From an uncultured Mucilaginibacter sp. (GTDB lineage: Bacteria > Bacteroidota > Bacteroidia > Sphingobacteriales > Sphingobacteriaceae): a DNA stretch of 64,000 bases. The notes under the pieces are model-generated. The model saw nothing but the letters and a program-made list of their open reading frames with translations, was not told the origin of the DNA and did not search any database. The position numbers and the translations under genes are program-made. How positions within the stretch are numbered: position 1 is the first letter of the stretch; every line of letters begins with the position of its first letter. The DNA lies in NCBI GenBank assembly GCA_903866915.1, contig CAIPPO010000080.1, positions 1 through 64,000 on the forward strand. Direction: 5' to 3'. Positions 1 to 64,000 of this stretch are shown one piece after another.

Positions 1-2070
1 GCAGGCAACTACCGGGTAAGGGCTTACACCCAATGGATGAGGAACGAGGGCCCGGATGCCTTTTTTGAAAAGACCATACCGGTTGGCAATATCCATCCCA
101 AAAAAGTCGCTGAAAGTTTAGTTGCCAAAATTGCACAAAACAAGCCCGACGTACAGTTCTTTCCGGAAGGTGGTGAGCTGGTAGCCGGCATTCCAACCCG
201 AATTGCTTTTAAAGCGATTGGCAGCAATGGTCTCGGTATTGGCGTAAGCGGTAAAATTACCGATGAAGCCGGTCAGGTTGTTGCAAAACTCGCCTCGTCC
301 CATGCTGGAATGGGTAATTTCTACCTAACACCCGAACTTAATAAAGTTTATACCGCCCACTTGATCTTTGCAGATGGTAATAAGATTGACTTTCAACTGC
401 CTTCGGCGATGAATAGCGGAATAAGCATGTCGGTAAATAATGATTCCGTTCAAAAAGCCACTATAAAAATAGCAGCGAATAAATCATATTTCGATGCGAA
501 TAAAGGCAAAGCTTACAGCGTACTTATTTGGTCGGGCGGATATAGCACAACCGTCAACTGCAGGCTGGATAGTGCTTTAATTGCGATGGATATCATCAAA
601 AGGCGACTGTTTACCGGCGTTACCCGCATCACGCTGCTTTCAGAAAATTTGCAGCCGCTTTGTGAGCGCTTGATATTTATCCAGAATTTCGACCAGATGG
701 CTATTGATCTCCACCCGGACAAAGAACATTACAAAACAAGGGACAAAGTTGCTATACGGCTCCTGGCAAAAACCCGGGCTGATTCGGCCACTATCGGACA
801 TTTTTCGGTATCGGTGACAGACGAAAATAAAGTAAAACAGGATGATGCTGATCAAACGACCATACTCAGCAACCTGTTGTTGACATCGGATCTGAAAGGA
901 TATGTGGAGCAACCAAACTATTATTTTTCCGATAGTGTCCAGGCACGACAAAAAGCACTCGACCTGGTGATGCTGACCCATGGCTACCGGCATTTTGCCT
1001 GGAAACAGGTGCTGGATAGCGCCAATATTGCAATTAAGTATCCCGTAGAAACAGGATTGACCATCCAAGGCACAGCCGAGAATTTACTGGGAAATCCTAT
1101 CGCTAAAGCACGGGTGACGCTGCTGTCTTCCCAAAATAAAAGATTCATCAGTGACACCGCCGACGACAAAGGTAGGTTCCGATTTGGTAACCTGTTATTT
1201 GCGGATAGTGCGAAGTTTATTTTGCAGGCGGTGAATGCATCCGGAAAAAACTCAACAAAATTGTTTTATCAAGACGAATTACCTGCACCCAAAGTCGGTA
1301 TTGCCCCATCAGGTCAGCTTCAGAACGATACATCTATGAGCACTTACCTGGATAACAACAAAAAAGAGCAGGAAAATAATCTGAAATACCTACCCTTAAA
1401 CAGCAGGGTATTAAAGGAAGTAAAAATAAGAGCAGTAAAGGACGAAAATAACTATCCTTCATCAAGCTTGTTGGGGCCAGGTCATGCCGATCAGGTGATG
1501 CACGCAGATGAAATTGAAAAAATAGGTGGCCCACTTGTTACTCGCTTGAATGGAAGATTAAGAGGGGTTAAATTTAATGGTAACATTCCATGGTTACCAC
1601 CAGGAATGGCAACCGGCCCCATGATTATTATGATTGATGGCGTAAAAGTCCAATCCATTGATTTAATAAACCCAAATGATGTTGAAACTGTTGAAGTATT
1701 ACGGTTCGCAAATGCAGCTATATATGGGATGGAAGGCGGCAATGGCGTACTTGTAATCACCAGTAAACAAGGCAAAGGCCTTCAACCAAAAGATATCGCA
1801 TCAATAGGCATCCTCCCCATCACCGTCAAAGGCTTCTACCGTGCCCGCGAGTTTTATGCTCCTAAATACGAAGTCAACCTGCCGCCCAACCCCCGCCCCG
1901 ACCTCCGCAGTACCATTTACTGGAACCCTGCCGTTATTACAGATAAAGACGGTAATGCCAATTTTGAATTCTATAGTGCTGATGCGCCCGGCACCTATCG
2001 CGTGGTTGTTGAGGGCATTGATAATAAAGGCGACCTGGGAAGGAAGGTGTTTTTTATTAAGGTGGAGTGA
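1..2070 (+). CDS. MG2/TonB-plug domain surface protein, 5' truncated by window edge
   Basis: The frame is open from base 1 (it reads AGNYRVRAYTQW before the first Met at 37), so the true start lies outside the window; about 689 residues are visible. The opening resembles the MG2-type end of the large Bacteroidota carboxypeptidase-regulatory/TonB-plug proteins. Around visible residues 355-415 there is a CarboxypepD_reg-like segment (TAENLLGNPIAKARVTLL). Around 475-600 there is a plug-like domain (LKEVKIRA, MIIMIDGVKV, NPNDVETVEVL, GGNGVLVITSK). The end (DGNANFEFYSADAPGTYRV) resembles an alpha-2-macroglobulin-like strand region. No outer-membrane barrel follows the plug, so it is not a normal SusC/TonB receptor. 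Inferred role: a cell-surface or outer-membrane protein of unknown substrate. Confidence 0.85.
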   Translation, partial: AGNYRVRAYTQWMRNEGPDAFFEKTIPVGNIHPKKVAESLVAKIAQNKPDVQFFPEGGELVAGIPTRIAFKAIGSNGLGIGVSGKITDEAGQVVAKLASSHAGMGNFYLTPELNKVYTAHLIFADGNKIDFQLPSAMNSGISMSVNNDSVQKATIKIAANKSYFDANKGKAYSVLIWSGGYSTTVNCRLDSALIAMDIIKRRLFTGVTRITLLSENLQPLCERLIFIQNFDQMAIDLHPDKEHYKTRDKVAIRLLAKTRADSATIGHFSVSVTDENKVKQDDADQTTILSNLLLTSDLKGYVEQPNYYFSDSVQARQKALDLVMLTHGYRHFAWKQVLDSANIAIKYPVETGLTIQGTAENLLGNPIAKARVTLLSSQNKRFISDTADDKGRFRFGNLLFADSAKFILQAVNASGKNSTKLFYQDELPAPKVGIAPSGQLQNDTSMSTYLDNNKKEQENNLKYLPLNSRVLKEVKIRAVKDENNYPSSSLLGPGHADQVMHADEIEKIGGPLVTRLNGRLRGVKFNGNIPWLPPGMATGPMIIMIDGVKVQSIDLINPNDVETVEVLRFANAAIYGMEGGNGVLVITSKQGKGLQPKDIASIGILPITVKGFYRAREFYAPKYEVNLPPNPRPDLRSTIYWNPAVITDKDGNANFEFYSADAPGTYRVVVEGIDNKGDLGRKVFFIKVE

Positions 2071-2110
2071 GGATTTTTAGTCCGCAAGTCCGCGGAAGAC
2101 CGGAAGTCCG
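2071..2110. repeat. short GTCCGC/GTCCGG intergenic repeat
   Basis: Just after the stop of the surface protein, the trinucleotide-rich phrase AGTCCGCA / GAAGTCCGCA recurs three times with CGG interruptions. A similar phrase (AGTCCGGAAGTCCGTG) lies at 57379-57415, also directly next to a gene end. This looks like a dispersed Bacteroidota intergenic repeat; no function can be read from it. Confidence 0.4.
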
Positions 2111-2138
2111 CATCCCGATAACTATTAATCGCACTCAA

Positions 2139-2489
2139 TTATTTCTTAAGAAAATGGTTTTGATAGACTCCTTCGTCAAATCCAAAAAATAAGAAATCAC
2201 CGTCTTCGATCACCGGCCTTTTGATGATGCTGGTTTTTTCAAGGAATATCGGCAATGCCCCATCGAAGTTTAATGCTGCTTCTTTTTCAGTATCGGCAAG
2301 TCCGCGCCAGATAGCCGATTTTTTATTGAGGAAAGCTTCGTAGCCAGCTTTTTTATGCCATTGCTTTAAATTTTGGGGATCAATACCTGCCGTTTTAAAG
2401 TTATGAAACTCGAATTCGATCTGGTTGGCTTTTAGCCAGGTTAGTGCTTTTTGTACTGTGTCGCAATTGGGTATTCCGTAAACTGTCAT
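2139..2489 (-). CDS. ArsC/Spx-like thioredoxin-fold reductase (YffB type)
   Basis: A 116-aa protein beginning MTVYGIPNCDTVQKALTWL, the hallmark of the YffB/Spx branch of the ArsC family: one cysteine in the NCDT turn and no CxxC. Length fits the family (110-120 aa). Residues near 85-100 (KTSIIKRPVIEDGD) match the conserved ArsC segment containing the cis-Pro-like RPV. These proteins are thought to be glutathione- or thiol-dependent reductases, but a true arsenate role is unlikely because no ars genes are nearby. The gene stands alone, 69 bp from the convergent surface-protein gene. Confidence 0.85.
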   Translation of the reverse strand: MTVYGIPNCDTVQKALTWLKANQIEFEFHNFKTAGIDPQNLKQWHKKAGYEAFLNKKSAIWRGLADTEKEAALNFDGALPIFLEKTSIIKRPVIEDGDFLFFGFDEGVYQNHFLKK

Positions 2490-2558
2490 GCCGCGAAAAT
2501 ACTAAAATTATAGCTGCGGCCGGAACATTTGAAGCCGGGGAAAATAGACTTTCTAGCG

Positions 2559-3119
2559 CTATTTGTTGTAGCGGGTCATTGTCAATTCGGTACCCGCCGT
2601 GGTAAAACTTTTTATTATTTCGATAGAACGGTCAATTAGGGCCGGAAGCTCAGGCAGTTCGTCGTCATCAAACCCGCTTAGCACATAATCAACCTGGCGG
2701 CCCTTGGGGAAATTATCGCTCACACCAAATCGAAGCCGTGCGTAATTATTATGACCGAGCGTGAGTTCGATATGCTTTAGCCCGTTATGCCCGGCGGCGC
2801 TGCCTTTAGGTTTCAGACGCAGCGTGCCCAAGGGTAACGCGATATCATCTACAATAACCAGCACATTTTCAATCGGTATCTTCAACTCCTGCATCCAGTA
2901 ATTGAGCGATTTACCGCTCAAATTCATATAAGTAGTGGGCTTCACCAGAAAGAGCGAGCGCCCCTTATAATTCATTTCGGCGTAGTAGCCCAGGCGCATG
3001 TTATAGAATTTGGCATTTTCCTGTTTTGCCAGCTCGTCCAACACCATAAAGCCAATATTATGCCGGGTATCGGCATATTCCTGCCCTATATTTCCTAAAC
3101 CGACGATGAGGTATTTCAT
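2559..3119 (-). CDS. pth: Peptidyl-tRNA hydrolase
   Basis: A 186-aa protein of normal Pth length that cleaves peptidyl-tRNAs released from stalled ribosomes, recycling tRNA in the cytoplasm. Visible signatures are GLGNIGQEYADTRHNIGF (catalytic His about residue 21), KPTTYMNLSGKS, VDDIALPLGTLRL (catalytic Asp) and KGSAAGHNGLKHI. It lies directly downstream of rplY, an order common in bacteria, but a hairpin with an A tract at 3174-3204 suggests that rplY transcripts partly end before it. Confidence 0.97.
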   Translation of the reverse strand: MKYLIVGLGNIGQEYADTRHNIGFMVLDELAKQENAKFYNMRLGYYAEMNYKGRSLFLVKPTTYMNLSGKSLNYWMQELKIPIENVLVIVDDIALPLGTLRLKPKGSAAGHNGLKHIELTLGHNNYARLRFGVSDNFPKGRQVDYVLSGFDDDELPELPALIDRSIEIIKSFTTAGTELTMTRYNK

Positions 3120-3173
3120 TTCTAATTCATAGTTGATGGTACATAGTTAGTAGCCATCGGGAATCAATTATAC

Positions 3174-3204
3174 AAAAAAAGCGACAGGTTTAAACCCTGT
3201 CGCT
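3174..3204 (-). terminator. Rho-independent terminator after rplY
   Basis: A perfect 9-bp stem (AGCGACAGG / CCTGTCGCT, 3180-3188 and 3196-3204) with a 7-nt loop. On the minus strand it is followed by a run of seven T (A tract 3174-3180). It lies between rplY (stop at 3252) and pth (start at 3119), so it should end or attenuate rplY transcripts. Confidence 0.75.
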
Positions 3205-3251
3205 ATTCAAATCGGTGTAATCAACCAAAAACCGGCGAAATTACCCCTTAA

Positions 3252-3842
3252 TTATTTTTTACCGGTAGATGCTGCAGCATCCTGCTCAGCCTGGCGCAAT
3301 GCACGTGAAGTTGTAACTGACACGATGGTATCTTCTTTAGCATTGGTGATAATAAGTTTGTCGAATTTCAGGTCGGCCACACGTACTGATTTACCTACTT
3401 CCAGGCCTTCGATGCTTACGTCAATGTTATCAACATGGTCTTTAGGCAAAGCCTTGATACGCAGTTTGCGCAGTTTCTGTACCAATTTACCACCCATTTT
3501 AACACCCGGAGAAGTTCCGGTTAAACGAATCGGAATTTCAATAGAGATAGGCTTGGTTTGATCAAGTTCCAAAAAATCGACGTGCAGAATCTGTTCAGTC
3601 AATGGGTGGAACTGGATGTCCTGGATAACAGCCTGTGCTTTTACAGCACCAATTTCAAAGTCGATGAAATGAACTTCCGGTGTATAAATTACCGGCTTCA
3701 AATCAGCTGCGGACACTGAAAAGTGGGTTTGGGTTTTCCCACCGTAAAGTACTGCAGGCACTTTGCCTTCGTAACGCAGTTCTTTAGCGTCGCGTTTCCC
3801 TACGTTCTCTCTTGGAGAACCGCTAATAGCAATTGATTTCAT
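3252..3842 (-). CDS. rplY: 50S ribosomal protein L25/general stress protein Ctc
   Basis: A 196-aa protein of the long L25 (Ctc/TL5) type: an N-terminal 5S-rRNA-binding L25 domain (about residues 4-92, with SGSPRENVGKRDAKELR, VPAVLYGG and LHVDFLELD) followed by a C-terminal beta domain (about 93-180). The tail is short, charged and Ala-rich (AEQDAAASTGKK). It binds 5S rRNA in the large ribosomal subunit. It sits between prs and pth, the classic prs-rplY-pth order. The 111-bp gap to prs holds short inverted ACCATGG phrases (3876-3900) that may form a leader structure. Confidence 0.96.
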   Translation of the reverse strand: MKSIAISGSPRENVGKRDAKELRYEGKVPAVLYGGKTQTHFSVSAADLKPVIYTPEVHFIDFEIGAVKAQAVIQDIQFHPLTEQILHVDFLELDQTKPISIEIPIRLTGTSPGVKMGGKLVQKLRKLRIKALPKDHVDNIDVSIEGLEVGKSVRVADLKFDKLIITNAKEDTIVSVTTSRALRQAEQDAAASTGKK

Positions 3843-3953
3843 TGTTTTTTATTTATTGTTTATTTATTTATCAGACCATGGTTGATAGTCAATAGACCAT
3901 GGTGTTATTTAATTTTAATTAAGCAATGGACCATTGTCCACCGACTATTGACA

Positions 3954-4898
3954 TTAATCGACCCTAAACAGCTGGCTGATAGAACCATGCTCATTTACGT
4001 TCAATATCGCTTTGGCAAATAATTCGGCTGTTGATAATACTTTTATTTTTTCGCTATGGTGTTTAAGCGGTATCGTATCGGTAACAATCAGTTCAGCCAA
4101 TACCGAGTTTTCTATGGTCTCGTAAGCCTTACCTGATAATACCGGGTGGGTACAAACAGCCCTTACACTTTTTGCACCGCGCTCCATGATCAGTCCGGCT
4201 GCCTTAGCCAGTGTACCGGCTGTATCGCAGATATCATCTATCAACACAATATCCTGGCCGGTAACATCGCCAATCAATGTCATTGATTCGATCTCGTTGG
4301 CACGTTTCCTACGTTTATCGCAAATAACCACTTCTGCATTAAAGAACTTAGCGAAGCTACGTGCTCGGTACGATCCACCCATATCGGGCGATGCAATCGT
4401 AAGCGCCTGCAAACCTAAGCTTTTGATATAGGGTACAAAGATGATCGACGCATCAAGGTGATCTACCGGGATATCAAAAAAACCTTGTATCTGGGCAGCG
4501 TGCAAATCCATTGTCATGATACGGTTGATGCCTGCTGCAACCAGCAAATTAGCCACCAGTTTTGAACCTATCGCCACTCGCGGTTTATCTTTACGGTCCT
4601 GGCGGGCCAATCCGTAATAAGGAATAACAGCAGTTACATAATGTGCTGATGCGCGCCTCGCAGCATCGGTCATCATCAGCAACTCCATCAGGTTATCGGT
4701 AGGCTGGTTAGTCGACTGGATTAAAAAAACATCGCAGCCACGGACCGTTTCGTTAAAATGCGGTTGAAACTCCCCATCGCTAAATCGCGAAACCGCAACT
4801 TCGCCCAATTCCTTACCGTAAGCGGAAGCAATTTTTCCAGCAAGTTCGGTGGTACCTGAACCTGCAAATAATTTGATGGGGTTGAACTGTAATGGCAT
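3954..4898 (-). CDS. prs: Ribose-phosphate pyrophosphokinase
   Basis: Makes PRPP from ribose 5-phosphate and ATP for purine, pyrimidine, histidine and NAD synthesis; cytoplasmic. The start at 4898 (MPLQFNPIKLFAGSG) is preferred over an in-frame ATG at 4922 because the family begins just before the KLFAGSGT strand; this gives 314 aa, the usual length. Motifs: the flexible-loop region with YGLARQDRK (ATP contact), TMDLHAAQIQGFF, and the PRPP-binding loop VLIDDICDTAGTL. Upstream of rplY and pth on the same strand. Confidence 0.97.
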   Translation of the reverse strand: MPLQFNPIKLFAGSGTTELAGKIASAYGKELGEVAVSRFSDGEFQPHFNETVRGCDVFLIQSTNQPTDNLMELLMMTDAARRASAHYVTAVIPYYGLARQDRKDKPRVAIGSKLVANLLVAAGINRIMTMDLHAAQIQGFFDIPVDHLDASIIFVPYIKSLGLQALTIASPDMGGSYRARSFAKFFNAEVVICDKRRKRANEIESMTLIGDVTGQDIVLIDDICDTAGTLAKAAGLIMERGAKSVRAVCTHPVLSGKAYETIENSVLAELIVTDTIPLKHHSEKIKVLSTAELFAKAILNVNEHGSISQLFRVD

Positions 4899-4958
4899 CG
4901 TTTTTTGATTTCGGAATTCCAATGTCGGATTTATCCGGACAATCTACTACCTAACCTG

Positions 4959-5018
4959 AAAAAAAATTTCGGATCTGAATTTTCAATTCGAAGTTGAAAA
5001 TCCGAAATCCGAAATCCT
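4959..5018 (-). terminator. Hairpin downstream of tRNA-Gln, probable terminator
   Basis: An imperfect long inverted repeat (ATTTCGGAT...TTTTCAA pairing with TTGAAAATCCGAAAT) lies just beyond the 3' end of tRNA-Gln on the minus strand. It is followed by an uninterrupted run of eight T in that sense. The tandem CCGAAATCC phrase inside it resembles dispersed intergenic repeats of this group. Confidence 0.5.
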
Positions 5019-5025
5019 TTTATTG

Positions 5026-5096
5026 TTGCCCGACCAGGATTCGAACCTAGACAAACGGTACCAAAAACCGTCGTACTACCATTATACTATCAGGCA
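5026..5096 (-). tRNA. tRNA-Gln (anticodon TTG)
   Basis: Reading the minus strand gives a full cloverleaf. The acceptor stem TGCCTGA pairs with TCGGGCA, the D-arm holds the AATGGTA loop, and the anticodon stem ACGGT/ACCGT encloses loop TTTTGGT with anticodon TTG at positions 34-36. The T-arm is GGTTCGAATCC. CCA is not encoded. Confidence 0.93.
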
Positions 5097-5343
5097 ATCC
5101 CATTCAGTTTGTTAACCATTCTGAAATGAGGTGCAAATATAAGACGAAATTTTGAAGTTTAAAATCAAAATTCAAAAAATTATAAAATGACCAAAACGCC
5201 TGCTTTTATAATTTTCGTTGATTGCTGATTGGATGAAAATTAGCTAAACACGAACTGTATTTAGAGTTTCACTAACGCTTTTACTGCTCCCAGCTCAATT
5301 TGAATATTGCGGTAAGTAAGGTTATATCAAAGCCTGTTTAAAA

Positions 5344-6300
5344 TTAATCTTCCACAACCACGCCCATAGCACAGAACTTTTCTATCCGTTCTGTCACCAA
5401 TTGATCTGCATCTTTTGCTTTCAGTTCTTTCAAATCTTTGATCAGGTGCTTTTTAAGGATGGTAGCCATGGCAACCGGGTCCTGATGAGCACCGCCCAGA
5501 GGTTCCTTGATCACACCGTCGATCAGTTTATTTTTGAGCATTTCGGGCGAGCTTAGTTTAAGAACTTCGGCTGCCTTTTCTTTATTTTCCCAGGTTTTCC
5601 AGAGGATAGTGGAACAATTTTCGGGCGATATTACCGAATACCATGAATTTTCGAGCATGATCACTTTATCTCCTATCGCCAGGCCTAATGCGCCGCCCGA
5701 GGCGCCTTCGCCAATAACGATGCAAATAACGGGCACACGCAAAACTGCCATTTCGAGCAGGTTACGTGCAATGGCTTCTCCTTGACCGCGTTCTTCAGCT
5801 TCAAGACCGGGGAATGCTCCGGGGGTATCTATCAGTGTAATGATTGGCTTATTGAATTTTTCGGCCAGCTTCATCAGGCGCAATGCTTTGCGATACCCTT
5901 CGGGGTTGGCCATGCCGAAATTGCGATATTGGCGCTCCTTGGTATTACGTCCTTTTTGGTGACCGATAAACATCGCTGTTTCGCCGCCAATGGAACCAAA
6001 ACCTCCAATAATCGCCTTATCATCTCCTACGGTACGATCACCATGCAGTTCGATAAAATCATCGCAGATCAGCTCCAGGTATTGCAGCGTATAAGGCCGC
6101 TCGGGATGGCGGGAAATCTGTACCCGCTGCCAGCCGGTTAAGTTGGCATAAATCTGGGCCTTTGTGGTTTCAAATTTTTCCTCCAACTCATTGAGGGTAG
6201 CCGACATGTCGACCTTGGTCTTTTCCTCAACTTGTTTTACCTTTTCGATCTGCAATTGCAGGTCGGCAAGGGGCTTCTCAAAATCAAAAGTGATCTTCAT
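5344..6300 (-). CDS. accA: Acetyl-CoA carboxylase carboxyltransferase subunit alpha
   Basis: The alpha half of the carboxyltransferase that moves CO2 from carboxybiotin to acetyl-CoA, the first step of fatty acid synthesis. The start at 6300 ([15 protein letters not shown]) is chosen over an ATG at 6321; it gives 318 aa, the usual length. Visible: the N-terminal coiled helix, [51 protein letters not shown], and the oxyanion-type [15 protein letters not shown]. The accD partner is not in the window, as is common in this phylum. It stands alone between tRNA-Gln and an exported protein gene. Confidence 0.96.
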
Positions 6301-6380
6301 ACGTTCATTAACGGACTGCAAAGTTAATTAATTTAGTTGGAGAAATTTCTTTTTGGTTATTAGGCATTGGCTTTTGACAG

Positions 6381-6409
6381 ATTGACGAAGTTTTTGAAAC
6401 TTCGTCAAT
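6381..6409. terminator. Perfect 13-bp hairpin downstream of the 6431-7321 gene
   Basis: ATTGACGAAGTTT / AAACTTCGTCAAT with a 3-nt loop lies 21 bp beyond the stop of the exported Asp/Ser/Ala-rich protein. It has no clear T run in the minus sense, so it may be a transcript-protecting hairpin rather than a true terminator. Confidence 0.45.
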
Positions 6410-6430
6410 GTTTTCAGCATCTTCCGGACT

Positions 6431-7321
6431 CTATTGCACAGCTTTTTCCAAAACATCCAACTTCTTTAACTGAGCATCGCTTAAAATATCACGTGTTTGG
6501 AAACAGGCCTGGAGGATGGCGTTTCGGAGCTCGCCCAGGTATAATCCATACCGGTTGGTGTAAAAAATAATAGTACCATCTACAATCTGGTGCGATTTAA
6601 AAAGGGTATCCAGCGTACGTTCGTTGTTAATAATATTACCTCCCATTTCTTTTTTCTTGCGGGTAAGATTGGCCAAAATAGTTTTCAATTGGGTTAGCTG
6701 CCCTGGGTTTAATCCTAACTGCACTTTGTATTTCAAGGCTTTATCGGGCAAGGGGTAATGGTTCATTTCGGCGGCAAGCGACATATCATCAAGGTCATCG
6801 CCATTGAGGTAAGCCAGATATTTTTTATCGCTGAGTGATTTTATAGGCGAATGCTTGACCGCATCAGCATTTGGCATGACCGGCAAAGGAGGTTTTACAG
6901 CCGCATGGCGGACCAGACTGTCTTTTTTAATAGATTTCTGCAAAGTCATTACAGGAACCGAAATAGTTGCGCTATCGGTTATTTTAATCTTAACAGCCTT
7001 TGTCATCTGAGGGGGTCCGGCGACTGCCTTTTGCGCAGCTGAATCGCCAGTTGCCTGTTTGGCAATACTATCTGCCAGCCGTATCCTGGCAAGTGAATCA
7101 GCATGAATCCTTGCTATACTATCCGTAGCATGTTTTACTAAGCTATCGGCATGTCTTTTCCTTATAACGCTGTCAGTTGGCAGATCTTTGACCGATTCTA
7201 TCAGCTGCTTTTTTACAGCGCTGTCTGCATTTAGGGTTTTTGCTGTATCGGTAACGGTTTGTGCCCGGGCGCAGGAAAAAACAGATAGTGCGATCAATAA
7301 AAAAAGTAGCCGTTTTATCAT
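6431..7321 (-). CDS. Exported protein with D-S-A/I-rich repeat region, unknown function
   Basis: The start at 7321 is preferred (MIKRLLFLLIALSVFSCARAQ) because it directly gives a signal peptide; the Cys in SVFSC could also be a lipobox. The mature protein starts with a low-complexity segment of repeated A-D-S-[ILV]-x-[KR] units (HATDSIARIHADSLARI, about residues 55-95), probably an extended or helical linker. The C-terminal 120 residues are helical (LNPGQLTQLKTILANLTRK, ILSDAQLKKLDVLEK), a spacing reminiscent of Spy/CpxP LTxxQ periplasmic proteins, although similarity is weak. About 296 aa. No function can be assigned. It sits 66 bp downstream of another exported protein gene on the same strand. 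Confidence 0.6.
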   Translation of the reverse strand: MIKRLLFLLIALSVFSCARAQTVTDTAKTLNADSAVKKQLIESVKDLPTDSVIRKRHADSLVKHATDSIARIHADSLARIRLADSIAKQATGDSAAQKAVAGPPQMTKAVKIKITDSATISVPVMTLQKSIKKDSLVRHAAVKPPLPVMPNADAVKHSPIKSLSDKKYLAYLNGDDLDDMSLAAEMNHYPLPDKALKYKVQLGLNPGQLTQLKTILANLTRKKKEMGGNIINNERTLDTLFKSHQIVDGTIIFYTNRYGLYLGELRNAILQACFQTRDILSDAQLKKLDVLEKAVQ

Positions 7322-7386
7322 ACGTTGTGATTTGGCCCGAAAAAGAAGGCAGTTAGCCGCAAATTTAAAATAAACTGTTAAAAAAT

Positions 7387-8028
7387 TTAAGCATTCCACA
7401 AATTGACAACCCCGGAAAGATGCCAGCCATTTTGATCTTTATAATAAAAAATTAATTCGCCAACTCCACCTAATGGATTGTATTGCCGGGCGCAATAAAA
7501 TAATGCCCGCTTGCCGTCGCTGAAAACATTCGAAAATTCAACCAACTCTGAATACCTGGAATAGGTTTGATGAAATAACGCCCAATCAAAATTGTATCCA
7601 TCGAGGTATCGGGAGTATTCACTGTAAGTAAGCATAAATACATGAAGATCTGAAGCAAACCTGCTTTTTAAGGGTTGGCTCTTCGAAAGATCATCCCGCA
7701 ATTTTTCAATTAATGGCAGAAATAATGTGTCGTTAATAATACTCATCGAAGACCTGAATTCAAATAACAAATCACTTGCCGACGCCTTGTCGCCTTTGAG
7801 GTAGCTTTGCCAGGCCTTAGCTATTTCGGCAATTGATTCCCGATTATCTTTCAGTTCATCTTTAGAGGATATTCTGACTACGAACGTACAGTTACCTTTA
7901 CTATTTTCTTCATACCTCTTGTCAATATTTCTCAGATAATTGGAATAAACGGCATATTTCTCATCCTGGCTTTGACTCAGAACAATGGCTGGACTCAGGA
8001 GAAGGATGAAGACAAGGAGTTTTTTCAC
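7387..8028 (-). CDS. Small exported protein, unknown function
   Basis: The frame has GTG starts at 8073 and 8028. The GTG at 8028 gives an immediate signal peptide (MKKLLVFILLLSPAIVLSQS), so it is preferred; about 213 aa. The mature part is mixed alpha/beta with no motif I recognise. The conserved-looking end (REYNPLGGVGELIFYYKDQ-like region ending HLSGVVNLWNA) suggests a beta domain. It begins shortly after the histidine kinase stop, so it may share the end of the kdp transcript, but no functional link is evident. Confidence 0.55.
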   Translation of the reverse strand: MKKLLVFILLLSPAIVLSQSQDEKYAVYSNYLRNIDKRYEENSKGNCTFVVRISSKDELKDNRESIAEIAKAWQSYLKGDKASASDLLFEFRSSMSIINDTLFLPLIEKLRDDLSKSQPLKSRFASDLHVFMLTYSEYSRYLDGYNFDWALFHQTYSRYSELVEFSNVFSDGKRALFYCARQYNPLGGVGELIFYYKDQNGWHLSGVVNLWNA

Positions 8029-8081
8029 AAAATCAATTTGTGAATTTATATTCAGATATACAAACCGGTTCACATTGAAGC

Positions 8082-9794
8082 TTACGCTACCTTCTTCAAC
8101 GTAAAGTAAAACCTGCTTCCCCCTCCAAGATCGCTTTCGACATTGATTTTGCCTGATTGAGCCTCAATAAAATCTTTAGCAATGGCCAGGCCCAAACCAG
8201 TGCCGGTTTGTTCTGCTTTTGAACCGGGTACTTTAAAATATCGTTCAAAAATTCTGGGCAGGTATTTAGCCTCGATACCCTGCCCGTGATCGGTTACCGA
8301 AAACTCGACATCGCTACCCTTTCCTCGTTTTACCACCAGATCGACCGAGGAACGCTCGTGACTATACTTTATCGCGTTAGACAGGAGGTTGATCAATACC
8401 CAGGTTGTTTTGTCGAGATCGGCCCTAACTTCAGGTAAATTCTCTTCATAGCTGACGCTGATGGTAACCTGTTTTTGTTCGGCTGTAAATTTTACTGCCT
8501 TAACAGCATAATCAACAATATTTTGTGGATGAGTACTGCCGAAATTGAGATTCAGTTTACCGGTTTCAACCTGCGCCATATCCAGCAATTCGCCGGTAAT
8601 CTGCAAAAGCCTGCGGGTATCATCGTCAATATTACCGAGTAGCTGGCGCTGTTCGGTGTTAACCTGCCCGATCCGATCGTCTTCCAATAGTTTCAAACTC
8701 ATCTTGATTGAGGAAATGGGCGTTTTCAACTCATGCGAAATGGTTGCTATAAAATTAGTTTTGGCCTCATCCAATTGCTGGAATTCGGTAATATTTTTCA
8801 GGATAATCACTTTACCGATAATCCTGTCCTCACTCGTTACCGACAATATTTCTTTAGAGAAATAGCTTTCGCGGTTATCAGCAAATATTTTCATTTTATG
8901 CTGGTCATTTACTAAAAGATTGCGTAGCAGATCGTTTTCGAGCGCTATATCTGGTGCATATTTACCGGTCAGCTTTTCTGCGGGCAGGCCAATGAGTGAG
9001 CAGGCAACCTCATTAACAAATATAATCAATGAGCGTTCGTCAAGGCCTATTATCGCATCGTGCATTGAGTTGATGATAGTCTCAATCCTTTTCTTTTCAA
9101 ACATGATACTGGCCAGGTTGCTATGTTCATACTCATCGAGTTTAAAGGTCATGGTATTGAAGGCCTGGGCCAACTCACCAAACTCATCATTCGATTTAAA
9201 ATCTAGCTGCTGATGATAGTTACGGTTGGATATTTCTTTGATCCTTTCGGTAAGCTCTTTAATAGGATCGGCAACATAACCGGGGAAATTGATGATAAAA
9301 GTAAATGCCACAAGGAACAGAAAGGAAGCGATGATTCCGACCAGTAGCGTCGCATTGGCGGCCGTTGCTTTGGCAACCACGTTTTTATGTTCTTCGGCAT
9401 CCATATTAAGCTTCATGATCTTGTATAAAAACTTACGTATCTCGGCCCTAAGTGAAATTAGCCTCGCCGGGCTGTTATTCAAAAGTTTTAATTGCTCGTA
9501 TTTGGAGCGCAGCGAGTCGGTAGCCTGTTGTTCACCGGGCTCGGTAATATTATGCTCTTGCTTAACGAGGTTGGATTCTATTGTTTTGATCTGCGTGGTG
9601 TTCAGTTCACCCGAATTCTCGTCAATCACCACACCAATATTGCGCATGTAAACAATTGTCTCGTGATTATCCTTCAAAATAAGGCTGCTATCGTCCGACA
9701 AGCGATTAAGGTAATAAATAGACAATCCGCTGCACACAAAAGCCAGCAGGAAGAGGAATCCGAAACCTGCTCGTAGTTTATTTTTTATAGTCAT
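8082..9794 (-). CDS. Membrane sensor histidine kinase paired with KdpD-like protein
   Basis: A 570-aa kinase: TM helix about 10-29, extracytoplasmic region 30-145, TM about 147-170, HAMP about 172-225, PAS about 235-340, HisKA with ISHELKTPI (phospho-acceptor His354), and HATPase (LINLLSNAIKYSHE N-box, DHGQGIEAKYLPRIFERYF, GTGLGLAIAKDF). Its ATG overlaps the TGA of the upstream KdpD-like gene by 4 nt, indicating translational coupling. It therefore supplies the kinase module that a full-length KdpD would carry at its C-terminus, most likely responding to K+ or turgor. The cognate response regulator is not adjacent; the NtrC-type protein at 17928-19274 is the best candidate. Confidence 0.9.
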   Translation of the reverse strand: MTIKNKLRAGFGFLFLLAFVCSGLSIYYLNRLSDDSSLILKDNHETIVYMRNIGVVIDENSGELNTTQIKTIESNLVKQEHNITEPGEQQATDSLRSKYEQLKLLNNSPARLISLRAEIRKFLYKIMKLNMDAEEHKNVVAKATAANATLLVGIIASFLFLVAFTFIINFPGYVADPIKELTERIKEISNRNYHQQLDFKSNDEFGELAQAFNTMTFKLDEYEHSNLASIMFEKKRIETIINSMHDAIIGLDERSLIIFVNEVACSLIGLPAEKLTGKYAPDIALENDLLRNLLVNDQHKMKIFADNRESYFSKEILSVTSEDRIIGKVIILKNITEFQQLDEAKTNFIATISHELKTPISSIKMSLKLLEDDRIGQVNTEQRQLLGNIDDDTRRLLQITGELLDMAQVETGKLNLNFGSTHPQNIVDYAVKAVKFTAEQKQVTISVSYEENLPEVRADLDKTTWVLINLLSNAIKYSHERSSVDLVVKRGKGSDVEFSVTDHGQGIEAKYLPRIFERYFKVPGSKAEQTGTGLGLAIAKDFIEAQSGKINVESDLGGGSRFYFTLKKVA

Positions 9795-10921
9795 GATAGT
9801 ATCACTAAGTCTATATCAGTTTTTGACATTTTATTCAGTAGCTGGGTGAATACCGCCGTTTTTAATAATACCTGATAGAATTTAAAATGTGGTTTACCCA
9901 TGCATATCGTTGTAATATCATATTTCTCAGCAGTTTCCCAAACTGTTTTGGCAACATTATCACTTTTTACTTTCAAAACTTCGCCGCCAAGTTGCGTTGC
10001 ATTCTTCATATTATTGATAAGGTGGCGCTGCGCCGCCAGGTTAATCTTATCTGCACTTTCATTGGCTTTCTGAACATACAACACGTACCATTTGGATCGG
10101 TAGTAGGAAGCTAACCGAGCAGTTTTTCGAATAATGATCCGCGCAGCCTCGTCATTGGTACTGATACAAGCCAGAAAAATTTCCGACTTCAATTTCACAT
10201 TTTTAGGGAGCTCAATATCAATTTTACGCTCCAATTGATGCGCAACCTCCTTCAATGCCAACTCGCGAAGTTGTAAGATGCGTTCGGATTGAAAAAAATT
10301 ATTTAGAGCGGTAGGCACTTTGGCCAGATCGTAAATTTTACCTTCTTTGAGCCTGGCGATCAATTCATCGGCGGTCAGGTCAATGTTAACCACTTCATCA
10401 GCCATCTGTAGTACTTTATCAGGTATACGCTCGTTAACGGCTGCTCCGGTGATGCGCTCTACCTCTTCATTAATGCTTTCAAGGTGCTGAATATTAACTG
10501 CACTGATTACGTTGATGCCTGCGTTCAGTATATCCATTACATCCTGCCAGCGCTTTTCGTTTTTACTGCCTTCTACGTTGGTATGAGCCAGTTCGTCGAC
10601 AATCACTACTTCGGGCCGAAGGTTGATGATCGCGTTCAGATCCATCTCCTCGAGCTCTTTTCCTTTGTAAAACAGTTTACGCCGGGGTATACACGGCAAT
10701 CCTTCCAACAAAGTATGGGTTTCCTTTCGGTTATGCGTTTCGATATACCCTATTTTTACGTCGATACCACTACGCAACAGAGCCTGCGCCTCCATCAGCA
10801 TCCGGTAAGTTTTACCCACACCGGCGCTCATGCCGATATAGATCTTAAACTTGCCGCGCCTCGATTTTTTGATCAGTTCGAGAAAATGTTGTACCGATTC
10901 TTTGTTGTCAGCTTCATCCAT
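9791..10921 (-). CDS. kdpD: Short KdpD: N-terminal KdpD sensor domain plus Usp domain
   Basis: A 376-aa protein covering only the cytoplasmic N-terminal half of KdpD. The KdpD domain (about 22-230) has the Walker-A-like GMSAGVGKTYRM (30-41), GYIETHNRKET, VIVDELAHTNVEGS and NVQHLES-type NIQHLESINEEV. A universal-stress-protein-like domain follows (about 250-376; ends MSKTDIDLVILS). The four TM helices, GAF, HisKA and HATPase domains of E. coli KdpD (894 aa) are absent; the kinase is encoded by the next gene with a 4-nt overlap. It lies downstream of kdpC after a hairpin at 10958-10981. Role: input module for control of the Kdp K+ pump. Confidence 0.92.
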   Translation of the reverse strand: MDEADNKESVQHFLELIKKSRRGKFKIYIGMSAGVGKTYRMLMEAQALLRSGIDVKIGYIETHNRKETHTLLEGLPCIPRRKLFYKGKELEEMDLNAIINLRPEVVIVDELAHTNVEGSKNEKRWQDVMDILNAGINVISAVNIQHLESINEEVERITGAAVNERIPDKVLQMADEVVNIDLTADELIARLKEGKIYDLAKVPTALNNFFQSERILQLRELALKEVAHQLERKIDIELPKNVKLKSEIFLACISTNDEAARIIIRKTARLASYYRSKWYVLYVQKANESADKINLAAQRHLINNMKNATQLGGEVLKVKSDNVAKTVWETAEKYDITTICMGKPHFKFYQVLLKTAVFTQLLNKMSKTDIDLVILS

Positions 10922-10957
10922 AATAAACCTGGCGATTTAACTTATCATAAAATTACT

Positions 10958-10981
10958 AAAAGGGATGCAAGCATCCCTTTT
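10958..10981 (-). terminator. Hairpin between kdpC and kdpD
   Basis: A perfect 10-bp stem AAAAGGGATG / CATCCCTTTT with a CAAG loop, 69 bp past the kdpC stop. The minus-strand arm ends in TTTT. It may be a partial terminator or processing hairpin that lowers sensor expression relative to the pump. Confidence 0.5.
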
Positions 10982-11049
10982 ATAGCACAAAGTATCAATC
11001 AAACTAAATTAAGCTACCCGTGCCGCTTTTGCGTCCCTATAACGCTTCT

Positions 11050-11619
11050 TTAATGTTTTTGCAGCTCATCAAGTGCTACGTTCAGCTTCAATACATTTAC
11101 TTTTGCCGGACCCATAAAGCCGAAGAGTGGTGCTTCAATATGGCTATTAACCAGGTCGGCAATCTTTTGTTCGTCCAGTTTACGGTAGAGCGCAACCCGT
11201 TTAATCTGGATCTTTGCCGCATCCGGCGATATGTCAGGATCAAGGCCGCTGCCCGATGCGGTAACCAGGTCGGCAGGAATGTCGCTGCGTTTCAAATAGG
11301 GATGATATTTCAATAGGGTATCAATTCTTTTTTCAACGTCTTTTAAGTAATCAGGATTAGTTGGTGCTTTATTTGAACCTCCTGAACCGTTAGCATTATA
11401 GCCAACTGCCGAGGGACGGCCCCAAAAATACTGAGGCTTGCTAAAATTTTGCCCGACGAGTGCATAACCAACTGTTTTACCATTTACAATAATGGGCTCC
11501 CCGTCGCCTTTGCCTGTAGACAATTTGCCTGCAAAAGCAATGAATAAGGGGTAGATCACACACAATAATACGATGAGTACAAGAGTGAGTCTAATGGATG
11601 GAACTATATACTTTTTCAT
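11050..11619 (-). CDS. kdpC: Potassium-transporting ATPase subunit C
   Basis: A 189-aa KdpC: a single N-terminal TM helix (about 8-30, LTLVLIVLLCVIYPLFIAF) and an extracytoplasmic domain with GQNFSKPQYFWGRPSAVGYN and DLVTASGSGLDPDISPDAA, both hallmarks of the family. KdpC stabilises the KdpFABC complex. The start is 6 bp after the kdpB stop, consistent with coupled translation. Confidence 0.97.
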   Translation of the reverse strand: MKKYIVPSIRLTLVLIVLLCVIYPLFIAFAGKLSTGKGDGEPIIVNGKTVGYALVGQNFSKPQYFWGRPSAVGYNANGSGGSNKAPTNPDYLKDVEKRIDTLLKYHPYLKRSDIPADLVTASGSGLDPDISPDAAKIQIKRVALYRKLDEQKIADLVNSHIEAPLFGFMGPAKVNVLKLNVALDELQKH

Positions 11620-11625
11620 GATAAT

Positions 11626-13653
11626 TTATACTACAAGTGAAACAACCAGGTCAATCAGTTTGATCCCGATAAACGGTGCAATTACGCCGCCGAAACCATA
11701 GATCAGTAAGTTACGGCGCAACAATGCGCTTGCACCAATCGGCTTATATTCGACGCCCTTTAGCGCCAGGGGTATCAACATCGGTATAATGATGGCGTTA
11801 AAGATTACAGCCGATAAGATAGCCGACTGCGGGCTATGCAGTTGCATGACATTAAGGCTTTGCAGTGCTGGAATAGAGGCAATGAACAATGCCGGTACGA
11901 TAGCGAAATATTTAGCCACATCATTAGCAATTGAAAAGGTGGTCAGCGTACCACGGGTGATAAGCAGTTGTTTACCGATCTCCACGATCTCGATCAGCTT
12001 GGTTGGGTCATTATCAAGGTCGACCATGTTACCCGCTTCTTTGGCAGCCTGGGTACCACTATTCATAGCCACACCTACGTCGGCTTGTGCCAGGGCGGGC
12101 GCATCATTGGTACCGTCGCCCATCATGGCTACCAGTTTGCCACTGTTTTGCTCGAGTTTGATATAATTCATCTTATCCTCAGGCTTAGCCTCGGCAATAA
12201 AATCATCAACACCGGCTTTATTGGCAATGTATTTTGCAGTCAAGGGGTTATCGCCCGTAACCATCACTGTTTTTACACCCATTTTACGCAGGCGCTCAAA
12301 ACGTTCTGAGATACCAGGTTTGATGATATCCTGTAGTTCGATCACACCCAATACACTTTCGTTCTGGGAAACAACCAATGGGGTACCCCCATCCGAAGCG
12401 ATCTTTTTAACCCGGTCATCTATATCTTCTGGAAAGGGATTGCCGGCACGTGTGACGATACTGCGTATAGAGTCGGATGCACCTTTGCGAATTCTTACAC
12501 CATTTTGGGTATTGATACCGCTTGAGCGTGTCTCGGCAGTGAATTTAACAAACTCAGCGCCTTCAGGTGCATTTGGCAGCTTGATCTGGGTTGATGCCAG
12601 ATCGACAATCGATTTTCCTTCCGGTGTTTCGTCGGCCAAAGAAGCCAAAACACAGGCGATAACCAGGTCATCTGGTGAAATGCCTTTAGTTGGCCAAAAC
12701 TGTGTAGCCTTACGGTTACCGATAGTAATTGTGCCTGTTTTATCGAGCAGCAAGGTGTCGATGTCGCCGGCAGTCTCAACCGCTTTGCCCGACTTGGTGA
12801 TCACATTGGCACGCAATGCGCGGTCCATACCTGCTATACCAATAGCTGATAGCAAACCTCCGATAGTTGTTGGGATCAAACAGACGAAAAGTGAGATCAA
12901 AGCAGCTATCGTTATCGGCGTATTAGCATAGGTAGCAAAAGGTTGCAGTGTAACACAAACAATAATAAAAATGAGAGTGAAGCTAGCCAGCAATATCGTC
13001 AGTGCTATCTCATTTGGTGTTTTCTGACGCGATGCCCCTTCAACAAGGGCGATCATCTTATCCAGAAAACTTTCACCGGGTTGGGTGGTTACTAGCACTT
13101 TGATCTGATCGGAAAGCACCTTGGTACCACCGGTAACTGAAGATTTATCACCACCAGATTCGCGGATAACCGGGGCAGATTCGCCCGTGATTGCCGATTC
13201 ATCAATAGTGGCTATACCTTCAATTATCTCGCCATCGGTTGGTATAGTATCGCCGGTAACACATACAAAAACATCGCCTTTGCGTAAATCACTCGATGAT
13301 TTGCTGATAATGGTGCCGTCCTCCAGCAATACATTGGCAGGTGTTTCTTCGCGGGTCTTGCGCAAACTGTCGGCTTGTGCCTTGCCGCGAGCTTCGGCTA
13401 TAGCCTCAGCAAAATTGGCGAACAATACGGTTAGCAGCAGTATAACAAATATGCTGAAATTATAGCCGAACGAACCCTGGTCGGTATGTGAGAAAGCATA
13501 AAAGCTAACGATCAGCATGATCATGGTCCCGATCTCGACGGTAAACATCACCGGGTTATGGATCATAACACGAGGATCGAGTTTTATGAATGATTGTTTG
13601 AGTGCTGTCCTTACCAGGGCAGGTTCAAATAATTTATTGGATTGATTCTTCAT
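11626..13653 (-). CDS. kdpB: Potassium-transporting ATPase ATP-binding subunit
   Basis: A 675-aa P-type ATPase of normal KdpB length that drives K+ import through KdpA. Visible: the TGES actuator loop (about 156-159), the [19 protein letters not shown]4 region, phosphorylation motif [10 protein letters not shown] (Asp304), the [12 protein letters not shown] hinge, and the C-terminal helices. The Ser of the actuator TGES loop, which E. coli phosphorylates for inhibition, is present. It lies 5 bp downstream of kdpA and 6 bp upstream of kdpC. Confidence 0.98.
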
Positions 13654-13658
13654 GGTTA

Positions 13659-15380
13659 TTAGTGCTTAAGCATTGAAAAATATTCTGCCAGCGGGCCCAA
13701 TGCCAGTGCAGGGAAATAAGACAGGGCATTCAGGATCAGGATAACCGCAAAGGTCATCACGCCGAAAGTTACCGTGTCAGTTCTAAGCGTACCTGCCGAT
13801 TCAGGTATAAATTTCTTTTGAGCCAGCAGCCCTGATATAGCGATTGGGCCTATCATGGGCAGGAATCTGCCGAAAAAGATCACTACTCCGGCGCTTACAT
13901 TCCAGAAAATATTATTGTCGGCCAAACCTTCAAAGCCGGAGCCGTTGTTGGCGTTGGATGAGGTATACTGGTACAGTATTTCTGAAAATCCATGGAAACC
14001 CGGATTGTTTAGCCATGCCGAAGGTTTAACTGCCCAATCGGCATTTGGGTAAGTGTAGAAGATATAGCACGCTAATGCCGTCCCTGCCTTAATCAGAAAA
14101 GGACTTAAAAGCGTAATAAAGGCTGCTATTTTCACCTCGCGGGCCTCAACCTTATGCCCCATAAACTCGGGCGTCCGGCCAACCATGAGGCCTGAGATGA
14201 ACACTGCGATAATTAAATAAATATAGTAGTTGAGGAATCCTACGCCATCCCCGCCAAAGAAACCATTGATCATCATAGCCAGCAATTCCCAGCAGCCACT
14301 CAATGGCATCATGCTGTCGTGCATACCGTTGACCGAACCGGTTGAAGTAACTGTTGTCAGCGTACTCCAATAAGCCGTTGCGGCTGGACCAAAACGTAAC
14401 TCCTTGCCCTCCATTGAGCCTGTGGACTGGGTAATACCCATTTTGGCTATTTCGGGATTTCCTCCTACCTCGCCAATTATTGTTGGTATCATTAGCATTA
14501 ATACGCCGGTCATCATTACGCCGAATATGATCAGGCCCAATTTCTTGCGGCGAACGAAGAATCCAAGTGCTATCACCATACCTACCGGGATAATGAACTG
14601 CGAAGTAATCTCAACAACATTGGTCAGGTAATTTGGATTTTCGAGCGGATGTGCCGAATTAGCACCAAACCAGCCGCCTCCATTGGTGCCCAGGTGTTTG
14701 ATAGCGATCATTTGCGCAGCCGGCCCACGAGACATAGTAACGGTATCACCTTGCAGGGAGATAAATTTATCTTTGCCAGCATAGCTGCTTGGTGTTCCGT
14801 TAAATGCCAGGATCAATGCGATAACTACCGAGATTGGCAACAATACCCGAGTGATTGATTTAACAAAATAGTTCCAGAAGCTACCGAGGTCGGTAGTAGT
14901 TTTATCCCTGAAAGCTTTAAATACCGCAATGGCACAAGCCATACCTGTCGCTGCGCTTGTAAAGTGCAAAAACATGAAAATGAAATGTTGGGCGAAATAG
15001 GTTGCGCCCGTTTCTCCAGAGTAATCCTGCAGGTTACAGTTAGCTACGAAACTGATAATGGTGTTAAACGAAAGGTCAGCCGTCATGCCCGGATTACCAT
15101 CGGGGTTAAGCGGCAGCTTGTCCTGGTAAATCAAGAGGAAAAAACCATAAACCAACCATAGAATATTAATGGTCATCATGGCTTTCAGAAACTGTTTCCA
15201 GTTCATGTGTTCGCTCGGGTTAATGCCGCCCAACTTGAACAGCAAATTTTCGACCGGCTTCATAAAGTCGGTCCAAACCTTTTCGCCGGCATACATTTTT
15301 GCCATATAGCGCCCCAACGCTATAGCAATGGTAAGCGTTATGCCGAAGGTTACAATTATTCCGATGAGTTCTGTGTTCAT
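13659..15380 (-). CDS. kdpA: Potassium-transporting ATPase potassium-binding subunit
   Basis: A 573-aa membrane protein of the superfamily of K+ transporters, with four selectivity-filter repeats visible as [45 protein letters not shown] and NNGSGFEGL. About ten TM helices. It binds and conducts K+ in the KdpFABC pump. The start ATG at 15380 lies 9 bp after the kdpF stop. Confidence 0.98.
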
Positions 15381-15389
15381 GATATCAGG

Positions 15390-15470
15390 TTAAAATTTTT
15401 CGGGTTTCAGCAGTACATATACCATGTAAATGAAAACTGCTATTGATGTGATGAATAATAGTGTGATCAT
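15390..15470 (-). CDS. kdpF: Potassium-transporting ATPase subunit F
   Basis: A 26-aa peptide with a single TM helix (MITLLFITSIAVFIYMVYVL) and a C-terminal KPEKF tail, the KdpF hallmark, directly before kdpA. KdpF acts as a lipid-like stabiliser of the pump. It is too short for ordinary gene callers. Confidence 0.9.
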   Translation of the reverse strand: MITLLFITSIAVFIYMVYVLLKPEKF

Positions 15471-15474
15471 GTTT

Positions 15475-15558
15475 TTAAATTTTTTCGAACCCGTCAATTG
15501 ATTTGAAAGACAGCCAGCATAAAACAATGAGTGCTGCAAAGAGATAAATGGTTAACAT
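15475..15558 (-). CDS. 27-aa membrane micro-protein upstream of kdpF
   Basis: Between the 39-aa peptide gene and kdpF, an open frame starts at ATG 15558 and ends 4 bp before the kdpF ATG. It encodes one hydrophobic helix (MLTIYLFAALIVLCWLSFKS) followed by a polar IDGFEKI tail. The tight spacing, position inside the operon and helix-plus-charged-tail design parallel KdpF. I infer that it is a second KdpF-like accessory subunit, but no characterised family is recognised. Confidence 0.6.
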   Translation of the reverse strand: MLTIYLFAALIVLCWLSFKSIDGFEKI

Positions 15559-15591
15559 AGTTTCAATTTTTAAGGGTTTGTTTTATTAAAT

Positions 15592-15711
15592 TCAATTCAC
15601 AAAAATTTTTATCTTCAGGTAAAGAACGTAGGCTATTGCGAGAGCTAAAAACCAGACAAAGACCAGAACCAATATTTCCTTGTAATTGTACTTTTCAATA
15701 GGTCTTTTCAT
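15592..15711 (-). CDS. 39-aa membrane micro-protein, first gene of the kdp transcript
   Basis: The ATG at 15711 gives MKRPIEKYNYKEILVLVFVW, then a single TM helix (about residues 13-34) and a basic tail (KIKIFVN). An in-frame extension to 15798 exists but would prefix a low-hydrophobicity stretch. It is followed after 33 bp by the 27-aa peptide gene. The best -24/-12 promoter candidate is 52 bp upstream. It probably assists the Kdp pump or its sensing; unrecognised family. Confidence 0.5.
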   Translation of the reverse strand: MKRPIEKYNYKEILVLVFVWFLALAIAYVLYLKIKIFVN

Positions 15712-15762
15712 ATGCCCGACAGCAGTCAAAGCCTCCGGGGCCGCTCCTGATGAAACCCCATT

Positions 15763-15778
15763 TGCCAAAATGATGCCC
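15763..15778 (-). promoter_or_regulatory. Candidate sigma-54 (-24/-12) promoter for kdp
   Basis: Read on the minus strand: GGGCATCATTTTGGCA. It keeps the invariant GG and GC pairs at the required 10-nt separation and the GGCA / GCA flanks of the consensus TGGCACGN4TTGCA. It lies 52 bp upstream of the first kdp-operon ATG (15711) and about 85-140 bp downstream of a strong inverted repeat. By-eye match only. Confidence 0.4.
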
Positions 15779-15861
15779 ATGCAACCAGAAGTAGCCAAAA
15801 AATATCTATCAGCCTATAAAAAAGACTATTTTGATAATTGCCCACAGGTAGGTCAGCGAAT

Positions 15862-15905
15862 CGGAACTATCAAAATGATAGTACTTTATCAATTTGATAG
15901 TTCCG
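15862..15905. promoter_or_regulatory. 13-bp-arm inverted repeat upstream of kdp, candidate enhancer site
   Basis: CGGAACTATCAAA (15862-15874) and TTTGATAGTTCCG (15893-15905) are perfect inverse copies separated by 18 nt that themselves contain TGATA/TATCA. There is no T run. The distance of about 110 bp upstream of the -24/-12 candidate is typical of binding sites for NtrC-type activators, one of which is encoded 2 kb away. Confidence 0.55.
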
Positions 15906-15933
15906 CCCGTTGTGTTTTTGAGTGTGGGATAAA

Positions 15934-15964
15934 AAAGAAAAGCCCCCTTTTTGCAAAGGGGGCT
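15934..15964 (-). terminator. Rho-independent terminator of the 61-aa peptide gene
   Basis: A perfect 10-bp stem AGCCCCCTTT / AAAGGGGGCT (15941-15964) with a TTGC loop, followed on the minus strand by TTTCTTTTTT. It separates the 61-aa gene's transcript from the kdp promoter region. Confidence 0.85.
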
Positions 15965-15997
15965 TGAGCATTGAAGTTAAATTATTTATGAAAAATT

Positions 15998-16183
15998 TTA
16001 GTTCAGGTGATTGGTAAGTTCATTACCTCGTATTTCAACAAGGCTACCTTCTTCATCTACCGCATAATGGGCATGGCTAACGTCACTATCAACATTCAAC
16101 GTACCTTTCTTCTTTTTAGGGCCAGCCATCGGCACCAAAATAATGGCCAGCAACGCAACTACTTCTAAAATTGTTGTAAGCAT
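15998..16183 (-). CDS. 61-aa single-TM protein upstream of the kdp operon
   Basis: The start at 16183 (MLTTILEVVALLAIILVPMA) is preferred over an in-frame start at 16216. It has one N-terminal TM helix, a KKKKG stop-transfer patch, and a polar acidic tail (VDSDVSHAHYAVDEEGSLVE). It is bracketed by a terminator at 15934-15964 and by palindromes upstream, so it is probably monocistronic. No family recognised; its position between the kdp operon and the NtrC regulator hints at a related role. Confidence 0.5.
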   Translation of the reverse strand: MLTTILEVVALLAIILVPMAGPKKKKGTLNVDSDVSHAHYAVDEEGSLVEIRGNELTNHLN

Positions 16184-16266
16184 AACTTTAATAATAAACA
16201 GGCAAAAGGATAACAAACCTCGTACCTAAATTAATTCCCAATTCCTATTATACGTATTTGGTTTAT

Positions 16267-16297
16267 AATTGGTTAGTGTATCCAATTGAACGTTCAA
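16267..16297. promoter_or_regulatory. Palindromes upstream of the 61-aa gene
   Basis: AATTGG/CCAATT (16267-16272, 16282-16287) overlaps a perfect 12-bp palindrome TTGAACGTTCAA (16286-16297), about 100 bp upstream of the ATG at 16183. This is a plausible operator region; the binding protein is unknown. Confidence 0.35.
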
Positions 16298-16376
16298 ATG
16301 TATGTATTACGTACAAATAGAGCACAAAGTTTTTTAAAAATTGTAAATTTATGGCAAGTAAAAATCATATAATAAT

Positions 16377-16401
16377 AAAAGCCTCAATAATTGAGGCTTT
16401 T
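16377..16401. terminator. Bidirectional-looking terminator
   Basis: AAAAGCCTCAA / TTGAGGCTTTT, an 11-bp stem with a 3-nt loop, 43 bp past the stop of the oxidoreductase. On the minus strand the hairpin ends in TTTT followed by ATTATTATAT. Confidence 0.75.
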
Positions 16402-16444
16402 ATTATTATTATCGTAAAAAATATATATTACCTTAGTGTAACAG

Positions 16445-17776
16445 CTACACTTTTGGAAGTTTATATCCGTTATGATATTCTTTGGTCAGGTATTGTTTAT
16501 TGATTGCGTGGTCGGTAAAAGCATTTCCGCTTTCATTCCACTCCAGCTTTTTGCCGCTACGGTAAGCTATATTGCCCATTTGGGCCACAGTAGCCACATG
16601 TGCGGCCGCTTGAATTGGGCAACGCAAATCATCCGTTTTACGTGATTTTACCACATCAATAAAATTTACCCAATGTTGATCTAAGCCGTTATCTGAAGGT
16701 TTTACAAAGGGTTTACTCACCTTATTTTTTGAACCACCTTCCTCAATCACTTCCCAACCCCCGCGGTTTAAGATCAAAGTGCCATTGTTGCCAATATAAG
16801 CAATCCCATGATCCCGGTTATAGGAGCCATTATCGATTCCCATGGCCGAGTCCCAAACCATGTTAAAGCCGTCAAATTCATAGATCGTGGTTAATGTATC
16901 CGGCGTTTCTTCATAAAGATCAGGATAAGCAAAGCGTCCGCCCAGGGCTGATACCGACTTTGGAACCGGCGATTTCATCCCCAACAAGCCATAATCCAGC
17001 AGATGCACTCCCCAATCGGTCATTAAGCCGCCCGCATAATCCCAAAACCACCTGAAATTAAAGTGGAAGCGGCTTGAATTAAACGGGACTGTTTTAGCCG
17101 GGCCCAACCATGCTGCGTAATTTACTCCAGCGGGAGGAAGGCTATCTGCTACTACCGGACCGGGCTTCATCCAACCCTGGTAGCACCAAACTTTTACTGT
17201 ACGAATATTCCCCAAAGCCCCGCTTTGTACAAAATCAACTGCATCACGGAAATGTTGCTGGCTGCGTTGCCATTGCCCAGCCTGTACTACCCGATTATAC
17301 CGCTGCTGCGCTGCCACCATTTCGACACATTCGCCGATAGAATTGCCGACAGGTTTTTCAACGTAAACATCCTTACCAGCTTCGCAGGCATGTATCATGA
17401 TTAGTGCATGCCAGTGGTCGGGCGTACCTATAATAACCGCATCGATATCTTTTTGATCAAGCAAGGCCTTGTAATCGTCGAACTGCTTAACTTTTGAAGT
17501 ATCGTAATTCATTTTGGCCAGGTCCTTCATCCGGGCAGCGAGTACATTTTTATCCACGTCGCAAATAGCCACCAGGTTTACACCGGGCACTTTTAACGCG
17601 GCCATCGTATCCGACCAGCCCATACCATTGATACCGATAGCACCAATGTTTACCTGGTCGGAAGGTGCGATGCGGTTTTTAAACAATGCAAATCCCCGGG
17701 TGTTTAGTGCCGAAGCTAACATGGCTCCGCCCGTAAGCATAGCCGATTTTTGCAAAAAATCTCTGCGTGAATTCAT
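16445..17776 (-). CDS. Tat-exported Gfo/Idh/MocA family oxidoreductase
   Basis: 443 aa. The N-terminus MNSRRDFLQKSAMLTGGAML is a twin-arginine signal, common for this Bacteroidota branch of the family, so the enzyme is exported folded with its cofactor. The Rossmann fold is visible from about 42 (INGMGWSDTM, LVAICDVD) through DAVIIGTPDHWHALIMIHA and the EKPVGN motif containing the catalytic Lys. The C-terminal alpha/beta domain holds WFWDYAGGLMTDWGVHLLDY. Probably NAD(P)-dependent oxidation or reduction of a sugar or inositol derivative in the periplasm; the substrate is unknown. Monocistronic, with its own terminator. Confidence 0.92.
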   Translation of the reverse strand: MNSRRDFLQKSAMLTGGAMLASALNTRGFALFKNRIAPSDQVNIGAIGINGMGWSDTMAALKVPGVNLVAICDVDKNVLAARMKDLAKMNYDTSKVKQFDDYKALLDQKDIDAVIIGTPDHWHALIMIHACEAGKDVYVEKPVGNSIGECVEMVAAQQRYNRVVQAGQWQRSQQHFRDAVDFVQSGALGNIRTVKVWCYQGWMKPGPVVADSLPPAGVNYAAWLGPAKTVPFNSSRFHFNFRWFWDYAGGLMTDWGVHLLDYGLLGMKSPVPKSVSALGGRFAYPDLYEETPDTLTTIYEFDGFNMVWDSAMGIDNGSYNRDHGIAYIGNNGTLILNRGGWEVIEEGGSKNKVSKPFVKPSDNGLDQHWVNFIDVVKSRKTDDLRCPIQAAAHVATVAQMGNIAYRSGKKLEWNESGNAFTDHAINKQYLTKEYHNGYKLPKV

Positions 17777-17927
17777 GATCTTGATAATTGGTTGAGCTAA
17801 ATGTAAAAATAATTGTCTGAACCATGATTAAACTGATTAAAGGATTTGCATGAAAAATAGCTAAATGCTTACTTCAATTAAATTCCGCATCTACCACTTC
17901 GCATTTCGAATTCATATCATTACGCTC

Positions 17928-19274
17928 TTATTCGAGCCCGTATTCCTTCAATTTCCGGTAAAGAGTTGCAACACCAATGTTCAATAGTCTCGCAGCTTCG
18001 CCCCGGTTACCATGAGTATGGTTTAATACACGCTGTATATGTAGTTTTTCTACAGATGCCAGGTCGAACGCTGAAAGCACCGTATCGGTTCGCTTACCTG
18101 CATGCTGTATTTCGTAAGGCAACAGGCTTGCTTCCAATTCATTTCCATCGCTTAAAATAACGGCCCTTTCAATTACATTCTTCAGCTCCCTGATATTGCC
18201 AGGCCACCAATAGGCTTCAATTTTTTCGATAAATGCGGGAGAAATGCTGGTCACATTTTTTTTTATTTTAGCTGCAAAGTATTGCGTAAAATAGTCCGCT
18301 AAAAGCGGTATGTCTTTTATCCTTTCGCGCAACGCTGGCAAAGTGATTTGGAAAACCGATAGTCGATAGTACAGATCGGCCCTGAAATGATTGTTTTCAA
18401 TCTCGGATAGCAGATCGCGGTTAGTTGCAGCCAAAATGCGCACATCTACCTGAGTTGGTTTGGTATCACCCACTTTCAGGAATTGCTGAGATTCGAGTAC
18501 CCGCAATAGTTTAGCCTGAAGCTCATGATCCAATTCGCCCATCTCATCCAAGAAAATAGTCCCACCATTGGCTTCCTCAAAAAGCCCTTTTTTGTCCTTT
18601 GTTGCCCCGGTAAACGATCCTGTTTTATGGCCGAACAACTCGCTTTCGAGTAATTCTTTGGTAAAAGCACTGCAGTTTACAGCAACAAAAGGTTTTCCCC
18701 GCCTGCTGCTAGCCTGGTGTATCGCTTCGGCAAATACTTCTTTACCCGTGCCAGTTTCACCCAATAATAATACTGTAGTATCTGTTTGCGCAACTTTCTC
18801 GGCCAGCTTAATGGCATCTGTTAGCGCCGATGAGCGGCCGACAATACGTTCAAAGCCCTGTTTATCATTTAACTTGCTCTCCAATTCCAGGACACGCAAC
18901 TGTAACAAAGCTTTATCCATGGCCTTACTTACGAGCGGAATAATACGCTCGTTATCGTCACCTTTGGTTATATAATCGAACGCCCCTAGTTTGATAGCTT
19001 TTACACCATCGTTTATGGTACCAAAGGCCGTAAGAACGATCACCTCGGTGCTAGGCCAGCTTTTTTTGATTTGCTCTGTCAGTTCGATCCCATTACTATC
19101 CGGCAGCTTTACATCACTTAACACTACATTCACCTGTTCGTGCTGCAATTTTCTCAAGCCTTCGCGTCCCGTCGACGCGGTAATTACCTCATATCCCTCC
19201 AGCTGCAGTATGCGCGCCATCAGGTTACGTAGCCTTTCCTCGTCGTCAATAATCAGTAGTTTGCCTTTTTGCAT
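17928..19274 (-). CDS. NtrC-type sigma-54-dependent response regulator
   Basis: The start at 19274 (MQKGKLLIIDDEERLRNLM) is preferred over 19319; about 448 aa. The receiver domain spans 1-115 with phospho-acceptor Asp54 in VVLSDVKLPD. The AAA+ domain (about 142-380) has Walker A GETGTGKE (172-179), the sigma-54 contact loop GSFTGA (219-224) and Walker B GGTIFLDE. A Fis-type HTH follows at the end (GNRGEAARLLNIGVATLYRKL). It activates RpoN promoters when phosphorylated. The gene is 2.2 kb upstream of the kdp promoter region and two genes away from it; no kdpE exists in this locus, so it is the likely partner of the 8082-9794 kinase. This is inference. Confidence 0.93.
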   Translation of the reverse strand: MQKGKLLIIDDEERLRNLMARILQLEGYEVITASTGREGLRKLQHEQVNVVLSDVKLPDSNGIELTEQIKKSWPSTEVIVLTAFGTINDGVKAIKLGAFDYITKGDDNERIIPLVSKAMDKALLQLRVLELESKLNDKQGFERIVGRSSALTDAIKLAEKVAQTDTTVLLLGETGTGKEVFAEAIHQASSRRGKPFVAVNCSAFTKELLESELFGHKTGSFTGATKDKKGLFEEANGGTIFLDEMGELDHELQAKLLRVLESQQFLKVGDTKPTQVDVRILAATNRDLLSEIENNHFRADLYYRLSVFQITLPALRERIKDIPLLADYFTQYFAAKIKKNVTSISPAFIEKIEAYWWPGNIRELKNVIERAVILSDGNELEASLLPYEIQHAGKRTDTVLSAFDLASVEKLHIQRVLNHTHGNRGEAARLLNIGVATLYRKLKEYGLE

Positions 19275-19678
19275 TATAGCGCAAAATTGATAAAAATAAT
19301 GCCAAAGAATGGCCGACATTAAAAATCAATTAGAATTGCTTTTTTCCGGCCGCGCTGATCAATGCTTTTTTGGCTTAGGCCCAACTAATAACAACGGCAT
19401 TAAATTGCCTGTTAAAAGATGAATATTATGAAAAGGACGATAGTTGGTTAATTACAGCTGGCGGGCTTGTTTAAATATTTTATTCCGGGCTGCATCATTC
19501 ATGAGAATCATTTTTATCCCGACCACCCCCATTACTGTGAATATCGAGGTTATTTGTCTTTTTTGTTAATTAATTGATGGGCATAATAGAGCCGTAAATT
19601 TACAGGTCTCTTTTGTTGTTCAATAGAAATAGGTTCAAGCATAATTTATATATTTAGCGAAACAAAATCTAAAACTTT
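19275..19678. other. 404-bp intergenic region between divergent genes
   Basis: AT-rich region between the NtrC regulator and the DUF1003 gene, which are divergently transcribed. It should hold both promoters. I see only very short ORFs and no convincing inverted repeat, RNA structure or clear Bacteroidota -7 element (TAnnTTTG). Confidence 0.5.
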
Positions 19679-20098
19679 ATGGCTAACGACAAAAACTGGC
19701 ACGAAAATCATCACTCCACCCGCAATTACGGGCAAAAGTTAGCTGACGGTGTGGCAAAGGGTATGGGTTCATGGCGTTTTATTATCTGGCAAACCATCAT
19801 CGTACTCATATGGATGAGCCTCAATGCGGTTGGCTGGGCTTTTCACTGGGATGTTTATCCGTTCATTTTGTTGAACCTCGTATTTTCAACCCAGGCAGCA
19901 TATGCTGCTCCGATCATTATGATGGCTCAAAACCGCCAGAATGAACGCGATCGGGCACAGGCTGAGGCTGATTTCAAAACCAATAAAGAGGCTAAACAGG
20001 AAATTGAAGAATTGCAAAAACAGTTGAATGCTATCGAAGTTGAAAAACTTGATAAGATAATTATACTGTTGGAAAAGCTAAATACAAATAAGGGCTGA
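19679..20098 (+). CDS. DUF1003 membrane protein
   Basis: 139 aa with the DUF1003 signature: a GSWRFIIWQTIIVLIWMSLN helix (about 30-50), the WDVYPFILLNLVFSTQAAYAAPIIMMAQNRQ segment (broadly 58-88) and a C-terminal coiled-coil tail rich in Glu, Lys and Gln (about 90-137). Two TM helices are predicted. Function of the family is unknown. Monocistronic, with a hairpin after the stop. Confidence 0.88.
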   Translation: MANDKNWHENHHSTRNYGQKLADGVAKGMGSWRFIIWQTIIVLIWMSLNAVGWAFHWDVYPFILLNLVFSTQAAYAAPIIMMAQNRQNERDRAQAEADFKTNKEAKQEIEELQKQLNAIEVEKLDKIIILLEKLNTNKG

Positions 20099-20142
20099 TT
20101 TTCGACTAACTGGTTAAATCCAACTAGTCCTTTTAAAGCAAA

Positions 20143-20175
20143 TTAACTGGTTAACCTAACAAGTTAACCAGTTAA
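20143..20175. terminator. 13-bp hairpin between convergent genes
   Basis: TTAACTGGTTAAC / GTTAACCAGTTAA with a 7-nt loop, sitting between the stops of the DUF1003 gene (+) and the GH30 gene (-). Short A/T tracts flank it on both sides, so it can serve both transcripts. Confidence 0.55.
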
Positions 20176-20183
20176 AAAATTTC

Positions 20184-21647
20184 TTACTCTACCACCAGCG
20201 TCGCAATAGAATGCGGGTTACTGCTCACTTTTGCCGCTTTACCTTTGATCCAAAGCATATAATCGATCTTATCGTCCGATTTGTTCATAACCACTACTGC
20301 AATTTTTCCGTCGGGGTTCAGGTAGGCTGTGGTTAACAACTTATCTCTGCTGGCCGAACTTGCAATTCGTTTTGCACCGGGTTTAATAAACTTAGAAAAA
20401 TGACCGATGTAATAGTATGAATTGGTATAAGTGATCTTGCCGGTTTGTGTATCGGCATGTACGGGTGCGAAACAGAAGTTGCCTACATGGTTGGGCCCGC
20501 CTTTTTCATCCAGCAGAACGTTCCAGTCGGTCCAGGCTACTGTGCCGGCATTCAAGTCGTTAATGATGGAATAACCATATTTTTCGCCAAGCGACCAGTC
20601 GTCGAGCTTTGCAGCGTTAAACTGCTCGGCACATCCTTCAGTAAATACCAGGTTCTTATCGGGAAAAGCCTGATGTACCAATCGCTCGCTTTCAAAATTC
20701 ATACCGGCACCGGTCCAGGTTTCATACCAGTGATAACCAATACCCCAAACGTATTTAGCAGCCTGCGGATCTTCAAGGATTGTGCTTGCTCGTTGGTACA
20801 GCAGGTCGCGGTTATGGTCCCAAACGATCAGCTTTTTGCTGGCTAAGCCTGATTTTTGAAGCGTGGGGCCAAGGAAATTCTTTACAAAATCGCGTTCGTC
20901 CTCGGCTGTATACAGGCACGATTCCCAGGTTTGGGTAGCCATTGGCTCATTTTGAACGCTTAGGCCCCAGATAGGAATGCCGGCCTTTTCGTAGGTTTTA
21001 ATAAATTTTACATAAAAATTCGCCCAGCTCTGGTCAAATTCTCTTTTAAGCTTTCCGCCATGCAATACGTCGTTATTTGTTTTCATCCAACCCGGTGGGC
21101 TCCATGGACTCACAAATAAGGTGAGTTTACCTCCTGCGGCGGCAATCACTTCTTTTATAAAGGGTATCCGGTATTTTTTATCGTGACTGATATCAAAAGT
21201 GGATAAAGTTTTGTCGCCATCTTTCACATAGCTGTAACTATCACTCGAAAAATCGCAGCTCTGGATATTGGTGCGACCAAAAGTGTAGCCGATACCATCG
21301 GTTTTGCTGTAATAAGCCTTAAGTATCTCCTGTTGTTTGTCTTTGGGTAATTTGTAAAATGTTTCGGCAGAAGCGTCAGTCAATGCGCCGCCAATGCCCA
21401 TGAAATTTTGGAAGGTATTTGCCGGATCTACAAAAACTGCAACTTCAGTTTCAACCGGCTGGGGCTTGCTTTCAAAGTTAAATGAACCGGCGGAAGCCAG
21501 CCTGTTATCGGTTCCTTTTTCAGTCACATAAACTTTTACGGTTTTGTTTTTAAGAGAATAGGGTGCCTTCTGCTGGGCGAGCGATGCTGTTGATGCAATG
21601 ATACAGCATGCCAGTATAAGGTATGCGGCTTTGAACAGTCTTTTCAT
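20184..21647 (-). CDS. Secreted glycoside hydrolase family 30 (glucosylceramidase-like)
   Basis: 487 aa with a signal peptide (MKRLFKAAYLILACCIIAS...SLAQ). The GH30 (beta/alpha)8 barrel spans about 80-410 (FMGIGGALTDASAETFYKL, GRTNIQSCDFSSDSYSY, FVSPWSPPGWMKTN). The acid/base Glu234 is in GLSVQNEP and the nucleophile Glu337 is in VFTEGCAEQ. A beta-sandwich domain ends the protein. Family activities include beta-glucosidase, beta-1,6-glucanase and glucosylceramidase; which one applies cannot be told from sequence. It acts outside the cytoplasm. It stands alone with no SusCD pair nearby. Confidence 0.93.
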   Translation of the reverse strand: MKRLFKAAYLILACCIIASTASLAQQKAPYSLKNKTVKVYVTEKGTDNRLASAGSFNFESKPQPVETEVAVFVDPANTFQNFMGIGGALTDASAETFYKLPKDKQQEILKAYYSKTDGIGYTFGRTNIQSCDFSSDSYSYVKDGDKTLSTFDISHDKKYRIPFIKEVIAAAGGKLTLFVSPWSPPGWMKTNNDVLHGGKLKREFDQSWANFYVKFIKTYEKAGIPIWGLSVQNEPMATQTWESCLYTAEDERDFVKNFLGPTLQKSGLASKKLIVWDHNRDLLYQRASTILEDPQAAKYVWGIGYHWYETWTGAGMNFESERLVHQAFPDKNLVFTEGCAEQFNAAKLDDWSLGEKYGYSIINDLNAGTVAWTDWNVLLDEKGGPNHVGNFCFAPVHADTQTGKITYTNSYYYIGHFSKFIKPGAKRIASSASRDKLLTTAYLNPDGKIAVVVMNKSDDKIDYMLWIKGKAAKVSSNPHSIATLVVE

Positions 21648-21724
21648 GATAAAATTGATAATTGGTTGACCTTGGTGTTCAAATCTATCAAAAAACTGTT
21701 ATTATCCGGCAGAATTTGAAAAAA

Positions 21725-22126
21725 TCAAAGGCTATGGATAGCAAGGTACTCTTCACCACTAATTACAGGCCTTAGCCTATGCAATTCATCATCGGTAAAT
21801 AGTCTGGATCGCGTAATAAACCGAAGTCCGAGTGGTATCTCCAAAGAAAAGCTTGCACCCCTGCCGGGTGTAATATCAATAATCAACTGCGTGTGCTGCC
21901 AATATTCAAATTGATCGGCACTCATAAAAAAGGCACAATTTTTAATTTCCCCAAGGTATACATCGCTTCCCCCTACGATGAACTCGCCTTTTTCAAAGCA
22001 CATAGGCTGCGAACCGTCACAGCAGCCCCCACTTTGGTGAAACATCAAATCGCCAAACCGGTCTCGTAATTGTACTACTACATTTGCGGCTTCGGGCGTA
22101 ATTAAAACTCTGGGTGTAATATCCAT
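21725..22126 (-). CDS. DUF779 protein linked to aldehyde dehydrogenase
   Basis: The start at 22126 (MDITPRVLITPEAANVV) is preferred over 22192, which would overlap the upstream gene. About 133 aa. DUF779 features: the HQSGGCCDGSQPMC cysteine cluster (a probable metal or redox site), DVYLGEI, ADQFEYWQHTQLIIDITPGRGASFSLE. This family is almost always next to AldB/ExaC-type aldehyde dehydrogenases, as here (62 bp downstream); its role is unknown, possibly in enzyme activation. A strong terminator lies in the gap between the two genes. Confidence 0.88.
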   Translation of the reverse strand: MDITPRVLITPEAANVVVQLRDRFGDLMFHQSGGCCDGSQPMCFEKGEFIVGGSDVYLGEIKNCAFFMSADQFEYWQHTQLIIDITPGRGASFSLEIPLGLRFITRSRLFTDDELHRLRPVISGEEYLAIHSL

Positions 22127-22129
22127 CTC

Positions 22130-22169
22130 AAAAAATAAAAAAGGCACCGCTGCCAATCGCAGCGATGCC
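22130..22169 (-). terminator. Terminator between aldehyde dehydrogenase and DUF779 genes
   Basis: GGCACCGCTGC / GCAGCGATGCC (22143-22153, 22159-22169), an 11-bp stem with one mismatch and a 5-nt loop. It is followed on the minus strand by TTTTTTATTTTTT. It lies between the dehydrogenase stop and the DUF779 start, suggesting only partial read-through into the second gene. Confidence 0.75.
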
Positions 22170-22188
22170 ACCCAATCAAAGACTGCAA

Positions 22189-23709
22189 TCAAAAGAAGCC
22201 TAACTTATTCTTGTCATAAGAAATAAGCATGTTTTTATTCTGGCGATAATGACTCAGCATCATCTTATGTGTTTCGCGGCCGAAACCCGATTTTTTGTAT
22301 CCGCCAAAAGGCGCATGAGCTGGATAGGCATGGTAACAGTTCACCCAAACCCTGCCGGCCTGAATAGCACGCGGAACGCAATACAGTTCATGCGCATCGC
22401 GTGTCCAAACGCCTGCACCCAAACCATAAAGCGTGTCGTTGGCTATTTCAATAGCTTCTTCAACCGTTTTGAAGGTGGTAACGCAAACTACCGGACCGAA
22501 GATCTCTTCCTGAAAAATGCGCATTTTATTATTTCCTTTCAACAGTGTTGGCTGGATATAATAGCCTTCGGTCAGGCCGTCGAGGTATTTTTTTGCTCCG
22601 CCAGTAAGCACTTCTGCACCTTCTTCCTTACCTATTTCAATGTAAGAAAGAATTTTCTCATACTGGTCTTTTGAAGCCTGTGCGCCCATCATGGTAGCAG
22701 GATCAAGTGGGTTACCCATTTTAATGGCTTCCACCCGTTCAATTACCCGTTCAATAAAACGGTCGTATATCGACTCATGGATCAACATGCGGGATGGACA
22801 GGTACAAACCTCGCCCTGGTTTAAGGCAAACATTGCTGCGCCTTCGAGGCATTTATCGAAAAAGGCATCATCGGCATCCATCACACTTGGCAGAAATATA
22901 TTAGGCGATTTACCACCCAATTCCATGGTTACCGGGTTAAGGTTTTCTGAGGCATATTGCATGATTAGCCTTCCTGTAGTGGTCTCACCGGTGAAGGATA
23001 CTTTAGATATCCGTGGCGAGCTGGCCAGCGGTTTGCCAGCTTCGGGACCAAAACCTGTAACAATATTAACTACACCCGGCGGAATTATATCTTTCAACAG
23101 TTCCATCAGCATTAAAATACCTACAGGGGTTTGTTCGGCAGGCTTCATCACTACAGTACAGCCAGCTGCCAGGGCTGGTGCCATTTTCCAGGTTGCCATT
23201 AGTAGTGGAAAGTTCCAGGGAATAATCTGACCCACAACGCCTATCGGTTCATGGATGTTTAAGGATACTGTATGCTGATCAAGTTCGCTTACCGAACTTT
23301 CCTCACTCCGGATTACCCCGGCGAAATAGCGGAAGTGATCTATCGCCAGCGGCAAATCGGCCGCCAGTGTCTCGCGGATTGGTTTCCCATTGTCTATAGT
23401 TTCAATAGCTGCCAGGTAACTGAGGTTTTCCTCCATTTTTGAAGCTATCTTTAGTAAAACGTTGCTTCTTTCGGCCGGCGAAGTATGCGACCAGGTGGCG
23501 AATGCCTTGTGTGCGGCGTCAAGTGCCAGCTCGATATCTTCCTTGCCCGAGCGTGGCACATTAGTAAAAGCCTCGCCGTCAATTGGCGAAATACTTTCAA
23601 AATACTCCCCTTTTACAGGTGCCACAAACTCACCACCTATAAAATTGTCGTAATGATCTTTAAATGCCGGTCTGGCGACCAGCTTTTGGGTTGCTGTGAT
23701 CGTTTCCAT
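22189..23709 (-). CDS. NAD-dependent aldehyde dehydrogenase (AldB/ExaC type)
   Basis: A 506-aa ALDH oxidising aldehydes such as acetaldehyde to acids in the cytoplasm. Visible: [14 protein letters not shown], the NAD site KPAEQTPV and FTGETTTGR, the general base Glu263 in [10 protein letters not shown], and nucleophile Cys302 in the GEVCTCPSR motif that marks the AldB/ExaC/acetaldehyde-dehydrogenase branch. It is divergent from an AraC-type regulator (180-bp shared region) and upstream of DUF779, a conserved three-gene arrangement for aldehyde or alcohol catabolism. Confidence 0.95.
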
Positions 23710-23889
23710 AATTTCTTTTGATTTTTAATAATTGGTAATGCTAAAACTACGCAGGGCCGGGCTTCCCGTTTATGCACAATTGTATCAGGCTTATGCTCTA
23801 AAATATTAAATGACATAAATCACTATTTTAATACAATTAACTATTTAACTTTAGCTTACCAATTATAATATCCCGAGCGTAAATACCCT

Positions 23890-24810
23890 ATGGAAAGTAA
23901 GTTCAAGCCACGCCCGCTGCCGCTTCATGACGAAAAAAACCTCAAAACGATGGTCGAGAACCGTTCGGTTTATACCTTGCGGCATTGCGAACTGAATGTT
24001 TTTGAAACTCATCAGCAATCAGAGAAAGTGAAGCTCAAGTTTGACGACATGGTTTTAACTACGATGATGCGCGGCAAAAAAGTAATGCATCTGTTCGGCT
24101 CGCAACATTTCGACTACCTGCCGGGCGAATCTGTAATAGTGCCGGAAAACGAAGAAATGATCATTGATTTCCCGGAGGCAAACGCAGCTAACCCCACCCA
24201 ATGTATAGCACTGGCGGTTGATTCGGGCATGCTGTCAGATACTTTGAGTTTATTGAACGAAAAATATCCCAAAGTAGAGAAAAATGAAAGCTGGGATATT
24301 GATGTTTCCTGTTTTCACCTGCAAAACACCTTACAGATAACCGAAACCATCGACCGGCTGGTGCATGTGAGCACTGAAAACTTTGCTGCAAAAGATGTAA
24401 TTGCCGATTTTACTTTGAAAGAATTACTGATAAGGCTTATGCAGACACAGGCGCGTAACCTGATTCTGGACAATTATCATAAACATACAAGCACCAATCG
24501 CTTTGCAGCCGTTGTTAAATATATAAAGACCCATATCCATGAAGAGATCACAATCGATCAGCTGAGCAATATTTGCTGCATGAGCAGGCCCAACTTTTTC
24601 AGGTGTTTCAAACGCGAATTTGGGATTAGCCCGGTTGAATTTATACTGAACGAACGCGTGAAATCTGCGAAACAATTGCTGATGAATTCCGAAGTTACCA
24701 TATCGCAAGCCTGCTATGCCATAGGCATCAATAACCTGAGCTATTTCTTTAAACTATTTAAGAGGATCGAGGGGCAAACTCCGAATGAGTTCAGGAAAAC
24801 GTTGAATTAA
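23890..24810 (+). CDS. AraC-family transcriptional regulator of the aldehyde dehydrogenase locus
   Basis: 306 aa: an N-terminal AraC_N/cupin-like sensing region (about 20-180, LPGESVIVPENEEMIIDFP) and a C-terminal double HTH (about 205-305; EEITIDQLSNICCMSRPNFFRCFK, ISQACYAIGINNLSYFFKLFK). It is divergent from the aldehyde dehydrogenase, so it probably activates that operon in response to an aldehyde or alcohol. Its 3' end overlaps the convergent M28 peptidase gene by 4 bp. Confidence 0.93.
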   Translation: MESKFKPRPLPLHDEKNLKTMVENRSVYTLRHCELNVFETHQQSEKVKLKFDDMVLTTMMRGKKVMHLFGSQHFDYLPGESVIVPENEEMIIDFPEANAANPTQCIALAVDSGMLSDTLSLLNEKYPKVEKNESWDIDVSCFHLQNTLQITETIDRLVHVSTENFAAKDVIADFTLKELLIRLMQTQARNLILDNYHKHTSTNRFAAVVKYIKTHIHEEITIDQLSNICCMSRPNFFRCFKREFGISPVEFILNERVKSAKQLLMNSEVTISQACYAIGINNLSYFFKLFKRIEGQTPNEFRKTLN

Positions 24811-25955
24811 GGCTTCATCTCATCTGAACTAAACTCTACCATTAGTTTAAACAGGTGATTATATTCGTTCAGTGGCAGGGTCCTGCTGATATCAAAAACA
24901 TCATGATAAGCCTTTATACCGCCCATGGTATAAATAAAAAAAGCAGGCACACGCTTTTCTGTGAACCAATAATGATCGCTATTGGCAGCTTTACCCCGTG
25001 ATGCTATTTTTACCAGGTAGTGGTTTTCGTCATTGATTTTATTTAACAGGGCAAATTCTTTAGGGTAAACTGTAGCATTTACCGCAGTGATACCATCTTC
25101 ACCGGTACCAAGTATATCCATATTGATCAAAAATCTTATTTTATCCAGCGCTACCAGTGGGTGCAAGGAAAAATATTGCGAACCAAGCAAACCCGCTTCT
25201 TCCCCCGAGAAACAAATAAAGGCAATTGAATAGCGTTGCGGGTGCTGCGCAAAATACCGGGCAAGACTTAATAACTGGCTAACCCCACTGGCATTATCAT
25301 TAGCCCCCGGAAAATAGGTTTTGTTGCCCATACCACCCAGGTGATCGTAATGCGCCGTAAACACAAAAAACGAATCGGGCCTGGCTGTACCCTTTACATA
25401 TCCACAGATATTGGCGGTTGTAAAATCTTTAATGAATTTATTTTCGATATTAACCCTGATGGTTTCCGGGCTTCCTGCAATGGATCTTTTATCTACCTCT
25501 ATTTCGGTAAAGTCAGCCACCTCCTGCTCAACCGACCAGGTGAGCTTATTTTGAAGGGTTAACACAATGCGGTGATTCCCGTCGATATAATGGATACTAT
25601 CGCTTTTTACCAGCGTTCCCGCGGCATTTACTCCACGGCTCTGCGGTCCTATGATAAAATCTTTACCAGGCATTAAACTGATTCCATTTACGGTTACCTC
25701 CATGGCTCCGGGGAATGTGTTGGCATCAAAGCTAAAAGGCTGCTCGAAATTATGGCCATCGAATGGCAATAAGCCGTATTCAGCATATTGCTCTGAAACG
25801 AAGCGGGCAGCTTTGCCTATGCCATCGTTGGTATAGCCCCGGCCCCAGAAATAGGGAGAAGTAAGCGTATCTACTATCCTTCGCGCAAACAAAGAGTCCT
25901 GTGCCGACGCCGCAAGGGTGCTAAAAAATAAAATAATGAAAAGGTTTCTTTTCAT
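24807..25955 (-). CDS. Secreted M28-family zinc aminopeptidase
   Basis: 382 aa with a short signal peptide (MKRNLFIILFFSTLAASAQ). Metal ligands are visible in order: His in TAHYDHLGG, bridging Asp in PGANDNASG, catalytic/ligand Glu pair in CFSGEEAGLLGSQY, Asp in NMDILGTG, and His in NSDHYWF. An N-terminal PA-like segment precedes the peptidase domain. It hydrolyses peptides in the periplasm or outside the cell. It lies 31 bp downstream of another exported protein gene on the same strand. Confidence 0.93.
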   Translation of the reverse strand: MKRNLFIILFFSTLAASAQDSLFARRIVDTLTSPYFWGRGYTNDGIGKAARFVSEQYAEYGLLPFDGHNFEQPFSFDANTFPGAMEVTVNGISLMPGKDFIIGPQSRGVNAAGTLVKSDSIHYIDGNHRIVLTLQNKLTWSVEQEVADFTEIEVDKRSIAGSPETIRVNIENKFIKDFTTANICGYVKGTARPDSFFVFTAHYDHLGGMGNKTYFPGANDNASGVSQLLSLARYFAQHPQRYSIAFICFSGEEAGLLGSQYFSLHPLVALDKIRFLINMDILGTGEDGITAVNATVYPKEFALLNKINDENHYLVKIASRGKAANSDHYWFTEKRVPAFFIYTMGGIKAYHDVFDISRTLPLNEYNHLFKLMVEFSSDEMKP

Positions 25956-25986
25956 TTTCGATGGCTGAATCGGAGGCTTATGATTG

Positions 25987-26571
25987 CTATTTCTCGCGCT
26001 TTACCCGCGCATCCAGAAATTTATCGGCTAAAGCTACTTCGTTTATTTTGTCAAGTGCGTCTATCAATTCCTGGTAGGGCAAAAAGTCTTTGATCTGATC
26101 CCTGTCGGCCATCAATTTTGCCAGGTTATCCAGGTCATGTGCCGATAAGGTCTTTAGTTTAATAGCGAATGCCCTGGTATACTGATCGCCCAATTGAATC
26201 AGGATCAGTTGTAATTGCTTTGCTGCACCCGGCCCATAACTTAGGTCTTTACTGATGGTTACCAGTTTATTGATTACTGCTTCCTGGTAATCTTTTGCCA
26301 GACCAGCAAAAGTATTAACATATTCAAAGTACTCGGAATGCAGCTGGCCCGAACCATTGGGTTCGAAAACGGCGTCAAACTGTTGTTTATTGTCTGGAAA
26401 CGACTTGATATAAGCCAATTGCTTTGGCTTCGAACCCGGATATATTTTAAGCTGCACATAGTTGGTTTTTAACTTTGCCGCCTCAGGCGATAATTGCTGT
26501 GCTACTAAATGCTGAACATAGAAAACAAGGATAATAAGTAAGGCTATGAAGCTCTTTGCAATTCTTTTCAT
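25987..26571 (-). CDS. Exported alpha-helical protein, unknown function
   Basis: ATG codons at 26571 and 26577 are both possible; MKRIAKSFIALLIILVFYVQ gives a signal peptide ending near HLVAQQ. About 194 aa. The mature part is helical with no Cys and no motif that I recognise (KIYPGSKPKQLAYIKSFPDN, DYQEAVINKLVTISKD). It lies 31 bp upstream of the M28 peptidase gene, so the two may share a transcript. Confidence 0.65.
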   Translation of the reverse strand: MKRIAKSFIALLIILVFYVQHLVAQQLSPEAAKLKTNYVQLKIYPGSKPKQLAYIKSFPDNKQQFDAVFEPNGSGQLHSEYFEYVNTFAGLAKDYQEAVINKLVTISKDLSYGPGAAKQLQLILIQLGDQYTRAFAIKLKTLSAHDLDNLAKLMADRDQIKDFLPYQELIDALDKINEVALADKFLDARVKREK

Positions 26572-26654
26572 AAACATGGAAAAATCAGGTTATATCTTAA
26601 CGACAAAATTATCGTTTGGTGGTAAATATATAAAAGATATTCTTTAGCGATATT

Positions 26655-27302
26655 TCAATTATCTGAGAGCAAAAGATCGTTATTTTTAAAGGCTGGTTTT
26701 TCCAGTTCGGAACGGAGATTTTTAAAGATCCTCAGTGGCGCATCCGTCGCAAAACTGTTGACAAGCCAGGAAGGTAGCGAACCTGCCGGATCGACATGTA
26801 AGGTATATTCAACCTGCACCTGGTTACTTCCTAAAGGTGTTATGACCCATTTTCCGACCGAATTGTTGATTCTTACGATGCCGGCCATTTGCTGCATATA
26901 GCCTGACACCGCCGGACCATCGATCTCGACAACTTTGGTTTCCGGATTTTGCTTAGGCGTTAAGTGTGCCACAAAATCCCTGTTTGCTGCAGGCCAGGGT
27001 AAATTTACTTCCGAATAATAGTACAGCTCGTTTGGTGACACCCTTTTGATCAATTTGCTCGAACGCAAACGGTAAACCCATTCTGTAGCGGCTTTAACAT
27101 CCATAATAACAGCTCCTACCTGCATTGGCGTGGCGTTGAAAGATGCAATAACTTTTAAAGCCTTTATTTTGGAGCCCGGCACTTCGCTTTCGTAAATGGT
27201 TACGCCATCTTTTTCGGTCTTTAATTGCCAATTGGTTTGCGCTCGGGCAGGTACCAATTTTAGCAGGAAAATTAATGCCAATAAGTAAAATTTTGATTTC
27301 AT
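26655..27302 (-). CDS. Exported START/SRPBCC-type lipid-binding protein
   Basis: The start at 27302 (MKSKFYLLALIFLLKLVPARAQ) supplies a signal peptide; about 215 aa. The rest matches the START-domain pattern: WQLKTEKDGVTIYESEVPGS, KALKVIASFNATPMQVGAVI, DVKAATEWVYRLRSSKLIK, YYYSEVNLPWPAANRDFVAH. Related periplasmic proteins are thought to bind lipids or polyketides; the ligand is unknown. Single gene, separated by 83 bp from the downstream exported protein. Confidence 0.85.
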   Translation of the reverse strand: MKSKFYLLALIFLLKLVPARAQTNWQLKTEKDGVTIYESEVPGSKIKALKVIASFNATPMQVGAVIMDVKAATEWVYRLRSSKLIKRVSPNELYYYSEVNLPWPAANRDFVAHLTPKQNPETKVVEIDGPAVSGYMQQMAGIVRINNSVGKWVITPLGSNQVQVEYTLHVDPAGSLPSWLVNSFATDAPLRIFKNLRSELEKPAFKNNDLLLSDN

Positions 27303-27514
27303 TTCTATCCTCTTTCTTTGCAAACGAGCCATCTACTACGTTTATGCCCCGGCAAATTAAGGCAGGAAAGGCCTGATTGCGTTTCATCCGAATGTCACGT
27401 CATTCAATCGATTGATTAATTGACAATTGTTTTACAAATGGGGGATGAAGATTCCCCTAAATAACACCGCAGCCCAAAACAAGGGTCGGGTATTAATTTT
27501 AAGATTTGTTAAAG

Positions 27515-28438
27515 CTAAAGTGCCAGCGTCCAGGAAAAACTAGCTGCAACTACTTCGTTTTTCGATTGACGAACATGCGTCAGGTAGGCCGCTGCTACCG
27601 GAGAGAGTTTTTTGTTTCTTAGCCAGATTAACCGCCACTGTGAAACAATAGGGAATCCTTCAATTGGGAGTATCTGAAGTTCTCCATTCTTAATTTCGTT
27701 TCGAATACCGATGAGTGGCATGATAGAATAACCCAGACCAGCTATTACTGCCTGTTTAACTGCCTCATTTGAAGTGAGTTCGATTTTTTTGTTTACGATG
27801 ATTTTACTGCGGTCAAAAAAGCCTTCCATAATTGACCGTGTGGCCGAGCCCTGCTCCCTGTAGATCATGGGCAACTGTGAAAATATTTGCTTCTTATATT
27901 TTTCCATAGGCAAAATATGACTGCGGGCACCAACCAGGTACAACTTATTCTCCAGCAGTTTCTCTTCCTCGACATTCAATTTTTCCGGCAAAATGGAAAC
28001 AAGTCCGAAATCAACCCGGTTTTCTTCAATGCTTTTAATCACGCCGGCTTTGTTGGTCACATCCATGGTAAGTTCTATCTGAGGATGCTGTTTCAGGAAG
28101 CCCGATAGAAAGTAAGGCATTACATATTTTCCGGTGGATACCACAGCGATCCGTAATCTACCTGAAAAAATACCTTTAAAAGCCGCCGTTTTGTAGTCGA
28201 TCGCCTGCACCTGTTGCAAAATTTCTGTGGCTATAGCTGCAATCTCGTTACCGAACTCGGTAACATACAACTGCCTGCCCACCACTTCGGTAAGCGGAAT
28301 TTCGAATTGATCCTGGAAATTTTTCAGCTGTATAGAAACCCCTGGCTGAGTTAAAAACAGTTCGTTAGCTGCTTTGGTGATACTTTTTGTTTGCACAACT
28401 TTAACAAAAACCTGCAGCTGGTGTAAGGTGTAATTCAT
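27515..28438 (-). CDS. LysR-family regulator divergent from bicarbonate permease
   Basis: 307 aa: winged HTH (1-60, LHQLQVFVKVVQTKSITKAA, FLTQPGVSIQLKNFQ) and a substrate-binding domain (about 90-295, SGRLRIAVVSTGKYVMP, YREQGSATRSIMEGFF). The co-inducer domain resembles the CbbR/CmpR branch that controls carbon fixation and bicarbonate uptake in autotrophs. It is divergent from the SbtA-type gene with a 100-bp intergenic region carrying a perfect inverted repeat, so it probably regulates that transporter. Confidence 0.92.
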   Translation of the reverse strand: MNYTLHQLQVFVKVVQTKSITKAANELFLTQPGVSIQLKNFQDQFEIPLTEVVGRQLYVTEFGNEIAAIATEILQQVQAIDYKTAAFKGIFSGRLRIAVVSTGKYVMPYFLSGFLKQHPQIELTMDVTNKAGVIKSIEENRVDFGLVSILPEKLNVEEEKLLENKLYLVGARSHILPMEKYKKQIFSQLPMIYREQGSATRSIMEGFFDRSKIIVNKKIELTSNEAVKQAVIAGLGYSIMPLIGIRNEIKNGELQILPIEGFPIVSQWRLIWLRNKKLSPVAAAYLTHVRQSKNEVVAASFSWTLAL

Positions 28439-28464
28439 AAATTTTATTTATACCAAACATAATA

Positions 28465-28486
28465 AATATAAATAAAAATTTATATT
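28465..28486. promoter_or_regulatory. Candidate LysR operator
   Basis: AATATAAAT and ATTTATATT form a perfect 9-bp inverted repeat separated by AAAA, containing a T-N11-A core. It sits 27 bp upstream of the LysR ATG and 52 bp upstream of the sbtA ATG, where a divergent LysR protein would bind. Confidence 0.5.
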
Positions 28487-28538
28487 CTTTTAGCGATAGT
28501 TTTGCGACTGTTCAATAACCTCTAAATAATTTAAACAG

Positions 28539-29501
28539 ATGACAGCAAAACTACTACTAGACAATTTAACCAACCCTGCATTACTATTTTTCTTTCTTGG
28601 GATATTATCCGTCAGGGTAAAAAGCGATTTGGAAATACCTTCCGATGCATCAAAATTCATCTCCCTTTACCTGTTGTTTTCAATCGGGTTTAAAGGTGGA
28701 CAGGAGCTTGCTAAAAACCACCTTTCGGCCGAAATCACTTATTCGATTCTGTTTGGTGTAGCCATCGCCGTGCTCATACCTTTTTATACTTTCTTCATTT
28801 TAAAAAGGCGACTTAGCATTGAAGATTCGGGTGCTATTGCGGCAGCATATGGTTCGGTAAGTGCGGTTACTTTTGTAACTGCGGGCGTTTTTTTAGAAAA
28901 TCAGCACATCAATTACGGCGGCCATATGGTAGCTATTATGGCTTTGATGGAAGCACCAGCTATTATTGTTGGGGTGTTATTGATACGCTATTTTAACAAC
29001 CAGAACACTAAAACGCCGATCAAACAAATCGTTTTTCATTCATTTAGTAATGGCAGTGTGCTGCTTATCCTGGGAAGCCTTGTGATCGGGTATTTCGCAA
29101 CCGAAAAACAGGCTTTGGATATTAAACCGTTTACAACCGACATCTACAAAGGATTCCTGGCTATATTTCTGCTGGATATGGGTATAACTTCGGGCAGGAA
29201 ACTGGATGGCTTACTGAAAGCCGGTTGGTTCCCAATCCTGTTCGCCCTGATTATACCCCTTATCAATGGCAGCGTGGTGGCTGTATTAAGCGGATCAATA
29301 ACCCAGGATACCGGCAACCGGTTCATTCTATCTATTCTAGCCGCCAGCGCTTCCTATATTGCTGTACCGGCAGCTATGAAGATAGCGGTACCAAAAGCCA
29401 ACCCTGGCTTATTTCTGCCTATGGCACTGGCCATTACCTTTCCATTTAATATTACACTGGGTATGCCGGTTTACATGGCCATTATTCAGCATTTCAGATA
29501 A
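28539..29501 (+). CDS. sbtA: Sodium-dependent bicarbonate permease (SbtA family)
   Basis: A 320-aa, about ten-TM protein with the SbtA signatures LLDNLTNPALLFFFLGILSV at the N-terminus, LYLLFSIGFKGGQELAK, AAAYGSVSAVTFVTA and the inverted second half (FLLDMGITSGRKL, ASYIAVPAAMKIAVPKANP). In cyanobacteria SbtA imports HCO3- with Na+. Here it would supply bicarbonate for carboxylases, or transport another anion. No SbtB (PII-like) gene follows; an unrelated 93-aa protein gene does, 45 bp downstream. Confidence 0.9.
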   Translation: MTAKLLLDNLTNPALLFFFLGILSVRVKSDLEIPSDASKFISLYLLFSIGFKGGQELAKNHLSAEITYSILFGVAIAVLIPFYTFFILKRRLSIEDSGAIAAAYGSVSAVTFVTAGVFLENQHINYGGHMVAIMALMEAPAIIVGVLLIRYFNNQNTKTPIKQIVFHSFSNGSVLLILGSLVIGYFATEKQALDIKPFTTDIYKGFLAIFLLDMGITSGRKLDGLLKAGWFPILFALIIPLINGSVVAVLSGSITQDTGNRFILSILAASASYIAVPAAMKIAVPKANPGLFLPMALAITFPFNITLGMPVYMAIIQHFR

Positions 29502-29546
29502 TACAAATCCAACATATCGCAGCTAACATACTATATAGAAAAAGAC

Positions 29547-29828
29547 ATGAAGGATAGCAAAACATTCAAATTGATTGAAGGCGTATTTAATACCGGGGAT
29601 GCGCTATCACTGGTGCTTAACTTTTATAACGAAAAGATCATGTACCACAACCGGGAATTACTGGCATTGAAACTAAAGCACGACAAAAGCACAGCGCCGG
29701 TGGAAGCAAAACTCGAATCGCTTCAAACCGAGCGGGATCGCTTTGTTGAATACCTGCGATCTTTTGCAGGGGAGCAAACTTTGTTTGAACTAAAAAGTTC
29801 AATTCAGATCGGTCCGATGAGCAGCTGA
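29547..29828 (+). CDS. 93-aa helical protein downstream of sbtA
   Basis: 93 aa, predicted to be almost all helical (KLIEGVFNTGDALSLVLNFY, then a charged heptad-like region VEAKLESLQTERDRFVEYL). No TM helix or signal peptide, so cytoplasmic. It is 45 bp after the permease gene on the same strand, the position where cyanobacteria keep the regulator SbtB, but it has no PII fold features. Function unknown. Confidence 0.65.
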   Translation: MKDSKTFKLIEGVFNTGDALSLVLNFYNEKIMYHNRELLALKLKHDKSTAPVEAKLESLQTERDRFVEYLRSFAGEQTLFELKSSIQIGPMSS

Positions 29829-29905
29829 CCATTTTAATAATAGTTCGTTATGCTATCGCTGTCAGGGTGTTTTTTGCTATTTTTATAAAACGTAAAATCG
29901 CAAAA

Positions 29906-32359
29906 ATGCCAAAGAAAATAAAACTAGTCTTTTGCCTGCTTTTTATAGGCTCCTTGTCTTTTGCCCAGGAAAAAAGGATCGCCGATGGGATCAGTAAAAA
30001 GACTTTTGATCCTTCAACTTTGCTATGGTATGATTCACCTGCAAAAAAATGGGAAGAAGCATTGCCTGTAGGCAACGGCAGACTTGGAGCAATGGTGTTT
30101 GGCAAGAATGGTGAGGAAAGGATTCAGTTAAATGAAGATACCTATTGGACCGGCGGCCCCTATTCAACCGTAGTGAAGGGCGGTTACAAAGTATTGCCTA
30201 AAATACAGAAGCTGGTTTTCCAGGGCAAATATCTGGAAGCTCACAATTTATTTGGCAGAAATTTAATGGGTTATCCGGTTGAGCAGCAAAAATACCAAAG
30301 CCTGGGAAATTTGGTATTTTTTATGCACGATGAAGATTCAGTTACAAACTATAAACGATGGCTCGACCTGGAAACCGGTATCACCGGCGTATCCTACCGG
30401 TCAAAAGGTGTCACTTATACTAGGGATGTATTTGCCTCTGCTCCCGACCAGGTAATCGTTGTCCGGATAACAGCGGATAAGCCAGGCAGTATTTCTTTAA
30501 CCGTAAATCTGCGGGGAGAACGCAATCAAACGCATTCAAATTATGCGACTGATTATTTCAAAATGGACCCTGATGGTCAAAATGGCCTGAAGCTGACTGG
30601 CAAATCGGCCGACTACATGGGCGTCAAAGGCCGGTTGAGGTATGACGCACGCGTCAAAGCAGTTCCCGTGGGCGGTTCTGTAAAAACAGATGGCGTTGAC
30701 TTGATTGTTGACCATGCAGATGCAGTCACCTTGTATTTCACTGCTGCGACAAACTTTGTTAATTATAAAAATGTGTCAGCTAATGAACACGCCCGGGTAC
30801 TGGCTTACTTTAATAAAATAAAAGACAAAAAATACGGATCTATCCGTAGCCGGGCTATCGCCGACTACAAAAAATACTTTGACCGGGTCGCTCTTAAGCT
30901 TGATACTACAACAAATTCATTTCTGCCGACAGATATCAGAAAGCAAAAAATACAGGACCATGACGACCCGTCATTAGCCGCGCTCAGCTATAACTTTGGG
31001 CGATACCTGATGATCGGCTCATCAAGACCAGGTACACAGCCGGCCAACCTGCAGGGAATATGGAACCAGGATATGAACCCTGCCTGGGATTCAAAATACA
31101 CCACCAATATTAATACGGAGATGAATTACTGGCCAGCGGAATCGGGCAATCTTTCGGAGTGTGCCGAACCGCTGTTCCAAATGATCAAAGAATTGCAGGA
31201 CCAGGGGAGCCAGGTTGCCAGGGAACACTACGGTGCAAGGGGCTGGGTTTTTCATCAAAATACAGATATCTGGAGGGTAGCTGCTCCGATGGATGGGCCT
31301 ACCTGGGGTACATTTACCGTAGGCGGCGCATGGCTTTGCACACACCTTTGGGAACACTACCAGTACAACATGGATAAAACGTTTCTTAAGGAAGCCTACC
31401 CAGTAATGAAAGGCTCGGTACAATTCTTTATAGACTTTTTAGTTAAACACCCCAATGGTAAATGGCTGGTCACCAATCCCTCAACTTCGCCGGAAAATTT
31501 TCCTGATGGCGGCGGCAACAAGCCTTATTTTGACGAGGTAACAGCAGGGTACCGGGAGGGAACAACGATATGTGCCGGATCATCGATCGACATGGAGATC
31601 CTTCACGATCTTTTCGGCTATTTTATCGAGGCATCACATATTTTAGGGATACATAGTCCTTTTATCGAACAAGTGAAATCGGCAAGGTTAAAACTGGTGC
31701 CGCCACAAATTGGCTCAGATGGCTCCTTACAAGAATGGACCGACGATTGGAAATCGCTTGAAAAAAATCACCGGCATTTTTCTCACCTGTATGGGTTATA
31801 CCCCGGGAAGGTATTGTACGAAGAAAGAACACCCGAATTGATCGAAGCCTATAAAAAGGTATTGAACGAACGGGGTGATGGCGCAATGGGATTTTCACGT
31901 GCCTGGAAAATGGCACTTTGGGCCAGATTAAACGATGGAAACCGTTCTTATAAAATTTACAAAGGGTATCTGAAAGATCAGTGCTGTCCGTCGCTTTTTG
32001 CGCTTTGCGGAAGCGCTTTACAGGTAGATGGTTCTTTGGGTCTGAGCGCCGCAATTACAGAAATGCTGATACAGTCGCAGGATAAGTTTATCAGGCTATT
32101 GCCCGCATTACCGGATGCCTGGGCCAACGGCTCGTTCAAAGGGGTGTGCACCCGGGGGGCATTTGAGTTTAACTATTCATGGCATGATAAAAAAATCACT
32201 TCGTTACAGCTCTTATCAAAAGCCGGGAAAGTTTGCCGGATAGCATACCAGCCGGGTGCAAAAATCATTGCAAATGGAATACCGGTTTCACACAAGGAAC
32301 TGCCCGGTGGCATAATTGAATTTAATACAGTAAAAGGTCAAACCTATATTATCGATTAA
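29906..32359 (+). CDS. Secreted glycoside hydrolase family 95 alpha-L-fucosidase
   Basis: The start at 29906 (MPKKIKLVFCLLFIGSLSFAQ) is preferred over 29867 because it gives a clean signal peptide; about 817 aa, normal for GH95. Visible: the N-terminal beta domain (EEALPVGNGRLGAMVFG), the (alpha/alpha)6 barrel with NINTEMNYWPAE (two catalytic Asn), the acid Glu in SLQEWTDDW, HRHFSHLYGLYPG, and the base Asp in QVDGSLGLS. The last motif is usually DGNFGG; here GNFGG is changed to GSLGL while the Asp is kept. Probably removes 1,2-linked L-fucose (or L-galactose) from glycans. It is 43 bp upstream of a serine dehydratase gene. Confidence 0.92.
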   Translation: MPKKIKLVFCLLFIGSLSFAQEKRIADGISKKTFDPSTLLWYDSPAKKWEEALPVGNGRLGAMVFGKNGEERIQLNEDTYWTGGPYSTVVKGGYKVLPKIQKLVFQGKYLEAHNLFGRNLMGYPVEQQKYQSLGNLVFFMHDEDSVTNYKRWLDLETGITGVSYRSKGVTYTRDVFASAPDQVIVVRITADKPGSISLTVNLRGERNQTHSNYATDYFKMDPDGQNGLKLTGKSADYMGVKGRLRYDARVKAVPVGGSVKTDGVDLIVDHADAVTLYFTAATNFVNYKNVSANEHARVLAYFNKIKDKKYGSIRSRAIADYKKYFDRVALKLDTTTNSFLPTDIRKQKIQDHDDPSLAALSYNFGRYLMIGSSRPGTQPANLQGIWNQDMNPAWDSKYTTNINTEMNYWPAESGNLSECAEPLFQMIKELQDQGSQVAREHYGARGWVFHQNTDIWRVAAPMDGPTWGTFTVGGAWLCTHLWEHYQYNMDKTFLKEAYPVMKGSVQFFIDFLVKHPNGKWLVTNPSTSPENFPDGGGNKPYFDEVTAGYREGTTICAGSSIDMEILHDLFGYFIEASHILGIHSPFIEQVKSARLKLVPPQIGSDGSLQEWTDDWKSLEKNHRHFSHLYGLYPGKVLYEERTPELIEAYKKVLNERGDGAMGFSRAWKMALWARLNDGNRSYKIYKGYLKDQCCPSLFALCGSALQVDGSLGLSAAITEMLIQSQDKFIRLLPALPDAWANGSFKGVCTRGAFEFNYSWHDKKITSLQLLSKAGKVCRIAYQPGAKIIANGIPVSHKELPGGIIEFNTVKGQTYIID

Positions 32360-32401
32360 TGGGAATATAATTCATTAAATTCACCTTAAAATATCATTTT
32401 C

Positions 32402-33982
32402 ATGAGCAACTTTCCCAGTATTTTTAATGATGTGATAGGACCCGTGATGCGGGGGCCTTCTAGTTCGCATTGTGCAGCTGCTCTTCGGATAGGGCGTTTA
32501 TCACGAGACCTGATGGATGGGCAGCTGAATGATATTTTGATCGAATTTGATCCGAACGGTTCATTGGCGACGACGCATAAAAGCCAGGGGTCTGATATGG
32601 GACTGTTTGGCGGTTTTCTGGGCTGGGAAGCAGACGACGACCGGCTTCCTGACTCCGAGAAATTTTTGGCTACGGCTGGTATCAATTTTTCTATCGTGAT
32701 CAAAGATATAGCAGCAGACCACCCGAATACTTACAAATTGACCTTAACCAATTCATTTGGAACCAGGCAACTCACGGCCATTTCAACCGGCGGAGGTATG
32801 ATAGAAGTAATTAGTATCGATGGGAATGAGGTTACGATGGCCGGCGATTATGTTGAAACATTAATCTATTGCCGTTCGGCACAGGAAACAATCATATCCT
32901 ACCTAAATAATACGATAGTTTTCGATGAAATAGTATATCATGGCAAGGGAAAGCCATTTATTGAAATAAAATCCCAGCACGTACCAAATGAGCATATTCG
33001 CAAAGAATTGCTCGCCATGAACGAGGTTGAAACTGTTAAAATTTTAAAGCCTGTGTTGCCCGTCATGGCCCGAAAAAATCTAAGCGTACCCTTTATCACT
33101 TGTAATGAAATGATGAGTTACAATGAAGGAAAAGATAAAGCACTTTGGGAATTAGCGATGGATTATGAAAGCATGCGGGGCAATATCTCAACTACCGAAG
33201 TTTATGAGAAAATGCGCCATATTGTAAAGATCATGGCCAATGCCATAGATAGTGGCCTTAAGGGCACGAAGTATGACGATAGGATATTGGGCAGCCAGTC
33301 GCCCATGTACCAGGAGCAAATGACGGCAAACAAGTTAATTGGCGGAACGGCTATAAACCGGGTCATCTTGTATGTGTCAGCAATCATGGAGGTTAAAAGC
33401 TCCATGGGTGTCATTGTTGCGGCACCTACTGCTGGCTCCTGCGGTGCTTTGCCGGGTGCTATATTTGGTATCGCTCATACCCTGAACCTACCCGAAGATG
33501 AAATTGTCAAAGCGATGCTTGCTGCCGGGCTGATCGGTGTTTTTATTGCGGCACATGCCACATTTGCAGCCGAGGTGGGCGGATGTATGGCTGAAACCGG
33601 TTCAGGTGGAGGGATGGCCGCAGCAGCACTTGTTGGTATGCATGGCGGAACGCTGGTTCAAGCGATATCAGCTGCCTCTATTTCATTACAAAATTCATTG
33701 GGCATCATTTGCGACCCTATTGGCAACCGGGTTGAAGCACCCTGCCTTGGCCGGAATGTGATGGCAGCAACCAATGCTGTTTCCTGCGCAAATATGGCTT
33801 TATCCAACTACGAACATCTGATCCCGCTGGACGAAGTGATCGAAACAATGAAAGCTGTGGGCGATCAGATCCATTATACGCTCAGATGTACCAACCTTGG
33901 CGGCTTATCAACGACCAACGCAGCTAAAAAAATCGAAGCATTGCTGGAGGAAAAAACCGGCAGTATGTTTAAGAGCTGCTGA
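32402..33982 (+). CDS. Fused L-serine ammonia-lyase (iron-sulfur-dependent)
   Basis: 526 aa joining the beta (ASB) domain (about 1-150, GPVMRGPSSSHCAAALRIGR) and the alpha catalytic domain (about 230-520) of the two-subunit enzyme in one chain. Fe-S cysteines are visible in TAGSCGALPG, EVGGCMAETGSGGG and IICDPIG, with a conserved C-terminal Cys tail (MFKSC) that can act as the fourth cluster ligand. It converts L-serine to pyruvate and ammonia in the cytoplasm with an oxygen-sensitive [4Fe-4S] cluster. It follows the GH95 fucosidase gene by 43 bp on the same strand; a functional link is unclear. Confidence 0.94.
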   Translation: MSNFPSIFNDVIGPVMRGPSSSHCAAALRIGRLSRDLMDGQLNDILIEFDPNGSLATTHKSQGSDMGLFGGFLGWEADDDRLPDSEKFLATAGINFSIVIKDIAADHPNTYKLTLTNSFGTRQLTAISTGGGMIEVISIDGNEVTMAGDYVETLIYCRSAQETIISYLNNTIVFDEIVYHGKGKPFIEIKSQHVPNEHIRKELLAMNEVETVKILKPVLPVMARKNLSVPFITCNEMMSYNEGKDKALWELAMDYESMRGNISTTEVYEKMRHIVKIMANAIDSGLKGTKYDDRILGSQSPMYQEQMTANKLIGGTAINRVILYVSAIMEVKSSMGVIVAAPTAGSCGALPGAIFGIAHTLNLPEDEIVKAMLAAGLIGVFIAAHATFAAEVGGCMAETGSGGGMAAAALVGMHGGTLVQAISAASISLQNSLGIICDPIGNRVEAPCLGRNVMAATNAVSCANMALSNYEHLIPLDEVIETMKAVGDQIHYTLRCTNLGGLSTTNAAKKIEALLEEKTGSMFKSC

Positions 33983-34016
33983 TTATAACGAGATTATATC
34001 GGGACTGGGCTTGCTT

Positions 34017-35348
34017 TTATAATCCGCCTTTACCATTATATAATTTGATCGGACCATCCAGCCTAACTTTAAGGACAGTTACGTATTTATCCTGAACGCC
34101 TTTAGGAACTTCGATATAAACCAGGCCGGGTACTTTGCTCCAGGAAATTTTGCCTACAATTTTATAATTTAAATTCGTCCCGGAACCGAGCACGGTAACA
34201 TCTTTTATATTGTTCAGCAATCCTTTTAGGGTAACGTTGCCGCTGATATCGCCCTGTAAAAACAGATATAATATCCCACCATCCTTAGTAAGTGTGGTAG
34301 GACCATAAAAATGGCCCTGAGGGATACCCGCCACGGTATTAAATATAGCTTCCCCATTCTTTTGGTTCCAGGCGCCAAGTTCTTTAAGTACATAAACATC
34401 CTCATCAGGTATTGTACCGTCGGCTCTTGGCCCGATATCCAATAACAGGTTCCCCCCATTTGCCACTACATCGGTAAAAATAGTGATGACCTCATAAGGG
34501 GATTTCCATTGCATATCGTCAGGATGGTACCCCCAGTTATTATTGATAGTCATACAAAGCTCCCACCAGGCAAATGAGGGACGCGAAACCGGGAAATTCT
34601 GCTCGGGCGTCTGGTAGTCGCCATAACCCTGCAGCCTGCCGTTGATGATCGCATTTTGATTTCCTTTTAAGATCAGGTCGCGGACTTTCGAGGCCTCCCA
34701 TTCTTCTGCGCTATGTTCCCAATCGCCATCAAACCACCAAAGATCGGGTTTGAACTTTTGGCCGATCTCGACGATCTGCGATTGAAAAAACGTACGGAAT
34801 TGATGCCACCGGCCGTAATCGTCGGCAAGTTTATACCGCGAACTGTCTTTCGTAAAACCAGTATAATTTTTATTTGACCAGTCGAGCAGCGAAAAATAGG
34901 CGCCAACTTTAATATTTCTTTTCCGCAAGGCATCAAAAAGTGGTGCGATAAGGTCTTGCCGCGCAGGTGTTGACTTTACAATATTCAGGCTATCAACTTT
35001 TGAATCATACATGGTAACACCATCATGATGTTTGGTGGTGACAACCGCGTAACGGGCGCCGCTTTGGGCAATAAGGTCGGCCCAATATTTGGGGTCGTAT
35101 TTCTTTAGTGTGAACCCTTTCAACTGCTTCATATAGTCCTGGTAGCTTATCTTTTTGTTATAAAAGCTCCATGATTCGTCAATCCCGTTAACAGCATAGA
35201 TACCTTCATGAATAAAAATACCCAGCTTGGCATCGGCAAACCATTGCATCTTATTTTTGAAAGCAACCGAATCAGCAATTGAAAGCTGGGCATTCGCCAG
35301 CGATATCAAATGGATTAAAATTATTGTAAGCAGCAATTTTATTTTCAT
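34017..35348 (-). CDS. Secreted glycoside hydrolase family 29 alpha-L-fucosidase
   Basis: The ATG at 35348 gives a signal peptide (MKIKLLLTIILIHLISLANA); about 443 aa. GH29 features: FADAKLGIFIHEGIYAVNG, YAVVTTKHHDGVTMYDS, VGAYFSLLDWS, and the nucleophile Asp (about 207) in LWWFDGDWEHS. A C-terminal beta domain is present. A retaining fucosidase that probably acts on fucosylated plant or host glycans. Together with the GH95 enzyme in the opposite orientation, it makes this a fucose-release neighbourhood, though no fucose catabolic genes are visible. Confidence 0.94.
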   Translation of the reverse strand: MKIKLLLTIILIHLISLANAQLSIADSVAFKNKMQWFADAKLGIFIHEGIYAVNGIDESWSFYNKKISYQDYMKQLKGFTLKKYDPKYWADLIAQSGARYAVVTTKHHDGVTMYDSKVDSLNIVKSTPARQDLIAPLFDALRKRNIKVGAYFSLLDWSNKNYTGFTKDSSRYKLADDYGRWHQFRTFFQSQIVEIGQKFKPDLWWFDGDWEHSAEEWEASKVRDLILKGNQNAIINGRLQGYGDYQTPEQNFPVSRPSFAWWELCMTINNNWGYHPDDMQWKSPYEVITIFTDVVANGGNLLLDIGPRADGTIPDEDVYVLKELGAWNQKNGEAIFNTVAGIPQGHFYGPTTLTKDGGILYLFLQGDISGNVTLKGLLNNIKDVTVLGSGTNLNYKIVGKISWSKVPGLVYIEVPKGVQDKYVTVLKVRLDGPIKLYNGKGGL

Positions 35349-35579
35349 ACCCAAATCTATTAATAAGCAGGTGAAAGTTACGAAAGGTTGGGAAGGGCTT
35401 TTTTAAATATATTTTAGGTGCTTTCCTGCCTCCAACTCTTTCTGAAAGTTTCGAGTCACGGTGTGAAAGTCTATACAAAGACTAAAAGCACACATTTCGA
35501 CTACAACAATAATCGTTTTGGATACATCCCCCAACTTGCGACTAACGAGTTTTGTATCAACAATTAAAAAATAAACAAA

Positions 35580-36566
35580 ATGAAAATTATCGTAACAGGT
35601 TCTTTAGGGAATATCGGCAAACCGCTAACCAAAGCGTTGGTGCAAGAGGGTCACCAGGTAATCGTAATCACCTCTAAACAAGCAAAGAAAAACGAAATTG
35701 AAGATTTAGGAGCTATAGCTTCCATAGGCACCATAGACGATGTTGCCTTCCTCACTAAAACATTTATCGGGGCGGATGCAGTTTATACGATGATGCCACA
35801 ATTCAATTCAAAAATGGCAGAAGATCCAAATTTTGAAGCCCGGGACGAGGCAAAGAGACTATGTACAAATTATGCCGACGCTATTAAAGCTTCTGGTGTA
35901 AAACGCGTTGTTCACTTAAGCAGCATTGGAGCTCATTTAGAAAAAGGGAATGGTCTGCTTGCTTTTCATTTTTATGCCGAGCAAATACTTAAACAACTAC
36001 CGGCAGACATTGCCATCACTTTCATGAGGCCTGTAGGTTTCTACTATAACCTGTTTGATTTTATGGATATCATAAAAGGACAGGGCTTTCTGAAAGGCTT
36101 TGTTGGTAAAATAATGGCCTTGCGCTTTTATGGTTTATCGGGTCTTTTACAGGGTAAAAACGGATTGATCCTTTCTAATTATGGCGGAGAGGATAAAATG
36201 CCCTGGGTTTCTCCAAAAGATATCGCATCTGCTATAGCTGAGGAACTAGTTTTACCCGCCAATGGCATAAAAGTACGTTATGTAGCAAGCGAAGAACTAA
36301 CTTGTAATCAAATAGCAAGTGTTATTGGCGAGGCTATTGGCAAGCCTTATTTAAAATGGGGCACCATCAGCGACAAACAGATGATGAGCGGTTTAAAGCA
36401 GTTTAACGTGCCGCTGCACCTTGCAAACGATATCACAGAAATGAATGCAAGTATGCGCAATGGCGGTATTTTATTTAATGATTACTACCAGAACAAGCCA
36501 GTATTAGGAACAGTTAAAATGAAAGATTTTGCAAAAGATTTTGCTGTAGTTTATAACCAGAAATAA
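35580..36566 (+). CDS. NmrA-like NAD(P)-binding oxidoreductase
   Basis: 328 aa beginning MKIIVTGSLGNIGKPLTKAL, a GxxGxxG Rossmann start of the atypical SDR/NmrA branch. The rest keeps VVHLSSIGAHLEKGNGLLAF (family HLSS motif with altered Tyr/Lys site) and TFMRPVGFYYNLFDF. Likely a quinone or nitroreductase-like or sensor protein rather than a classical dehydrogenase. It is 12 bp upstream of an AraC-family gene, so the two form an operon. Confidence 0.85.
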   Translation: MKIIVTGSLGNIGKPLTKALVQEGHQVIVITSKQAKKNEIEDLGAIASIGTIDDVAFLTKTFIGADAVYTMMPQFNSKMAEDPNFEARDEAKRLCTNYADAIKASGVKRVVHLSSIGAHLEKGNGLLAFHFYAEQILKQLPADIAITFMRPVGFYYNLFDFMDIIKGQGFLKGFVGKIMALRFYGLSGLLQGKNGLILSNYGGEDKMPWVSPKDIASAIAEELVLPANGIKVRYVASEELTCNQIASVIGEAIGKPYLKWGTISDKQMMSGLKQFNVPLHLANDITEMNASMRNGGILFNDYYQNKPVLGTVKMKDFAKDFAVVYNQK

Positions 36567-36578
36567 CTAGATTGTAAT

Positions 36579-37499
36579 ATGGCGAATCAACCACCCTACC
36601 GGATCAAAACTATCAGTCAATACCATCGTATTCTTGATCTGCCGAAGCCCGAACATCCTTTAATAAGTGTGATCGATCTGGCGAGCTTTAAACAGGCCAC
36701 GATCAGCGAGCCTATAACATTGATCTATGACTTTTACTGTATTTCGCTGAAACGGAATATTAATTTTAAGCAAAAGTATGGTCAACAGCAATATGACTTT
36801 GACGAAGGGATAATGTCGTTCATAGCTCCCGGCCAGGTATTTGGGATAGATATCGATGAAGATTCAACATTAAAACCTACAGGATGGATGCTGCTCATCC
36901 ATCCTGACTTTCTATGGAATACTCCTTTGGCTCAAAAGATAAACCAATTTGAGTATTTCGATTATTCGGTTCATGAAGCACTTTGCTTATCACAAAAAGA
37001 AGAAAGCATCATCAATGGTGTCATACAAAACATCGAGCAGGAATACCATTCAAATATTGATAAATTAAGCCAGGGTATCATTATTGCCCAATTGGAGGTA
37101 TTGCTCAATTATTCAGAAAGGTTTTATCAGCGTCAATTTATAACCCGGAAAATAAGTAACCACAAGATACTTGAAAGTTTAGAGCACATTCTGAATGAGT
37201 ATTTCGACAAAGGCGATCTGATAAAAAACGGTCTTCCAGGCGTTAATTATATTTCAGAAAAGCTAAATGTGTCTCCAAATTATTTGCGCAGTTTGCTCAA
37301 AACCTTAACAGGTTTAAACACACAACAGCACATTCACGAAAAATTAATTCAAAAGGCAAAAGAAAAATTATCAACCACAGATTTGTCTATCAGCGAAATT
37401 GCCTATGCGCTGGGTTTCGAACATTCGCAGTCATTCAGCAAATTGTTCAAAACAAAGACTAACCTTTCGCCCTTAGAATTCAGGCAGTCGTTTAATTGA
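36579..37499 (+). CDS. AraC-family transcriptional regulator
   Basis: 306 aa: an N-terminal cupin-like region (about 25-170, FDEGIMSFIAPGQVFGI) and a C-terminal AraC double HTH (about 225-305; NYISEKLNVSPNYLRSLLK, ISEIAYALGFEHSQSFSKLFK). Its start lies 12 bp after the NmrA-like gene, so it probably regulates that operon autogenously; the inducer is unknown. Confidence 0.92.
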   Translation: MANQPPYRIKTISQYHRILDLPKPEHPLISVIDLASFKQATISEPITLIYDFYCISLKRNINFKQKYGQQQYDFDEGIMSFIAPGQVFGIDIDEDSTLKPTGWMLLIHPDFLWNTPLAQKINQFEYFDYSVHEALCLSQKEESIINGVIQNIEQEYHSNIDKLSQGIIIAQLEVLLNYSERFYQRQFITRKISNHKILESLEHILNEYFDKGDLIKNGLPGVNYISEKLNVSPNYLRSLLKTLTGLNTQQHIHEKLIQKAKEKLSTTDLSISEIAYALGFEHSQSFSKLFKTKTNLSPLEFRQSFN

Positions 37500-37637
37500 C
37501 GCTAAAATTGGATTTGCAAGGCCGAATAACCCTACACCGTAGGTCAAATTTTGTTAAATGAAAAAGCAGGCAGTTGTACTTTACCTGCTTTTTGGATGTC
37601 GTATTTCGAAATCGATATACTTGCCGTGATGGCAGTT

Positions 37638-37763
37638 CTAATAAAACAACTGACTGAACGAATCCAAAGGATTGTTGTTTTAAGCTTGATCGTCAAAACC
37701 TTTAGCACTTGCAACAGCCACCTTTTTCAGCATCTTTTCTGCAAAAGGACTTAACGAATTCGA
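37638..37763 (-). pseudogene. Degraded fragment of the 39477-39893 exported-protein family
   Basis: On the minus strand the frame reads LSPFAEKMLKKVAVASAKGF, then a stop, then NNNPLDSFSQLFY and a stop. The last part matches the C-terminus of the gene at 39477-39893 (NNPLDSISQLFF), and about 40 bp of DNA around it is nearly identical in the two places. There is no start or signal peptide, and most of the body is missing. Best read as a decayed or partly deleted paralog. Confidence 0.5.
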
Positions 37764-37769
37764 GTTTAA

Positions 37770-38204
37770 TTATCCGTTGTAGTCCGGATCAAACTCTACG
37801 ATCCATTCAATGCCGTATTTGTCTCTAAACATGCCAGCGTAGGTACCCCATGGACTATCGTTTATAGGTCCTTCAATCGCGCCGCCTGCCGACAAACCGT
37901 TAAATATTTTGTCAGCTTCTTCGCGACTTTCAGCACTAACAAATATTTTTGACCTGTTTTCACTTTCGCTTACGCGCCCTATAAAATCGGGAACATCATT
38001 GGCTACTAACATGTTATGTGTGCCAATTGGCAAAGCAATCTGCATGACCTTGTTTAGTTCATTTTCAGGAATTGGAAAATCATCACTAGCAAGGTCCTTG
38101 AAACGGATGATTTTTTTAAATTCTCCGCCAAAAACCGATTTGTAAAATGTGAATGCTTCTTCAGCATTTCCGTTAAAGTTGATCCAAGGGTTAATTGTTC
38201 TCAT
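37770..38204 (-). CDS. VOC-family protein (PhnB-like glyoxalase fold)
   Basis: 144 aa with the PhnB/3-demethylubiquinone-methyltransferase-like VOC pattern: NPWINFNGNAEEAFTFYKSVFGGEF, VMQIALPIGTHNMLVANDVP, EADKIFNGLSAGGAIEGP, SPWGTYAGMFRDKYGIEWIVEFD. It is probably a cytoplasmic metal-dependent or scaffold protein of unknown substrate. It is downstream of the ArsR-SRPBCC operon on the same strand, a common grouping in Bacteroidota. Confidence 0.88.
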   Translation of the reverse strand: MRTINPWINFNGNAEEAFTFYKSVFGGEFKKIIRFKDLASDDFPIPENELNKVMQIALPIGTHNMLVANDVPDFIGRVSESENRSKIFVSAESREEADKIFNGLSAGGAIEGPINDSPWGTYAGMFRDKYGIEWIVEFDPDYNG

Positions 38205-38247
38205 AATTTTAATTGTTAAATTGGAGGTGATTATTCTTTGATGTATT

Positions 38248-38742
38248 TTATGCTAAAGTTGCCAACAGTAATTCCAGATTTTCCAACGTTGCCGTCATTC
38301 CGGCATTAAAGCCCATTTCTATCATCTTCTCCAGGCGGTTTCGCGATTCATTATAAATAGTTATATTCACTTTAGTCTTTCCGTTATTTTCACTAAAGGT
38401 GTAATTCCAGTCAGAACCCGGCAATTGGGGGTTTTCATGCTCGTCCGAAAAAGTGTTATATGTTTTAAAATTTGTTTTCGGAGTAATGGAAGTAAAATTT
38501 TGAATTGACCAATGTTCTTGCCCATCGGGGCTGATCATCGCATAAAATCGCCTTCCACCTTCTTCAAAATTCATATATTTTGTTTTGGCGCGCATAGGTG
38601 CGGGGGCTCCCCATTGGTCCAGTAATTCTGCTTTTGTAAAAGCATCCCATACTAACGACTGGCTGGCTGCAAATTCCCTGATTATATAAACCGTTTTCGC
38701 AGCTTTGTCAACGTTAAAATCAAATTGCAAGTTGTTGCTCAT
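38248..38742 (-). CDS. SRPBCC-family protein (AHSA1-like)
   Basis: 164 aa with the AHSA1 pattern [28 protein letters not shown]-like start (residues about 18-46), [18 protein letters not shown], and [13 protein letters not shown] at the end. A small-molecule-binding helix-grip fold; the ligand is unknown. Its ATG shares one base with the stop of the ArsR gene (TAATG), so translation is coupled. Confidence 0.9.
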
Positions 38743-39059
38743 TACTTCTTGTCTTTAATATTCGCTAATAGTTCATCGAGTTGGTTAAATTGAATTTCCC
38801 ATTTTTGTCGGAATTGTGCTACCCAATCGTCAAATTCCTGCATCTTTTTGGCATTAAAGTGATAATAGATTTCCCGTCCGCTTTGTTCGGGCTTAATTAA
38901 CTCGCACTGGTGTAAAACTTTAATATGCTTCGATACAGCCTGCCGACTCATATCAAATTTTTCGGCCATGGCATTTGGTGTTAACGCCTGAAAGGCAATT
39001 AAAGCTAAAATAGCTCTTCGCGTGGGGTCCGCAATTGCTTGAAATATGTCATGTTTCAT
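38742..39059 (-). CDS. ArsR-type winged-helix repressor
   Basis: 105 aa, autoregulator type: [49 protein letters not shown] (recognition helix), [14 protein letters not shown]. It has no metal-binding Cys pair, typical of ArsR regulators fused by operon to SRPBCC genes. Two palindromes lie 18 and 45 bp upstream of its start and probably are its operators. Confidence 0.93.
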
Positions 39060-39076
39060 TTTGTAATATTAAATTA

Positions 39077-39119
39077 TGCAACCTTAAGGTTGCAAATATA
39101 TATGCAACTTTTTAGTTGC
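39077..39119. promoter_or_regulatory. Paired palindromic operators for the ArsR repressor
   Basis: TGCAACCTTAAGGTTGCA (39077-39094) is a perfect 18-bp palindrome. GCAACT-TTTT-AGTTGC (39104-39119) is a second copy with 6-bp arms. Both share GCAAC/GTTGC, centres are 26 bp apart, and they lie just upstream of the ArsR start at 39059. Confidence 0.75.
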
Positions 39120-39430
39120 GCAAATTTATTTTGAATTTCTTCCGAAATAAAAAACGTTGGCTAAAAATTGTTCATCTCAGCTCGCTTGCCTGGGCAATAT
39201 ACGCGGAGCTATTGGCGGGTGTTATTTGCCCGCTCATAAGTATTGAAAGTTACTTAAGTTATCGTGCCGGATTGGCAACCTACAAAGAAGACTTTATTAC
39301 CAGATACCTAATACCAGTAATTTACCAGGAAAGCCTCAGCATAAAAGTGCAATACCTGGTTGTGTTTTTAGTGGTTTGTATCAATCTGATTGCTTATAAC
39401 TGGCGTTGGAAGCAAAAATTGGGCGGGTAA
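39116..39430 (+). pseudogene. 5'-truncated DUF2784 membrane protein gene
   Basis: A 104-codon frame whose only upstream start is a TTG at 39116, inside an ArsR operator palindrome. The protein keeps the DUF2784 core (LSSLAWAIYAELLAGVICPL, SIESYLSYRAGLATY, DFITRYLIPVIYQE) but lacks the usual first TM helix, which should precede it. The missing 5' part lies where the ArsR promoter region now starts, so the gene appears cut by a rearrangement. It could still be expressed from the TTG, so pseudogene status is likely but not certain. Confidence 0.55.
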
Positions 39431-39476
39431 AATTGCCGCTGGGTTTATTAGAACAGACCCAGCGACAAAAGCATAT

Positions 39477-39893
39477 TTAGAAAAATAACTGACTTATCGA
39501 ATCCAAAGGGTTGTTGGTTTTAGGCTTCATTCCCATAAATTTTTGCAACTGGCTTTTTAGCAAAATGCCAGCAAGTTTACTTTTTAACGTTGCAAACAAG
39601 GAGCTTTGTTTTTGTGTATAGGATGCCGGGGCACTTTGTTGCAGGTTAATGATTTGCGATTTGCTGGTTAGGTAATTGGTTACAGCGTCTGTTACACCAG
39701 GTTTTTGTGCAGCTGTAAGTTTCAAACCCGGACTTAGTTTACCCATAATTGATGAGGCCAAACTCGATACATCAAAACCCTGAGCCGTTGCTACGCTTTT
39801 AGCTTTGTTCAGCAGATCGCCAACCTGGGCGTGGGATGATTTGCTGATCATAAGGCCAGCTAAAATGATTAAGGTTACAATTGTTCTTTTCAT
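39477..39893 (-). CDS. Small exported protein, unknown function
   Basis: 138 aa with a signal peptide (MKRTIVTLIILAGLMISKSSHA). The mature part is helical (LLNKAKSVATAQGFDVSSLA, LTAAQKPGVTDAVTNYLTSK) and ends NNPLDSISQLFF. Helix spacing resembles small DUF2780-like periplasmic proteins, but no firm family is recognised. A degraded relative of its C-terminus lies 1.8 kb away at 37638-37763. Confidence 0.7.
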   Translation of the reverse strand: MKRTIVTLIILAGLMISKSSHAQVGDLLNKAKSVATAQGFDVSSLASSIMGKLSPGLKLTAAQKPGVTDAVTNYLTSKSQIINLQQSAPASYTQKQSSLFATLKSKLAGILLKSQLQKFMGMKPKTNNPLDSISQLFF

Positions 39894-40131
39894 AAATTTT
39901 TTTCTTCAAAATTAGAAATTGGATTCCTAAAACCAAGTTGCATTATTCCGGAAATTGCCCTAAACATTTACCGATGCTGCATAATGGCATTTTGAAAACC
40001 TATTAAACACAAAATCATCAGGCAATTATCGCGGCAGCTTTCTTCTAATTTGAAGAAGGGGACGTATTATTAGTCGATATTTTATATTATTATTACTTAT
40101 TGAAACGAAGAAGCCGCCTGAACTCCCCAAT

Positions 40132-41910
40132 ATGCAACCAAATCAAGATCACAATTCAAAAAGATCATTAGTTCTTATTATTGGCGCTTCTACCCTGGGC
40201 GCGCTTTTCGAATTTTATGATTTTTATATTTTTGGAAGCCTTGCTACGATCATCTCTACAAAATTTTTCCCTTCAGGAAATCCAACAGCGGCCTTTTTAG
40301 CAACACTGGCAACATTTGCCGCCGGTATGCTGGTGCGTCCCTTTGGTGCCCTGTTTTTTGGTCGTTTGGGAGATCTGATCGGGCGAAAATTTACATTCAT
40401 GCTAACGATAGTGCTTATGGGAGGTGCAACCTTTGCCATTGGCCTTACACCGACTTATCAAACAATTGGTTTCTGGGCTCCAATTATCGTACTTATGCTA
40501 AGAATCTTGCAGGGACTGGCCATTGGCGGCGAATTTGGCGGCGCTGCAACGTTTGTGGCCGAGCATTCGCCAGCGAATAAACGGGGATTTCTGACATCCT
40601 GGATAACATTTACGGGCGGTTTCGGCATTGTGGTTGCATTTGCGGTTATCATGGCAACAAAAAATTCCATGTCATTGCCAGATTGGGAGAGCTGGGGCTG
40701 GCGTATTCCTTTCCTTGTTTCCAGCATATTGGTAATAATATCGGTTATTATCAGGAAAAATATGTCGGAGTCGCCTTTGTATGCAAAAGCTAAGGCCGAA
40801 GGCAAAACGTCGCGCAACCCTTTGAAAGACTCTTTTGGTAATAAGGAAAATTTAAAGATAGTGTTGTTAGCCATCTTCGGATTAACCATCGGAATTGGCG
40901 TTGTAGGTTATTCTACAACATTTTTTCTTCAAAGTTTCATGGTCAAATTTATGTTTGTTGATTATGACCAGGTCAACCGGCTATTAATTATTGGTATAAC
41001 CTGCGGCACTCCGCTTTACATGTTCTTTGGTTGGCTGTCCGATCGTGTCGGTAAAAAGCCAATATTGATGATAGGTCTGTTTTTAGGGATATTTGGCTTC
41101 CGACCGGTTTTCGATCTGATTTACCAAACTGGTGATCTTCAAAAAAAAGTGGAGAAATCAGCTGCTATGACCGTTAATGTAAAACAACAAAGTTTGCCTG
41201 ATAAAGATCAGCTAACGATAACTTCAACACAGCACTTTTATACCGATGGCACTATAGTAACTGAAATAAAAAAGCAAACGCTTCATATTATTAAACCTGA
41301 TATTTCAAAAGTTATAAAACTTAGCGATGCCGACGAGCGAAAGGTTGTTTTTTTTGTATTTCTGCTAATGATCGTAGTCTCAATGGCTCATGGTGTCTGT
41401 GCTGCATTTTTAGTCGACATGTTCCCATTAAAGATCCGTTATACCTCCTTGTCGCTGCCTTATCATATAGGTTTTGGTATTTTCGGTGGCCTGGCCCCGG
41501 TAATATCAGCTTATTTAATAGCCAGAGCCCATTCGGACAACAGTCCGGATTATTACCTCGCCGGCTTGAACTATACAATTATTATGATGTGTATCAGCCT
41601 GGTGATAGGAACTTTATACCTCAGGGAAAACATTTTCGAGCAGGTGAAGCCTGTAAAAAATCCAGCTAACATGAACAAGCTCAAAAGAATGCTTGGTTTT
41701 GTTTGGATATTGCTTGGGCTAATTTTTGGTTATTTAGGAGTTGTTGCGCTAGGTATTCCAAAAATAAGATCGGGCAAGCCAGACGACCTGATATTTGGCG
41801 TTCTGGTATTGTTTGTAGTTACGCCTACCATAACCACGGGCTTGATAACTTTTGGAAAGTATGCCTTACAAGGAGAATATGATGATGTGGCCCTGCCTGG
41901 AAATGGGTAA
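40132..41910 (+). CDS. MHS-family MFS transporter with large periplasmic insertion
   Basis: 592 aa, longer than usual ProP/ShiA-type transporters (about 430-550). It has 12 core TM helices: LGALFEFYDFYIFGSLATI start, GRLGDLIGRKFTFM (motif A), GLAIGGEFGGAATFVAEHSP, and WLSDRVGKKPILMIG before TM9. An insertion of about 65 polar residues (about 335-400; DLQKKVEKSAAMTVNVKQQ to LHIIKPDISKVIKL) lies between TM9 and TM10, which faces the periplasm. Two further hydrophobic segments follow near the C-terminus (LKRMLGFVWILLGLIFGYLG). Probable proton-coupled uptake of a carboxylate, betaine or similar solute. Confidence 0.9.
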   Translation: MQPNQDHNSKRSLVLIIGASTLGALFEFYDFYIFGSLATIISTKFFPSGNPTAAFLATLATFAAGMLVRPFGALFFGRLGDLIGRKFTFMLTIVLMGGATFAIGLTPTYQTIGFWAPIIVLMLRILQGLAIGGEFGGAATFVAEHSPANKRGFLTSWITFTGGFGIVVAFAVIMATKNSMSLPDWESWGWRIPFLVSSILVIISVIIRKNMSESPLYAKAKAEGKTSRNPLKDSFGNKENLKIVLLAIFGLTIGIGVVGYSTTFFLQSFMVKFMFVDYDQVNRLLIIGITCGTPLYMFFGWLSDRVGKKPILMIGLFLGIFGFRPVFDLIYQTGDLQKKVEKSAAMTVNVKQQSLPDKDQLTITSTQHFYTDGTIVTEIKKQTLHIIKPDISKVIKLSDADERKVVFFVFLLMIVVSMAHGVCAAFLVDMFPLKIRYTSLSLPYHIGFGIFGGLAPVISAYLIARAHSDNSPDYYLAGLNYTIIMMCISLVIGTLYLRENIFEQVKPVKNPANMNKLKRMLGFVWILLGLIFGYLGVVALGIPKIRSGKPDDLIFGVLVLFVVTPTITTGLITFGKYALQGEYDDVALPGNG

Positions 41911-41972
41911 TTGACCAAACAAAGAAGCCTCGACATGCATTAAGCTATTCCCTTATTTACAATGGCTTCCTG

Positions 41973-43145
41973 CTATAAATAACTCAGCCACCATTTGTCT
42001 TTATTATTTTGTTTATAGGTGTCAAATGCCTTACACATTGGGTAAAGCGCAACAACGACAAGAAACCAGATCAGGTATACTACCCCCAGGTTATATCCAA
42101 AACCTTTTAATGCTTCAACTCTGAATGGTAATGCGGGTAAAACCATTTTTTGCCAACCAAAACCTGTCAATTCGGCAACAATGAGGGCTAAAAAATGAAT
42201 CAGATAGATGTGAATGATATAAAAGAAAAACGGAACTCTGCCAAATACACTAAAGAAATTTACAACGCTGCCTTTTAGTTTTTCGGTATTGGCTAAAAAC
42301 AGTAAAGTGCCGCCCAACGTCACCAATAGAAACGAAAGTGATGGTGGATATTTGGATAGGTTAAAAAATGAATATATGGTTTGCTGTAAGTTACCATAGT
42401 CTCCCCAGGGCACTAAATTGCCATAAATATTTACCCCGCGTAGTACTGCAAAAAATAAAATGGCTGCGATGCCAATGATGTTGAATAGTTTCCTTCGTTT
42501 TGAGGGGTCGTAAGTTTTGTCATAAAATGAACCAAACCAGTAGCCTAAAGACATCACTGCAACCCAGGGTATAATGGGGTAACCAGCTCTTAAAATGTGG
42601 TCAGGTGTAGTCAAAAGCACTTTACGTTCATGTAAAAAAATCCAAAGTATATTGTTGCCGAAGTGAATATTGTCAAGCAAGTTATGCCCGAATATTAACA
42701 GGCAACTAAAAAGGAGAATCAATTTTTTGGGAAGATGTATCAGCCCTGCTAAAATGATCATGCTGATGCCTAAAGACCATATAACCTGAAAATGGACAGA
42801 CTTGAAAGTAATATCAAAGCACCACCCGAAATCCATAATAACAAGTTCAACAAAAACCAGCCAAAGCCCACGTTTAAATAAGAAGGCGGATAATTGGGCC
42901 GGAGTTTTTCTTCTGCCAACTATAAATGCAGAAACACCTGCAAGAAATGAAAATGCAGGCGCACAAAAGTTTGTGAGAAATCTTGTCAGAAAAAGTGGAA
43001 AGGTTGTGAGAGCCGGGTCGGTTGGGTCAAAAAAGTAAGATGAATAATGAAAATAGTCTCTGACATGGTCAAGTGCCATGATAACGATCACCAGGCCTTT
43101 TAAAACGTCAAGCGATGCAATTCTGTTTTTTGCCAGGGAGGTCAT
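41973..43145 (-). CDS. DUF1624/heparan-glucosaminide acetyltransferase-like membrane protein
   Basis: 390 aa with about ten TM helices. The start RIASLDVLKGLVIVIMALDH and the FLTNFCAPAFSFLAGVSAF segment match the DUF1624/HGSNAT-like group (related to membrane acyltransferases). A His in ALDHVRDYF is the kind of conserved residue seen in this superfamily. Function is likely transmembrane acyl transfer onto a glycan; the substrate is unknown. Convergent with the MHS transporter gene. Confidence 0.87.
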   Translation of the reverse strand: MTSLAKNRIASLDVLKGLVIVIMALDHVRDYFHYSSYFFDPTDPALTTFPLFLTRFLTNFCAPAFSFLAGVSAFIVGRRKTPAQLSAFLFKRGLWLVFVELVIMDFGWCFDITFKSVHFQVIWSLGISMIILAGLIHLPKKLILLFSCLLIFGHNLLDNIHFGNNILWIFLHERKVLLTTPDHILRAGYPIIPWVAVMSLGYWFGSFYDKTYDPSKRRKLFNIIGIAAILFFAVLRGVNIYGNLVPWGDYGNLQQTIYSFFNLSKYPPSLSFLLVTLGGTLLFLANTEKLKGSVVNFFSVFGRVPFFFYIIHIYLIHFLALIVAELTGFGWQKMVLPALPFRVEALKGFGYNLGVVYLIWFLVVVALYPMCKAFDTYKQNNKDKWWLSYL

Positions 43146-43343
43146 TGGTTGGTATTATTATTTTTGATGATTGCCTGATCGCCATGTCATTGTAGGGTTT
43201 CAGCTAATACGTAAACGTATATTATTGTAGGCTATAAAGCAAAAAATAAAACTGAAGACCATTCGTTGTTCCGGATTTGAAATCCCTGAACCATCGTAAT
43301 CGGGATTGAAAATCCGCACCAACGTGAAAAAGCGTATAGAAAA

Positions 43344-44072
43344 CTAAAGGTAAAGCTGCACCATTTTTCGCCAGTTGCGCGGGTTATGTGCATAGCCTTG
43401 CCATTTATAAAATTGGTGGCGTATGCCTTTCCAGCCCAGCGTTTCGCTAAATTCATAGTTATCTTCCATAAAGGGGTCGGCTTCACCAATGGCGAACAGC
43501 ATGTCCAGACGGCGAATGTTACCGAGTAACCATTCGTCATACATATTCGCCATAAACTGCCGGGGCATATTAAAATAAATATTCTCGTTATAGTAACCGT
43601 CAAACAGGTCGCGGAAATATTGAACCGAGCGGGTAAGGTCGTACCTGCCGCTCATGCAAACTAATTTTTTAAAAAAGTAGGGGTATTTGAGCGCAATATT
43701 GGCGGCATGGTAAGCACCCAGACTACAACCGGCTGACACGAAATCATTATCCGATTTTCTAGTACGCATCAATGGTAGTACTTCATTAATAATGTATTGC
43801 TCGTATTGAAGATGCCGGTTGATCTTTGCCTCGGGATGCAGCCATCCATTGTACAAACTCTCGCAATCTATACTATCAACACAAAAAAGCTGTAATTCAC
43901 CCCGATCTATTCGGTCGGCGAGGGCAGAAATAATACCCCAGTTCTCATAGTCATAAAAACGGCCCATACGCGGTGGAAAAAACAATACCGCCCTCCCGGC
44001 ATGACCAAACACCAATAGCTCCATATCACGTCCGAGGTGATGACTATACCACCGGTGATATTCCCTGTTCAT
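43344..44072 (-). CDS. Alpha/beta-hydrolase esterase (putative esterase family)
   Basis: The ATG at 44072 (MNREYHRWYSHHLGRDMELL) is preferred over a TTG at 44078; about 242 aa. An esterase-D/Fes-like fold: FVSAGCSLGAYHAANIALK holds the nucleophile elbow G-x-S-x-G (Ser in GCSLG), followed by VCMSGRYDLT, and the late GYAHNPRNW region may supply the His. No signal peptide, so probably cytoplasmic. It lies 64 bp downstream of the SGNH hydrolase gene on the same strand, so the two likely form an operon. Confidence 0.87.
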   Translation of the reverse strand: MNREYHRWYSHHLGRDMELLVFGHAGRAVLFFPPRMGRFYDYENWGIISALADRIDRGELQLFCVDSIDCESLYNGWLHPEAKINRHLQYEQYIINEVLPLMRTRKSDNDFVSAGCSLGAYHAANIALKYPYFFKKLVCMSGRYDLTRSVQYFRDLFDGYYNENIYFNMPRQFMANMYDEWLLGNIRRLDMLFAIGEADPFMEDNYEFSETLGWKGIRHQFYKWQGYAHNPRNWRKMVQLYL

Positions 44073-44136
44073 AGGCAAACCTATTTAAGGGCAAAAATCC
44101 GGTTCTAATATTAACCAGACAGCAAAAAACGGTTAA

Positions 44137-44733
44137 CTAAATATTATTTAACAATGAGTTTTGAATGATGTTTGTCCAAAGTTGGTAGCCTTGTTTGCTG
44201 AGGTGGAGACCGTCGTTTTCAAAATATTCAGCTTTAGGATAGCCGTTTTCATTGAGCATAGCGCTATAAATATCTATCCAGGTCCAGTTGGGGTGATTGT
44301 TTTTAATTTCAGCCGATATCAATCCATTTGTAAAACTGAACTGACTAACCTGGTTCCACCGGCAGATGCTTGGCTTTAATGAGATGAAATAACAAGGCAG
44401 GGGACCGAAGCGTTTGTTTACCCTTTCAGTAAATTGCTGGAAGAAGAGAAATATCTCTTCGGGATGCCGGCCATCGCCAAGGTCGTTATCTCCGGCATAA
44501 AGAATTAGTCTTTCGGGTTGATAGCCAACCATAACCCGATCGAAGAACCAGGTACAGACAGCCAGTGTCGAGCCGCCAAAACCAAGGTTGATTGGCTTAA
44601 AGCTACCAAAATCAGTTGCCAGACTATCCCATAACCTGATAGAAGAACTACCATAGAAAAGGGTTTGCGGCTGGTAGTTTATTTCGGCGTGCAGCTTTTC
44701 CAGGCGTTTTATTTCCTCTTCATACCAAAACAT
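44137..44733 (-). CDS. SGNH/GDSL-family hydrolase
   Basis: 198 aa with block I TLFYGSSSIRLWDSL (Ser), block II LGFGGST (Gly), block III LYAGDNDLGDG (Asn) and block V EYFENDGLHLSKQGYQLW (Asp and His catalytic pair). Acts as an esterase or lipase on acylated carbohydrates or lipids. No signal peptide, so presumably cytoplasmic. Upstream of the alpha/beta esterase gene by 64 bp. Confidence 0.92.
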   Translation of the reverse strand: MFWYEEEIKRLEKLHAEINYQPQTLFYGSSSIRLWDSLATDFGSFKPINLGFGGSTLAVCTWFFDRVMVGYQPERLILYAGDNDLGDGRHPEEIFLFFQQFTERVNKRFGPLPCYFISLKPSICRWNQVSQFSFTNGLISAEIKNNHPNWTWIDIYSAMLNENGYPKAEYFENDGLHLSKQGYQLWTNIIQNSLLNNI

Positions 44734-44765
44734 TTCTTACCGGTATTAATTATAGTAACCTTTAA

Positions 44766-44796
44766 AACAAAAAGCCCCACGGGCGTGTGGGGCTTT
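44766..44796 (-). terminator. Terminator downstream of tRNA-Asn
   Basis: AAAGCCCCAC / GTGGGGCTTT (44771-44780, 44787-44796) with a 6-nt loop directly after the tRNA 3' end on the minus strand, followed by TTGTTTTAAA in that sense. Confidence 0.85.
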
Positions 44797-44797
44797 G

Positions 44798-44871
44798 CTC
44801 CTGAGGCTGGGCTCGAACCAGCGACCCTCTGATTAACAGTCAGATGCTCTAACCGGCTGAGCTACTCAGGA
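44798..44871 (-). tRNA. tRNA-Asn (anticodon GTT)
   Basis: Minus-strand cloverleaf: acceptor TCCTGAG pairs with CTCAGGA plus G discriminator, D-loop AGCCGGTTAGA, anticodon stem TCTGA/TCAGA enclosing loop CTGTTAA with anticodon GTT, and T-loop GTTCGAGCC. CCA is not encoded. Confidence 0.95.
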
Positions 44872-45047
44872 ATTTTTTTTCTCTAATCCTGTTCAACTTT
44901 TAATTGATCCCGTATGAAAGGGACTGTTATCACCTGAACTACTCAACTCCTCACAAGCGGTGTGCTTTCCGGTTTGGAGTGTGCAAAAGTATGATTTCCG
45001 GGTTAATTTCACAATATTTGCGTAAAATTTTTATAAAAACATTCAGG

Positions 45048-45965
45048 GTGAGTTTATTAGTTATTGGTAGTGTGGCATTTGACGCCATTGAAACCCCTTT
45101 TGGGAAGACGGATAAAATTGTTGGCGGGGCGGCAACTTATGCCAGTTTAGCGGCATCGTATTTTTGTGATCAGGTGAAAATAGTAGGAGTTGTTGGTGAT
45201 GATTTCCCGCAAAGCGAGATTGATACGTTTAACCAGCATCATATTGATACCGAAGGTTTACAGGTAAAAATAGGCGAGAAATCGTTTTTCTGGAGTGGGA
45301 AATACCATAATGATATGAACAGCCGTGATACCCTGGTAACCGAGTTGAACGTACTGGGCACCTTTGATCCCATCATACCTGAGTCGTACCAGGACAGCGA
45401 ATTTTTGCTGCTGGGTAATCTTTCACCACAGGTGCAGCAAACGGTCATACAACGCCTTAGAACCAGACCAAGGATGATCGTACTGGACACCATGAACTTT
45501 TGGATGGACGTGGCGCTGGATGAATTACTGGAAACCATCAAAAAAGTGGATGTGCTTACCATCAATGATGCGGAAGCACGGCAATTGTCAGGCCAGTATT
45601 CTTTAGCAAAAGCGGCGCAACACATATTGGCGCTTGGTCCCAAATACCTGATCATCAAAAAAGGCGAACACGGCGCATTGCTTTTTGGCGACGGAAAAAT
45701 ATTTTCGGCACCTGCATTACCATTAGAAGAGGTTTTTGACCCCACCGGTGCAGGCGATACCTTTGCAGGGGGCTTTATCGGTTATATAGCTAAAATTGGT
45801 ACCATTAACTTCAATAATTTGAAAAATGCCATCATTTACGGTTCAGCCCTGGCATCATTTTGCGTAGAGAAATTCGGACCCGAGAAGTTAAAACACCTGA
45901 CCCAAAAGGAAATTGCCGACAGGGTGCAGCAGTTTGTAAGCCTGTCGAAATTTGAAATCTTGTAA
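45048..45965 (+). CDS. PfkB-family carbohydrate kinase
   Basis: The GTG at 45048 (MSLLVIGSVAFDAIETPFGK) is preferred over an ATG at 44904, whose extension has no family resemblance and lies close to the tRNA gene; about 305 aa. PfkB signature 1 region GGAATYASLAASYFCDQVKI (note GG rather than GGN), DVLTINDAEARQLSG, and signature 2 DPTGAGDTFAGGFIG with catalytic Asp. Phosphorylates a sugar or nucleoside; the substrate is not evident. A homologous bifunctional context is absent. Confidence 0.92.
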   Translation: MSLLVIGSVAFDAIETPFGKTDKIVGGAATYASLAASYFCDQVKIVGVVGDDFPQSEIDTFNQHHIDTEGLQVKIGEKSFFWSGKYHNDMNSRDTLVTELNVLGTFDPIIPESYQDSEFLLLGNLSPQVQQTVIQRLRTRPRMIVLDTMNFWMDVALDELLETIKKVDVLTINDAEARQLSGQYSLAKAAQHILALGPKYLIIKKGEHGALLFGDGKIFSAPALPLEEVFDPTGAGDTFAGGFIGYIAKIGTINFNNLKNAIIYGSALASFCVEKFGPEKLKHLTQKEIADRVQQFVSLSKFEIL

Positions 45966-46065
45966 ATGCGGAGTGCGGAGTGCCAAATGCGAAATGATTT
46001 GATTTAATTTCGAAATGCGAAATGCCAATTGCGAAATGATTTGATTTAATTTCGCACTCCGCATT
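45965..46065. repeat. Nested direct and inverted repeat
   Basis: AATGCGGAGTGCG (45965-45977) and CGCACTCCGCATT (46053-46065) are perfect inverse copies. Between them a 25-bp direct repeat starting TGCGAAATGATTTG occurs twice (45988-46012, 46030-46054). It lies between the convergent stops of the PfkB and cytochrome-b5-like genes and may also act as a terminator. Confidence 0.75.
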
Positions 46066-46306
46066 ATATTAGCCTTCCTATTGGTTCAAAATGCTCAAAT
46101 ACCCATTCATTATGAGGAGCGTCGGTTAGTTCTTTTGTCAGATCCTGCCCGGCCCAGTGCTCATAGTGTTTGCCGTTTCGCCATAGCCGGCTTCGGCTTA
46201 CATCATAGATATTGCCCTTAAAGGCAACCCAAATTTCGGGCTTATCTTGCCCATTGCGTAAGGCCAGCTGCGACCGGGTATAGTTAGGTAATTCAATCAT
46301 AATCAT
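46064..46306 (-). CDS. Short cytochrome b5-like heme/steroid-binding protein
   Basis: The start at 46306 or 46300 (MIELPNYTRSQLALRNGQD) is preferred over 46384, whose extension covers the terminator region. 78-80 aa. The core matches the cyt-b5-like fold: ELPNYTRSQLALRNGQD, EIWVAFKGNIYDVSRSRLW, GKHYEHWAGQDLTKEL, APHNEWVFEHFEPIGRL. The two His residues in GKHYEHWAG and in APHN or FEHF could ligate heme; the classical HPGG is absent, as in the MAPR-like branch. Soluble and probably cytoplasmic. Confidence 0.85.
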   Translation of the reverse strand: MIMIELPNYTRSQLALRNGQDKPEIWVAFKGNIYDVSRSRLWRNGKHYEHWAGQDLTKELTDAPHNEWVFEHFEPIGRLI

Positions 46307-46360
46307 ATTTGCCTGGCACGCCAAACATGATGTCAATATAGTGATGCTTTCGCCGGGAAC

Positions 46361-46394
46361 AAAAAAAAAACGAAACCTGCACAAGCAGGTTTCG
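46361..46394 (-). terminator. Terminator of the sigma factor gene
   Basis: CGAAACCTGC / GCAGGTTTCG (46371-46394) with an ACAA loop, followed on the minus strand by ten T (A tract 46361-46370). It lies 30 bp after the sigma factor stop. Confidence 0.9.
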
Positions 46395-46423
46395 TCGCGA
46401 TGATATATAGTGATTGTTTATTT

Positions 46424-46960
46424 TCAGTCCTCGGCATAAACCGGCTTATTGATTCCCTGATCATAAGCTTTCAGGTTTTTCTTCAACAATTTACGTGCAA
46501 CGTGAATACGGGTTTTGACTGTCCCGATCGGAATTTCAAGTTGATCCGCAATCTCGTGGTATTTAAAACCGTCGAAATACATCGTAAATGGCTGGTAATA
46601 ATCTTGTGGAAGGCGGTCCAATGCCTTTACAATATCATCCATTACAAATTTTGCCTCGCCGCTATTGCAGGTCGAACTGAATACCAGATTGGCCGAAGAT
46701 ATCTCGTCAGATTTGGTAACAAATGAGCTCATTTTTACGAAACGGCGGTAATTGTTAATGAAAGTATTTTTCATGATGGTATATAACCATCCTTTTAGGT
46801 TAGTGCCTTCTTTAAATTTGTTGTAGTAAGTGATAGCCTTCAATAGGGTATCCTGTACAAGGTCGTTAGCATCATCAGCGTCCCTTGTGAAGTGCAGCGC
46901 ATACGACCTCAATGAGGGTGCCTGACGTAGTACCATGGTGTTAAATTCGATCGCTGTCAT
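46424..46960 (-). CDS. ECF-type RNA polymerase sigma factor (sigma-70 family)
   Basis: The start at 46960 (MTAIEFNTMVLRQAPSLRSY) is preferred over 46996; about 178 aa. Region 2 (about 10-80): LHFTRDADDANDLVQDTLLK, FKEGTNLKGWLYTIMKNTFINNYR. Region 4 (about 115-165): ALDRLPQDYYQPFTMYFDGF, YHEIADQLEIPIGTVKTRIHVAR. No anti-sigma gene is adjacent. This stand-alone type is widespread in the phylum; its regulon cannot be inferred here. Confidence 0.93.
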   Translation of the reverse strand: MTAIEFNTMVLRQAPSLRSYALHFTRDADDANDLVQDTLLKAITYYNKFKEGTNLKGWLYTIMKNTFINNYRRFVKMSSFVTKSDEISSANLVFSSTCNSGEAKFVMDDIVKALDRLPQDYYQPFTMYFDGFKYHEIADQLEIPIGTVKTRIHVARKLLKKNLKAYDQGINKPVYAED

Positions 46961-47204
46961 TCTGTTAAGTGTTTGTAGGCTCAACAAGGCAAACATGATA
47001 CCGTAATCCCGGCACCGATGGTTCAGTACGGCAATTCCAGCTTTTCAGTTAACGAAAACAGCTGTTATTTTCCCAGCTGCAACTTTATTTGCAAACAATT
47101 GAATAATAGTATTTTATGAAATAAACTTCCACAAAAATACGGTATATGCTACCGAGCGAAACTACCGGAAAATCAATAGATCAATTACTTGAGAAGAAAT
47201 TTAA

Positions 47205-48221
47205 TTAAGCGACAATGTTGACTTCGCGTTCGAGCAAAACGCCAAATTTACTGTACACACTGTCTATGATTTGCGACGAAAGACTGTACACTTCTTCGCC
47301 CGTAGCGCCGCCATGATTCACCAAAACCAGGGCCTGATTTTGCCAGGTTCCGGTGTTACCAACAATTTTACCCTTCCAGCCACATTGTTCAATGAGCCAA
47401 CCTGCGGCTAATTTGAAATCATCGCCTGCGGGATAATTAACTACCTCGGGAAATTTTGAATGCACTTCTTCAAATTGGGCGCGACTTATAATAGGATTTT
47501 TAAAAAAGCTTCCTGCATTGCCAATAGTTGATGGGTCTGGCAGTTTAGAAACGCGAATATGTGAAACCACCTTTGAAACATCCTTTAAAGTCGGCTCGCT
47601 TATATTGCGGCTTTGAAGTTCCTGTTCTATTGCACCGTATTTCAGGTTCAGGTTAGGTAAAAGCGACAGGTGCAATTTTACCGAAACAATAATATACTGT
47701 TCTTTAAGTGCGCCTTTGAATACACTTTCGCGATAGGCAAAGCTGCAATCGGTTTTAATAAAAGTTTTAAACTGACCGCTTGCGATCTCAAAAGCACGGC
47801 AGCTTTTAAATACATCTTTCAGTTCAACCCCATAAGCACCAATATTCTGTACTGGCGATGCCCCAACTGAACCGGGTATCAGGCTCAGGTTTTCGATACC
47901 GCCGTAACCCCTGTCGACGCAATAATTTACCAGGTCGTTCCAAACCTCTCCGGCGCCTGCCTCTACAAATACGTCATTATTTTGAAGCCGGCGTTCAATG
48001 CCACGAATATTGATCCGGATAACCAAACCATTAAAATCGTCTTTGAACAGCATATTGCTCCCGCCACCCAGCACCAGGCGCTTCGTGTCAAGCCATTGCG
48101 GATCGAGGAAAAGCTCCACCAGTTCATCCTCATGGCATATCTCCACATAATACCTTGCTGAGACATCAATGCCGAAAGTATTGAAGTTTTTAAGGGATAT
48201 GTTTTCCTGGATTTGTAGCAT
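47205..48221 (-). CDS. murB: UDP-N-acetylmuramate dehydrogenase
   Basis: 338 aa, type I MurB, reducing UDP-GlcNAc-enolpyruvate with NADPH and FAD in peptidoglycan synthesis. FAD-binding motifs LVLGGGSNMLF and LIPGSVGASPVQNIGAYGVE; substrate residues YRESVFKG; catalytic Ser in GNAGSFFKNP; C-terminal KLAAGWLIEQCGWKG. It is separated by 142 bp from lpdA, which is upstream. Confidence 0.97.
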   Translation of the reverse strand: MLQIQENISLKNFNTFGIDVSARYYVEICHEDELVELFLDPQWLDTKRLVLGGGSNMLFKDDFNGLVIRINIRGIERRLQNNDVFVEAGAGEVWNDLVNYCVDRGYGGIENLSLIPGSVGASPVQNIGAYGVELKDVFKSCRAFEIASGQFKTFIKTDCSFAYRESVFKGALKEQYIIVSVKLHLSLLPNLNLKYGAIEQELQSRNISEPTLKDVSKVVSHIRVSKLPDPSTIGNAGSFFKNPIISRAQFEEVHSKFPEVVNYPAGDDFKLAAGWLIEQCGWKGKIVGNTGTWQNQALVLVNHGGATGEEVYSLSSQIIDSVYSKFGVLLEREVNIVA

Positions 48222-48363
48222 AAGCTGAATTCGAATTTCGGAATTTTTGTTGGGTTTGACAGAATCGAAGATTTGCGAATTCCTAAAGACTTCCCAAATC
48301 TTTTTAATTCCCGGTTACTGACTATCACAAACGAACCACCATGCGCTCAGTGCCAAACACACC

Positions 48364-49767
48364 CTAAATATGTATCGGCCTGTTATCTGTCGCCGCCAAA
48401 CAAGCTTCTCTGAATGCTTCAGTATAAGTTGGGTGAGCGTGGCTCATGCGGGATATATCCTCCGCCGAAGCACGGAACTCCATTGCCACCACAGCCTCAG
48501 CGATCATATCAGCAGCACGCGGACCTATGATATGTACACCTAAAATTTCGTCGCTGGTTGCATCGGCCAATACTTTTACAAAACCATCCTGGTCGCCGCT
48601 GGCAACTGCCCTTCCGCTGGCGCGGAAAGGGAATGAACCGGTTTTATATTTGATGTTAGATGCTTTCAACTGCTCTTCGGTCTGACCAACCGCTGCAACC
48701 TCGGGCCAGGTATAAACCACGCCGGGTATCAGGTTATAATTGATATGTGGTTTCTGACCGGCAATAACCTCAGCCACAAAAGTTCCTTCGTCCTCCGCTT
48801 TATGGGCCAGCATAGCGCCTTTCACCACATCGCCAATAGCATAAACTCCTTTGACGCTGGTTTCCAGGTGATCATTCACCGTAACTTTGCGACCGCGTTC
48901 CTCAACAGTCAGTCCAATCTTATCCAACCCCAGTCCATCAGTATAGGCAATACGACCAACAGCAACCAGGCAATAATCACCCTTTAATTCTTTTTTATCG
49001 CCATTGGGTGCATCAAAGGTTACGGTAACTTCCTTGCCTTTTAAATTAGCTCCGGTAACCTTATGACCCAGGTAAAATTCCATACCCTGCTTTTGTAAAA
49101 CCTTTTGCAGTTCTTTTCCTAATCCGCGGTCCATCGTAGGAATGATAGAATCCATAAACTCGATAACTGAAACTTTAGCACCCAGGCGTGCATAAACCGA
49201 GCCCAATTCTAAGCCAATTACACCACCACCGATCAATACCAAATGCTTAGGCACTTCCTGAAGCGTCAAAGCTTCGGTTGAAGTAATGATGCGTTTCTTG
49301 TCTATCTGGATAAAAGGCAAACCCGATGGTTTTGAACCTGTAGCTATAATTATATTTTTACCTGTGATCTCTTCGGTAGTGCCATCTGGTTTTTTTATGC
49401 TGATGGTATTTTTATCTTTAAATGAGCCTATACCCTGATACCCGTCGATTTTGTTCTTTTTAAACAGGAAACTGATACCGGCAGTATTTTTGGCTACTAC
49501 TTCAGTTTTGCGTTTCATCATCTGCGCCATATCCAGCGACAGGTTATCCAGATTGATGCCATGGGTCTTGAATGCATGAGCAGCATTATAATAATGCTCA
49601 GACGAATCAAGCAAAGCTTTGGAAGGTATACAACCCACATTGAGGCATGTGCCGCCATAAGTGGCATATTTTTCGATACAGGCTGTTTTGAGCCCTAATT
49701 GGGCCGAACGGATCGCAGCCACATAACCTCCAGGGCCCGAACCGATCACGATAACATCATATTGCAT
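48364..49767 (-). CDS. lpdA: Dihydrolipoyl dehydrogenase
   Basis: 467 aa, E3 of 2-oxoacid dehydrogenase complexes, regenerating lipoamide with NAD+. FAD site VIGSGPGGYVAAI, redox disulfide in GGTCLNVGCIPSKALL, NAD site LIGGGVIGLELGSVYARLG, and the His-Glu dyad in HAHPTYTEAFREA. No E1 or E2 gene is adjacent. Standard length. Confidence 0.97.
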   Translation of the reverse strand: MQYDVIVIGSGPGGYVAAIRSAQLGLKTACIEKYATYGGTCLNVGCIPSKALLDSSEHYYNAAHAFKTHGINLDNLSLDMAQMMKRKTEVVAKNTAGISFLFKKNKIDGYQGIGSFKDKNTISIKKPDGTTEEITGKNIIIATGSKPSGLPFIQIDKKRIITSTEALTLQEVPKHLVLIGGGVIGLELGSVYARLGAKVSVIEFMDSIIPTMDRGLGKELQKVLQKQGMEFYLGHKVTGANLKGKEVTVTFDAPNGDKKELKGDYCLVAVGRIAYTDGLGLDKIGLTVEERGRKVTVNDHLETSVKGVYAIGDVVKGAMLAHKAEDEGTFVAEVIAGQKPHINYNLIPGVVYTWPEVAAVGQTEEQLKASNIKYKTGSFPFRASGRAVASGDQDGFVKVLADATSDEILGVHIIGPRAADMIAEAVVAMEFRASAEDISRMSHAHPTYTEAFREACLAATDNRPIHI

Positions 49768-50270
49768 AGTATTGTAGCAGATTGGTGCCCAAAGGTAAGG
49801 ATTTTAGGGATTAGTGATTAGTTAACTGTTGATTTGTTAATCAACCTCGTATATTTTTCTATTTTTTCAGAAGAGTCAATTACATTTCGAACGGGCGAAA
49901 GGGAAAGGCGCGCAGGGCGACGAGAAAACCTATAAAGCATGTAAGACGGCAGGGGCCTGGGCTAAACTTAATACGTAAAGAATTTAATTCATTCAAGTTG
50001 GGCACTATCATTCGTTTAAGTTTTCCCGATCGCTCTTTAACACAACCCAACCCGCTCACTCCAAATGACATTTATTTAAGGTATCCCAAGCCCGGTGCGA
50101 TACCTTCCACTTTTCGAAAGGGGAAAGGAGGAGGTTGGGGTCCCGAAAAAAGCAGTCAGGACTCCCCACCATATTTTAGCCAACTCTAACCACATTATAG
50201 CTTTGCGAAAACAAATCACCCCATTATCGTTATTGTTGCTAAATTTATACTGACGGATTTCATTCGCGCT
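49768..50270. other. 503-bp intergenic region with a dispersed repeat copy
   Basis: Between divergent lpdA and M1 peptidase genes. Only overlapping, low-quality frames are present. At 50041-50145 it holds CCCGCTCACTCCAAATGACA then a GTGCGATACCTTCC...GGAGGAGGTTGGGGTC element that recurs three times at 58091-58498. The remainder shows no structure I can name. Confidence 0.6.
50091..50145. repeat. Dispersed GTGCGATACC/GAGGTTGGGGTC repeat, copy 1
   Basis: It starts CCGGTGCGATACCTTCCAC and ends GGAAAGGAGGAGGTTGGGGT, with a hairpin-capable centre (CTTTTCGAAAG). The ends match copies at 58091, 58266 and 58440, while the centre differs. Likely a member of a genome-wide family. Confidence 0.8.
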
Positions 50271-51938
50271 ATGAAGAAAACACTATTAATCTTATTGGGG
50301 ATAGCATTACTGAATAATGTTGCAATGTCCCAACTATTGAAGGATAAAACCCATTTTACCCATGCAGATACCCTCCGGGGAACGCTAACGCCTTTACGCT
50401 CCTGCTACGATATCAACTATTACCACCTCGATGTTAAATTTGATATTGATAAAAAATTCATTAGCGGCAGCAATTTATTCAGATTTACCGCGACTCAGGA
50501 TTTCAAAAAACTGCAGTTCGACCTGTTTTCGAACCTTAAAGTGGAAAAAGTTGTTTATAAAAAAATATCCCTGCCATTTACGCGGGAAGCTAATGCTGTT
50601 TTTATAAACTTTCCCAAGACGATACAAAAAGGTGCGCGGGATACTTTCCGGGTTTATTTCTCAGGCAACCCGATCGTTGCAAAAAACGCGCCCTGGGATG
50701 GAGGCGTAGTGTATGCCAAAGATAAAACAGGCAAACCCTGGGTAGCCACCGCCTGCGAAGGTTTGGGTGCCAGCGTATGGTGGCCCAATAAAGATCATTT
50801 GAGCGATGAAGTGGACAGTATGCTCATCAGTATCAGCGTACCAAAGGGCTTGAAAGATATCTCAAATGGTCGCCTGCGTAAAGTGACCGACCTTGGTGAT
50901 GGCTTTACCCGCTTCGACTGGTTTGTGGCCAACCCCATAAACAACTATGATGTTACGGCAAACATTGGCGACTATACCGAATTTAAAGATTCTTATAACG
51001 GTGAAAAAGGGAAATTAGACCTGGATTATTGGGTGCTGCCGGCCGACCTTGCTAAAGCGCAGCAACAATTTGCGCTTAACGTGCCACCTATGCTGAAGGC
51101 TTTTGAATACTGGTTTGGCCCCTACCCTTTTTATGAAGACAGTTATAAACTGGTTGAAACCCCGCACCTGGGCATGGAGCACCAAAGTGCAGTAGCATAC
51201 GGCAATCAATTTATGAACGGCTATCTGGGCATGGATCTTTCACAAACCGGCTGGGGTTTAAAATGGGATTATATTGTGGTTCATGAAAGCGGACACGAGT
51301 GGTTTGGAAACAACATTACTGCAAAAGACCTGGCCGATATGTGGATTCACGAAGGTTTTACCTGCTACTCAGAAGACCTGTTTATAGATTACCAATATGG
51401 AAGAAAAGCAGCCGGTGAATACGTTTATGGTTTAAGGCAAGGCATCGCTAATACTAGTCCGATAGTAGGGTTCTATGGGGTAAATAAAGAAGGGTCCGAA
51501 GATATGTATCCCAAAGGCGCAGTACTGCTGAACATGGTCAGGGTAATTATCAATAACGACGACAAGTGGCGCGAGATTCTAAGAGGGCTCAACAAAACCT
51601 TTTATCACCAAACGGTAACCTATGATGATATCATAGGGTATATTGTAAAGCAATCGGGCATTAACCTGGCACCTGTTTTTGACCAGTACCTGCGTTATCC
51701 AAAATTGCCGACACTGGAAGTTGTATGGAAAGGCGAAAAACCCTATTGTAAATGGATAGCTGATGCCCCGGGATTTAATATGCCGGTAAAAATACGTGTA
51801 AAAGGCGGTGAATACCAAGTGATTTACCCAACTACAGTGCTTCAGCAACTAAATATACCTGGAGCAAGTAAAGGTAATTTGGAGGCCGATACTTTTGATT
51901 TTTATATCAATTTGTCCGGTATCGATAAAAACAATTGA
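50271..51938 (+). CDS. Secreted M1-family zinc metallopeptidase, copy 1
   Basis: 555 aa with a signal peptide (MKKTLLILLGIALLNNVAMS). An N-terminal beta domain (about 40-230) is followed by the catalytic domain with HEXXH at H338 (VVHESGHEWFGNN) and the third zinc ligand Glu in WIHEGFTCYSE. The exopeptidase loop, usually GxMEN, reads GMEHQSA as in short Bacteroidota M1 enzymes. It lacks the long C-terminal helical domain of aminopeptidase N. An aminopeptidase-like enzyme of the periplasm or surface. It is followed after 76 bp by a close paralog. Confidence 0.93.
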   Translation: MKKTLLILLGIALLNNVAMSQLLKDKTHFTHADTLRGTLTPLRSCYDINYYHLDVKFDIDKKFISGSNLFRFTATQDFKKLQFDLFSNLKVEKVVYKKISLPFTREANAVFINFPKTIQKGARDTFRVYFSGNPIVAKNAPWDGGVVYAKDKTGKPWVATACEGLGASVWWPNKDHLSDEVDSMLISISVPKGLKDISNGRLRKVTDLGDGFTRFDWFVANPINNYDVTANIGDYTEFKDSYNGEKGKLDLDYWVLPADLAKAQQQFALNVPPMLKAFEYWFGPYPFYEDSYKLVETPHLGMEHQSAVAYGNQFMNGYLGMDLSQTGWGLKWDYIVVHESGHEWFGNNITAKDLADMWIHEGFTCYSEDLFIDYQYGRKAAGEYVYGLRQGIANTSPIVGFYGVNKEGSEDMYPKGAVLLNMVRVIINNDDKWREILRGLNKTFYHQTVTYDDIIGYIVKQSGINLAPVFDQYLRYPKLPTLEVVWKGEKPYCKWIADAPGFNMPVKIRVKGGEYQVIYPTTVLQQLNIPGASKGNLEADTFDFYINLSGIDKNN

Positions 51939-52014
51939 GGTTTTGAATAACACGTTTATAGATCTCAGCAACATCCTGCAGCAAATTATTATTAAGCAAC
52001 ACGATTAATAGAAA

Positions 52015-53679
52015 ATGATAAAAAAACTCTTATTATTCACAGTACTGTTCGTTGGAGCGGTAAGTTTTAATACGTACGCCCAACTGGGTGCCGACAAAGA
52101 AACCTTTACCCGCGCCGATTCGCTGCGGGGGTATTTGTCGCCTTTACGCACCTGTTACGATATTAATTATTACCACCTGGATGTTAAGTTTGATATTCCG
52201 GATAAATCCATCAGCGGCAATGTTTTATTCAAATTCACTGCAACGACCGATTTTACAAAACTTCAATTCGATCTGTTTGCCAACCTGAATGTAGATAAAG
52301 TAGTTTATAAGGGACAGGAATTGCCTTACACCCGCGAGTTCAATGCGGTGTTTATCACATTCCCCAAAACAATACCAAAAGATAGTAAAGATGAGTTTAC
52401 GGTATATTATTCGGGGCATCCAACCATCGCTAAGCGTGCTCCCTGGGACGGCGGCGTCGAATACAATGTAGATTCGCTGGGGCATGCCTGGGTAAATACG
52501 GCTTGCCAGGGCATGGGTGCCAGCGTATGGTGGCCCAATAAAGATCAACAGGCCGACGAAGTCGACAGCGCACTGATCAGCATTAGCGTACCAACGGGAT
52601 TAAAGGATGTTTCCAATGGCCGACTACGCAAAGTCACCAAATTGAAAGATGGTTATACCCGGTTCGACTGGTTTGTGGCCAACCCCATCAATAACTATGA
52701 TATTGAAGCGAATATTGGCGATTATACCCACTTCTCAGATACCTTCGATGGAGAAAAAGGCAAACTGACTATGGATTTCTGGCCATTGAGCTATAACCTC
52801 GACAAAGCCAAAAAACAATTGTTGCCGAATGCCAGGAATATGCTTACTGCGTTCGAATACTGGTTTGGACCCTATCCATTTTATGAAGACGGTTATAAAC
52901 TGATCGAGTCGCATCACCTGGGTATGGAACATCAAAGCGGCACGGCCTACGGTAACCATTACCAGAATGGGTATTTGGGTAACGACTTGTCGGGTACAGG
53001 CTGGGGGTTGAAGTGGGACTTCATAGTTGTACACGAAAGTGGCCACGAATGGTTCGGTAATAATATTACTTCGAAAGACCTGGGTGATATGTGGATCCAC
53101 GAGAGCTTCACCAATTATTCGGAATCCTTGTTCATCGACAAGTTTTACGGCAAACAGGCGGGCCAGGAATATGTGCATGGCACACGCCCGCGTATATCGA
53201 ATGACCGCCCTATTGTTGGACCCTATAACGTGAACAAAGAGGGCTCGGGCGATATGTACTACAAAGGCGGCAACCTGCTGAATATGATCCGTACCATCAT
53301 CAATGATGATGAAAAATGGCGCAGCATCCTTCGGGGGTTAAACAAAACTTTCTATCACCAAACGGTTACTTATGTTGATATCGTTAACTACATCAGCGAT
53401 CAATCCGGTATCAACCTGCGCCCTGTATTTGACCAGTACCTGCATTATAAAAATTTACCGATACTGGAATTTTCAGTCAGCAGCAAAGGAAAACTTACAG
53501 CCCGCTGGTTAGCCGATGCCAAAGGCTTTAATATGCCTGTAAGGGTACGGATTAAAGGCGGCGAATACCAGTTTATAAAGCCATCAACAAGACCAATAAT
53601 AATTGATATTAATGGGGCGACAAAGGACAATATTGAGGTTGACACTTTTAATTATTATATTGGAGTTTTAGTTGAGTAG
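52015..53679 (+). CDS. Secreted M1-family zinc metallopeptidase, copy 2
   Basis: 554 aa, a tandem paralog of the preceding gene with co-linear sequence from residue 25 to the end. Signal peptide MIKKLLLFTVLFVGAVSFN; HEXXH at H340 (VVHESGHEWFGNN), Glu ligand in WIHESFTNYSE, GMEHQSGTAYGN loop. Differences cluster in the surface-exposed segments (for example LADKARKQ-like helices and the 400-450 region), consistent with specificity divergence after duplication. The stop is 120 bp before the GIN-domain gene. Confidence 0.93.
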   Translation: MIKKLLLFTVLFVGAVSFNTYAQLGADKETFTRADSLRGYLSPLRTCYDINYYHLDVKFDIPDKSISGNVLFKFTATTDFTKLQFDLFANLNVDKVVYKGQELPYTREFNAVFITFPKTIPKDSKDEFTVYYSGHPTIAKRAPWDGGVEYNVDSLGHAWVNTACQGMGASVWWPNKDQQADEVDSALISISVPTGLKDVSNGRLRKVTKLKDGYTRFDWFVANPINNYDIEANIGDYTHFSDTFDGEKGKLTMDFWPLSYNLDKAKKQLLPNARNMLTAFEYWFGPYPFYEDGYKLIESHHLGMEHQSGTAYGNHYQNGYLGNDLSGTGWGLKWDFIVVHESGHEWFGNNITSKDLGDMWIHESFTNYSESLFIDKFYGKQAGQEYVHGTRPRISNDRPIVGPYNVNKEGSGDMYYKGGNLLNMIRTIINDDEKWRSILRGLNKTFYHQTVTYVDIVNYISDQSGINLRPVFDQYLHYKNLPILEFSVSSKGKLTARWLADAKGFNMPVRVRIKGGEYQFIKPSTRPIIIDINGATKDNIEVDTFNYYIGVLVE

Positions 53680-53799
53680 TGGGTGAATATTGGGGTGGAT
53701 TAATTCACTAATTGAAATACAGTGTCCCGAATTTTTTTTTCAAATGCCTGCAACATCTTTATAGCAACCCGTGTCTTATTGTTATCAAAACAAAAAATT

Positions 53800-54528
53800 A
53801 TGAAATTGATATCAAGAACTATTTTCGCTTGCCTGGTAATTACGGGTATTTCCTATAGTGTAGCCGCCCCCTCAGCAACGGCACAGCAAAAAACTGAGGA
53901 CCGGCATTTGTCGGGTTTCCATGCCCTGGAGGTAGGTGGGCCATTTGATGTTAAACTAACGCAAGGTTCGACCGAATCGGTAAGAGTTGAAGCACCTGAA
54001 GAAGTGATCGGTCGGATTACCACCGAAGTTAGTAACGGGGTGCTCAAAGTTTACAATAAACATAACGAATCCTTTCATTGGGGCGATGCATTTCATCACC
54101 GCAAAATATTGGTATATGTCACCGTCAAGGACATCAATAGCATCGGGGTTACCGGGTCAGGTGATGTTGCCTTTACCGAAGGTATTCATGCCGATAAACT
54201 AACCTTGCATGTTTCCGGCTCCGGCGATGTAAACGGTATGCTGGAAGTGAAATATCTGGAAGCGGGAATTTCAGGTTCGGGCGATGTTAAACTTTCGGGG
54301 CATGCAGATAATACTCAGATCAGAATCAGCGGCTCGGGCGACTACAGCGCACGCGGCCTACACACCGCTAATACAACTGTTCACATTAGCGGATCAGGAG
54401 ATGCTTCGGTTTACGCTACCAACAAACTGGACGCATCAGTATCTGGTTCGGGCGATATCAGCTACGGAGGCAGCCCGAAAAGCGTTTTCAAATCGAAATC
54501 TGGTAGTGGCGATATTGGCGGTGATTGA
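53800..54528 (+). CDS. GIN-domain (DUF2807) exported protein
   Basis: The start at 53800 (MKLISRTIFACLVITGISYS) is preferred over 53722; about 242 aa with a signal peptide. The GIN domain (about 40-240, DUF2807) begins FHALEVGGPFDVKLTQGSTE and has repeated SGSGD turns, at about ten-to-twenty-residue spacing, of a right-handed beta-solenoid (GSGDVNGML, SGSGDVKLSG, SGSGDYSARG, SGSGDASVYA, SGSGDISYGG). A putative autotransporter-adhesin-like or surface-associated protein; function unproven. Confidence 0.9.
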   Translation: MKLISRTIFACLVITGISYSVAAPSATAQQKTEDRHLSGFHALEVGGPFDVKLTQGSTESVRVEAPEEVIGRITTEVSNGVLKVYNKHNESFHWGDAFHHRKILVYVTVKDINSIGVTGSGDVAFTEGIHADKLTLHVSGSGDVNGMLEVKYLEAGISGSGDVKLSGHADNTQIRISGSGDYSARGLHTANTTVHISGSGDASVYATNKLDASVSGSGDISYGGSPKSVFKSKSGSGDIGGD

Positions 54529-54555
54529 GAAAATTGCCCAACAAACTTTTTAAAC

Positions 54556-54585
54556 AAAAATGCCGCGATTTTCGCGGCATTTTTG
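54556..54585. terminator. Bidirectional terminator
   Basis: AAAAATGCCGCGA / TCGCGGCATTTTT, a 13-bp stem with a 3- to 4-nt loop, flanked by A on the left and T on the right. It lies between the convergent stops of the GIN-domain gene and the 54608-55633 gene. Confidence 0.9.
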
Positions 54586-54607
54586 TTTAGGGACCAAATT
54601 GGTTTGT

Positions 54608-55633
54608 TCAAAAACTTGCCAGTTTCCTTCGGCCTAAATCATAAGTCACCCTGAAAACTTCCTGATTACTGGTATAGCCCGGTGTGCGGTGAATACTCAA
54701 CACAAATTTACCGGTTAAACCTTTCGCATTGAAGGCATTCCACATCAGGTCCAGGCGATTGTAAAATCGTTTGGTGTAAAATGCATCTGCATAGGTAAGT
54801 CCTTTACCCGGTTGCCCGTCATAAAATTCATCGTGAACAGCAAAATGCCCGAAACCTGCATAAATATCTAACATAAACCCAGACGAGGACTGCCATCCGT
54901 TCAACCCTCTTTCACGGTCTAAAGTAACGAGTGTTCCTGCGCCTATCGTAAGCGAATCCAGCAGTTTTTGCCTGCGGCTTAAATCAATGCCCATTAGCAC
55001 CTGCGCTCCGCCGTTCTCTACAATATGATCGTCCGGAAGCAATATCGCCGCGCCGGCGTCATGCAGTAAAACGGCATAATGAGTAATGTATAACGGGGCA
55101 TTCAAGCAAGGTATCCATTTGCCGTAGGAGCCAAATAAAAATTCTTCGCGCTGCGTATTGGTTTGCCGGCTCATCCAGTCGATCCAGCCTGTTTCCATCA
55201 AATGTGGTGAATGATATTGTGCAAGCAAGCCCTCTACATTGGGGCGATAATACATCATAGTATCGTTTAACAACGCGCGGGGATATTGAGACACTGTACC
55301 ATCCCGTGGAAACTCACCACCAAAAAAGTTCCAGCTTTTGCCTTTAAAATTGTAGTAGGCAATAGGGTTTGCATTAAGAAAATACGGTTGAGCGCCAAAT
55401 TCGTGGATGGCATTGGTGCCTACTACAAAACGATTCATCGAATCAATATTCAACCCAAAACTTAATGCGGTACGGGTACCCGAATAGGTTCTTGATCGTG
55501 CTACAAAATCTTTATACTCGCGGTTATCTAAAAAACCAAGTCCGGTAAAATCAACATCCAGTGTCGTTTGCGCTACTAACTTTGCACTCGAAATAAGGAC
55601 GAAAAGTAGAATCAGGTAGAGCTTTTTGATCAT
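54608..55633 (-). CDS. Exported protein, probable outer-membrane barrel, unknown function
   Basis: 341 aa with a signal peptide (MIKKLYLILLFVLISSAKLVAQ). The mature part is rich in aromatic beta-strands (TLDVDFTGLGFLDNREYKDF, FGAQPYFLNANPIAYYNFKG) and ends in a C-terminal strand RVTYDLGRRKLASF. A beta-barrel is likely, but no DUF is recognised with confidence. The start lies 10 bp after the GT39 stop, so the two form an operon. Confidence 0.75.
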   Translation of the reverse strand: MIKKLYLILLFVLISSAKLVAQTTLDVDFTGLGFLDNREYKDFVARSRTYSGTRTALSFGLNIDSMNRFVVGTNAIHEFGAQPYFLNANPIAYYNFKGKSWNFFGGEFPRDGTVSQYPRALLNDTMMYYRPNVEGLLAQYHSPHLMETGWIDWMSRQTNTQREEFLFGSYGKWIPCLNAPLYITHYAVLLHDAGAAILLPDDHIVENGGAQVLMGIDLSRRQKLLDSLTIGAGTLVTLDRERGLNGWQSSSGFMLDIYAGFGHFAVHDEFYDGQPGKGLTYADAFYTKRFYNRLDLMWNAFNAKGLTGKFVLSIHRTPGYTSNQEVFRVTYDLGRRKLASF

Positions 55634-55642
55634 ATTTTTAAT

Positions 55643-57358
55643 TTATTCAACATTCAATTTAATGATCCTGCTGTTTTTACTTCCCGGAAACGGGTCGGTT
55701 CGCAGGGAAAAAAGCAGGTTGTAATTCCCTTTTAGTAACGGCGCGGTAAACTTAAAACTATAAAGTTTGCTTTCACCGGGTTTTAGCGTAATAAGGTGAA
55801 AATCTGATCCCGACGCCTGTACCGATTGCCCATCAATACCCTTAAAAATACAGGCCTCAAGTACCACCTGGTGTTTATAGCCCTTATCGCTGAAACTGAT
55901 CGGATAGCTGTAAGTATTGGTGATACTAAGATTCAGCGACAACTTTGCGCCGGTTTTGACGCTATATTGGTATTGCGGTAATTCAATTTTTACTTGTTGG
56001 TAGGTACGCAGGTCATTTACCCAACCGGCATACCAGGTGCCGGCCGGGGTGAGCAGGGTATCGGTAGTAATACCTTTAACCGCATTGCGCAGCACAAAAT
56101 AGGCTTTCTGTTGCTGAAAACCCTCTTCTATCGGCCAGATATCAAACTGCGTAAGCCGGTAATTGCGGTTATCGTAGGCAAACCCTCTGGAGCTATTGGT
56201 ATAAAAATCATATTTCGAGGGGTTCTGGAATCCCTCATTAAAGATCACGTAGTTATCACCTGCTTTTTGGCGGATTATGCGGGTCCATTCACGGTAACCA
56301 AACTGGCTTTTTATTTGGCCAACCATGCGAATCAAAGGTGAAGAGGTAATAATCAATACCCGGATAGTGATTACAAATAGTGTATTTACAACCGCCAGGC
56401 GGGTAACCCATGGGCGCCAGTTACCACCCTGCCTGAAGGCGATGAGCGCCAGTATAACCAATGGCGCAAAACCGATCAAAGTCCACTGGGGTTGCACCTC
56501 GCCGCGGAAACTGCTGATGAGGAAAAACAGGAAGGTACCCCCGGCGTTAACCATCAAACAGCGGATAAACCGGTCCTCCACCTTTACCCGGGTAACCTGG
56601 TAAAACCAAAGCCAGCCAATTAGCGGGCCAGCCATCAATATCTGCGCCGGAAAATAGGTCCAGGTTTGGTCGAAATTGTAGTGATCGGTGGTTTGTTCGA
56701 AAAGGTGATAGTTGACTGAGGGATACCCATGATTTGCCTGCCACAAAATATGCGGCAGATAAAGCGCAACCGAAGCCATCAAAATCAACCAGAATGTTTT
56801 TCGTTTGAACAAGGTCAGGTCCGAAAGCACGGTAAAGCCAACCAATAGGATACCATGGTATTTGCTGTACAACAACCCGGCGATAATTAGCGCCAGCAGC
56901 AGGGCCCATTTGATATGATCCTCGTCCGAATATTTCTGGTAAATAAAATAAAACAGCACAGTAAACAGAAACAGCGGCGCATCCGGTGTCACCATAAACC
57001 CGTAGAGGTTAAAAATAAACACGCCCGAAGCCATTAAAATGAACCATTTAGCCTCGGCACCATATTTTTTTACAATGAGCCAAAGCAGGTACAACGATAC
57101 GGTGCTCGAAAGCACGGTTACCATACGCACCCCAAATTCCGAATGTATGATGCTATCCCCGGCGCGGATAAAAAGCGCGACCATGGGCGGGTGATCGAAA
57201 TAACCCCAGTCGAGGTAGCGGGAGTAGAGCCAGTAATAGGCCTCATCGGCGTGGATCTCGGCCGTTATGGCCTGCACAACATTCAGCAAAGTCCAGCCCG
57301 CAAGGAAATACCAGATCAGTTTATCGGTATTCTTTTTATTTTTCAGAGCTGCTGGCAT
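55643..57358 (-). CDS. GT39-family (PMT/ArnT-like) glycosyltransferase
   Basis: 571 aa integral membrane protein with about ten to eleven TM helices. N-terminal loop has ITAEIHADEAYYWLYSRYLDW, HPPMVALFIRAGD and VTPDAPLFLF, matching the acidic first-loop motif of PMT_2/ArnT enzymes that use polyprenyl-phosphate sugars. A C-terminal periplasmic beta domain (about 410-571; YSVKTGAKLSLNLSITNTYS) is present. It modifies lipid A or another glycan outside the membrane. Operon with the downstream 54608-55633 gene. Confidence 0.9.
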   Translation of the reverse strand: MPAALKNKKNTDKLIWYFLAGWTLLNVVQAITAEIHADEAYYWLYSRYLDWGYFDHPPMVALFIRAGDSIIHSEFGVRMVTVLSSTVSLYLLWLIVKKYGAEAKWFILMASGVFIFNLYGFMVTPDAPLFLFTVLFYFIYQKYSDEDHIKWALLLALIIAGLLYSKYHGILLVGFTVLSDLTLFKRKTFWLILMASVALYLPHILWQANHGYPSVNYHLFEQTTDHYNFDQTWTYFPAQILMAGPLIGWLWFYQVTRVKVEDRFIRCLMVNAGGTFLFFLISSFRGEVQPQWTLIGFAPLVILALIAFRQGGNWRPWVTRLAVVNTLFVITIRVLIITSSPLIRMVGQIKSQFGYREWTRIIRQKAGDNYVIFNEGFQNPSKYDFYTNSSRGFAYDNRNYRLTQFDIWPIEEGFQQQKAYFVLRNAVKGITTDTLLTPAGTWYAGWVNDLRTYQQVKIELPQYQYSVKTGAKLSLNLSITNTYSYPISFSDKGYKHQVVLEACIFKGIDGQSVQASGSDFHLITLKPGESKLYSFKFTAPLLKGNYNLLFSLRTDPFPGSKNSRIIKLNVE

Positions 57359-57925
57359 GACGACAAATGTAATTATTAGTCCGGAAGTCCGTGAAACTCC
57401 GCGTAAGTCCGGAAGATTAATTTGAAGTAGATGGCGTAAAAAAGCTGTTCAAAGGCACCAGGTGTTCACTAAAAACACCTGTTTTATGCCTGTTCTCACC
57501 CGAAAACACCTTGTGCGAGAGCCGTTTATGCCTGCTTTTAGGCCTAAAGATGTCCGGTGCAAATACCTCTTTTGTTGTATCACCTTGTTGGCCAGCCGCT
57601 TAAGTGTTCAAATCGACCCCGCTGACCGGAAATTGCAAATACCTGAAAGTCAACACCTAACAGTCCAAAATACCGGAAAATGTCCGATGCCAATTTTTGT
57701 CTGGCGTTATTGATTCATTATCAACGTATTACACAAAATTCAACCGGTAATTTTTGGTACCCGCTAACGTTCTGGCTTTCAAGGTACATTTGAAATAAAA
57801 ACAGGGTTTTGGACTGTGCCATTTCCAGTGAAATTTTCGATTTTTTGTTAGTTATTGTGAATGAGGATTTTAAGCGTTCATTTTGGTGCTTTCGATCGGG
57901 CATCAGTCTTGATTGTAAGTGAAGC

Positions 57926-57975
57926 TGTAAGCGGGACGCTTACACTTTTTGTGGTTCAAGCGAGACGCTTGAACC
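57926..57975. repeat. Two tandem hairpins with AAGCG/CGCTT cores
   Basis: TGTAAGCG-GGA-CGCTTACA (57926-57944) and GGTTCAAGCG-AGA-CGCTTGAACC (57953-57975) are each perfect inverted repeats, 8- and 10-bp arms, with 3-nt loops and the same core. They are separated by 8 bp. Confidence 0.8.
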
Positions 57976-58090
57976 GGCGGCAACCAAGGTTAGGCGTTAA
58001 AGGTTTCTCGGTCGCCCCCCTGCAGGGCCCGACCCGCTCTCTCGAAATGACATCGCTTGTTATTGGCTTATTCGCCCCCCCAAAAGCAAA

Positions 58091-58498
58091 CGGCCCCGTG
58101 CGATACCTTCTCCTGAGTATCAGGGGAAGGAGGAGGTTGGGGTCACAGAAAATCAACCCGGATAAAAGCCTAAAGGCATACCTTGCGATTGCCACGTCGC
58201 CCCTGGCGCCCTAACCTACGCAGCTCCTCGCAACGACACCATTTTTTAAAAACATCCGACAATTACGGCCCCGTGCGATACCTTCCCCTGAGCATCAGGG
58301 GAAGGAGGAGGTTGGGGTCACGAAAATCAACCCGGATACAAGCCTAAAGGCATACCTTGCGATTGCCACGTCGCCCCTTGCGCCCTAATTTACGCAGCTC
58401 CTCGCAACGACACCATTTTTTAAAAACATCCGACAATTACGGCCCCGTGCGATACCTTCCCCAAAGCATCAGTGGAAGGAGGAGGTTGGGGTCACGAA
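58091..58498. repeat. 175-bp tandem direct repeats (two full units plus a partial)
   Basis: Unit 1 (58091-58265), unit 2 (58266-58439) and a partial unit (58440-58498) are nearly identical. Each begins CGGCCCCGTGCGATACCTTC, contains GGAGGAGGTTGGGGTCAC, then a GCATACCTTGCGATTGCC...CGCAGCTCCTCGCAACGA segment and ends ACATCCGACAATTA. The first module is shared with the copy at 50091. The second module resembles the widespread Bacteroidota repeat phrased ...TCGTTGCGAGGAG... on the reverse strand. Confidence 0.9.
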
Positions 58499-60706
58499 TC
58501 ACCTCCCCAGCCCAAAAGCCACATAGCTATCCCCGGATTTTGTCCCCAGCTTACCCCCACCGCAAGCGATCACCAGGTATTGCTGGCCTTCCACCTCGTA
58601 CATGGCCGGGGTGGCAAAACCTGCTGCCGGTAACTGGTATTGCCATAGCAATTTGCCCGTGCGTTTGTTAAAGGCACGCATCTTACCATCTTTGGTTGCA
58701 GCAATAAACAACAAGCCACCAGCAGTAACTACCGGACCGCCATAATTTTCGGTGCCGGTTATACGGCCGGGTGCGGCAAGAGCAGGATCGTCTCCGAGTG
58801 GTATCCGCCATAACATTTTGCCGGTATTCAAATTAATGGCATTGAGCGTACCCCAGGGTGGTGCAATTGCAGGGTAGCCTTCCCTACTCAGGAATTTGTT
58901 ATAGCCCGCCATTTGGTAAGGTATATCAAGGTAGGGGTCATCCGCTTTATGCTCGGGGATAAAAGCAGTTTTTTCAGCTTCGGTATTGCTGGTAATAAAG
59001 GCGATAATTGCTTTAGCCTGCTGGGCCGATAATTGTTTAAACGATGGCATCATCCGGCGACCGCCTTTGAGCAGGTCTGCTATCTGCTGATCTTTGTATT
59101 TGTTTTGAACGTTGATCAGCGAAGGGTAATTGCCACTGCCTTTTCTTTCAGGACCATGGCAACCAAGGCAATTGGCCCTGTAAAGCCGCTCTCCTGCCTG
59201 TGCAAAATTCTCGGGACTTTGTGGCGCTTTTTGCGTAGCCTCGATGGTCATGATCCAGGCCATTTCGTTGGCGTTGATATAGATAATGCCGGTAGTTGGG
59301 TCGTAAGCCGGGCCGCCCCATTCGGCTCCGCCATCAAAACCCGGCAAAATAACCGATGGCTTTTTGCCCGGCGGCAAAAACATACTCCCGTAGCGGTAAG
59401 TTTTTAATCGCCGCAACACTTCGGCTTTGGAGCTATCAGACAAATAGGGGTTGATATCCTTTTCGGTTAGCGTTTGCCGTGCATAAGGCACCGGCAGTTG
59501 CGGGACTGGCTGTGTAGGCCATGGCTTCTCCCCTTTCAGATCAGATGTACTTTGTACCGGCATTTCCTTCACAGGGAACAGCGGCTTGCCGGTTTCCCGG
59601 TCGAGCACGAAAATAAAACCGTGCTTGGTAGGCTGTGCCAGGGCATCAATATCCCGACCGTCTTTTTTGATGGTGACCAAAACCGGTGCCGTTGGTAAGT
59701 CTTTGTCCCACATATCGTGGTGAATAACCTGGTAATGCCATATCAGCTTGCCCGTTTCGGCATTCAGTGCCAGCACACAATTGGCAAAAAGGCCCGCACC
59801 AAGTCGTTTGCCGCCCCAAAAATCGTAAGCAGCCGAGCCTGTTGGGGCAAAGAGTATACCGCGCTGTTCATCCATGCTGAAACCGGCCCAGCTATTGGCC
59901 GAACCTACGTGTTTATAGGCGGCGGTATCTTCCCAGGTTTCGTAGCCTTTTTCGCCGGGATAAGGGATGGTATGAAACACCCATTTCAGTTTGCCTGTCC
60001 GCACATCATAAGCACGGATATGGCCGGGTGCCGCATCGGCGGTTTCGTTAACGCGACTACCAATAATATACAGATCTTTGTAAATAATACCCGGCGAGGT
60101 GGCCGTTACGTACAGCTGGCTAGCATTGCGTCCAAGATCGTTATGCAGGTCAATTTTGCCCTGCTTGCCAAAACTGCCAATCGGCTTGCCATCATCTGCA
60201 TTTACCGCGTAAACAAATGACCCGGCGCAGTAGAGCACCCGACGGTCGCTACCACTCTCCCAGTAGGTTACACCGCGGTTATTGTTCATCCCAAAATTTG
60301 CAGGTGATGAATTTTTATTGCCTGCCGGATCAAATACCCATTTTTCGCGACCCGTTGCGGCATTAAGGGCAAACAGGCGTAATTTAGGTGTGGTACCATA
60401 CAGGATACTGTCGATCACGATCGGACTGCATTGTATCTGCGAATGTGCAGCTATATCGGCATCGTGGGTATGGTATTCCCAGGCTACCTGCAGTTTATCT
60501 ACATTAGACGTATCAACTTGACTTAGAACCGAATAATGCTGAACTTTTTTTGATCCGCCGGAAACCCGCCAGGTAGTGTCGGCAAGACCAGGGTAATATT
60601 TTGGTTTTGCCACCAGGCGGGTGTTGTTATTACCACTACGGCATGACCACACAAGCAATGCCAGTCCGGATAAAAAAAATAGAAGATACCTGGAAGATCG
60701 CAGCAT
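58499..60706 (-). CDS. PQQ-binding propeller dehydrogenase with internal cytochrome c domain
   Basis: 735 aa with a lipobox (LLVWSC, Cys22), so probably an inner- or outer-membrane lipoprotein. The eight-blade PQQ propeller spans about 50-490 and continues about 600-735 (GHIRAYDVRTGKLKWVFHT, EWGGPAYDPTTGIIYINAN, GTLNAINLNTGKMLWRIPLG, YLVIACGGGKLG). Between them sits a c-type heme domain with CLGCH (Cys513, Cys516, His517) and Met in RRMMPSFKQL (552-553). Resembles membrane quinoprotein glucose/polyol dehydrogenases that pass electrons to a quinone or cytochrome. No pqq biosynthesis genes are visible here. Confidence 0.92.
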   Translation of the reverse strand: MLRSSRYLLFFLSGLALLVWSCRSGNNNTRLVAKPKYYPGLADTTWRVSGGSKKVQHYSVLSQVDTSNVDKLQVAWEYHTHDADIAAHSQIQCSPIVIDSILYGTTPKLRLFALNAATGREKWVFDPAGNKNSSPANFGMNNNRGVTYWESGSDRRVLYCAGSFVYAVNADDGKPIGSFGKQGKIDLHNDLGRNASQLYVTATSPGIIYKDLYIIGSRVNETADAAPGHIRAYDVRTGKLKWVFHTIPYPGEKGYETWEDTAAYKHVGSANSWAGFSMDEQRGILFAPTGSAAYDFWGGKRLGAGLFANCVLALNAETGKLIWHYQVIHHDMWDKDLPTAPVLVTIKKDGRDIDALAQPTKHGFIFVLDRETGKPLFPVKEMPVQSTSDLKGEKPWPTQPVPQLPVPYARQTLTEKDINPYLSDSSKAEVLRRLKTYRYGSMFLPPGKKPSVILPGFDGGAEWGGPAYDPTTGIIYINANEMAWIMTIEATQKAPQSPENFAQAGERLYRANCLGCHGPERKGSGNYPSLINVQNKYKDQQIADLLKGGRRMMPSFKQLSAQQAKAIIAFITSNTEAEKTAFIPEHKADDPYLDIPYQMAGYNKFLSREGYPAIAPPWGTLNAINLNTGKMLWRIPLGDDPALAAPGRITGTENYGGPVVTAGGLLFIAATKDGKMRAFNKRTGKLLWQYQLPAAGFATPAMYEVEGQQYLVIACGGGKLGTKSGDSYVAFGLGR

Positions 60707-60945
60707 TTCTTGAACAATTTAGGAAAATGGTTGGATACTAAAATACAGTATTTTTTTCAATGCGAACCGGTATGCTGACAGGCAAACCCAGAGAGGCATC
60801 ATATGCCTCTTTATCCCGGGTAACAACAATTTTTTTAACAGGTAACAGGCTGTTGATTATATTTTTTCAGCGTTCAAAAAATCTTATAAATATTCAGGAT
60901 ATTCGTTGCCTAACGTATCTTATACGAAACGCTAAAACGATACCT

Positions 60946-61401
60946 ATGAACGCACAGATCGACACCTTAAAAAAAGTAAGAACATTTTTATTAGCCAGCA
61001 TCAGCGACCTCAGCCCCGAACAACTCAATAAGATACCGGCCGGCTTCAACAATAATATCGCCTGGAATCTGGGCCACCTGGTTGCTACCATGCAGGGAAT
61101 TTGCTATAAAAGGGGTGGCTTAACTGCCAATATCAGCGAAGAGTTTTGGGAAAAGTACCGCTCTGGCAGTAAACCTGATGGCGATTTGAGTGCAGAGGAA
61201 ATAGAAAACATTAAAACCCTGTTTGCAAATGACCCGGATCAGTTAGCAGTCGATTATGACCAACAGCTATTCGGCGGATATTCTTCCTGGTCGACCCGCT
61301 ATGACGTCGCTATCGATAATATAGATGATGCACTTAAATTTTTACTCTACCACGAGGGCTTGCATGCCGGCGCCATTGGTACTTTGAAACGGTTGGTTTA
61401 G
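60946..61401 (+). CDS. DinB-family protein
   Basis: The ATG at 60946 (MNAQIDTLKKVRTFLLASIS) is preferred over 60760; about 151 aa. Four-helix-bundle DinB/YfiT-like metal site with His residues in NIAWNLGHLVATMQG and LLYHEGLHAGAIGTLKR. Members act as thiol-dependent transferases in some bacteria; function here is unknown. Monocistronic. Confidence 0.9.
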   Translation: MNAQIDTLKKVRTFLLASISDLSPEQLNKIPAGFNNNIAWNLGHLVATMQGICYKRGGLTANISEEFWEKYRSGSKPDGDLSAEEIENIKTLFANDPDQLAVDYDQQLFGGYSSWSTRYDVAIDNIDDALKFLLYHEGLHAGAIGTLKRLV

Positions 61402-61558
61402 GTAAGCTGGGGTATTAAAAAAAAGCCAGCCGCTTCATTAACACAACCCTGCCCCTCTCAAGAGGGAAACCAAATGCTGCGGTGCTATGTTGACGTTTTG
61501 AAAGGTTAAACCTGGGTAGGATTCACTCCCATACTTGCGACAAAAAGACCAACACGCG

Positions 61559-61759
61559 TCAGTCTCTAAAATTTATCGAAAGGATATCAGCTCTGATTTC
61601 GTCAGGCAAAATATCGGTAATGATATGCAGGGTAACAGGTTCGCTCCACTTGACATAAACACAAGAAAATATATCCTGATTGTTTTTACTGAAAAAAGAC
61701 TTGTGTTTCTGCTGTATAGCGAGTAACTCAGCTACTAGGTGCTCTGGGTTGCTTGTCAT
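61559..61759 (-). CDS. Possible 66-aa hypothetical protein
   Basis: ATG start; composition looks protein-like (MTSNPEHLVAELLAIQQKHK, HIITDILPDEIRADILSINF), with no TM helix. A + strand frame overlaps it and looks less plausible. No family recognised; it could be a remnant or chance frame. Confidence 0.3.
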   Translation of the reverse strand: MTSNPEHLVAELLAIQQKHKSFFSKNNQDIFSCVYVKWSEPVTLHIITDILPDEIRADILSINFRD

Positions 61760-61884
61760 TATTGGTTATGTTCCGCAAATATGTAACAGACTTGCGACAA
61801 TTGAAAATATTCCACTACATCATTTATTGCTCAATGAATAAAAATACTGATCTATAATCCAAAAAGGCATCAATGATAAAATTA

Positions 61885-61935
61885 TAACCGGGCTGCAACG
61901 TTTAAAATACGCGGCAGGCCCGGTTAAAGGGTATA
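61885..61935 (-). terminator. Hairpin downstream of the OB-fold gene
   Basis: TAACCGGGCTGC pairs with GCAGGCCCGGTTA (one bulge) around a 17-nt loop. It lies about 35-85 bp past the operon's last stop. There is no strong T run, so this is a putative terminator. Confidence 0.4.
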
Positions 61936-61968
61936 AACAATAGTTGGCATTAATAGGCTGACAGAAAG

Positions 61969-62388
61969 TTATTCAGATTTCAAAACAACGGCATCATTTA
62001 AAACCACATCGCTCAAATAGCCGGTACATATTCCTTTGATCAGCATTTGGTTGCCATGTAGCTTACTGGCTTCGCCAGGTTTTAGGGTACAAAAGATATT
62101 GGCCATCGGATCGCCACTTTTTAAAGTGATGGTAGTATTACCCGCCTGGTCTTTTTCTTTTTTCAGAATGAGGCCTTGTATCTCGATCGCTTTGTTCAGG
62201 TACTTTTTGTTTGCACCGGCTTCATCGTTTTCATAGTCTTTAACAATTTGTCCTGCCTGAACAAACAAACCCTTTTCATCCGCTACATTGCGATGGTGCG
62301 TTTTTGAATAAACAAATACATAATACCAAACGCCGGCTGCCAGTAAACCCACCAGGGTTAATGCGCTCCCTAATATTTTTCTTTTCAT
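61969..62388 (-). CDS. OB-fold membrane-anchored protein (tRNA_anti-like)
   Basis: 139 aa. An N-terminal TM anchor (about 5-28, ILGSALTLVGLLAAGVWYYV) is followed by an OB-fold (about 60-139): KKYLNKAIEIQGLILKKEKD, TTITLKSGDPMANIFCTLKP, QMLIKGICTGYLSDVVLNDA. This matches the tRNA_anti-like group found next to YceI and DUF5777 genes. Probably periplasmic. It starts 2 bp after the DUF5777 stop, so translation is coupled. Confidence 0.85.
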   Translation of the reverse strand: MKRKILGSALTLVGLLAAGVWYYVFVYSKTHHRNVADEKGLFVQAGQIVKDYENDEAGANKKYLNKAIEIQGLILKKEKDQAGNTTITLKSGDPMANIFCTLKPGEASKLHGNQMLIKGICTGYLSDVVLNDAVVLKSE

Positions 62389-62389
62389 A

Positions 62390-63334
62390 TTACCATTTTT
62401 TATCGTTACTCACCTGTTTGGGCTTTACTACGGTAAATACCCTTGATATGTTGAAGCCGAAATGGACACCGCCGTTACCCCAGCGTCCATCGGTTTGGGT
62501 TATAAAACTGCGTTCGTTAATGCCGGTGGAATTGGTAAAAAACAGCTGGAATACATGGCCGCCGGTTTCAATGTCGAAGCCTACCGAAGCGGAATTATAA
62601 TAGCCCGGTATGCGTTGTACCTGGTAATAGTATTCGCCGGTAAGGTTTACGCGTTTTGAGAGGCGCAAACGAAAGCCGGTACCCATCGAATAAAGATCAT
62701 TACGATAGGCGTTTGTAGGCACAATATTAAAATGTACCATAGTTGGCGCCAGCTGCAGCGAGAAAAAATCGCCGAATTTACGGGCCAGCAAAATCTGATT
62801 TACATAGCTGGCATGGTCTGAATAATGCAGGGTGTACGACGAAGCCGGGTCTTTCAATGTATTGAGTACCGCCGTAGATACCAGGCTCAATGAAAGAGGC
62901 ATATTCACTTTCCCGGTTGATTGGCGCAAAACCCTGAATTTAAAAAAACCGTCATACTCTTTGTTGTAGGTACTTCGTCCTATACCGATCTCCAGCCTGT
63001 TACTGATTCCATAATCCACCCCGATGCGCATCGTTGCCTGATCCAGTCCGTAAAAATTATATCCACCGGTGTTAACCATCCCAAAACGGTGCGATATTTT
63101 GAGATCGAGTACACCTGCGCCGGTATTCTCTATCGACTGGCTGTTAACAATACGGGTGGTTTTAAAAATGGACGTAGTAATATCCGTTGTTTCCTTTTTT
63201 TCTTTTTTATTCTGATCGTCCTGCATCTTAAACAAGTCGACAGTTTGCGCACGTGCTGCAACTGCCAGCAATTGACAGCAGATCAACATGACCAGGTATC
63301 CCCGGTAATTGCTAAAATAAGATCGCCTTTTCAA
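62390..63334 (-). CDS. DUF5777-family outer-membrane beta-barrel protein
   Basis: 314 aa. The frame starts at a TTG (63334) 2 bp after the YceI stop, giving a signal peptide (MKRRSYFSNYRGYLVMLICC...ARAQ); the first ATG, at 63289, would leave a poor signal. The mature part is barrel-like: TRIVNSQSIENTGAGVLDLK, GIGRSTYNKEYDGFFKFRVL, GFDIETGGHVFQLFFTNSTG, HFGFNISRVFTVVKP. DUF5777 barrels often go with YceI and cytochrome genes; function unknown. Confidence 0.88.
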   Translation of the reverse strand: MKRRSYFSNYRGYLVMLICCQLLAVAARAQTVDLFKMQDDQNKKEKKETTDITTSIFKTTRIVNSQSIENTGAGVLDLKISHRFGMVNTGGYNFYGLDQATMRIGVDYGISNRLEIGIGRSTYNKEYDGFFKFRVLRQSTGKVNMPLSLSLVSTAVLNTLKDPASSYTLHYSDHASYVNQILLARKFGDFFSLQLAPTMVHFNIVPTNAYRNDLYSMGTGFRLRLSKRVNLTGEYYYQVQRIPGYYNSASVGFDIETGGHVFQLFFTNSTGINERSFITQTDGRWGNGGVHFGFNISRVFTVVKPKQVSNDKKW

Positions 63335-63336
63335 AA

Positions 63337-63879
63337 TTACTCGTATTTGCAGTTAACACTTATTTCTGCTTCACTGGCAATTTTGTCGCCAATGTACAGC
63401 CCGGTTATGCCATAATCCTTTATTTTAACTTTAAATACACCGATGATGACCGGCTTACCGCCAACGATCTCGAGCGTACCGCTCGTACTCACTTTTTGCG
63501 GAACGCCATGCAGATTCAGCGTACCCTCAACCGTTACAGAGTATTTGCCGTCTTTCGTAAAATCGATTGATGCGATATTGCTGATAAAGCCCCTGAATTC
63601 GGCCTTTGGGATCTTACTGCTTTCGAGGTAATTTTCGTTAAAATGATCCTCCATCAGCTGATTTTCAAACTTAAAACTTTTGATAAGCGCGCTGAAAACG
63701 ATCTGGCCCGATTTGTCGACAAACTTACTGTCGACCTGGTTGTTCACGGCCTCAATCTTTTCGATCGGGCTGCTGGCATTGAATTTAATTTGCCCGGCTT
63801 TTGTGGCATACACTTTTTGTGCATTTGCTGCTACACTCGCAATGGCTAAATAAAATAGGGGTAAAATTACTTTTTTCAT
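63337..63879 (-). CDS. YceI-family lipid-binding protein
   Basis: 180 aa with a signal peptide (MKKVILPLFYLAIASVAANA). YceI lipocalin-like pattern: KAGQIKFNASSPIEKIEAVNNQ, GQIVFSALIKSFKFENQLMEDHF, PKAEFRGFISNI, VEGTLNLHGVPQKVSTSGTL. Binds isoprenoid quinones or lipids in the periplasm. Tight spacing to the DUF5777 and OB-fold genes and to the upstream gene marks one operon. Confidence 0.93.
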   Translation of the reverse strand: MKKVILPLFYLAIASVAANAQKVYATKAGQIKFNASSPIEKIEAVNNQVDSKFVDKSGQIVFSALIKSFKFENQLMEDHFNENYLESSKIPKAEFRGFISNIASIDFTKDGKYSVTVEGTLNLHGVPQKVSTSGTLEIVGGKPVIIGVFKVKIKDYGITGLYIGDKIASEAEISVNCKYE

Positions 63880-63888
63880 GGTTAGCTA

Positions 63889-64000
63889 TTAATTGTTTGG
63901 TGTTCCGTTATTGATCCATTTTTGAACAGTACTTATATCGCAGGATGATATCTGCGCGGCGTTGAGTGGCATAGCCGGAACGCTGCCGGTATGGCTGATT
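63889..64000 (-). CDS. C-terminus of an exported or cytochrome-like protein, truncated by window edge
   Basis: The last 36 residues of a minus-strand gene end at 63889, reading ISHTGSVPAMPLNAAQISSC then DISTVQKWINNGTPNN. The pattern (small hydrophobics, ending in WINNG with a nearby Cys) resembles the end of c-type cytochrome or related heme-domain proteins in such operons. The start lies beyond the window. It is 10 bp upstream of yceI, so probably the operon's preceding gene. Confidence 0.6.
   Translation of the reverse strand, partial: ISHTGSVPAMPLNAAQISSCDISTVQKWINNGTPNN

Follow-up and report, generated by a model that had tools for sequence, protein, structure and literature searches.

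A probable sigma-54 switch for the kdp potassium-pump operon in a Mucilaginibacter-type genome and its relatives in the Bacteroidota

The Kdp system, an emergency potassium pump, is the textbook case of control by KdpDE with sigma-70. In Escherichia coli, KdpE is an OmpR-type regulator that acts with sigma-70. A second arrangement is described in Desulfovibrio vulgaris, in which the NtrC-type regulator DVU3334 targets its own operon, including kdpFABC and a KdpD that is divided between two proteins, a sensor-UspA protein and a kinase (PMC3333781). DVU3334 is also listed among sigma-54-dependent regulators, with potassium uptake as its target (PMC4641369). The premise of the original prediction for the locus discussed here, that Kdp elsewhere is governed by KdpE and sigma-70, was accordingly too broad. 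The Bacteroidota are treated in the text of a comparative study of sigma-54 regulons from 2025, which makes no mention of kdp (PMC12316311). In the open literature, outside which most subscription papers lie, no paper was found that places kdp of Bacteroidota under sigma-54, and no experimental work on kdp control in this phylum was found in the literature searched. As far as these searches found, sigma-54/NtrC-type wiring of kdp has previously been reported only in Desulfovibrio.

The window, meaning the whole stretch of 64,000 nucleotides that was analysed, belongs to contig 80 of a Mucilaginibacter-type genome and carries a kdp operon on its minus strand. The first open reading frame past the promoter encodes a small membrane protein of 39 residues (15592-15711) and is also open in the nearest relative, the metagenome-assembled genome (MAG) L170. 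A second small membrane ORF of 27 residues (MLTIYLFAALIVLCW...FEKI; 15475-15558) is conserved directly before kdpF in many relatives; neither of the two ORFs ahead of kdpF has a Pfam match. These are followed by kdpF (15390-15470; Pfam PF09604), kdpA (13659-15380), kdpB, which has P-type ATPase domains and sits between kdpA and kdpC (11626-13653), and kdpC (11050-11619). Full-length KdpD with kinase domains is absent at this locus. Its place is taken by a KdpD N-terminal sensor that lacks the kinase domains (9791-10921; PF02702) and by a separate membrane histidine kinase with HAMP-PAS-HisKA-HATPase architecture (8082-9794), which stays beside the sensor gene in relatives. The best NCBIfam match of the sensor is NF038185, the KdpD-like non-kinase potassium sensor, at a score below the NF038185 cut-off; its nearest named relatives are from Mucilaginibacter, and identity reaches 96% in MAG L170.

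Upstream of the operon, also on the minus strand, lies a gene for a response regulator (17928-19274) that combines a receiver, a sigma-54 AAA+ domain and a Fis-type helix-turn-helix; it is named KdpR here, a name coined for this analysis, and is the proposed activator, with the separate kinase as its proposed partner. The loop motif of the AAA+ domain reads GSFTGA in the window and GAFTGA in 60 of 73 cases. RpoN is encoded in the genome (PF04552, 189.5 bits). KdpR is separated from the kdp leader by an oxidoreductase gene and a 61-residue ORF (MLTTILEVVALLAIILVPMAGPKKKK...; 15998-16183), the latter having its own terminator and no Pfam match. The operon is a mosaic: kdpA, kdpB and kdpC are nearer one Mucilaginibacter type (L040-like), and the regulator, the KdpD sensor and the kinase are nearer another (L039-like). 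An assembly chimera was suspected because of this split, and was rejected on the grounds that the independent MAG L170 has an identical arrangement.

The original prediction placed a GG-N10-GC element 52 bp ahead of the first ATG, and such an element is present at 15764-15777 on the minus strand, with GG at 15777-15776, ten further bases, and GC at 15765-15764 (GG CATCATTTTG GC; wider form GGGCATCATTTTGGCA), exactly 52 bases from the ATG at 15711. Transcription is predicted to start near 15752-15754. Judged by consensus score, this -24/-12 element is uninformative, as the window holds 87 loose matches, and taken alone it is not significant: the best promoter match in shuffled leaders is equally good in about 12% of cases (p ~0.12). 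The decision therefore rests on comparison with relatives. A motif model built from relatives, with the window left out, assigns a score of 10.8 bits to the window promoter, which stands in phase with the upstream palindrome described below, and an equally good match at helically phased positions from that operator is rare in shuffled leaders (p ~0.004). In MAG L170 the element (GGGCATCATTTTGGCAA) is identical over 17 bases and the 97-bp spacing to the operator is retained; the surrounding sequence has diverged. The window has G, not T, preceding GG, which counts against the best explanation, and the alignment of GC is ambiguous by one base because -12 reads TTGGC in many relatives.

Further upstream lies an inverted repeat (CGGAACTATCAAA/TTTGATAGTTCCG) that was originally described as having perfect 13-bp arms about 110 bp beyond the promoter element. 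The perfect 13-bp arms are there, can be lengthened to 19 bp if one mismatch is allowed (15862-15880 and 15887-15905), and are centred about 107 bp upstream of GG. The whole repeat (15862-15905) makes better sense as a pair of operators in tandem, each of the form TATCA-N3-TGATA, with centres 19 bp apart; the palindromes are TATCAAATTGATA (15887-15899) and TATCATTTTGATA (15868-15880). The promoter-proximal operator, ACTATCATTTTGATAGT (15866-15882, minus strand), is centred 97 bp upstream of the -24 GG, and the distal operator, ACTATCAAATTGATAAA (15885-15901, minus strand), is 19 bp from it. A model from whose training the window was excluded scores them at 13.8 and 11.7 bits, respectively. The double site has no mismatches and is unique within the window, where 0.01 sites would be expected at three or fewer mismatches, and none of 20,000 leader shuffles produced a tandem pair.

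A palindrome between two transcription units may also be an intrinsic terminator of the upstream gene, with kdp expressed from an ordinary sigma-A promoter further down. The window copy does fold into a strong hairpin, and 62 of 77 relatives have a T-run after their palindrome, fused with it in L041, L082 and L093, for example; because of this T-run, the operator may double as a terminator of the upstream transcript in those relatives. In the window and its clade, however, the palindrome has no T-run, and the upstream transcript has a separate intrinsic terminator at 15940-15965 (minus strand). A terminator would not be expected to have a second palindrome 19-23 bp away, as is found in most relatives, or to keep helical spacing to a sigma-54 motif. 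Nor does the kdp leader offer the promoter that termination alone would call for: the Bacteroidota-type TTTG-N18..21-TANNTTTG promoter is absent from it, and its sigma-70-like matches are at chance level only. That the palindrome is simply a terminator is thus very improbable.

The reading of the palindromes as activator sites gains most from the comparison with other genomes. A search for KdpA was positive in 57 of 121 family genomes and in 86 of 296 genomes from the phylum, and 117 kdp loci were compared. Motifs were sought by expectation-maximisation from random seeds in 88 Bacteroidota kdp leaders, with the window left out; a first run caught the conserved kdpF end, and kdpF and the small ORF preceding it were then cut off. 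The search converged on the palindrome CCTWTCAWWWTGAWAGG / CCTTCCAWWWTGGAAGG (CCTWTCA-WWW-TGAWAGG / CCTTCCA-WWW-TGGAAGG), so that the palindrome for which a search of other genomes had been proposed does occur upstream of kdp in most of these 88 leaders. When the search was repeated on the DNA that follows the palindrome, it yielded TGGcAt-N5-TTGgcA, the sigma-54 consensus, which had not been supplied beforehand; the two elements occur together, in helical phase, in most of the 88 leaders. Distances from operator centre to GG fall into three classes one helical turn apart (84-88, 94-99 and 102-110 bp), with the window at 97 bp and two outliers at 61 and 73 bp. The Rayleigh z of this clustering is ~40 (n=76), or 24 after collapse to 55 distinct operator/spacing combinations, in a sample that is uneven and in which related genomes are not independent.

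The operator follows the regulator. Loci with KdpR upstream of kdpA number 72 in the sample, including the window, at identities of at least 49.8% (at a threshold of at least 50%, 70 of the 117 loci, or 71 with the window), and they always have a split KdpD where the fragment covers that region. The operator is present at 64 of these 72 KdpR-adjacent loci and at 16 of 18 split-KdpD loci in which the regulator is not upstream; these 18 were chosen by hand, and in some of them the regulator is downstream or falls outside the region compared. Genomes in which KdpR does not adjoin kdp encode it at another place, and they usually keep the operator. By comparison, the operator occurs in 0 of 13 KdpE-type loci and in 0 of 12 loci of group f17. 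The f17 loci (L148-L159) have, upstream of kdp, a kinase and a different sigma-54 regulator, the latter about 37% identical and a few kilobases away, and are possibly an independent sigma-54 wiring.

Among the 121 family genomes, a KdpR-class protein is found in 56 of the 57 that have kdpA, and no clear case is found in the 64 that do not (Fisher p ~1e-34). The sole partial case without kdpA comes from the incomplete genome G008, where a fragment with 52% identity scores 371 bits; full-length members of the class score at least 469 bits and the remaining proteins at most 349 bits. The only kdpA genome without KdpR, G067, also lacks the operator at its kdp locus (L077). This near-perfect co-occurrence bears on the proposal that a KdpE of the OmpR family, encoded elsewhere, activates kdp with the housekeeping sigma factor, and that the upstream regulator serves another operon. 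The genome does hold seven OmpR-type DNA-binding domains elsewhere, and other Bacteroidota groups (f14, f16, f19, f24, f26, f30 and f34) mostly carry full-length KdpD and KdpE (44-49% identity to E. coli). Yet no KdpE gene lies beside kdp in the window or in the KdpR-type loci examined, and full-length KdpD is missing from KdpR-type loci, which together with the co-occurrence makes control by a distant KdpE extremely unlikely.

The same genome contains a second candidate site on contig 118 (L169), in the leader of a BBP2-type porin gene, with an operator at 3008-3024, its partner at 3029-3045 and a -24 element at 2932, at a distance of 84 bp. A composite pattern of operator, spacer and GGCAY-N4..6-TGG, which was written after both sites had been seen, occurs twice in the 3.75-Mb genome, in the kdp and porin leaders, and a reversed-pattern control does not occur. 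The neighbours of the porin gene are paralogues of KdpR (RR2, 53% identical) and of the kinase in the window (50%), together with a Kup potassium transporter, and the region 1358-10931 of contig 118 is a probable second potassium regulon. In many relatives an outer-membrane barrel gene stands between kdpC and kdpD: the gap there exceeds 800 bp in 64 of 93 kdp loci, and all five that were inspected were barrel-like; the window operon has no barrel gene in this position. Taken together, these arrangements suggest that the potassium regulon extends beyond kdp.

The paralogue also raises the matter of which activator would occupy the tandem operator if sigma-54 drives kdp. The site could serve another NtrC-type regulator, for example the contig 118 paralogue, since RR2 adjoins a similar site and the central domain is complete in six sigma-54 activators encoded by the genome. 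Most kdp genomes, however, have one strong KdpR match, usually adjoining kdp, and the recognition helix of the linked regulator agrees with the operator type: A precedes TLYRK of the helix where the operator arms are TATCA, and T or S where they are TTCCA or TTTCA, in 49 of 54 loci. This agreement is suggestive, because it reflects too few independent changes on the regulator tree (about six) and is not significant by independent pairs. An activator other than KdpR is unlikely.

The preferred reading, held with high confidence, is that kdp is under a sigma-54 promoter, switched on by KdpR through the tandem operator and signalled by a split KdpD. The kdp operon would be transcribed from the promoter at 15764-15777. 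The KdpD sensor (9791-10921) and kinase (8082-9794) would together sense low potassium and, we infer, phosphorylate KdpR (17928-19274). The tandem palindromes at 15866-15901 would be the upstream activating site to which KdpR binds; looping of the DNA and hydrolysis of ATP would then allow KdpR to open the RNA polymerase-sigma-54 complex about 97 bp away. The sigma-54/NtrC-type interpretation made initially is thus supported by the presence of RpoN, the activator gene upstream, the phased operator and -24/-12 element in relatives, and the co-occurrence in family genomes. A wider proposal, which the comparisons favour with more reserve, is that in much of the Bacteroidota KdpE and sigma-70 have been replaced by a dedicated KdpR/sigma-54 pair with split KdpD, that the operator in many cases also serves to terminate the gene upstream, and that here the system has spread to a second potassium unit, in which a porin gene has its own copy of the operator and promoter and is accompanied by Kup and by a paralogous pair of regulator and kinase. 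If so, much of a large phylum would run Kdp through sigma-54, as an all-or-none, ATP-driven switch, and the responses of Bacteroidota to potassium limitation could not be inferred from E. coli. The operator code, with TATCA or TTCCA arms, would then allow a search for further potassium-regulated genes of the kind seen at the porin/Kup locus.

Compared with known systems, this wiring is not new in kind, because DVU3334 already has kdp as its target. Its extent within the Bacteroidota appears undescribed in the literature searched, as do the operator code, the helically phased layout and the additional potassium locus. The window resembles D. vulgaris DVU3334-DVU3339, a likeness of class and arrangement, in having an NtrC-type regulator linked to kdp and a split KdpD; in D. 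vulgaris, however, the regulator gene is part of the kdp operon, as are those for the sensor and the kinase, whereas in the window KdpR lies upstream. The E. coli KdpDE-kdpFABC system has the same pump and the same KdpD N-terminal sensor domain, but the window differs from it in lacking a KdpE beside kdp, a full-length KdpD and a sigma-70-like promoter above chance. The KdpDE loci of the seven other Bacteroidota groups share the phylum and the pump, but mostly combine full-length KdpD with KdpE and have no operator. Sigma-54 promoters of the NtrC/glnA type share with the proposed one in the window a -24/-12 element preceded, at about 100 bp, by tandem palindromic activator sites; in contrast to these, the window has a different operator sequence and would form part of a dedicated potassium circuit rather than of nitrogen control.
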